DNA of 27,994 nucleotides from a virus. The notes beneath the pieces are model-generated. The model made no database searches. It worked only from the letters and a program-made list of their open reading frames with translations, and had not been told where the DNA came from. Below are positions 1 to 27,994 of the stretch, in pieces. Made by a program: the position numbers and the translations under genes. Each line of letters starts with the position of its first letter. Within the stretch, counting starts at the first letter, position 1. Location of the stretch: the IMG/VR virus record IMGVR_UViG_3300009785_000064, positions 1 to 27,994 of that record; one strand, 5' to 3'.

Positions 1-123
1 ATAATTACCAATAGAGAGATTATATATTTAAAAACTTACAATCAGTTTTATTTTCCAGACTCAGGCTATAAACAAACAGACATTACTAAATTTGTAGACA
101 CTTCAAAAACTGAAGTTAACGCA
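1..123. repeat. terminal direct repeat, left copy
   Basis: The first 123 bases are identical to the last 123 bases of the window (27872-27994). The repeat lies inside a coding sequence that stays in frame when the ends are joined. This indicates a circular map, arising either from a circularly permuted or terminally redundant genome or from assembly overlap, giving 27,871 unique bases. It does not prove a physical terminal repeat in the virion. Confidence 0.97.
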
Positions 124-801
124 ACGCTACCTTATAATTTGGTAAGATATGCTTATAAAGATTTAAAGACATTTTTTGCCGACTTTCATAATCAAATAGT
201 AGGTCAAGAATGGGGTACCGAAACTTATAGAGGCGCAACAGACGGCGTTTTTGTTGGTCCACCCTATAAAATAGAAGTACCGTTCGGACACCAAAAATAT
301 GAACGTTTATTTGACGTTACTACTGAGATTCAAAAAAACATACAATGGGGCTGGTCTGTCGACAAAGAACAACAGCCAATTTTAGATAAGCCTTTATTGC
401 TTTATACTTATTTTCAGGACGAAGCCGATGTCGTTTCTTATATGCCTACTAATAACTCAGTCTCAAGTTTTGAAGACTATTACGTACCGTCTAACGATTT
501 GAGTTTAGGATCTTCTAATCTTCAAAGTTTAAACTTTTTTCCTGAGCGAAGCGAATGGAGTGGGCTTGTGAGTCAAATTACTTTATTTACAAAATATCAT
601 CAAAGATTTATCGAGGGCGTTTTTAGTCAGGATAAAAGAATTATTAAATTATCAGCATATTTGCCAGATAATATATTATTTGACCTATCGCTTTCAGATA
701 GATTTATTGTTAAAGATACTTTGTATATAATAAATAGTATTAAGACAAATTTTGCTACTGGACTTTCAGAGCTTGAATTACTAACCGAAGACAAATTATA
801 A
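1..801 (+). CDS. large tail protein, C-terminal part (continues from 26441-27994)
   Basis: The reading frame is open from base 1 to the stop at 799-801 and is the continuation of the gene beginning at 26441 across the circular join. Joined at base 124, the protein is 743 aa. A TTG at 139 could be mistaken for a start but is internal. The gene lies between a 327-aa structural protein and the tape measure protein. That position, and an N-terminal pattern I associate with flavobacterial phage tail proteins, suggest a tail-tip or baseplate component. No catalytic motif is visible. The stop is followed one base later by the next ATG (803), so the genes are probably translationally coupled. Function is inferred from context. 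Confidence 0.85.
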   Translation: MITNREIIYLKTYNQFYFPDSGYKQTDITKFVDTSKTEVNATLPYNLVRYAYKDLKTFFADFHNQIVGQEWGTETYRGATDGVFVGPPYKIEVPFGHQKYERLFDVTTEIQKNIQWGWSVDKEQQPILDKPLLLYTYFQDEADVVSYMPTNNSVSSFEDYYVPSNDLSLGSSNLQSLNFFPERSEWSGLVSQITLFTKYHQRFIEGVFSQDKRIIKLSAYLPDNILFDLSLSDRFIVKDTLYIINSIKTNFATGLSELELLTEDKL

Positions 802-802
802 T

Positions 803-952
803 ATGTTAAAATTAATATTAGACTTACTTAAAGATAGCCCAGGCGACACCGAAAATATTAGGATAGCTCAAGGAAAATACAAGCTTACTACCGGTGTAAG
901 AGAATCATTTAATCAACTTAAAACCGAAATGTTATGGCAACTGAAAAAATAG
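803..952 (+). CDS. small hypothetical tail-module protein (49 aa)
   Basis: A 49-aa frame starts one base after the stop of the large tail protein and overlaps the first 19 bases of the tape measure gene in another frame. The product is a mix of charged and hydrophobic residues (start MLKLILDLLK, end WQLKK) with no recognised motif. The tight packing, coupling to both neighbours and lack of any other explanation for the 132-base gap argue that it is real. Its place between tail tip and tape measure suggests a tail assembly accessory, but I do not recognise a family. Confidence 0.6.
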   Translation: MLKLILDLLKDSPGDTENIRIAQGKYKLTTGVRESFNQLKTEMLWQLKK

Positions 953-2559
953 GGGTTGAAATTGAGGTTAAATCTAAAGGAGCCGGCGCCGCATTTAGGG
1001 AGCTTTCAGGTGACATAAAAAAGTTTAACAAAGACTTAGATAAAAATAGAGACGGTTTAAAAGCTTTAGACACTATTACCGGTGGAGCTGTTAGTCAAAT
1101 TAAGTCGATGTCTAAAATGTATAAAGGCGCTGTCATAGCTGTTAAAGGTTTTTCTAAAAGTCTAAACGTAATGAAAGGCGCGTTATTAGCTACTGGTATA
1201 GGCGCTTTAGTAGTCGCTTTAGGTACTGTAATCGCTTACTGGGACGATATTAAATCTGTAATGTCTGGCGTCTCTAGTGAATCAAAAGACATACTAGAAA
1301 ATCAAACTAATACAACAAATTTAGCTCAACAAAACCTAGATACTTTATCGTCTTCAGAAAACATATTAAAACAGCAAGGTAAAACCGACAAAGAAATCTT
1401 ACAATTAAAAATAGCTCAGACTGGCGAAACTATTAAAAGTCTTACAGCCCAGTTAGAAACTCAAATAGAACAACGTCAAGCCCAAAAAGAGACCGCACAA
1501 AGACAGCAAAAGTTTTTAGCTGGTTTACTACAGTTAGTTACTGGTCCGGTATCCTGGATATTAAAAGCCTACGACAAAATAACCGGTAGCAATTCGTCAC
1601 AGATATTTGACAAAATGGCTTCAATGATTATAAGTGACGAAGACGAAGACGCTGACGCCGCGATAGAGACCGCTAAAAAACGGCTATTGAATTTGCAAAA
1701 CTCTAAAGCTGGTATGGAGTTAACTATTACTAACAACGAAACAAAAGAACGTCAAAAACGTAAGCAAATAGCCGACGATTTTAGAAAAAAAGATTTAGAC
1801 GCCGATATTAAATTAGCAGCTGACAAATTAGCTTTATTTGTTAAAGATACTGAAATGGTAGCCGGCTTAAGGCGTAGCAACTGGGAGGCTAATTTAGAAG
1901 AGACTAAGGCTAATGACGCTATGCTTTTAGAGTTAGAGAGACAAAGGTTACTAGACCAGGTTAACGAGTCTACGGCTTCGGACTTTATGAAAAAATTAGC
2001 TTTAGAAGAGATTAACGAAAATTTTGACTCTCAAATAGAAGCTTCTAACGAAGAGTACGACGACAGAGAGACGGCTCGCGAAAAGGCGGTCGCTAGTCAA
2101 AAAGTCGATTTAATGAAACAAACTTTCGGAACTTTAGCCGAAGTATTAGGTAAAAATTCAGCCGCCGGAAAAGCCGCCGCTATAGCAGCCGCAACGATTA
2201 ACACCTACCAAGGTATTTCTGAAATTTGGGGTAATAAATCTACATTACCGGCACCGTTTGACGTAATACAAAAAGGTGTAGCAAGTGTAGCCGTTTTAGC
2301 ATCTGGTTTAAAAACAGTAAAACAAATTAAACAAGTCCCTAAGCCTAAAGGAGTCAAAGGCGGCGGCGGTGGTGGTGGCGGTGGTGCGCCTAGCTTTACG
2401 CCTCCAGCTTTTAACGTAGTGGGCGCTGGTGGTACTAGCAATTTAGCTGGTGCTATAGCCGACCAGGAAAACAGACCTAGTAGGTCTTATGTCGTAGCTG
2501 GTGACGTTACTACAGCTCAAGAACTAGAACGTAACACTATTAACGAATCGTCAATTTAA
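934..2559 (+). CDS. tape measure protein
   Basis: This 541-aa protein has the features of a phage tail tape measure. It has a charged N-terminus, a hydrophobic Gly/Ala-rich segment at about residues 80-105 (ATGIGALVVALGTVIAYW), and long Gln/Glu/Lys-rich helical stretches at about 120-200 and 250-390. An Ala-rich helix at about 410-425 precedes a run of nine glycines around residue 475. The C-terminal AYVVAGDVTTAQ-like pattern (here SYVVAGDVTTAQELERN) matches what I remember from flavobacterial phage tape measures. At roughly 1.5 angstrom per residue it would specify a short, about 80 nm tail, if the usual rule holds. It lies downstream of the tail structural genes and is the last gene before the head module. 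Confidence 0.88.
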   Translation: MATEKIGVEIEVKSKGAGAAFRELSGDIKKFNKDLDKNRDGLKALDTITGGAVSQIKSMSKMYKGAVIAVKGFSKSLNVMKGALLATGIGALVVALGTVIAYWDDIKSVMSGVSSESKDILENQTNTTNLAQQNLDTLSSSENILKQQGKTDKEILQLKIAQTGETIKSLTAQLETQIEQRQAQKETAQRQQKFLAGLLQLVTGPVSWILKAYDKITGSNSSQIFDKMASMIISDEDEDADAAIETAKKRLLNLQNSKAGMELTITNNETKERQKRKQIADDFRKKDLDADIKLAADKLALFVKDTEMVAGLRRSNWEANLEETKANDAMLLELERQRLLDQVNESTASDFMKKLALEEINENFDSQIEASNEEYDDRETAREKAVASQKVDLMKQTFGTLAEVLGKNSAAGKAAAIAAATINTYQGISEIWGNKSTLPAPFDVIQKGVASVAVLASGLKTVKQIKQVPKPKGVKGGGGGGGGGAPSFTPPAFNVVGAGGTSNLAGAIADQENRPSRSYVVAGDVTTAQELERNTINESSI

Positions 2560-2577
2560 ACACAAAAAAAATAATTT

Positions 2578-2591
2578 AACGTTATATATAT
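2578..2591 (+). promoter_or_regulatory. late start-associated motif, copy 1
   Basis: AACGTTATATATAT sits directly against the ATG at 2592 and is preceded by an A-rich stretch. The same 14 bases precede the gene at 3381 exactly, and close variants precede 7273, 21116 and 23607. It occurs only at starts of late gene groups, which suggests a promoter with a very short leader or a translation initiation signal. Confidence 0.6.
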
Positions 2592-3203
2592 ATGAAAGTA
2601 GTAGAACTAATTATAGACGAAACCGATTTAGAGTCAGGCGTAGACTGTATAAGTATTGTAGAGCACCCAGCTATAGAAGAGAATTGGATAGCTTTAAAAG
2701 ACGAAAAAAAAGAATTTCAATTTAAAGAAGTAGATACGGACCAGCGAATTTTACTAGGCGCTCTTTTAGTACCTAATAAAACGATATACCGAAAAGACGG
2801 ACCAAATAAAGACCCTTATTATATTTTCTTTAATAAAGATACTGTCAGACTAGCTAGCGAGCTTTTTATGCAAAGAGGCTACCAAAACAATGCAAGCTAC
2901 GAACATATAGAAAAGGTAAAAGGTTTAACGCTAGTCGAGTCCTGGATAGTAGAATCTAAGGACCAGGATAAAAGTAATATTTACGACTTAGATTTACCGG
3001 TCGGTACCTGGGTAGGCTCCGTCAAGGTCCATAACGAAAAAATTTGGAATGAAATAAAAGAAGAGGGTACCTTAAACGGTTTTTCTATAGAAGGTATGTT
3101 CGGCGAAAAATATCAAAGCGAGTTAAAAACTAACAAGCAAATTGAAGACGGTTTAACTTTATTAAAAATTAAAAAAGCAATTATAGAAAATGAGCAACTT
3201 TAA
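2592..3203 (+). CDS. prohead protease, XkdF-like (Peptidase S78_2 type)
   Basis: The 203-aa product carries the landmark pattern of the XkdF-like prohead serine protease family. A His sits in an A-x-YEH motif (His105), followed by VESWIVES at about 115-122, then a GTWVGSVKV stretch at about 138-146, and a GFSIEG motif at about 163-168 whose Ser165 is the likely nucleophile. Such enzymes mature the capsid by trimming scaffold and coat proteins inside the prohead. The position, immediately before a row of small capsid-module proteins, a scaffold-like protein and the major capsid gene, fits this. The start is set by the late motif. The stop overlaps the next small gene by 14 bases. Confidence 0.82.
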   Translation: MKVVELIIDETDLESGVDCISIVEHPAIEENWIALKDEKKEFQFKEVDTDQRILLGALLVPNKTIYRKDGPNKDPYYIFFNKDTVRLASELFMQRGYQNNASYEHIEKVKGLTLVESWIVESKDQDKSNIYDLDLPVGTWVGSVKVHNEKIWNEIKEEGTLNGFSIEGMFGEKYQSELKTNKQIEDGLTLLKIKKAIIENEQL

Positions 3204-3345
3204 CACTAAAATTCCTTTGCCGATAGTATCACCTAAAAACGGTAAAAGAGGCTGTTTATGTAAAGACAAAAATACATACTCTAGAGAATGCTGCGACGGT
3301 ACTTTGTGGGCTCAAGGTATAGGCAGTATTACAGCTACAAAATAA
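3190..3345 (+). CDS. Cys-rich microprotein (51 aa)
   Basis: A 51-aa frame overlaps the end of the protease gene and ends 35 bases before the next gene. It contains a compact cysteine motif, CLCKDKNTYSRECCDG, followed by LWAQGIGS. The four Cys and the AQGIG ending resemble a small protein I have seen repeatedly in flavobacterial phage structural regions. The Cys pattern could bind a metal or form disulfides. Its function is unknown; its place between protease and capsid-module genes suggests a virion or assembly role. Confidence 0.7.
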   Translation: MSNFNTKIPLPIVSPKNGKRGCLCKDKNTYSRECCDGTLWAQGIGSITATK

Positions 3346-3366
3346 AAATACAAAAAAAATAATACA

Positions 3367-3380
3367 AACGTTATATATAT
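3367..3380 (+). promoter_or_regulatory. late start-associated motif, copy 2
   Basis: AACGTTATATATAT is identical to the copy at 2578-2591 and again abuts the ATG (3381). The upstream A-rich block (AAAAAAAATAAT) is also shared with copy 1, extending the similarity to about 30 bases. Confidence 0.6.
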
Positions 3381-3788
3381 ATGAGCACAGAAAAAACAGT
3401 CTTTACTAAATTGTTTAAAAAAACTAAACAAGCTTTAAAGAGTCAAAAAGTAAGCTTAGCAAATATTGAAGACATAGTATTGCGTACTGACGGCGCTTCG
3501 TCTGACCTCGATGCTTATGACGATATGTTAAACGACTGGGTTATTAGATATATAGATTTACAAAACGAAGTTAATGGTTTGGTTAATATGGCTGACATAG
3601 CAGCAAACAGTATGTTAGATTTAGATAATGTAATGAGCGAATTTAGTACCGCCGCTGAGTCTTTAGGTATTAACCCTTTTCAATTTGACGAATACGCCAG
3701 CGCTACATTAACTTTAGGTAGTTATGAAAACAATATAGAAGATTTAAACGACACTTTAGGAGTGGCTAAAACAATGCAACAATTATAA
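3381..3788 (+). CDS. capsid-module protein A, shared N-terminal motif family (135 aa)
   Basis: This acidic, helical 135-aa protein begins with MSTEKTVFTKLFKK, followed by a basic stretch and QKVSLANIED at about 22-31. The next gene begins MSTENTIFSKLFNK and the gene at 4459 has KKVSLA. It also shares a C-terminal LGIxP motif (LGINP here) with both. The three are therefore probably paralogues. Lying between the prohead protease and the scaffold-like gene, they may be internal or cargo proteins directed into the prohead by the N-terminal segment, which the protease could remove. I know no assigned function. Confidence 0.82.
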   Translation: MSTEKTVFTKLFKKTKQALKSQKVSLANIEDIVLRTDGASSDLDAYDDMLNDWVIRYIDLQNEVNGLVNMADIAANSMLDLDNVMSEFSTAAESLGINPFQFDEYASATLTLGSYENNIEDLNDTLGVAKTMQQL

Positions 3789-3790
3789 AT

Positions 3791-4258
3791 ATGAGTACAG
3801 AAAATACAATATTCAGTAAGTTATTTAACAAAAACGCAATACAGCTAAAAAAGACTGACTTAAAAAAACGAAGCTTAAAGCTAAGTATTGTAGAAGACAT
3901 TAACGATTTAGCAGACAGTTTAAGAGATTCTTATGACGTAGCTTCATATTATGCTAACGGTAGACTAGAAGAGCTTGAAAGCGATTATTTTGACGCTGTT
4001 AATGATATTAAACTAGAAATTGACGAAATGGCTATAAATAGCGCCGTACGTTTTTTACCTGAAGAGGGCGAAAAAATGCAAGCTTTAGTCGGTGAGTTAG
4101 AAAATAAATCTGAAGAGTTAGGCATTTTACCGTCTGAATTAATTCAAGGTTATGACGAAATTACTTTTATGGTAGACAATTATCAGTCTCTTTACGACGA
4201 ACTTATTTCAGCATACAGAGAGACTATACGATCTACTGGTAATAACGATTTTCTATAA
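3791..4258 (+). CDS. capsid-module protein B, paralogue of A (155 aa)
   Basis: The gene starts two bases after the stop of protein A. The N-terminus MSTENTIFSKLFNK is nearly the same as in A, then a Lys-rich stretch leads to RSLKLSIVEDIND at about 27-39. The remainder is acidic and helical, with SEELGILPSEL and several spaced tyrosines near the C-terminus. This matches the domain plan of A and of the protein at 4459: basic leader, a V/L-rich motif, an acidic helical body and LGIxP. The role is inferred to be in the capsid interior or assembly. Confidence 0.82.
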   Translation: MSTENTIFSKLFNKNAIQLKKTDLKKRSLKLSIVEDINDLADSLRDSYDVASYYANGRLEELESDYFDAVNDIKLEIDEMAINSAVRFLPEEGEKMQALVGELENKSEELGILPSELIQGYDEITFMVDNYQSLYDELISAYRETIRSTGNNDFL

Positions 4259-4261
4259 TTT

Positions 4262-4459
4262 ATGGGCACTATAGATACGGTATACAGAAAACTTTATAGC
4301 GACGATACGTCCGTAGAAATGATAGTCGACCGTATGTCTAAAAAAATGGACTTAGAAACGTACCCCTGGGACAAATGTATTGCAGACCAGACAAAAAAAT
4401 ACGGTGCTGAAGCGGCGCCTAAAATTTGCGGTTACATTAAAAATAAATACGGTAATTAA
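4262..4459 (+). CDS. small capsid-module protein with PWDxC domain (65 aa)
   Basis: The 65-aa product has the same kind of N-terminus as its neighbours (TVYRKLY), followed by a compact domain YPWDKCIADQTKKYG and APKICGYIKNKYG. I recognise this PWD-C...KYG...A-K-IC-IK pattern as a small recurring domain of phage capsid-region proteins, sometimes fused to proteases or scaffolds, but not with a known function. The two Cys residues may bind metal or pair. The stop shares one base with the start of the next gene (TAATG), so expression is coupled. Confidence 0.75.
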   Translation: MGTIDTVYRKLYSDDTSVEMIVDRMSKKMDLETYPWDKCIADQTKKYGAEAAPKICGYIKNKYGN

Positions 4460-4905
4460 TGAAAGACTCTATATTTGCAATTTTTAAAAAAGTTAGCGGC
4501 TTTGATAGCTCTAAAAAAGTAAGCTTAGCAGCCTCAGACGAACTAGAATCGGCTATTAACGAAGCTGAGACATATTCAGACGTAATAGACCTAGACGGCG
4601 CTATAAACGGCTCTAAACAGCTTATACAAGCCTATGAAGACTTTAAGCTACAAGCCGAAACTTACTATAATGAGTTTGAAAACGTAGACAACTGGTATAC
4701 GACACTTGAAGACAAAAGAATAGCTTTAGAAGACAAATTAAACAGTTACGAAGCCTTAGCCGACGAACTAGGAATAGACCCTAAAACTTCAGATTCTTAT
4801 GTTTACGGCGACGAATTACTTTTTATGTTAAATGAAGAGTATACTAAGTACAACGAATACTATAACGACATAAATGACGCTTATACAATATCATCTGAAA
4901 ATTAA
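4459..4905 (+). CDS. capsid-module protein C, paralogue of A and B (148 aa)
   Basis: The start overlaps the previous stop by one base. The N-terminus has SIFAIFKKVSG and then SKKVSLAASDE at about 17-27, matching the KVSLA of protein A. The body is acidic, helical and rich in Tyr, Asp and Glu. ADELGIDPKTS near residue 110 matches LGIxP in A and B. Divergence between the three is large, so the duplication is old. A structural or internal head role is inferred from position only. Confidence 0.82.
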   Translation: MKDSIFAIFKKVSGFDSSKKVSLAASDELESAINEAETYSDVIDLDGAINGSKQLIQAYEDFKLQAETYYNEFENVDNWYTTLEDKRIALEDKLNSYEALADELGIDPKTSDSYVYGDELLFMLNEEYTKYNEYYNDINDAYTISSEN

Positions 4906-4922
4906 TCTAAATAAAAATCAAT

Positions 4923-5540
4923 ATGAATACAAGTGAAATGTTAAGCCAAATTAAGACTATTCTAGGCGCGAAAGTAAACCTAGCTCAGCTTATTTTGGAT
5001 AATGGAACCGTCCTGGAAGCTGAAAGCTTTGAAAAAGACGGCGCGGTTTTTATCGTAAGCGGTGAAGACAGAATAAGCCTACCGGTAGGCGAATATACAA
5101 TCGAAGACGGTCGTATGTTAAAAGTTACTGAAGAGGGTATTATAGCTGAAATTGCTAGCGAAGCTGTTAGCGAAGAGTTAGAGACTGAAGAGGTTATTAT
5201 CGAAGCGCCTGAAGAGGTAGCCGAAGAGGTAGCTAAAGTAGTGGAAGCTGTAGTCGAAGTATTAGCACCTATAATGGACGAAATACAAAAAGACGTAGAA
5301 GAGTTAAAAAAGAAATTCGAATCAATTCCAGAAGCTGAAGAAGAAGGCTATAAAGACGGAATAGCAGACGAAAAAGAAGACGAAAAGGAAAAAATGAGCT
5401 CTCAGAAATTAGCAGCTAGAAAACCTTTAAAACATAAGCCGGAAGCTCAAACAGCTAAACCAAATATGGCGTTTTCACAAAACAGAAACCATAACACTAT
5501 ATTAGACAGAGTTATGACTAGAGTATCAAAATTAAAATAA
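4923..5540 (+). CDS. scaffold-like protein, Glu-rich (205 aa)
   Basis: The product directly precedes the major capsid gene. It has a short N-terminal segment with GAKVNLAQ at about 15-22, echoing KVSLA in its neighbours. A beta-like region covers about 25-80. A very Glu/Val-rich helical stretch at about 85-160 is probably coiled coil, and a basic tail (KLAARKPLKHKPE) ends the protein. This architecture, acidic coiled coil with a basic C-terminus next to protease and coat genes, is typical of scaffold proteins. There is no sequence motif that proves it. Confidence 0.7.
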   Translation: MNTSEMLSQIKTILGAKVNLAQLILDNGTVLEAESFEKDGAVFIVSGEDRISLPVGEYTIEDGRMLKVTEEGIIAEIASEAVSEELETEEVIIEAPEEVAEEVAKVVEAVVEVLAPIMDEIQKDVEELKKKFESIPEAEEEGYKDGIADEKEDEKEKMSSQKLAARKPLKHKPEAQTAKPNMAFSQNRNHNTILDRVMTRVSKLK

Positions 5541-5559
5541 TTAATAAACAATCAATAAA

Positions 5560-6558
5560 ATGAGAAACATTAAAAATAGAAACGTAGCTTTAAGAACTAT
5601 TCCAGGTAGTGCTACTGGTTCAATAGGTAATATTACGACAACCTACGAAGGTCAATACGCTGGTCAATTTATAGCCGCGGCTTTATTTTCAGGAACTACT
5701 CTAGACAAAGGTTTAGTTACTGTTAAGCCAAACGTTAAGTACAAAGAAGTAATTAAAAAGCTAGATATGACAAATATCGTTGTAGCTGGAACTTGTGATT
5801 TTACACCAACTTTAGACGCTATTGATTTAGAACAAAGAGTTTTAGAAGTAGGTAGCTATCAAACTAATTTACAAATTTGTAAGTCTGACTTTGAAACTGA
5901 TTATTTAGCTTTAGAACAAGGCGCGTCAGCTTTCACAGACCTACCAGGATCTTTCGCTGACTTTATGTTAGCTCACGTTGCGGCTAAAATTGCTGAAAGT
6001 GTAGAAGTAAATATTTGGGGGGGTGCCGGTGACGCTAACAATTTTCAAGGTTTAGTACCTAGATTATTAGCTGAAGCAAATTCACAAAAAGTAGTATCGG
6101 CTCTAACGGCTTGGAGTGCTACAACAATAATCGCTGAGCTCGGTTCTATAGTAGACGCCTTATTGCCAGAGGTTTACGGTAAAGATGACCTACATTTATA
6201 TTTGCCAACGGCGGCTTTTAAAGCCTATGTTCGAGCTCTCGGCGGTTTCGCTGCAAATACTGGAGCTAACGGTGTAGACGGTAGAGGTACAATGTGGTAC
6301 GCTAACGGTGGAGCTGGTTTAAGCTTTGACGGAATACCGGTGGCTATGTGCCCTGGAATGCCAGCAACTAACGCTGTTTTAGCCGAAAAAAGTAACCTTT
6401 TCTTTGGAACTTCTACTCTGGCGGACATTCAGCAAACAGTTAAATTGTTAGATATGTCAGATTTAGACGGCTCACAAAATGCGAGAGTAATTGTAAGATT
6501 TTTCGCTGGGACCCAGGTAGGTGTACCAAAAGACGCTGTAGTATATAGCTTAGCGTAA
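5560..6558 (+). CDS. major capsid protein (HK97-fold expected)
   Basis: The 332-aa product follows the scaffold-like gene and has the composition of a coat protein: Ala/Gly-rich, few Cys, moderate charge. NIWGGAGDANNFQGL at about 151-165, an LPTAAFKAYVRALGG segment and a C-terminal stretch ending RFFAGTQVGVPKDAVVYS resemble flavobacterial phage HK97-type coat proteins in my memory. The N-terminus (NRNVALRT) recalls the KVxLA pattern of upstream proteins and could be a processing region. The gene is followed by a hairpin at 6581-6600. HK97 fold is expected, not shown. Confidence 0.85.
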   Translation: MRNIKNRNVALRTIPGSATGSIGNITTTYEGQYAGQFIAAALFSGTTLDKGLVTVKPNVKYKEVIKKLDMTNIVVAGTCDFTPTLDAIDLEQRVLEVGSYQTNLQICKSDFETDYLALEQGASAFTDLPGSFADFMLAHVAAKIAESVEVNIWGGAGDANNFQGLVPRLLAEANSQKVVSALTAWSATTIIAELGSIVDALLPEVYGKDDLHLYLPTAAFKAYVRALGGFAANTGANGVDGRGTMWYANGGAGLSFDGIPVAMCPGMPATNAVLAEKSNLFFGTSTLADIQQTVKLLDMSDLDGSQNARVIVRFFAGTQVGVPKDAVVYSLA

Positions 6559-6580
6559 TTAATAATAATCAAACTAAGAC

Positions 6581-6600
6581 GCCAGGCTTAACCGCCTGGT
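6581..6600 (+). other. hairpin after the major capsid gene
   Basis: CCAGGC (6582-6587) pairs perfectly with GCCTGG (6594-6599) around a six-base loop, with a flanking G-T pair. It is the most GC-rich stem in the intergenic DNA and has no U-tract after it. It could stabilise the 3' end of capsid mRNA or attenuate read-through rather than act as a full terminator. Confidence 0.6.
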
Positions 6601-6625
6601 AGACTAGTTTATAATAAATAAAAAT

Positions 6626-7180
6626 ATGGCTTGTAGCGCATTAAGTACCGGTAGAGCTCTAAACTGCAAAAATTCAATGGGCGGCTTAAAAGCTGTTTAT
6701 TTTGCAGACTTTGGCTCAATCGAATTAACAGTAACAGCGGGCGTAGTAACCGCTTTTGTAGGTACCCCTAAACTATTCCAGTACGACCTAAAAGGTACGT
6801 CAAATCTCGAACAAACGATAAATTCTAGTCGAGATAATGGAACGGTTTTTTATGAACAAACTTTAAACTTAACTTTGCCTTTTTTAGACGTAGAGACTCA
6901 GCAAGAGTTAATAAAAATAATTGAAGCTAGACCTTACGCTATAGTAGAAGACTATAACGACAACTATCTATTTATTGGAGCTGAAAACGGAACCGATAAT
7001 TCAGGCGGTACTATTGCGACTGGATCAGCAAATGGCGATATGTCAGGCTTTACTATAACTCAGGTCGGAATGGAACGTCTACCGGCGTTTTTTATAGAAA
7101 AGGCTGTAGTAACAGCGGCTATTGAAGCTTCGGCGGCGGCACCTACTCAGATTAACCCTAGTAATACAGTTAATCCGTAA
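6626..7180 (+). CDS. structural protein after the capsid gene, possible tail-tube-like (184 aa)
   Basis: This 184-aa protein follows the coat gene and ends the head transcription unit just before a strong terminator. It begins with a Cys-containing segment (ALNCKNSMGGLKAVYF at about 12-27). Next come FQYDLKGTSNLEQTI, a SSRDNGTVFYEQTLNLTLP stretch and a C-terminal GFTITQVGMERLPAFF pattern. I remember this arrangement from flavobacterial phage proteins encoded directly after the coat gene. Beta-rich content suggests a virion protein, possibly tail tube, neck or decoration. The tail tail is short, disordered-looking and Ala/Pro-rich. Confidence 0.72.
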   Translation: MACSALSTGRALNCKNSMGGLKAVYFADFGSIELTVTAGVVTAFVGTPKLFQYDLKGTSNLEQTINSSRDNGTVFYEQTLNLTLPFLDVETQQELIKIIEARPYAIVEDYNDNYLFIGAENGTDNSGGTIATGSANGDMSGFTITQVGMERLPAFFIEKAVVTAAIEASAAAPTQINPSNTVNP

Positions 7181-7211
7181 TTATATATTAAATTTGTTTT
7201 TGTTAATTAAG

Positions 7212-7240
7212 AGCTACCTTTATTGGTGGCTTTTTTTTTT
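7212..7240 (+). terminator. rho-independent terminator after the head unit
   Basis: AGCTACC (7212 onward) pairs with GGTGGCT over seven base pairs, one of them G-T, around the loop TTTATT. Ten T residues follow (7231-7240). It lies 31 bases after the stop of the 6626 gene, and a late start motif follows at once, so a new transcription unit must begin just downstream. Confidence 0.85.
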
Positions 7241-7258
7241 AGCAAAATATATTTTTTT

Positions 7259-7272
7259 TACGTTATATAAAT
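7259..7272 (+). promoter_or_regulatory. late start-associated motif, copy 3
   Basis: TACGTTATATAAAT abuts the ATG at 7273. It lies only 19 bases past the terminator T-tract, so a promoter for the 7273-onward genes must be here or the terminator must leak. This is the strongest local argument that the motif is part of a promoter. Confidence 0.6.
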
Positions 7273-7692
7273 ATGCAAGTATTAAAACCGACTACAGACG
7301 AACAAACTTTTTTTCTTATACCTAGAGTATACAATACTGGTTTAACGTTTTCTTTAAGAGACGATACTACAAATAAAAGAGTACCTTATACACCTACTGT
7401 AGTTAGACAAAACGACTACTTAAAAATAACTGACGTATTTAATTTAGTAGAGGGTCACTTTTACGATATTATAATAGATGAAAATTTTGACGTTTGGAAT
7501 ACAAATAACGATTTATATAACCTTAGCCCTGACACTTGGAACTCTACTACTAAAAAAGACGTATTTACTATAATAGATAGAATATTTTGCACAGCACAGC
7601 CTATAGTACAACTTAACCAAGAGAATTATAACTTAAATAAAGGTCAATATAAAAAAGACGATTCATTCAATAACGACTATATAGTATTTTAA
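7273..7692 (+). CDS. hypothetical virion-module protein (139 aa)
   Basis: The first gene of the portal unit makes a 139-aa beta-rich protein. A segment IDRIFCTAQPI near residue 99 and a C-terminal YNLNKGQYKKDDSFNNDYIVF resemble proteins I recall from flavobacterial phage structural clusters, without assigned function. Its start is fixed by the late motif; the longer frame overlapping at 7122-7325 is a shadow. The stop is four bases before the portal gene. A neck, portal-associated or head accessory role is inferred from this position. Confidence 0.7.
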   Translation: MQVLKPTTDEQTFFLIPRVYNTGLTFSLRDDTTNKRVPYTPTVVRQNDYLKITDVFNLVEGHFYDIIIDENFDVWNTNNDLYNLSPDTWNSTTKKDVFTIIDRIFCTAQPIVQLNQENYNLNKGQYKKDDSFNNDYIVF

Positions 7693-7696
7693 GAAA

Positions 7697-9646
7697 ATGA
7701 GTAAAAAGAAAAAAGAGTTTAAAAACAATATACGAGCGCTTAATTTAAGCCAGTATAGCCAGCCGTTAATAATCGAGCAAAAAAATAAAGATTATGTAGA
7801 ATACGGAGCCGATAATTTATATTTTGATTATTTAATTAATTCCTACCAAGCGAGCCCTACAGCTGTAGCTTGTATAACCGGTATTAGTCAAATGATTTAC
7901 GGTAGAGGCTTAGACGCTACAGACTCAAATAAGAAGCCTAACGAATACGCTCAAATGAAAAGTTTGTTTACAGACAAATGTACTAGAAAACTAGCTACAG
8001 ATTTAAAGCTTTTCGGAATGGCAGCTATACAAGTCGTTTATAGTAAAGACAGAACTAAAATATCTGAAGTCGAGCATTTTCCAGTCGAAACTTTAAGAGC
8101 CGAAAAATGTAATTACGATAGCGGTGAGATAGAGGCTTATTATTATTTTAATGACTGGGCAGATATAGGACCAGGCGAAGAGCCTCAAAGAATACCGGCT
8201 TTTGGATATTCAGACGAAGACATCGAAATACTATATATTAAGCCTTATAGACCAGGATATTTTTATTATAGTCCGGTCGACTATGTAGGCGCTTTAGACT
8301 ATCAAAATTTAGAATCTGAAATAGGAACTTTTCACATTAACAATGTTAGAAATGGTATGACGCCTGGATTACTTATGAATTTTAATTCAGGAATACCAGA
8401 TGAGGACCTACAAAACGACATAGAGCGTAAGATATTAAATAAATATACTGGGACGTCGAACGCTGGTAAAATAATTATAGCCTTTAATGACGATAAGGAC
8501 CAAGCCGCTACAATAGACGCCGTACAATTAAGCGACGCTCATAATCAATATGAATTTTTAAGTAGCGAGTCACAAAACAAAATTTTATGCGGTCATAGAA
8601 TTACAAGCCCTTTACTTTTTGGAATTAAAAATTCTGGTAACGGTTTTTCGAGTAATGCCGACGAACTCGAAGTAAGCTCTATCTTATTTGATAATACTGT
8701 TATAAGACCTTTTCAGGACCTTTTGCTAACAGCTTTTGACGAAATACTAGCGTTTAATGATATTAGCTTAAAACTATACTTTAAGAGCTCTCAGCCCTTA
8801 GCTTTCGTAGACTTAGAAAACGCTCAGTCAGGCGAAGAGATTGAAGAGCAAACCGGAATTAAAGAAAACGAAAAAAGTGAGCTTAAAATGATAGACGGCT
8901 ACCAAGCCTACGAATCAATTAAAGAAGCTGAAGACCAGGCTAACGTTTTGGGCTGTATGGGCTATCACGAACACCTAGACGAAAATAACAAAATGTGGTA
9001 TATGCCTTGCCAGCTACATACGGACCTAAGCAAAAAAGACGATAGACCGTCACTTACAGACGATTTAAAGGACGCAATACTAAAAGAGTACGCTTCACTA
9101 GGCGAAGACGAAGAGGCTATCTTAGAAGACTTTGAATTGATTGACAGCCGACCGGCTAATGATTATGACAAAGCTTTAAATGACAGTCTAAATTTTGCTA
9201 CTGAGTTAGCTTTTGTACCTAAAAGTACGCCTAATCAAAAATCTGAACAAGACACTAGTATTATTAAAGTACGCTATAGGTATTACGGTAGTAACAATCC
9301 TGAAAGAGAATTTTGTAGGGATATGTGGGCAGCTCAAAAAGTGTATAGAATGGAAGACTTAGACAAAGAGTCCGGAGCCAATTCAACGTTAAGTCCATCA
9401 GGATCAAGCACTTACAACTTATGGTTATACAAAGGCGGTGTTAATTGCAAACATTATTGGGAGCGTAGAACGTACTTAAGAAAAAATAATAAAAGAATTA
9501 CAGTAACAGAGGCTAGACGTAAAATAACAGCTTTAGACCCTAGCTTAAGAGACGAAGCGAGAATAGAAACAAACGTACCTGAAGTAGCTCAAGTCGCTGA
9601 GCCTCGGAATAACTGGTGGTCGTTAAAACCAGGATATAGAAGTTAA
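7697..9646 (+). CDS. portal protein with C-terminal Cys/His-rich extension
   Basis: The 649-aa protein has a portal-like N-terminal two thirds. It has an ACITGISQMIYGRG helix, a KLFGMAAIQVVYS segment, repeated aromatic-rich strands, an NGMTPGLLMNF loop, and a helix/loop region SPLLFGIKNSGNGFSSNADELE at about 305-325 that is typical of portals. The C-terminal third is a different domain: GYHEHLDENNKMWYMPC near 420-440 and, at about 535-595, PEREFCRDMWAAQKVYRMED followed by LWLYKGGVNCKHYW. The latter recalls the C-terminal domain of Mu gpF-like minor head proteins. A portal-minor head fusion is plausible. No separate minor head gene is seen elsewhere. Confidence 0.82.
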   Translation: MSKKKKEFKNNIRALNLSQYSQPLIIEQKNKDYVEYGADNLYFDYLINSYQASPTAVACITGISQMIYGRGLDATDSNKKPNEYAQMKSLFTDKCTRKLATDLKLFGMAAIQVVYSKDRTKISEVEHFPVETLRAEKCNYDSGEIEAYYYFNDWADIGPGEEPQRIPAFGYSDEDIEILYIKPYRPGYFYYSPVDYVGALDYQNLESEIGTFHINNVRNGMTPGLLMNFNSGIPDEDLQNDIERKILNKYTGTSNAGKIIIAFNDDKDQAATIDAVQLSDAHNQYEFLSSESQNKILCGHRITSPLLFGIKNSGNGFSSNADELEVSSILFDNTVIRPFQDLLLTAFDEILAFNDISLKLYFKSSQPLAFVDLENAQSGEEIEEQTGIKENEKSELKMIDGYQAYESIKEAEDQANVLGCMGYHEHLDENNKMWYMPCQLHTDLSKKDDRPSLTDDLKDAILKEYASLGEDEEAILEDFELIDSRPANDYDKALNDSLNFATELAFVPKSTPNQKSEQDTSIIKVRYRYYGSNNPEREFCRDMWAAQKVYRMEDLDKESGANSTLSPSGSSTYNLWLYKGGVNCKHYWERRTYLRKNNKRITVTEARRKITALDPSLRDEARIETNVPEVAQVAEPRNNWWSLKPGYRS

Positions 9647-9650
9647 AATT

Positions 9651-10175
9651 ATGGCAGAAACAGCACTATTTATAAATAGAACAGACTTAGTTAGAAATAC
9701 GATTATAGCCGGATCAGTAGATACCGACAAATTTATTATGTTTATTAAAATAGCTCAGGTTATGCACCTACAGAACTATATGGGTTCGGCGTTATATAAT
9801 GAAATTTCTAATAAAATACTAGCCAGCCAATCGGCTAACCCAGTACCGGTAGACGCTGACACTACAGAGCTACTAAACGAATATTTGCAGCCTATGCTCA
9901 TACATTTTAGTATGGTAGACTATTTGCCTTTTAGCTCCGTAGAGTTAAGAAACGGCGGTCTATATAAGCATACAGCCGAAAACGCAACTAGTCCTAGTAA
10001 AGACGAAGTAGACTTTTTAGTACAAAAACATAGAAATTTTGCAGAATTTTATACTAGACGATTTATTGATTATATGGCATTTAATGCAGCTAGTAAATTC
10101 CCTAAATACTGGCAAAATAGAAACGACGAAATGTACCCTGATATGAGCGCAACTTTCACCGGCTGGATATTATGA
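9651..10175 (+). CDS. head-tail connector (DUF6712-like)
   Basis: The 174-aa product starts four bases after the portal stop. It is helical, with DKFIMFIKIAQVMHLQNYMG at about 26-45, LYNEI, a central LLNEYLQPMLIHFSMVDYLP, GGLYKHTAENA, then FYTRRFIDYMAFNAASKFP and a terminal FTGWIL. This order of motifs is the one I associate with a Bacteroidota phage connector-like family (DUF6712). Such proteins sit under the portal and join head to tail. The stop overlaps the following small gene (ATGA). Confidence 0.78.
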   Translation: MAETALFINRTDLVRNTIIAGSVDTDKFIMFIKIAQVMHLQNYMGSALYNEISNKILASQSANPVPVDADTTELLNEYLQPMLIHFSMVDYLPFSSVELRNGGLYKHTAENATSPSKDEVDFLVQKHRNFAEFYTRRFIDYMAFNAASKFPKYWQNRNDEMYPDMSATFTGWIL

Positions 10176-10294
10176 AAAAAATAGAATATAAAATAAAACC
10201 TAAAAACTTTAATAAGTTAATCTCTTATTTAAAAAAAGACGAAAAACCTTTATTAACGGTAAATAAAATAAAAAATGGCAAATTTAACAAATAA
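10172..10294 (+). CDS. basic microprotein (40 aa)
   Basis: A 40-aa frame starts within the connector stop (ATGA overlap) and ends 20 bases inside the tail fibre gene. It is strongly basic (MKKIEYKIKPKNFNKL..., ending NKIKNGKFNK). No motif is recognised. The four-base coupling to the connector is the main reason to believe it. Confidence 0.5.
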   Translation: MKKIEYKIKPKNFNKLISYLKKDEKPLLTVNKIKNGKFNK

Positions 10295-12197
10295 ATTAAT
10301 TAGTGAAACTTATAAGTCTCTATTAAAAACTGGCGATAATTTACCTTTAAGCGGTTCACCTACATTATTAACAGACGGTGACGGTAACAGCTCAGGCTTA
10401 ACTATTGATACAGCCGGTAACTTTAAGGCAGCTGGAAAAGTTACGTTTGGTACTGGTTTAGAAGACGACGCAACCCAAATAAATATAACTAAATTTGTTA
10501 ATGCGTCTGACGGCATAGAAAATAACGACAACGATACCAGTCTACCAACTTCAGCAGCAGTTAAAAAATATGTAGATACAAACGTAACGGCTCAAGATTT
10601 AGATTTTGAAGGCGATAGCGGTACCGGTGTAGTAGATTTAGATAGTGAAGTTTTTCAGATACTAGGTAACGGCGGTTTAGTTACTGACGCAAATAACAAT
10701 AAGATAACTATAGACGGTAGCTCTTTAGAAAATGCTATAGTTACAAATACCGGTAATATAGCGACGAACGTCACAAACATAGCGACTAACGTAGCTGGAA
10801 TAGCTGGCAATGCCGCTGACATAGTAACAAACGAAGAGGCTATAAGCGAAAACGGTTCTGAAATAGCGTCAAATACGGTTAGTATAAATACTAACACCGG
10901 TAATATTACAACTAACACCGGAAACATAGCCGCCAATACAACTAATATAGCGACCAACGTTACAAATATAGCTAGTAATACTACAGCTATTACTAATAAT
11001 ACGTCAAATATTGCTACAAACGCAACTAACATAGCTACTAACGTAAGTAACATAGCTACTAACGTAGCTAACATAGGAACTAATACAACTAACATAGCGA
11101 CTAATACGGCTACAGGCGTAACAAACGCGGCTAATATAGCAACGAACGTAACTAACATTACGACCAATGCCACTAACATAGCTACTAATGCCGCTGCAAT
11201 AACTACTAATGAAACTAATATTGCGACAAACGCGACGAATATAACTAGTAATACTACGGCTATTACTACTAACGCTGCGGCTATTATTACTAATGCCGAC
11301 GATATAACAGACAACGTTAACGATATTGCACTAAATGCAATCGACATAGCTCTTCGCCTTAAATTAGCTGGTGGCACTATGAATGGCGATATTGAAATGC
11401 AGACTAACGCATTAAAATTAAACGGTTTTAGAATTATAAACACTGGTGCAACCGCTGTAGATTATGACGCAAGAATTGAGCTATTTGGAGTTTCGGCTTC
11501 TAAATTGACTATCGCTAATGCCAACGGTCAAATAGATACGAGTAGTAATAAATTTAATGTTAATGCTAACGAAACAGAAATTAACGGCGGCTTTGTAGGT
11601 ATAAATACAGCATCAGTTAATCCACAAGACCAACTTCACGTTAACGGAACTATAAGAGCCGCTTTGTCTGGGTCGTCAGGTACCGCTACCGGCTGGGCGT
11701 TTAAAGGTATAAACAATAACGGAAACGGAGTTTCTGGTTTATATTATGACAACAATTCTGCGAGAGTAATTTTAAAAAACAGCTCTAACGTTCAGACAGT
11801 AAAAATTTCAGCTGACACTACTGACAGTTATTTTAACGGCGGTAATTTTGGTATAGGAACTACTACTCCACAAAAGAAGTTTGAAGTACAAGGTACAGTT
11901 AGACTTAACACATTAGACATTTTTAGTAGCTTTAATAGTATGTTTTTAAGTAGTGGTTCTGGTACTACAATTTACTTTGGGGAGCCTATTGGTGGTAACG
12001 TTCAGAATATTTCAGCAAGTGGAACAATAAAATCTAGTACGAGTATTCAGTCTGGAAATAATACTTCAGCCGCTTCGGCTGTATTAGCCGGCTCACAAAG
12101 ATATTATGTAAGCGGTAATAATAGCTATTTAGATATGTGTATGCAAACTGGAGCCGCTACGTATGCCTGGGTTAATATTAAAACAAATAGCTGGTAA
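10275..12197 (+). CDS. tail fibre with heptad-repeat shaft
   Basis: The 640-aa protein has the plan of a trimeric phage fibre. The N-terminal part includes SLPTSAAVKKYVDTNV at about 89-104, a familiar fibre motif. From about residue 155 to 358 there is a long run of seven-residue units of the form NIATNVT. A LAGGTMNGDIEM motif follows at about 365. Two GIGTT-type units (GINTASVNPQDQLHVNG, then GIGTTTPQKKFEVQG) sit in the C-terminal part, which probably carries the receptor-binding head. No intramolecular chaperone domain is seen at the end. The seven-residue period with Ile/Val and Asn predicts a triple coiled coil. Confidence 0.88.
   Translation: MANLTNKLISETYKSLLKTGDNLPLSGSPTLLTDGDGNSSGLTIDTAGNFKAAGKVTFGTGLEDDATQINITKFVNASDGIENNDNDTSLPTSAAVKKYVDTNVTAQDLDFEGDSGTGVVDLDSEVFQILGNGGLVTDANNNKITIDGSSLENAIVTNTGNIATNVTNIATNVAGIAGNAADIVTNEEAISENGSEIASNTVSINTNTGNITTNTGNIAANTTNIATNVTNIASNTTAITNNTSNIATNATNIATNVSNIATNVANIGTNTTNIATNTATGVTNAANIATNVTNITTNATNIATNAAAITTNETNIATNATNITSNTTAITTNAAAIITNADDITDNVNDIALNAIDIALRLKLAGGTMNGDIEMQTNALKLNGFRIINTGATAVDYDARIELFGVSASKLTIANANGQIDTSSNKFNVNANETEINGGFVGINTASVNPQDQLHVNGTIRAALSGSSGTATGWAFKGINNNGNGVSGLYYDNNSARVILKNSSNVQTVKISADTTDSYFNGGNFGIGTTTPQKKFEVQGTVRLNTLDIFSSFNSMFLSSGSGTTIYFGEPIGGNVQNISASGTIKSSTSIQSGNNTSAASAVLAGSQRYYVSGNNSYLDMCMQTGAATYAWVNIKTNSW
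10738..11350 (+). repeat. degenerate 21-bp repeats encoding fibre heptads
   Basis: About 29 head-to-tail units of 21 bp, variants of ACTAACATAGCTACTAACGT, encode seven-residue repeats (NIATNVT and relatives). The DNA units differ at synonymous and Ala/Thr/Val positions. The repeats make a long open antisense frame at 10655-11443, which is a by-product. Copy number could change by slippage or recombination and alter fibre length. Confidence 0.85.
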
Positions 12198-12221
12198 TAT
12201 TATAAATAAAATAAAAAAATT

Positions 12222-12563
12222 ATGACAAATTACGAATGGAATTGTAAAACTGTAGAAGTTAGACCTTTAGAAGACGGTCAAACAGACGTAGTATATAACG
12301 TTAATTGGATAGTAATAGCTACGTCGGACGTATTAGACCCAGACGGAAAAGCTTATACCTCGAAAGTTTTAGGAGAACAAACAGTAACTTACAACCCAGA
12401 TAATCCGTTTATACCGTTTTCAGATTTAACTAACGAAATTGTAACAAATTGGACTCAGTCAGCTATGGGTAGTGAACAAGTTTCTAGTATAGAATCTTAC
12501 GCTGAATCTTTAATTAACGATTTAATTTCACCTACAAGCGTTACGTTAACAATAGAAAATTAA
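12222..12563 (+). CDS. fibre-associated protein, DUF7936-like (113 aa)
   Basis: The 113-aa product lies directly behind the tail fibre. Its sequence plan YEWNCKTVEVRP, DVVYNVNW, DNPFIPFSDLTNEIV, NWTQSAMGSEQVSSIE resembles a small phage family (DUF7936-like) often found near tail genes, and the next gene appears to be a diverged copy. No catalytic residues stand out. A fibre accessory or assembly role is inferred from position. Confidence 0.68.
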   Translation: MTNYEWNCKTVEVRPLEDGQTDVVYNVNWIVIATSDVLDPDGKAYTSKVLGEQTVTYNPDNPFIPFSDLTNEIVTNWTQSAMGSEQVSSIESYAESLINDLISPTSVTLTIEN

Positions 12564-12572
12564 TATTTTATA

Positions 12573-12917
12573 ATGACTAAACCAACTGAAGTTTATAAAG
12601 TTTTAGAATTGAATAGTATAGTAAAAACTGGTTTAATTACCGAAGCTACTATTCAGTATAAACTAATTTCTACATATTATAAAAAAGAAATTGCAACTGA
12701 AGAGGTGATTAATATAAAATTTAATAATACAAATTCAGATAGTTTTATAAATTTTGAAAACGTATTAGAGTCAGACGTTATAGAATGGTTTAAAAATATA
12801 GAAGGCGTTACGGCTCTAACTAATATGGAAAAGTATGTTTTAAGTGTGCATACTGAAGCTGTAAACGAAATTAAAAACAGAAAAGAAACCGGTGATTTTC
12901 CGGCGTCCTGGAATTAA
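12573..12917 (+). CDS. probable diverged paralogue of the 12222 gene (114 aa)
   Basis: This 114-aa protein follows nine bases after the previous stop. It shares length and the order of elements with its neighbour: beta-rich first half, then an acidic FENVLESDVIEWFKN segment corresponding to FSDLTNEIVTNW, and an MEKYVLSVHTEAV helix corresponding to IESYAESLI. Identity is low by eye, so paralogy is likely but unproven. It ends one base before the ATG of the small membrane protein. Confidence 0.65.
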   Translation: MTKPTEVYKVLELNSIVKTGLITEATIQYKLISTYYKKEIATEEVINIKFNNTNSDSFINFENVLESDVIEWFKNIEGVTALTNMEKYVLSVHTEAVNEIKNRKETGDFPASWN

Positions 12918-12918
12918 A

Positions 12919-13077
12919 ATGGAAATGCAAGATATAAAATTATTAGGAATGAACGCTACTAGCTTTGCTATGAGCTTTTCAAACATAGATACAACTTTAA
13001 AAATAATTCTTTTAGTTTTATCTATAGGCTACACTTTACAAAAGTGGTATTTAATGAATAAAAACAGAAAAAAATAA
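12919..13077 (+). CDS. small single-pass membrane protein (52 aa)
   Basis: The preferred start is ATG 12919, just after the previous stop; an upstream in-frame ATG at 12892 would overlap the neighbour. The product (MEMQDIKLLGMN...) has one hydrophobic segment, LKIILLVLSIGYTL at about 29-42, followed by QKWYLMNKNRKK, a basic tail. The N-terminus would face out and the basic tail in. Very similar small proteins are common near lysis or tail-end genes of flavobacterial phages. It could be a small holin, antiholin or spanin-like component, but no function is established. Confidence 0.7.
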   Translation: MEMQDIKLLGMNATSFAMSFSNIDTTLKIILLVLSIGYTLQKWYLMNKNRKK

Positions 13078-13086
13078 TTTAAAATT

Positions 13087-13554
13087 ATGGCAAATAGTAT
13101 CGGCTGGGGTCAAGTGTATTGTTATTCCGAATGGGGTGATGAAAGTAATAAATTAGCGGTTCCGGAGTTTCCTATATTTTGCTCTTTAAAAGACAGTAAT
13201 TGCGGTACAACTTACAACGATTCAGACGGCGCGGTTTTTCCTGAAAGACTTGTATATAATTTAGGTGCCGTCGGTCAAACTACTTTAGATTATGAAGCGT
13301 TCGGCATTCCGGATAAATGGGTTATAATACAAGACGGTGTAGAAATATTAAATACCGGTTATAGAGGTGACTTGTCCGAACAAGCTGATTTAAACGCGGC
13401 GTTAGCAGCTCTAGGTTTACCACCTGAAACGATTCAAGGACCGGCAGCTGGTAGCTCAAATTTTATAGTTAACAATTTAACACCTATTTACGTTTATATA
13501 TATGCACCAATGACCGGAACGGCGTTCCAAACGACAGTACAATGTTTACCTTAA
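13087..13554 (+). CDS. probable virion-associated beta-rich protein (155 aa)
   Basis: The 155-aa product lies between tail-fibre-associated and lysis genes. It has a hydrophobic beta-rich core, several Cys (YCYSEW, FCSLKDSNCG, QCLP at the end), and a segment YEAFGIPDKWVIIQDGVEILNTGYRG at about 75-100. The IPD-W/F-V...GV-TGYRG pattern recalls a small beta-sandwich domain in phage spikes and bacterial surface proteins, so receptor or glycan binding is possible. No signal peptide is present. Function is not established. Confidence 0.65.
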   Translation: MANSIGWGQVYCYSEWGDESNKLAVPEFPIFCSLKDSNCGTTYNDSDGAVFPERLVYNLGAVGQTTLDYEAFGIPDKWVIIQDGVEILNTGYRGDLSEQADLNAALAALGLPPETIQGPAAGSSNFIVNNLTPIYVYIYAPMTGTAFQTTVQCLP

Positions 13555-13565
13555 AAAAATATTAA

Positions 13566-13700
13566 ATGATTAAACACTTAAGAAAATTAGCAGACTGGCT
13601 AGAATGTAATAAAGCTAAAAGATATATACGTTGGAATGACTACCTAGAGTCTAAAAAAGTAGAGGTTATAAACTGTAAAAAATGCAAATGCGAAAAATAG
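13566..13700 (+). CDS. basic microprotein with C-terminal CxxCxC (44 aa)
   Basis: The 44-aa frame begins 11 bases after the previous stop and overlaps the amidase start by 19 bases. It starts MIKHLRKLADWLECNKAKRY and ends INCKKCKCEK. It fills the otherwise empty 127-base gap. The Cys cluster suggests possible metal binding. No family is recognised. Confidence 0.55.
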   Translation: MIKHLRKLADWLECNKAKRYIRWNDYLESKKVEVINCKKCKCEK

Positions 13701-14119
13701 AAAAGATTATAATACACTGTACGGCAACCGCTGAGGGCAAAGATTATAGCGTAGACACTATACGAAAATGGCATTTAAAAAGAGGCTGGAGAGACATAGG
13801 CTATCATTACTTAGTACAACTAGACGGAACCGTAAACGAAGGTAGACCGATAGAGCAAAGCGGCGCACATACTTTAAATCAAAATTTTAATTCTATAGGT
13901 ATAGCATACGTCGGCGGCGTAGAGTCTAAAAGAAAAAAAGGTAAGTGGATAGCTAAAGATACTAGGACCGAAGCTCAAAAAGAAAGTCTAGTCGATTTAC
14001 TTTGTCAGTTAAAAGACTCTTACGGCGGTATAGTATACGGTCATAATAATTTTAGTAGTAAAAGCTGTCCTTGTTTCGACGCCAAAAAAGAATACGAAAA
14101 TATATCGTTACGTTACTAA
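13682..14119 (+). CDS. N-acetylmuramoyl-L-alanine amidase, T7-lysozyme type (endolysin)
   Basis: The 145-aa product is an Amidase_2/PGRP-fold endolysin, which cuts the amide bond between N-acetylmuramic acid and L-alanine in peptidoglycan. Zinc ligands and catalytic residues match T7 lysozyme spacing: His12 in IIIHCTAT, Tyr41, His121 in YGHNNF, Lys127 and Cys129 in KSCPCFD. A further His63 lies in GAHTLN. T7 has His17, Tyr46, His122, Lys128 and Cys130, so the last three fall at the same spacing. It has no signal peptide and therefore depends on a holin. ATG 13688 is a possible alternative start. The next gene begins right at the stop. Confidence 0.93.
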   Translation: MQMRKIEKIIIHCTATAEGKDYSVDTIRKWHLKRGWRDIGYHYLVQLDGTVNEGRPIEQSGAHTLNQNFNSIGIAYVGGVESKRKKGKWIAKDTRTEAQKESLVDLLCQLKDSYGGIVYGHNNFSSKSCPCFDAKKEYENISLRY

Positions 14120-14263
14120 ATGGAAAATTCTGAGTTTAACATAATTATTTTATTCCCTAAGTCTTTTTTAATAGGTATTAGCTATTTAGAGCCTGAGCCT
14201 AAATTTGACTACGAAGAGGTTAATATTTTCTTAGGTATATTACAGATTCAAATACGTTATTAA
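14120..14263 (+). CDS. small lysis-cluster protein (47 aa)
   Basis: A 47-aa frame overlaps the final base of the amidase stop and its own stop shares a base with the holin start (TAATG). The protein is short and hydrophobic with charged patches: IIILFPKSFLIGISYLEPEPKFDYEEV, then NIFLGILQIQIRY. I remember short proteins with this SF-IG-Y...LGILQIQI pattern beside lysis genes of flavobacterial phages. It is tightly packed within the lysis module, so a role in lysis is the natural guess, but it is unproven. Confidence 0.68.
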   Translation: MENSEFNIIILFPKSFLIGISYLEPEPKFDYEEVNIFLGILQIQIRY

Positions 14264-14655
14264 TGAAAAAAATACTAGAGTTTTTAGGTAGTAATGTTTT
14301 TAAAGGCGTAAGCGATCTACTAGACGATTTAATAACTAACGACGAAGAGCGTTTAGAAGCTAAGCGTAAAATATTCGAGACGTTAAAGCAAAAAGAAAAC
14401 GAACTTCAGCAAATGCAAGCCGACGTTATTATAGCTGAGGCTAGGGGTAATTGGCTTCAAAGGTCCTGGCGTCCTATACTAATGCTAGCGTTTGGGTTTA
14501 TAGTCGTTTACTGTAAATTTATAGCTCCGTTGTTTAACCTACCAATTCCGGCTTTAGAAAATGAATTCTGGAATTTACTGCAAATAGGTATAGGCGGCTA
14601 CGTAGTCGGTCGTAGTGGCGAAAAGATAGCCAAGGTATACGCTAGTACCAAATAA
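14263..14655 (+). CDS. holin, 3-TM family (Holin_3TMs-like)
   Basis: The 130-aa product has a soluble charged N-terminal half (LDDLITNDEERLEAKRKIFE) followed by NWLQRSWRPILMLAFGFIVV at about 66-85. That NWLQRSWRP entry to a transmembrane segment is characteristic of the holin/GTA 3-TM superfamily. Further hydrophobic segments are KFIAPLFNLPIP and LLQIGIGGYVVGRSGEK. Holins open the inner membrane to release the amidase. It is the last gene of the lysis group and precedes an AT-rich region with terminator-like features. Confidence 0.85.
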   Translation: MKKILEFLGSNVFKGVSDLLDDLITNDEERLEAKRKIFETLKQKENELQQMQADVIIAEARGNWLQRSWRPILMLAFGFIVVYCKFIAPLFNLPIPALENEFWNLLQIGIGGYVVGRSGEKIAKVYASTK

Positions 14656-14689
14656 ACGCGTAAGGCTCGTAAAACGCTTCTAATTGCCT

Positions 14690-14787
14690 TATAATAGTAT
14701 ACTACTAGTATATTAGTATATATATATATATATTACTAGTATATATAATCTAGTATATAATAGTATAATACTAGTATATAATAGTAA
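14690..14787 (+). repeat. AT-rich iteron-like region, candidate origin
   Basis: This stretch is made of variants of CTAGTATATAATAGTATAATA. An exact 16-bp unit, CTAGTATATAATAGTA, occurs at 14750 and 14771 (21-bp period), and ACTAGTATAT occurs at 14704 and 14735, with a TATATATATA run between. Many elements are palindromic. It lies at the border between lysis and early genes, a typical place for a replication origin or regulatory switch region. No gene is present in 14656-14862. Confidence 0.6.
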
Positions 14788-14807
14788 AAAATATGTAACT
14801 TTTTTAT

Positions 14808-14837
14808 AACTGACAAATATTTAGCAGTTTTTTTTTT
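14808..14837 (+). terminator. possible terminator of the lysis unit
   Basis: AACTG (14808-14812) pairs with CAGTT (14825-14829) over a twelve-base loop, followed by ten T residues. The stem is only five pairs and the loop large, so strength is doubtful, but position after the holin and before early genes fits. Confidence 0.45.
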
Positions 14838-14862
14838 ATTATAATTTCAATACTTTTACTTT

Positions 14863-15087
14863 ATGGAACAACAAGATAAAATCTTAAAAATACTAGGCTA
14901 TAAAACCTGGTCCGATAATCGTAAGGTAGACGCTTTGCTAGAAATAGACGTTAATATGTATACAAATCTAGGAACCGACAGCAGTAAAACCGAGAGGTCT
15001 AACGTTGCTAAAGAGAGTAGGTTTATATATAGAGCTATAAAAAGTATTGACGAAACCCTAGGAAAACAATTACTTAGGACGCAATGA
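14863..15087 (+). CDS. small early protein upstream of NinG (74 aa)
   Basis: The 74-aa product is charged and helical (ILKILGYKTWSDNRKVDALLEIDVNMYTNLG). Its stop overlaps the next gene start (ATGA), so the two are coupled. I have seen similar short proteins next to NinG-like genes in flavobacterial phages, but no function is known. It is the first gene of the early direction, after the AT-rich region. Confidence 0.75.
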   Translation: MEQQDKILKILGYKTWSDNRKVDALLEIDVNMYTNLGTDSSKTERSNVAKESRFIYRAIKSIDETLGKQLLRTQ

Positions 15088-15494
15088 TTAAAAAGAAGCC
15101 TAAAAAACCAAGCCGAAAACTTTTAGTTAAAAAACTAGACACTATATTTAGTGAATACGTAAGACGTAAAGACGCTGACTTAAACGGTATAGTTAAATGC
15201 TACACTTGCGAAAAACGCGCTTACTGGAAGGGTCAAGGTATGCAAAACGGACATTTTATCTCTAGAGCTTCTAGGATCCTACGCTGGTCCGTAGACAACT
15301 GTAGACCTCAATGTTATGCTTGTAATTGTATGCGATACGGACAAAACTATATATTCGCTATGAATCTAAACGAAGAGTTTGGTTACGACATAGCGTCTGA
15401 GTTATTAATTAAATCTAGAGAGACAATAAAACAAGCCGATTTTGAGTTAATAGAATTATATGAAAAATATAAGTTATTAGTAGAAAAATTATAG
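15084..15494 (+). CDS. ninG: NinG/Rap-like recombination protein
   Basis: The 136-aa protein has the NinG zinc layout. CYTC (Cys39, Cys42) is followed by GQGMQNGHFISRA (His57), then RWSVDNCRPQCYACNC with Cys73, Cys77, Cys80 and Cys82. The NGHFISRA motif and Cys pairs match lambda NinG (Rap), an HNH-related protein that promotes recombination with phage or host resolution activity. The N-terminus is strongly basic (MIKKKPKKPSRK). It is coupled to the 14863 gene and followed by a terminator. Confidence 0.88.
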   Translation: MIKKKPKKPSRKLLVKKLDTIFSEYVRRKDADLNGIVKCYTCEKRAYWKGQGMQNGHFISRASRILRWSVDNCRPQCYACNCMRYGQNYIFAMNLNEEFGYDIASELLIKSRETIKQADFELIELYEKYKLLVEKL

Positions 15495-15536
15495 TATATT
15501 CGCTTAGTGATTATTTCATTATCGTAGTTTTAAATT

Positions 15537-15567
15537 AGGGACGTTGTTAGGAGCGTCTCTTTTTTTT
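15537..15567 (+). terminator. rho-independent terminator after ninG
   Basis: AGGGACG (15537-15543) pairs with CGTCTCT (15554-15560), seven pairs including one G-T, around a ten-base loop, and seven T residues follow. It closes the ninG unit and makes a separate promoter for the next genes necessary. Confidence 0.82.
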
Positions 15568-15645
15568 GTCTTATTTTAAAAAGTTTTTATTTTTTTATGC
15601 TAGTTATTAACAATAAATTTATATATTGCACAAAAACTAAACGAT

Positions 15646-15867
15646 ATGACATATTCCGAAGACCTAATTAAATTGCATCGGTACCAAATAGAAGCTTTGC
15701 AAGCTGAAAATTTACGGCTTACTAGTCTATTAGCGGTTGAAAGAGCTAAACTAGAAGTAGCTGAAGACTTAATAAATGAAAACAATTTTATTAACCAACT
15801 TAATAGTGAACACAATAAATTAAATCTTAAATATCAAAACAATGGAAAATCAAATTTTAAAAGGTAA
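15646..15867 (+). CDS. small coiled-coil early protein (73 aa)
   Basis: The 73-aa product is helical with leucines at coiled-coil spacing (IEALQAENLRLTSLLAVERAKLEVAE). The start is preceded by AAAACTAAACGATATG, the early start-associated sequence found also before 16847, 19283 and 22698, and by a TATATTG box at 15622-15628. It follows the ninG terminator. The stop overlaps the next gene by 26 bases. Function unknown. Confidence 0.72.
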   Translation: MTYSEDLIKLHRYQIEALQAENLRLTSLLAVERAKLEVAEDLINENNFINQLNSEHNKLNLKYQNNGKSNFKR

Positions 15868-16072
15868 AGTTACAAAAGTAGTCTCAGACGGTAAATGGAC
15901 TGACTTTAACAAATTCAAAGTAGAGATTGAAAACTCAAACAAAGAACTAGGTGAATTTAATTTTTTAGCTAGAGGTGAGTTTAAAAAACAAATTGGCGAC
16001 GACATTGAGTTTATTATTAAAAACGAAATGTATAAGTCAGCTAAAATTTATTATAAACCCTTAGATATATAA
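15842..16072 (+). CDS. OB-like small protein, paralogue 1 (76 aa)
   Basis: The 76-aa product (LKGKVTKVVSDGKWTDFNKFKVEIEN...) is a small beta-rich protein. It aligns by eye with the first half of the next protein: GKVTKV-DGKW-D-KFKVEIE...FNFLARGEF...IEFIIKNEMYKSAKI versus GKITHI-NGVWND-KYKVTFA...YTFFAIGDF...INYEVTNQEYKNAKI. The pattern of short strands fits an OB-like fold, and a nearby protein has an SSB-like acidic end. A DNA-binding or replication role is inferred. The starts of tandem copies suggest gene duplication. Confidence 0.72.
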   Translation: MENQILKGKVTKVVSDGKWTDFNKFKVEIENSNKELGEFNFLARGEFKKQIGDDIEFIIKNEMYKSAKIYYKPLDI

Positions 16073-16076
16073 AACT

Positions 16077-16457
16077 ATGAAAAACGGAAAAATCACACAC
16101 ATTGACCCTAACGGCGTCTGGAATGACAAAAGTAAATATAAAGTCACATTTGCAGACGGTAACCAGTATACATTTTTTGCTATAGGCGATTTTAAATTTA
16201 GCGTAGGCGAAATTATTAATTACGAGGTTACAAACCAGGAATACAAAAACGCTAAGATACCTAAAGACCAGTATAAAACTATAGAGCCTATGCCAGATTC
16301 AAATTTAATAACAACCGTAAAGTCTTACGACAAAAACGATATGATTATTAAACAGACTTGTTTAAAGGCTTCAGCTGAGTTTAACGCACAAAGAAGCGTA
16401 GGAATAGAAGACTTAATAAAAGACGCTGAATTAATGTATAACTGGGTAAAACAATAA
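16077..16457 (+). CDS. OB-like protein with C-terminal helical domain, paralogue 2 (126 aa)
   Basis: The first about 65 residues are a diverged copy of the preceding protein. The C-terminal part, DKNDMIIKQTCLKASAEFN then IEDLIKDAELMYNWVKQ, looks like a helical domain at the end of phage ssDNA-binding-type proteins in my memory, though I cannot name the family with certainty. It sits in a four-gene unit with a coiled-coil protein, its paralogue and an acid-tailed protein, next to the replicative ATPase. A role in single-stranded DNA handling is plausible. Confidence 0.7.
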   Translation: MKNGKITHIDPNGVWNDKSKYKVTFADGNQYTFFAIGDFKFSVGEIINYEVTNQEYKNAKIPKDQYKTIEPMPDSNLITTVKSYDKNDMIIKQTCLKASAEFNAQRSVGIEDLIKDAELMYNWVKQ

Positions 16458-16460
16458 GGT

Positions 16461-16769
16461 ATGGAAAGTAAAAGAATGGAATACAAGCAAGAATTTATAA
16501 ATAGTATAATTCCTAAAATTGGTAAAAAAGACTTTATAACTTGTGAGCTTCACATAAACGCCCAGGAACTTATAGACATATTTACTAAACATAAAAAACA
16601 TATTGAAAGTAATAACGGTTTTTTTAGTGTTTCTATACTGAAGTCTTTAAAAGACGAATCTAAATTGTATACTAAGTTTACGCAACTAGTAGAGGTTAAG
16701 GAAAACTCAGTAAGTCACAAAGAGCAAATGCCAGACCGAAATACTGTAGAGTCTGATCTACCTTTTTAA
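16461..16769 (+). CDS. small protein with SSB-like acidic tip (102 aa)
   Basis: The 102-aa product ends DRNTVESDLPF. This resembles the conserved C-terminal tip of bacterial single-strand binding proteins (DDDIPF), which recruits replication and repair partners. The body has alternating strands and charged helices without a recognisable SSB core. Two ATGs (16461 and 16476) are possible starts. Together with the two preceding OB-like genes it may form a phage ssDNA-binding set. The tip is observed; partner binding is inference. A terminator follows. Confidence 0.7.
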   Translation: MESKRMEYKQEFINSIIPKIGKKDFITCELHINAQELIDIFTKHKKHIESNNGFFSVSILKSLKDESKLYTKFTQLVEVKENSVSHKEQMPDRNTVESDLPF

Positions 16770-16791
16770 CAAAATAAAACAGTAAGTTTAT

Positions 16792-16815
16792 AGCCGATTA
16801 ATTTCGGCTTTTTTT
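16792..16815 (+). terminator. rho-independent terminator after the OB-like gene set
   Basis: AGCCGA (16792-16797) pairs perfectly with TCGGCT (16804-16809) over a six-base loop, and six T residues follow. The next gene begins 31 bases downstream at an early start-associated sequence. Confidence 0.85.
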
Positions 16816-16846
16816 ATCTTTAATAATCACTTAAAAACTATACGAT

Positions 16847-17755
16847 ATGTTTGTAGACTTTAATAGTCAAATAGAGACGATTCATAAAATTAGAACTGGG
16901 CAAATTAAAACCGGCTTAAAGCTAGGTATACCAGAAATAGATACGCATTTTGTTTTAAAGCCTTCAGACTTAAATTTATTTCTAGGACACGCTAACGTCG
17001 GTAAAACTTCTATAGTGTTATTTACTATGCTATGCTACAGCGTTAAGCATAACTGTAAATGGTTAATATACAGCTCAGAAAATGAGCCCTACGAATTAAT
17101 AAGAAAACTACTAGAATACTTAATTGAAGAGCCTATAGAGAGAATCATTCCTGAAGACTTTAACAAAGGAACTGAGTTTATAAAAAATCACTTTAAGTTT
17201 ATTTCTAACGAAAGACTGTATACTTATAAGGAATTAATAGAAGTAGCCGAACGAGCTAAGATAGGTTTTAAATACTCAGGTTTTCTAGTAGACCCTTATA
17301 ACAGTTTAGCTAAAGATAGGACCGTAGCAAAGGCTTTAGGTATGCACGAGTACGACTACGAGGTTTTAAGTACGTTTAGAATGTACTGTCAAAGAAATAA
17401 AATATCTTTATGGTTATGCGCCCACGCTAATACCGAAGCTCTTAGAAGAGTTTATAAGTCACCGCACGAATACGCTAACTACCCTATGGTTTGCGAGTCA
17501 AGCTCTATTGAAGGCGGCGGAAAATTCGTCAACCGTTGCGATTCTTTTGCGGTGGTACACCGTTTTATACAGCACCCTACCGACTTTATGTATTCCTTTT
17601 TACATATAAAGAAAATAAAATCTATAGAGACTGGCGGTCGGTGTACTAGCTTAGACGCTCCTATAAAAATGAGGGCACTTATTAACAACGTAGGCTATTC
17701 TATTAACAATGAAAGTATAATAAAAACACTAAAACTAGCAAACGCTCCTTTTTAA
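16847..17755 (+). CDS. DnaB/RecA-type ATPase, probable replicative helicase
   Basis: The 302-aa protein has a RecA-fold ATPase core: Walker A GHANVGKT at residues 47-54 and a Walker B region GFLVDP at about 145-150 with Asp149. A third motif, ISLWLCAHANTEALRR at about 186-201, matches the sensor-like strand of DnaB/RadA proteins. There is no primase or DnaB N-terminal domain, so it is shorter than DnaB (about 450 aa). It is the best candidate for the phage helicase. Its start has the early sequence ACTATACGATATG and a terminator lies just before, so it begins its own transcription unit. Confidence 0.82.
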   Translation: MFVDFNSQIETIHKIRTGQIKTGLKLGIPEIDTHFVLKPSDLNLFLGHANVGKTSIVLFTMLCYSVKHNCKWLIYSSENEPYELIRKLLEYLIEEPIERIIPEDFNKGTEFIKNHFKFISNERLYTYKELIEVAERAKIGFKYSGFLVDPYNSLAKDRTVAKALGMHEYDYEVLSTFRMYCQRNKISLWLCAHANTEALRRVYKSPHEYANYPMVCESSSIEGGGKFVNRCDSFAVVHRFIQHPTDFMYSFLHIKKIKSIETGGRCTSLDAPIKMRALINNVGYSINNESIIKTLKLANAPF

Positions 17756-17773
17756 ATTTTATATATTCAGTAT

Positions 17774-18364
17774 GTGAATATTTTAGAAAAACTTTATAAA
17801 AAGCATAAAACTTGGCTAGAAATAACCGAATCTTTTGGGGTTAACAAGTCCACCGCCCAGGACATCGTCTCCGAACTTTATATAAAAATAGACAACTTTA
17901 TTAAGTTAAAGCCGAATAATTCTTTAATGTTTAGCGACAACGAAGTCAACTATTATTTTATCTATGTATCAATTAGAAATTTAGTATTTGACTTAAAGCG
18001 TAAAGAAAAAAAGGTATCATTTGAACCTATTAAAGATAAATACTTTGCAGAAATTGAAGACTTTGACGCTGTAGATACTGACGACTACGCAAAGCATAAG
18101 GTTATTAATGACTGGTACGAAGACGAAAGTTATTTAGAAATGCTAGAAGACGCCCAGCTTTTAGAAGACTTTTCAGAAGACAAAATGAAAGTTTACTATA
18201 TACGTAGAATATTTAAAGAAGTTTTTTTAGAAAATACAAACGTTAGCAAATTATCTAGAAACACTAATATAACTTATTGGAGTCTTAGAAATACTATTAA
18301 AAACATAAAAAAGCAAATAAAAAACGACTATGAATTTAGGAAACATATTAGAGACGATTTTTAA
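17774..18364 (+). CDS. sigma-70-like HTH protein (196 aa)
   Basis: The 196-aa protein begins at GTG; the ATG two bases upstream is out of frame and stops at once. It has an N-terminal helical unit LYKKHKTWLEITESFGVNKSTAQDIVSELYIKI, then YIYVSIRNLVFDLKRKEKKV resembling sigma region 2, and an acidic linker. A C-terminal LSRNTNITYWSLRNTIKNIK resembles a region 4 helix-turn-helix. I recall this layout in flavobacterial phage proteins annotated as sigma-like. It could direct transcription from the AACGTTATATATAT late motifs; that link is speculation. The start is 18 bases after the helicase stop. Confidence 0.75.
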   Translation: MNILEKLYKKHKTWLEITESFGVNKSTAQDIVSELYIKIDNFIKLKPNNSLMFSDNEVNYYFIYVSIRNLVFDLKRKEKKVSFEPIKDKYFAEIEDFDAVDTDDYAKHKVINDWYEDESYLEMLEDAQLLEDFSEDKMKVYYIRRIFKEVFLENTNVSKLSRNTNITYWSLRNTIKNIKKQIKNDYEFRKHIRDDF

Positions 18365-18503
18365 ATATACCGGTATACAATGGCTTGTTAAAAAACTAGT
18401 AATAGATATTTTAGGCTACGAGAGCTGCGGCTGCGAAGACAGAAAAAAAGCTTTAAACAATATTACAATAATTAGAAAATATGACAAAGAAGACGTTAAG
18501 TAA
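18330..18503 (+). CDS. small CGCEDRK-type protein (57 aa)
   Basis: The 57-aa frame overlaps both neighbours (the sigma-like gene end and the next start). It has a hydrophobic-basic first half (NLGNILETIFKYTGIQWLVKKL) and a SCGCEDRKKALN motif. I recall a family of tiny Bacteroidota phage proteins with a GIGDTIE...TG...CGC(D/E)-RK..LN pattern; this fits. No function is known. The dense overlap is typical of real coupled phage genes. Confidence 0.7.
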   Translation: MNLGNILETIFKYTGIQWLVKKLVIDILGYESCGCEDRKKALNNITIIRKYDKEDVK

Positions 18504-18714
18504 AGAAGACTTTAAATACTGGGGTAATTTTAGAGACAACGCTAAAGACCGAATCTCAGGATCTGAATTTAAGAGACTAAGCCTTATTCATTCAGAGCTT
18601 TTTTCGCACCGATATTATTTGCCTTGTACTTGTAACCCAGCCGGTATACAGAAATTTATAGACGACATTAATAATGTTTACGATTTAATGAATACAAATA
18701 ATCACATTAAATAA
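18481..18714 (+). CDS. small early protein with LPCTCNPAG motif (77 aa)
   Basis: The 77-aa product overlaps the previous gene by 23 bases. It has a helical N-terminal half (DFKYWGNFRDNAKDRISGSEFKRL) and a YYLPCTCNPAGIQKFIDDIN segment near residue 48. The PCTCN...W/I...L pattern occurs in a small flavobacterial phage protein I remember. Two close Cys might bind metal. Function unknown. Confidence 0.72.
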   Translation: MTKKTLSKEDFKYWGNFRDNAKDRISGSEFKRLSLIHSELFSHRYYLPCTCNPAGIQKFIDDINNVYDLMNTNNHIK

Positions 18715-18748
18715 TAAAACAAATAACAAAGCTAGCAAATATTGGCAA

Positions 18749-19222
18749 ATGGATATAGATAAAACAACTAAGTTTGAAAAGGCTACAGTACAAATATTAA
18801 ACTTAGACGGCTGGAATTTAAAACATATAGGCGGTATGTCTAGATACGACGCTAAAGGCTTTACGCCAAAAGGACACCCAGCTGTATTAGAAATGAAATT
18901 TCGTACTAAATACTACGAGGGCAAAATGATAGAAAAAAAGAAATACGACGCTTTAATGTCTATGCCTGGCGACATTGTAAAACTTTATTTTGTAGCCGAT
19001 CCTAAAGGTAACTATCTATTTTGGTTAAATGATATGTCTATGCCTACTCTAGAAACCGTTAGAGCTTCTAAAACTACATACTGGGGGGGTGACAAAGAGA
19101 CTAAAGAAGTATACTATTTAAACGAAAGTAAAGCTAGTATAGTTACCTATAACGAAGTGGACCCACAGCCAAGCCCTTGGGCTGAATATTTTAGCAAAGA
19201 AAACGAAAGTAAAAAGAAATAA
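18749..19222 (+). CDS. PD-(D/E)XK nuclease-like protein (157 aa)
   Basis: The 157-aa product contains SRYDAKGFTPKGHPAVLEMKFRT at about 31-53. The order Asp32/33, then Glu-x-Lys (LEMKFR) fits a PD-(D/E)XK nuclease core, and flanking YFVADPKGNYLFWLN is a beta strand region. It may be a resolvase or a repair/recombination nuclease working with NinG and the RecE-like gene. Exact family is uncertain. The tail is polar. The gene is the last of its unit before an early promoter. Confidence 0.68.
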   Translation: MDIDKTTKFEKATVQILNLDGWNLKHIGGMSRYDAKGFTPKGHPAVLEMKFRTKYYEGKMIEKKKYDALMSMPGDIVKLYFVADPKGNYLFWLNDMSMPTLETVRASKTTYWGGDKETKEVYYLNESKASIVTYNEVDPQPSPWAEYFSKENESKKK

Positions 19223-19232
19223 TAAACAACGC

Positions 19233-19261
19233 TTGTTAAGAAGTTTATTTATTGTATATTG
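19233..19261 (+). promoter_or_regulatory. Bacteroidota-type promoter, early copy 1
   Basis: TTG at 19233-19235 and TATATTG at 19255-19261 are separated by 19 bases, which fits the Bacteroidota TTG-N19/21-TAnnTTTG pattern with one base less in the -7 box. The 17-bp block TTTATTTATTGTATATT (19244-19260) recurs exactly at 22641-22657. The gene at 19283 starts 22 bases after the -7 box. Confidence 0.6.
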
Positions 19262-19282
19262 CTAACCTAAACTATATACGAT

Positions 19283-19594
19283 ATGGAAACAAAAAACAAC
19301 AATGTATTAGACATCGAAGAGCTAACTTTTTTCAATGAATTTCAGCTATTAACTACTCTTTTAAAAAATTGGAATGAAAAGGCTGAGCAAAAGAAAATTA
19401 CAGACAAAGCCCAGCAAGAGTTAACAAACGCTAGTAGCGCCTTAAGCAAAATAGGAATGTACGTATTAAACCTACAAAGTAGACAACGGACATACGATAT
19501 ACAATTAAGTAAATGGCGAATGAAAAAACTAGAAGCTGAAGCCGAAACTAAAAAGCTATACCAAACTTTAGTAGACTCAAAAATAGAACTATGA
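19283..19594 (+). CDS. coiled-coil early protein (103 aa)
   Basis: The 103-aa product is helical and Glu/Lys-rich with probable coiled coil (about residues 29-95; KIGMYVLNLQSRQRTYDIQLSKW). The start is preceded by ACTATATACGATATG behind the promoter at 19233-19261. It starts a unit of small genes and the RecE-like nuclease. The stop overlaps the next start (ATGA). Function unknown. Confidence 0.75.
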   Translation: METKNNNVLDIEELTFFNEFQLLTTLLKNWNEKAEQKKITDKAQQELTNASSALSKIGMYVLNLQSRQRTYDIQLSKWRMKKLEAEAETKKLYQTLVDSKIEL

Positions 19595-19743
19595 AAAATT
19601 ACGAGATCGAATACTGGCGGTATACCGAAGACGGTTACGATAATGAGTATATAACGGTAGAAGCAAAAAACGAAACTGAGGCATTAACAAAGGCAAAGTC
19701 TTTAACTAGATTTTCTAAAAGACATAAAATATATGAAAAATAA
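19591..19743 (+). CDS. small early protein (50 aa)
   Basis: The 50-aa product starts inside the previous stop (ATGA) and overlaps the start of the RecE-like gene by 11 bases. It reads MKNYEIEYWRYTEDG...EYITVEAKNETEALTKAKSL. A beta-strand-then-helix shape is suggested by the sequence. No family is recognised. Gene coupling on both sides supports it. Confidence 0.65.
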   Translation: MKNYEIEYWRYTEDGYDNEYITVEAKNETEALTKAKSLTRFSKRHKIYEK

Positions 19744-20515
19744 AATAAAATTATTAGACGGTAAATTATACGACAAAAAACCACTATTAGAAAAAATGCT
19801 AGACGATAGCTTTTATTACGGTGAACTTAATAAATTAGCCTTAAGTAGCTCTAGCCTTAAGTTAATGTTAGACAGTCCTAAGACTTATTATTATATTACT
19901 AAGTACGGTCAAAATTCTAGCAGCCCAGCTTTGACAGCCGGTCATTTATTTCACCTAGCTATATTGGAGCCGGAAAAATACGCCGACTTAAGATTTATAG
20001 ACGTACAAAGTAAAAACACTAAAAAGTTTAAAGAGGCTAAACTAGAGTACGGCGAAGTATATACCGCTAAAGAGCAAAACGATAATAACAGACTTATAGA
20101 CGCTTTTTATAAAAACCCTAAAGCTGTAGAATTACTGGGCGACAGTACGACCGAGGTCCCAGGAATCGTAGATATATACGGAAAACCTTTTAGAGCAAAG
20201 GCTGACATACTAAAAAACCAAGGCGGCATAGTAGATTTAAAAACAACGGTAGACGTTCAAAACTTTAATAAGTCAGCGTACCGGTATAAGTATCATTTAC
20301 AAGTCGCTATATATTGCGAAGCGTTTAACTGTAGTTATAAAGACTTTACTTTTTTATGTATTGACAAAGCTAATCTAGATATTGGAATTTGGAACGTTAG
20401 CGAAGAGTTTTACGAGTACGGACGAAAAGAGCTACAAAAAGGTATAGAGCTATACGACACCTACATAAGAGACGACTTTGACATAAACGATTATACAATT
20501 CAAGGGACGTTGTAA
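19733..20515 (+). CDS. RecE-like PD-(D/E)XK exonuclease
   Basis: The 260-aa protein fits the phage RecE/PDDEXK exonuclease family. LSSSSLKLMLDSPKTYYY occurs at about 37-54, GHLFHLAILEPEKY at about 70-83 with a conserved His, and the catalytic core FRAKADILKNQGGIVDLKTT at about 153-172. Asp158 and Asp168-x-Lys170 take the D...(D/E)XK places. Near the end, YKYHLQVAIYCEAF matches the conserved QVA-Y-EA helix. These enzymes resect double-stranded ends to allow annealing-based recombination. No single-strand annealing partner is obvious, though the OB-like genes at 15842-16769 might serve. Confidence 0.83.
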   Translation: MKNKIKLLDGKLYDKKPLLEKMLDDSFYYGELNKLALSSSSLKLMLDSPKTYYYITKYGQNSSSPALTAGHLFHLAILEPEKYADLRFIDVQSKNTKKFKEAKLEYGEVYTAKEQNDNNRLIDAFYKNPKAVELLGDSTTEVPGIVDIYGKPFRAKADILKNQGGIVDLKTTVDVQNFNKSAYRYKYHLQVAIYCEAFNCSYKDFTFLCIDKANLDIGIWNVSEEFYEYGRKELQKGIELYDTYIRDDFDINDYTIQGTL

Positions 20516-20526
20516 AAATAAATAAA

Positions 20527-20676
20527 ATGAAACAAAAGAAGTCAACTCAGGCGCAAAGAATAACCCAGCTAGAAAACGCTGTAGTGAATTTACATAACTT
20601 AATCTTAAACTATAATCAAATGGTTTTAGAATTATACAATCAAAAAAATGATAACGGACCCAATACTACACCTTAG
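20527..20676 (+). CDS. small coiled-coil microprotein (49 aa)
   Basis: The 49-aa frame lies between the RecE-like gene and the DnaA-like gene, overlapping the latter by 29 bases. After a basic start (MKQKKSTQAQ) comes RITQLENAVVNLHNLILNYNQMVLELYN, which has coiled-coil spacing of Leu/Val/Ile. The tail is polar. No function is known. Confidence 0.6.
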   Translation: MKQKKSTQAQRITQLENAVVNLHNLILNYNQMVLELYNQKNDNGPNTTP

Positions 20677-21085
20677 CCAAGTCAAACTTACTAACTCGCA
20701 AATTAAACGTATAGCCGACTTAGTTATATGCCATACAAAAACCGACATATTTGATAAGTCTAAAAGCCAAAACATAGTAGACGCTAGAGCACTATTCGAC
20801 TATATAATGAGAGTAGAGTTTAATCAAACGCTTTTTAATATACGAGACTATTATTTGTCTAAAGGAAAAAAACGACACCATACTACTATAATGTATTCGG
20901 TTAAGAATTTTACAGACGTCGTTTATAGAAACCCTCACTATTTAGAAATTGTAGAAATCGTCCTAACTAAAGAAGTAAGCCCTAGACAAATAACTAATAT
21001 CTACGAACAACTAAAGTTTGTTAAAACTAAAAAACAACTAAAGAAAATAAAAGAGTTTATTTCAGAAACAATTAACGAAGCTTAG
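20648..21085 (+). CDS. DnaA domain IV-like DNA-binding protein (145 aa)
   Basis: The 145-aa product resembles the DNA-binding domain of DnaA. A helical core with NIVDARALFDYIMRVEF (about 43-58) is followed by YYLSKGKKRHHTTIMYSVKNF at about 68-88. The RHHTTIMYSVK stretch parallels the DnaA signature (G-x-R-x-H-T-T/S-V-x-x-A). It lacks the AAA+ domain. It could bind origin-like repeats, possibly those at 14690-14787, or act as a regulator. It is the last gene before the terminase unit. Confidence 0.75.
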   Translation: MITDPILHLSQVKLTNSQIKRIADLVICHTKTDIFDKSKSQNIVDARALFDYIMRVEFNQTLFNIRDYYLSKGKKRHHTTIMYSVKNFTDVVYRNPHYLEIVEIVLTKEVSPRQITNIYEQLKFVKTKKQLKKIKEFISETINEA

Positions 21086-21100
21086 CAAATTTAAAAAGAA

Positions 21101-21115
21101 TACGTTATATATATA
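21101..21115 (+). promoter_or_regulatory. late start-associated motif, copy 4
   Basis: TACGTTATATATATA abuts the ATG at 21116. It lies in the 30-base gap between the DnaA-like gene and terminase, so terminase may have its own late start within an otherwise continuous region. Confidence 0.55.
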
Positions 21116-21469
21116 ATGAATGACAAAAGTGACACTAAAAAAAAGATGCTAGAAGCCCTAGAATTTAATCTAGGTATTGTTTCGCATAGCTGCACAGCTT
21201 GTAACATAAGCCGTCAAACGCATTACCAATGGCTTAAGAATGACGAAGACTACAAAGAAGAGGTCGAAGCTATTACAGAGTCAGCTATAGATTTTGTCGA
21301 GTCTAAACTATATGACCGGATCAAACATAATTGTACGGCTAGTATAATTTTCTATTTAAAGACCAGAGCAAAAAGTAGAGGTTACCAGGAACGGACCGAG
21401 CTTGTAATGCCTGAAGCTAGAAAATTTGAAATAGAAATCTTAGGCTCCATAGATGAAAATACAGACTAA
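21116..21469 (+). CDS. terminase small subunit
   Basis: The 117-aa product has an HTH (FNLGIVSHSCTACNISRQTHYQWLKN at about 18-43) typical of phage small terminase subunits that bind the packaging site. A central acidic helix FVESKLYDRIKHNCTASIIFYLKT at about 61-84 likely mediates oligomerisation. RGYQERTE follows. Its overlap with the large subunit (17 bases) is characteristic. The packaging (pac/cos) site is probably near or inside this gene, but is not identified. Confidence 0.85.
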   Translation: MNDKSDTKKKMLEALEFNLGIVSHSCTACNISRQTHYQWLKNDEDYKEEVEAITESAIDFVESKLYDRIKHNCTASIIFYLKTRAKSRGYQERTELVMPEARKFEIEILGSIDENTD

Positions 21470-22610
21470 CATAGTATTTGATTATTTAAACAAATCTAAA
21501 GACAAAATAAAAATATTCCAAGGCGGTACTAGAAGTGGTAAAACCTATAATATTGTTATGTGGCTAATCTTTGGTTATGCTATGCGTCAAACCGGTAAAA
21601 CTATTACAATCTTTAGGGCTACCTACCCAGCGCTTAGGGCTACAGTAATGAGAGATTTTTTTGATATCTTAGAACTTTACGATTTATATGTAGACAAAGA
21701 TCACAATAAAAGTAATAGCGAATACAGACTAAACGGTAACCTATTTGAATTTGTTAGCATAGATCAGCCTAGCAGACTTAAAGGACGTAAAAGAGACATA
21801 GCCTTTTTAAACGAAGCTAACGAATGCTCTTACGAATCTTATAACCAAATACTGTTTAGGACCCTAGAGGCTGTTATAATGGACTATAACCCTAGCGACG
21901 AATACAGCTGGATATACTCAAAGGTCAAAACTAGAGACGACGCATTTTTTAATATAACAACTTATAAAGATAATCGGTTTTTAAGTCCTGACATAATAAA
22001 AGAAATAGAACGCCTAAGAGATACAGACCAAGACTATTGGCGCGTATACGGTTTAGGTCAAGTCGGTAGAAATAGAGCTACAGTATTTAATTACTTAGAA
22101 GTATCTAAGGTCCCTGAAGAGGCTGAGTTTATAGCCGGCGGCTTAGACTGGGGTTTTGTTAACGATCCGAGCTGTATGGTTTTTTCTTACATATTAGACG
22201 ATAACCTTTATATAGACGAAATGTTTTACCAATACGGAATGACAAATCGAGACATACACAATAAATTTATCGAACTAGGTTTTCCTAGAAATACAGAAAT
22301 ATTTGCTGACTCAGCCGAACCTAAGTCTGTAGACGAATTGTATCGCTTTGGCTGGAATGTCAAGTCAGCTCAAAAAGGAAAAGACAGTATTAATATGGGT
22401 ATAGATTTATTAAAAAGATATAAGCTTCATATTACTAGCCGAAGCTCTAACGCTTTAAAAGAGTTTAAAAACTATAAGTGGCAAGAAGACAAAAACGGTA
22501 CGCTCTTAAATGTACCAATACAAAAAAACGACCATACAATCGACTCGACTAGATACTCGATTATTAAAAAGTTAACCAGACCTAGAGTAGCAAGGTACGC
22601 AATTAGGTAA
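21453..22610 (+). CDS. terminase large subunit
   Basis: The 385-aa protein has Walker A GGTRSGKT at residues 24-31, a Walker B region DIAFLNEANE at about 115-124, and a nuclease domain starting GGLDWGFVNDPS (Asp232), followed by IFADSAEP (Asp286). It is the packaging motor and endonuclease. The C-terminal region ends basic (KKLTRPRVARYAIR). Length is slightly short for TerL (about 400-500). It is followed by the second promoter region and small genes, not by the portal gene. Confidence 0.95.
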   Translation: MKIQTNIVFDYLNKSKDKIKIFQGGTRSGKTYNIVMWLIFGYAMRQTGKTITIFRATYPALRATVMRDFFDILELYDLYVDKDHNKSNSEYRLNGNLFEFVSIDQPSRLKGRKRDIAFLNEANECSYESYNQILFRTLEAVIMDYNPSDEYSWIYSKVKTRDDAFFNITTYKDNRFLSPDIIKEIERLRDTDQDYWRVYGLGQVGRNRATVFNYLEVSKVPEEAEFIAGGLDWGFVNDPSCMVFSYILDDNLYIDEMFYQYGMTNRDIHNKFIELGFPRNTEIFADSAEPKSVDELYRFGWNVKSAQKGKDSINMGIDLLKRYKLHITSRSSNALKEFKNYKWQEDKNGTLLNVPIQKNDHTIDSTRYSIIKKLTRPRVARYAIR

Positions 22611-22628
22611 AAGTTTTGTTAACATAGC

Positions 22629-22658
22629 TTGTGTATATCGTTTATTTATTGTATATTA
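22629..22658 (+). promoter_or_regulatory. Bacteroidota-type promoter, early copy 2
   Basis: TTG at 22629-22631 and TATATTA at 22652-22658 are separated by 20 bases. The block TTTATTTATTGTATATT at 22641-22657 is identical to that at 19244-19260. The transcript would lead to the gene with the ACGATATG start at 22698. Confidence 0.58.
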
Positions 22659-22697
22659 AAAATGTTAGCAACGAAGCTATCACTTAAAATTTACGAT

Positions 22698-22934
22698 ATG
22701 ACAGATATTAAAATTAGCCTAAAAGAATTCAAACACTTACTATCTATAGCCTTTGCCGCCGAATCTTTGATAGATAGAATTAACTCTATACCTACAGAGA
22801 CCTCAGTAGAAAAAAGCTTAAGAAGTTTACATAAGGAGCGAACCGAAGAGCTTACAAAAGAATACAGAAAATTATTTATGAATGAAGGCACCGAATCTAA
22901 CGTAGAGATCGAACCGGCTTTAAAAGCTATATAA
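22698..22934 (+). CDS. small helical protein (78 aa)
   Basis: The preferred ATG is 22698, because of the shared TTACGATATG start sequence; an upstream in-frame ATG at 22662 and others further up are possible. The product is helical and charged (SLKEFKHLLSIAFAAESLIDRIN, then KSLRSLHKERTEELTKEYRKL). The stop shares a base with the next start (TAATG). Its own promoter lies behind TerL, so it may be expressed early, separately from packaging. Function unknown. Confidence 0.72.
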   Translation: MTDIKISLKEFKHLLSIAFAAESLIDRINSIPTETSVEKSLRSLHKERTEELTKEYRKLFMNEGTESNVEIEPALKAI

Positions 22935-23164
22935 TGAAAACTATAAAAAAAATAAAAACAAAATTCACCAAAATAGATTTAGAAGATCACTGGTATATTA
23001 TGGGCACCCACTTATTAGAATGTAGTATAAGCCTGGGTTTAAGCGTAAACGATTTGTGTATTTATAAGTCTAAAAAAGTAGGCGTATATTATTTAGTCGG
23101 AAAAGATAGAGACCCAGTAACTGATTTACCTAAAACTACTTATTTTAAAAAAGACTTTAGATAG
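22934..23164 (+). CDS. small hypothetical protein (76 aa)
   Basis: The 76-aa product begins at the last base of the preceding stop. It has a basic start (MKTIKKIKTKFTKIDLEDHWYIMG) followed by LLECSISLGLSVNDLCIYKSKKVGVYYLVGKDRDP. A short beta-helix mix is suggested. No family is recognised. Together with 22698 it forms a two-gene unit between terminase and the tRNA-like element. Confidence 0.7.
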   Translation: MKTIKKIKTKFTKIDLEDHWYIMGTHLLECSISLGLSVNDLCIYKSKKVGVYYLVGKDRDPVTDLPKTTYFKKDFR

Positions 23165-23227
23165 TCAATAATTAATGAAACATAAAGTAAGGTATGAAAG
23201 GAAGACCCTCTAAAAAGAAACATTAAA

Positions 23228-23348
23228 AACGAGATAGTGTAATGGTAGCACAATTTATAAACAGCAAAAACAAATTATAAACGATTGAATTTTTATTTAC
23301 ACCTAGCTGTATTGTAAAAAAGTGTAGGTTCGAACCCTACTCTCGATA
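23228..23348 (+). tRNA. tRNA-like element with enlarged middle, identity unknown
   Basis: Bases 23228-23234 (AACGAGA) pair with 23341-23347 (TCTCGAT) in six of seven positions. The D arm GTGT-AATGGTA-GCAC (23237-23251) and the T arm GTAGG-TTCGAAC-CCTAC (23324-23340) are canonical; no CCA is encoded. Between the arms are 72 bases instead of the usual about 23. One possible anticodon stem is TTTAC (23296-23300) with GTAAA (23314-23318), leaving a five-base variable loop but a 13-base anticodon loop. Another uses TTTAT (23254-23258) with GTAAA, with the insert in the loop. No ordinary anticodon loop with U33 is found. It may be an intron-bearing tRNA, a decayed tRNA or a tRNA mimic. Acceptor and arms are observed; function is not. 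Confidence 0.55.
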
Positions 23349-23374
23349 CTAATATTAACCTAACCAAAAACTAT

Positions 23375-23536
23375 ATGAAAACTAAAACAAAAGAAATATT
23401 ACAAAGTATTGTAGATTTGCCAGAGTTTGAGCGTAAACAAATTATTTCAGTATTAATAGCTTCTATGCTAAACAATGAAAGCTACGAAGACGCTAAAAAA
23501 ACATACGACCAAATAATAGACAAAATGTCTAACTAA
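23375..23536 (+). CDS. small helical protein (53 aa)
   Basis: The 53-aa product follows the tRNA-like element. It is helical: TKEILQSIVDLPEFERKQIISVLIASMLNNESYEDAKKTYDQIIDKMSN. Its start is preceded by AAAAACTATATG, similar to the early start sequence without ACG. A weak terminator follows. No family is recognised. Confidence 0.65.
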   Translation: MKTKTKEILQSIVDLPEFERKQIISVLIASMLNNESYEDAKKTYDQIIDKMSN

Positions 23537-23552
23537 TTAGGTTACTGGTAAT

Positions 23553-23587
23553 AAAATTATTGAAGAGCTAAACAAATAATTTTTTTT
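23553..23587 (+). terminator. AT-rich terminator before the tail unit
   Basis: AAAATTATT (23553-23561) pairs with AATAATTTT (23575-23583) over nine A-T pairs, with T residues continuing to 23587. The stem is weak but perfect. The late motif starts at the next base (23588), the same terminator-then-motif order as at 7212-7272. Confidence 0.55.
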
Positions 23588-23606
23588 AACGTTATATATA
23601 TATATT
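23588..23606 (+). promoter_or_regulatory. late start-associated motif, copy 5
   Basis: AACGTTATATATATATATT abuts the ATG at 23607, with a longer TA run than the other copies. It is the start of the tail module and directly follows an AT-rich terminator. Confidence 0.6.
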
Positions 23607-24203
23607 ATGAAAAACATAGAGATCAAAGTACCGGACAGTTTATTTGATATTCCTTTAAAGTTATATCAAGAGTTTATACATTCTTTTGAAGACTACGAGA
23701 ATATGACTGACGAAGACTCAAGCTTAAAAATGCTAGAAATATTTTGTGGCATAAAACCAAAAGAAGGTTTGAAGTATAAGCTAAAAGACGTTACTAGAGT
23801 AGTAAATAAATTAAATAGTATTCTAGCTGAAAAGCCTAGTTTAATTTCTAAGTTTTCTTTAGGTGGCATAGACTTCGGTTTTGTACCAGCCTTAAACGAT
23901 TTAACCTTCGGTGAGTATATAGACGCCGAAACTAATATAAGTGACTGGTCCACAATGCATAAAGCAATGTCTGTTTTATACAGACCTATAGACAAACAGT
24001 ATAAAGACAAATATACTGTAGAAGAGTACGACGGTAACCACTACTCAGAAATTTTAAAAAATATGCCTACTAGCGTAGCTGTATCGGCGCTGGTTTTTTT
24101 TTACGCTTTAGAGACGGACTTATTACAAGCTACTCTGAACTCTACTCTGAAGCAACATCAAATAACACCAAAGAGTTTGGAGCTAACGAAAACTTTAGAA
24201 TAA
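23607..24203 (+). CDS. tail assembly chaperone, unshifted form (198 aa)
   Basis: The 198-aa product starts the tail module upstream of structural tail genes and the tape measure, the usual place of the G/GT chaperone pair. It has an FIHSFEDYENM region, a LYRPIDKQYKD segment at about 131-141 and NMPTSVAVSALVFFYALE at about 151-168, resembling Bacteroidota phage tail chaperones. VFFY is encoded by GTT TTT TTT TAC, a -1 slippery sequence. The tail beyond residue 165 would be replaced in the shifted form. Function is inferred from position, motif memory and the frameshift. Confidence 0.78.
   Translation: MKNIEIKVPDSLFDIPLKLYQEFIHSFEDYENMTDEDSSLKMLEIFCGIKPKEGLKYKLKDVTRVVNKLNSILAEKPSLISKFSLGGIDFGFVPALNDLTFGEYIDAETNISDWSTMHKAMSVLYRPIDKQYKDKYTVEEYDGNHYSEILKNMPTSVAVSALVFFYALETDLLQATLNSTLKQHQITPKSLELTKTLE
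24094..24102 (+). promoter_or_regulatory. probable -1 ribosomal frameshift site
   Basis: Nine T residues are read G-GTT-TTT-TTT-TAC in the chaperone frame. The heptamer T TTT TTT (24095-24101) is a canonical slippery site. A -1 slip continues at 24101 in a frame that stays open for 92 codons and ends 17 bases inside the next gene. A stimulatory RNA structure was not established. Confidence 0.72.
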
Positions 24204-24379
24204 GGTACGGCTGGTATAATAGCCTATACTCGTTAAGCAACGGCGACGTAACTAAAATAGAAGAGGTCTCAGAAAAGCCTTTACATATTTGTCTAACGTT
24301 ATTACAATATAAAAAAGAGCTCGAAGAGGCTAATAATGAAAATATAAGAAACAAGTTTAAAAATGGCAAATCAAGGTAG
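24101..24379 (+). CDS. tail chaperone frameshift extension (GT-like, 92 codons)
   Basis: This frame has no good start of its own and is reached by a -1 slip at the T run. It encodes about 92 residues including GANENFRIRYGWYNSLYSL, SNGDVTKIEEVSEKPLHICL and LLQYKKELEEAN. The GWYNSLYSLSNGDVTK pattern resembles chaperone extensions in flavobacterial phages. The fusion would be about 257 aa (165 + 92), in line with lambda gpGT (279 aa). It fills the otherwise empty stretch from 24204 to 24362. Confidence 0.75.
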   Translation, partial: LRFRDGLITSYSELYSEATSNNTKEFGANENFRIRYGWYNSLYSLSNGDVTKIEEVSEKPLHICLTLLQYKKELEEANNENIRNKFKNGKSR

Positions 24380-24845
24380 CGGCGCAACCGCATTTTTTAA
24401 AATGTTAGATACGTTAAAGTTAAATCTTTTAGAAGACGTAAATATAAACACTTGTACCTACGGTGACTTAGCTCAAATTGACCTTAACAAACAGAGTATT
24501 TTTCCTTTAGCACACATAGTACCAAATTCAGCAACCGTTAACGACAACGGTCAAACTATAACGTTTAGCGTTACTTTAATATTAATGGACCAGGTAGACG
24601 TATCTAAAGAAGCTCCTAGAGATATTTTTTACGGAGTCACAAACGAGCAGTTTATTTTAAATACTATGCTAGCTGTAGGTAACCGATTATTTAGTAGATT
24701 CAAAGGTAGTGACTTAAGACTTCAAGGTTACCAATGTGACGGCACTATGAGCGCTGAGCCTTTTTACCAAAGATTTGAAAACCAATTAGCCGGTTTCGCT
24801 TGTACTTTTGACTTAACGTTTAAAAATGATATTTACGTATGCTAA
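24363..24845 (+). CDS. tail structural protein (160 aa)
   Basis: The 160-aa product has a helical start (AFFKMLDTLKLNLLEDVN), then CTYGDLAQIDLNKQSIFPLAHIV, an LILMDQVDVSKEAPRD segment, and a C-terminal PFYQRFENQLAGFACTFDLTFKN. I have seen this order in a conserved flavobacterial phage tail-module protein of unknown exact role, possibly tail completion or neck. The stop overlaps the next start by seven bases. The start overlaps the frameshift extension. Confidence 0.72.
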   Translation: MANQGSGATAFFKMLDTLKLNLLEDVNINTCTYGDLAQIDLNKQSIFPLAHIVPNSATVNDNGQTITFSVTLILMDQVDVSKEAPRDIFYGVTNEQFILNTMLAVGNRLFSRFKGSDLRLQGYQCDGTMSAEPFYQRFENQLAGFACTFDLTFKNDIYVC

Positions 24846-25453
24846 AAGAAAATGTACTTAAAGAGCTCCAGGCTTACGCTTTAAATGTTATAAGCTCAGC
24901 AAAGGCTAATATTGGCAAAAACAATAATAGCGGTCAACTAGCTAATAGTTTAGATTATGAGTTAGACGATACTTCAGACTGGGGGGGTACGCTATATTTT
25001 TACGCTTTAGCTTACGGTAAATTTTTAGACCAAGGCGTTCAAGGAGCAAACCCAAACGAACTACCAGCTCCAGGAACTAATAAAAAAGGTGAGACTTTAA
25101 AAGGCGCTAAATGGTACGGAATACAAAAGGCACCCTTAAGCCCTTATAAATTTGGTAGCGGTACTGGCGGTCCTGGTTTAAAAGCAGCTATAGATAGGTG
25201 GAGCGTACAAAAAGGAATACCAGGAATAAGAGACGAAAAGGGTAGGTTTATACCTAGAAAATCTTTAGTTAGATTAATGGCTAGAAGTATATATCTTTCA
25301 GGACTTTCACCTACTTACTTTTTTACAGACGCACAAAAAAAATACGACTCACATATACTAGATAAATTAGGCGACGCTTTTATAGTAGACGTACAAGACA
25401 AAATGAATGAGACACTTAAACCCTTAAGAAATAATCAAAGCGTAATAAGATAA
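24839..25453 (+). CDS. HK97 gp10-like or tail completion protein (204 aa)
   Basis: The 204-aa product contains LYFYALAYGKFLDQGVQGANP at about 50-70, then an SPYKFGSGTGGPGLKAAIDRW stretch, RFIPRKSLVRLMARSIYLSG, and PTYFFTDAQ near 162. The Y-G-x-F-D-x-G-V and later I-x-x-G-I/L-P-T-x-F-F patterns are typical of gp10-like minor tail/tail completion proteins in my memory. It is basic overall. Located between other tail genes, it probably joins tail to head or caps the tail. Confidence 0.68.
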   Translation: MLKENVLKELQAYALNVISSAKANIGKNNNSGQLANSLDYELDDTSDWGGTLYFYALAYGKFLDQGVQGANPNELPAPGTNKKGETLKGAKWYGIQKAPLSPYKFGSGTGGPGLKAAIDRWSVQKGIPGIRDEKGRFIPRKSLVRLMARSIYLSGLSPTYFFTDAQKKYDSHILDKLGDAFIVDVQDKMNETLKPLRNNQSVIR

Positions 25454-25457
25454 AAAT

Positions 25458-26441
25458 ATGCCAACTAATATACAATTAAGAAGCCCTTACATTTTAAGCA
25501 TAACGCCGACAGCTAACGCTTTTTTTATTGACGTCCGGATCTTTACTAACGGTCAAGCTCAGGACCCAAATTTTACGTTTTCTAAAAACACAATAATTAA
25601 GGACGTTTCTAACGTAGCTACTGGTTTTGCTAGCGTAGACATTTCAGACTTATGTAGAGATTTAATACCAGAGATAGAGTATAACGGTACGTACCCAGCA
25701 ACTCCATATAAAGTAGAAATTGACGACGTAGTGTTTGATAAATTCGACCAAGCCGGTGCTTTTATATCTGAAGACAGATTTACAAACCTAGACGGCTTTG
25801 AAGCTTATACTAATTTTCAAGACGGTTTAAATTATGCTATACCAAATAATAGCGCTTTAATAAGTGGTAACTTAATTTGGTTACCTATTGGAGTCGGTAC
25901 TGAAATATACGGTGCTAACGGATCTGGAGTTATTACTAAATATAGTGTTAGCGGCACCGATACAAGCGTAATAATCGAAGGTAATACTATAACAGTAAGA
26001 CGTTTAAACGAATGTAAATACATACATAATAAAATAACTTTTTTAAATAAATGGGGTGCGTTTCAAGACCTTTGGTTTTTTACTAAAATGACTAACACTA
26101 CAACGTCAAGCAATAGCAGCTACCAAGCTTCAGTATTAGATTTAATACAAGCTAACCCTAGCTACTCTACAACTTCACACTATAAGAAAACATATAATTC
26201 TAAGGGTCAACAAAAAATGTCACTATCTACCGGCATAGTAAGCGAAGACTATAATCAATATATTCAGGAATTAATGATGTCCGAATTTATTTGGCTAACT
26301 AATTCTATTGGTGACGGAAGCCCTAAACCGGTAAATTTAACCAGCTCAGAGTTAGCAAAAAAGACTAGCTTAAATGACAACTTAGTAGAATACACTTTAG
26401 AGTTTGAATTATCAAATCAATTAATAAATAATATTCGTTAA
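25458..26441 (+). CDS. tail structural protein (327 aa)
   Basis: The 327-aa product is beta-rich and shows no catalytic motif. It has an LRSPYILSITPTANAFFIDVRIFTNGQ start, GFASVDISDLCRDLIPEIEYNGTYP at about 55-79, and a C-terminal LMMSEFIWLTNSIG. It lies just upstream of the large tail protein and shares its last base with that gene's start (TAATG). A distal tail, baseplate hub or tail-tip role fits position only. A seven-residue or repeat structure is not seen. Confidence 0.65.
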   Translation: MPTNIQLRSPYILSITPTANAFFIDVRIFTNGQAQDPNFTFSKNTIIKDVSNVATGFASVDISDLCRDLIPEIEYNGTYPATPYKVEIDDVVFDKFDQAGAFISEDRFTNLDGFEAYTNFQDGLNYAIPNNSALISGNLIWLPIGVGTEIYGANGSGVITKYSVSGTDTSVIIEGNTITVRRLNECKYIHNKITFLNKWGAFQDLWFFTKMTNTTTSSNSSYQASVLDLIQANPSYSTTSHYKKTYNSKGQQKMSLSTGIVSEDYNQYIQELMMSEFIWLTNSIGDGSPKPVNLTSSELAKKTSLNDNLVEYTLEFELSNQLINNIR

Positions 26442-27994
26442 TGGCTTCTAAAAAAGATTTAACTTTATATGTTAGAAATATTACAAATTTAGACGCGGCT
26501 CAAGTCGAAGACCCTACTAGTGCTACTTTTACTAGAGTAGAGTTTTTTAAAGACGAAAGTGTGCAATTAACCCAGACGGTTAAAAACATAAAAGATCCGG
26601 TTAAGATTTTTACGGCTTTTAGTCAAAAATTTACAGTACCGGCTAGCAGCTCTAATAATAAACTTTTTGGTTATTTCTACGACCATAATATAGGCGGCTT
26701 TGATTCTCGAATTAAAATACCAGCTAGACTAGAACTAAATACATTACCTTTTAAAGAAGGCTACATTAAGCTAGAGGGTAGCTCATTAAAAGACGACAAA
26801 GTACAAGATTATAAAATAACATTTTTTGGTAGTACGGTTACTTTAGCTCAGGTTTTCGGTCAAGATACTTTACGTAATTTAACTTGGCTAAACGCCTGGT
26901 CTTTTGTTTATAACGAACCTAATATAAAAAGCAGACTTACTACTTTTAGTGCAAATAATGTTTCAGCTGTAACCTGGAAAGGTGAAACTATAACCGAAAA
27001 ATTAACGGTCCCACTTATTTCAAATACAAAAAGATATTATTATAAGTCTAACGAACCGCAGTCTCAATACGTAGAGGGTAGCGGTAATTTATATCCTCAA
27101 TCTGGTCGAATTCAAGGCGTATACTGGGAAGACTTAAAACCCACTATACCAGTTACTTTATTTTTCAGAGCTATTGAAGAGGCATATCCGAGCATAGCTT
27201 TTGACTGGTCTAGTGACGGCTTTTTAAACGATATTTATGGTGAAAACTTAAGAGGTTTAAGAATGTTATTAAGTAAAACTCAAGGTAAGGTCACTAATAA
27301 TACAGATAATGAACCTGAAGTTTTTCCTACTATAATTACTACTTTTCCACCTGCCCCACAAGTTACAACTGGCGGGAATTTTAATAATCCAGTTATGGCT
27401 ACTTCTTTTCCGTTGTCTGGTAACATTGTTATTAATATTGATTCTCAAATTGTAAATCTAACAAATAATAGTAATCAAAATGTAATAAGACTTTTTTTAA
27501 CTCCTACTACAGCCGACTTAGGTACGTTGTATAGCGCACAAATTTTATATAATGGTACTGTAGTAGAAGAGGTTAGCCTAGTAAATGGAGTTAGAGTTTT
27601 AACGCCCTCATCAATACAGCAAGTAACCAGCGGTACACTTTCGATTATAATAGCGCCAACAAGTAGCATTACATTCCAGCAAATTAGACTTGAAATCACT
27701 AGAGATCCTGGTGCCTTTGTATTTGTTACAAATGAATTTATAATAAACACTATTCAATTTGTAGCTACACCACTTTTTGAAATCACTACAGAAACGCCTA
27801 CAATGAAAGTATTAGATTTTTTAAAAGGAATTTTCAATATGTTTAACGTAATAGCTGAAGTTAAGCTAGATATAATTACCAATAGAGAGATTATATATTT
27901 AAAAACTTACAATCAGTTTTATTTTCCAGACTCAGGCTATAAACAAACAGACATTACTAAATTTGTAGACACTTCAAAAACTGAAGTTAACGCA
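26441..27994 (+). CDS. large tail protein, N-terminal part (continues at 124-801)
   Basis: The 518 codons in the window are open to the end and continue in frame after the circular join, giving 743 aa. The N-terminal part has TRVEFFKDESVQLTQTVKNIKDP, then FSQKFTVPASSSNNKLFGYFYDHNIGG at about 68-94. FSQ-FTVPAS-NNK is a landmark I associate with flavobacterial phage tail or baseplate proteins. The central region is beta-rich with long Thr/Asn stretches. The stop of the previous gene overlaps the ATG (TAATG). The protein is likely a tail-tip component; enzyme activity is not indicated. Confidence 0.82.
   Translation, partial: MASKKDLTLYVRNITNLDAAQVEDPTSATFTRVEFFKDESVQLTQTVKNIKDPVKIFTAFSQKFTVPASSSNNKLFGYFYDHNIGGFDSRIKIPARLELNTLPFKEGYIKLEGSSLKDDKVQDYKITFFGSTVTLAQVFGQDTLRNLTWLNAWSFVYNEPNIKSRLTTFSANNVSAVTWKGETITEKLTVPLISNTKRYYYKSNEPQSQYVEGSGNLYPQSGRIQGVYWEDLKPTIPVTLFFRAIEEAYPSIAFDWSSDGFLNDIYGENLRGLRMLLSKTQGKVTNNTDNEPEVFPTIITTFPPAPQVTTGGNFNNPVMATSFPLSGNIVINIDSQIVNLTNNSNQNVIRLFLTPTTADLGTLYSAQILYNGTVVEEVSLVNGVRVLTPSSIQQVTSGTLSIIIAPTSSITFQQIRLEITRDPGAFVFVTNEFIINTIQFVATPLFEITTETPTMKVLDFLKGIFNMFNVIAEVKLDIITNREIIYLKTYNQFYFPDSGYKQTDITKFVDTSKTEVNA
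27872..27994. repeat. terminal direct repeat, right copy
   Basis: Identical to 1-123; see the left copy. The frame of the large tail protein is preserved on both copies. Confidence 0.97.

Follow-up and report, generated by a model that had tools for sequence, protein, structure and literature searches.

A conserved nine-T run at the junction of two reading frames in a probable tail chaperone gene of Bacteroidetes phages

The window analysed here is the whole stretch of 27,994 nucleotides of viral DNA, and it contains a gene whose 0-frame meets an open -1 frame at a run of nine T's. A fusion of the two frames is almost certainly made through programmed slippage at this run. It is proposed that one gene would give rise to two tail-assembly proteins. 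Normal expression would yield a G-like protein of 198 aa, and a minority of expression events would enter the -1 frame at the T9 run, resulting in a GT-like fusion of 257 aa with an extra helical domain. The two proteins are likely to be a tail chaperone pair and would probably act with the tape measure protein encoded downstream. From the arrangement of the frames, we infer that both products are made. The main mechanism is, with a probability just above even, RNA polymerase slippage along the nine T's. Transcripts with 10 U's would encode the fusion, those with 9 U's the short protein, and those with 8 U's would lead to an immediate stop. The coordinates of the features are collected in Table 1.

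Table 1. The T9 locus and the neighbouring genes of the window.
Feature	Position	Strand	Description
Large terminase gene	21453..22610	+	Pfam Terminase_3, E 1.5e-21; upstream in 90/127 relatives
0-frame ORF	23607..24203	+	198 aa, predicted short (G-like) product; phrog_32199 (function unknown); homologues; AlphaFold2 pLDDT 90
T9 run, putative slip site	24094..24102	+	9 or 10 T's in 273/273 unique relatives
T_TTT_TTT heptamer, in 0-frame phase inside the T9 run	24095..24101	+	
-1 frame ORF	24101..24379	+	92 codons and TAG (24377-24379); predicted C-terminal (T-like) domain of the 257-aa fusion
Region read in both frames	24103..24203	+	Both frames under selection
+1 frame TAG	24109..24111	+	Any reading minus one T ends after 167 aa
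Next gene, 160 aa	24363..24845	+	phrog_30964; same place in 115/127 relatives
Tape measure gene	934..2559	+	phrog_24676, tail length tape measure protein, E 1.8e-19

An earlier note on this DNA had read GTT TTT TTT TAC at a nine-T run, and this is confirmed in the sequence: the run occupies 24094-24102 and is translated in the 0-frame as V163, F164, F165 and Y166. Residues 1-165 of the 198-aa protein are common to the fusion. The 92-codon -1 frame was correctly described as having no start of its own, with no ATG, GTG or TTG in the -1 ORF of the window. The frame ends at 24379, which accounts for the apparent gap at 24204-24362 and gives a 17-nt overlap with the gene starting at ATG 24363. Joining the frames at the run gives a fusion of exactly 257 aa, where about 257 aa had been proposed. 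A T9 run anywhere in 28 kb of the same composition is not rare (0.63 of simulated windows), and the probability that 92 random codons stay open is P = 0.0002. The run itself is thus unremarkable in an AT-rich genome, but the open -1 frame is improbable by chance. The decisive evidence comes from the relatives.

The first set of relatives comprised 199 distinct loci, and the addition of distant clades brought the number of unique sites to 273. These relatives, which are not independent of one another, reach down to about 25-30% protein identity and belong to a large, mostly uncultured family of Bacteroidetes phages. The run consists of nine T's in 252 of the unique sites and of ten T's in the other 21, with no other length observed. 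In the ten-T relatives, the codon register is shifted and the frames are still not joined. The T_TTT_TTT heptamer is in phase in 196 of the 199 loci of the first set; of the remaining three, two are fragments of contigs and one carries a stop upstream. The -1 ORF is kept in nearly all relatives and is open for 78-91 codons past the run. A remote homologue in a prophage of a bacterial genome (L375:1423-2142; profile E = 1.4e-7) has its T9 in another register, with a WGW-type -1 domain behind it. The exceptional loci include three cut by contig ends (L112, L231 and L356) and one with a stop upstream of an intact T9 (L252). In L364, the -1 domain is displaced to another frame behind an intact T9, which is probably an assembly error.

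Among the carriers of both the T9 run and the -1 ORF are the cultured Nonlabens phages P12024S and P12024L. Their gene pairs P12024S_38/39 and P12024L_40/41 (phrog_32199 and phrog_38404) are direct homologues, but each is annotated as two separate hypothetical proteins, the fusion being unrecognised. No prior report of the T9-run pair was found in the open literature searched. The annotation of P12024S includes a 55-aa ORF with an ATG inside the -1 domain, as would be expected if the -1 ORF were a separate gene with its own start. Such a gene, or frames split through sequencing or assembly error, is nonetheless highly improbable. No ATG occurs in the first 30 codons past the run in 190 of 196 relatives, and conservation of the -1 peptide begins immediately 3′ of the run. 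Furthermore, each of 273 independent assemblies has 9 or 10 T's and keeps the two frames separate. Judged from these relatives, the T9 run with its open -1 frame is neither chance nor assembly error. The conserved run and open -1 frame that the earlier note had suggested seeking in homologues are thus borne out in the 273 unique relatives. Loss of the run, stops in the -1 frame, and eight or ten T's joining the frames were also examined, and none of these overturned the frameshift.

Substitutions between related pairs indicate where one selected frame gives way to the other. Before the run, change is fastest at codon position 3 of the 0-frame (0.30 vs 0.05 at position 2). After the run, it is fastest at position 2, the wobble position of the -1 frame, with values of 0.11 at position 3 vs 0.22 at position 2 over the region 90-160 nt downstream. 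This shows that the substitution pattern flips to the -1 frame at the run and that two selected frames meet there. The 0-frame stays open past the run for a mean of 51 codons vs the 21 expected from the -1 frame alone. As this is longer than the -1 frame forces, the overlap is coding in both frames, and the 0-frame extends 15-87 codons past the slip under selection. The longest 0-frame tails (e.g., L204 and L136) reach up to 87 codons and run parallel to the whole -1 domain. In relatives of this kind, one stretch of DNA, as read from its frames, encodes two proteins.

The 0-frame protein and the -1 domain were folded separately, as two parts. The AlphaFold2 model of the 198-aa protein is confident, and the slip falls within the long helix at its C-terminal end (residues 155-185). 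The -1 domain gives a helical model (pLDDT 82), carries a conserved [WY]GWY motif and has phrog_38404 as its counterpart in P12024S. Searches of Pfam, PHROG, PDB sequences and PDB folds revealed no named family and no solved fold for the 0-frame protein. Likewise, no named family was found for the -1 domain in Pfam, PHROG or PDB sequence searches. A tblastn search of this domain against phage records gave no informative match, and the alignment of distant -1 domains is too diverged for scanning. Several single-chain viral proteins of 226-267 aa in BFVD (e.g., A0A516L611, A0A516L5A8 and A0A6J5N0W0) match both predicted folds, which supports the fusion as a functional unit. These in-frame fused relatives are known from BFVD models alone, where homopolymer miscalls are possible.

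The ends of the window carry an exact repeat of 123 bp (1-123 and 27872-27994), and the record is probably a complete circular assembly, so that the gene from 26441 would run on to 801 over the junction. The tape measure gene lies in the same block as the T9 gene, downstream across this junction, and in 12 relatives it is located about 4.4-4.9 kb downstream of the run. The conserved order is terminase, T9-run gene, the genes at 24363, 24839, 25458 and 26441, and the tape measure gene. The P12024S homologue of the 24839 gene has a weak match to neck or tail completion proteins. A major-tail-like gene sits elsewhere, at 6626 (weak match).

Other parts of the window were also noted. Between a protease-like gene (2592) and a probable capsid gene (5560), the region 3381-5540 holds several small ORFs with similar N-termini (MSTEKTVFTKLFKK..KVSLA, MSTENTIFSKLFNK.., MKDSIFAIFKK..KVSLA). 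They may be internal head proteins whose leader is removed by the head protease. A 640-aa ORF at 10275-12197 contains many degenerate NIATNVTNIATN-type repeats and probably encodes the coiled shaft of a tail fibre; the repeats additionally maintain a long open frame on the opposite strand (10655-11443).

The identification of the frameshifted products as a tail chaperone pair is probable and draws on gene position together with architecture and analogy. The part of the earlier reading that stands is a programmed -1 transition giving a fusion of about 257 aa, conserved in the tail gene block of a large phage family; a chaperone family or fold match did not emerge. The lambda-like place in the tail operon that had been assumed has to be revised, as the gene follows the terminase and is separated from the tape measure gene by four others. 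The lambda gpG/gpGT and HK97-type chaperones likewise comprise a short protein and a longer -1 form that carries a second domain. There, as at the T9 locus, the gene precedes the tape measure gene within a single block and the -1 ORF ends at the next gene. Unlike those systems, the T9-gene protein has no sequence or solved-fold match to them, and its gene does not sit between those for the major tail protein and the tape measure. Its 0-frame continues past the slip under selection, and an invariant T9-T10 run takes the place of their heptamer. Slip heptamers of the lambda type include GGGAAAG. The T9 pair would therefore work like lambda G/GT, but homology to that family is not supported, given the differences in position, sequence and fold.

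The frame transition could also be real with the pair serving as a structural or assembly factor of some other kind in the terminase-to-connector region. The missing chaperone match would be in keeping with such a factor, as would the unusual site adjoining the terminase and ahead of connector-type genes. It is nevertheless unlikely: chaperones are usually encoded in just this way, by a frameshift gene with two products in a block closed by the tape measure gene, and the window has no second frameshift pair ahead of that gene.

The slip itself may be made by the ribosome or by RNA polymerase. Codon phase alone has no power between these mechanisms, because any T9 contains an in-phase heptamer. 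An ordinary programmed frameshift of the lambda G/GT type, made by the ribosome in the -1 direction on T_TTT_TTT, has an appreciable probability, though one short of even. Under it, a precise ratio and two-frame coding would keep the heptamer and the flanking T's in place, with no stimulator needed. Every relative has the heptamer in phase, and ribosomal frameshifting operates in the reviewed tail chaperones where it has been studied (PMC5009743). In E. coli, U_UU.U_UU.Y is among the efficient motifs, with U_UUU_UUC about as efficient for the ribosomes (PMC4066793). Coding also explains part of the T9 run, with L or F after FF in the fusion and V, L or I before it in most relatives.

A T7 is enough for a ribosomal slip, yet no run of 7 or 8 T's occurs in the 273 unique sites, which weakens a ribosome-only view. 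The length of the flanking run would be expected to vary freely around a ribosomal signal, but it remains at 9-10 T's while the register takes phases 0, 1 and 2. There have been about six changes of register or length on the tree of 127 representatives. The residues before the run vary (V, L, I, N, T, S, G, A and F), as do those after it (Y, W, C, S, F and L). Codon 1 lacks a T at position 2 only where codon 4 is TTN (32 vs 0), and by this pairing a T8 never arises. The combination of a variable register and variable flanking residues with a length that is never 7-8 points to a constraint on the run itself.

A further indication comes from the eighth T. A change to C at this position turns TTT into TTC in the 0-frame and TTA/TTG into CTA/CTG in the -1 frame. 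It is doubly silent where codon 4 is Tyr or Trp, as in 94 of the 127 representatives. U_UUU_UUC is used in none of these 94, despite its efficiency for the ribosome, and none of the 127 representatives has TTC as a slip Phe codon. Other conserved Phe columns of the gene switch between TTT and TTC 10-24 times on the same tree.

The region 3′ of the run shows no conserved stimulatory RNA structure of the pseudoknot-free kind in 70 relatives (mean z -0.12, no better than control regions), which also speaks against a purely ribosomal signal. A hairpin in the window, with z = -2.7 over +1..+62, was considered and rejected, as it is not common to the relatives. The direct repeat CTACTCTGAA, which the earlier note had placed at 24131 and 24143 as a possible stimulator, is actually at 24130 and 24142 and is present in only one of the 273 relatives.

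In bacteria, selection against transcriptional slippage usually sets in at nine T's (PMC1088944). Genes with transcriptional slippage include dnaX of Thermus thermophilus with its A9 run, mxiE and spa13 of Shigella, and IS elements (PMC1088944, PMC5009743). The T9 locus shares with them nine identical A's or T's, a conserved run length, avoidance of such runs elsewhere in genes, and a stop soon after the run in one alternative frame. It differs in being a gene of a phage tail operon, with a ribosomal heptamer also in phase. On sequence grounds, the locus has the features expected of a transcriptional slippage gene.

Avoidance was assessed against synonymous codon shuffles in 612 non-redundant genes, drawn from the window and from related loci. 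In other genes, T8 or longer was seen 8 times vs about 32 expected, and A9 or longer 10 times vs about 46, a strong depletion in every codon phase. The in-phase T_TTT_TTN was mildly avoided (173 vs 200 expected), as ribosomal slippage would also predict. The avoidance of T runs could reflect DNA replication slippage. This gene set contains three T9 runs, one of which lies near the start of a homologue of the 24363 gene (L026:5748-6219; ARAFFLMLETI). The +1 frame stop is a median of 2 codons past the run in relatives, and deletion transcripts would accordingly end at once; the early stop may be a by-product of the conserved TTTAGA.

The preservation of the run suggests the involvement of RNA polymerase instead of, or alongside, the ribosome. 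Polymerase slippage fits the pattern slightly better than ribosomal frameshifting, and both may operate together. The fuller proposition is that this Bacteroidetes phage family sets its tail chaperone ratio by polymerase slippage on T9-T10, with one mRNA pool encoding three ends at 198, 257 and 167 aa, in contrast to the ribosomal frameshifting of other tailed phages studied, and it stands at an even balance of probability.

The analysis provides a probable function for two PHROG families of unknown function that occur in hundreds of marine and freshwater phage contigs. It also corrects the two-gene annotation of the cultured relatives P12024S and P12024L. Should the slip be transcriptional, a recoding event that is widely conserved among tailed phages would have been solved in a second way, like dnaX in Thermus and E. 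coli.
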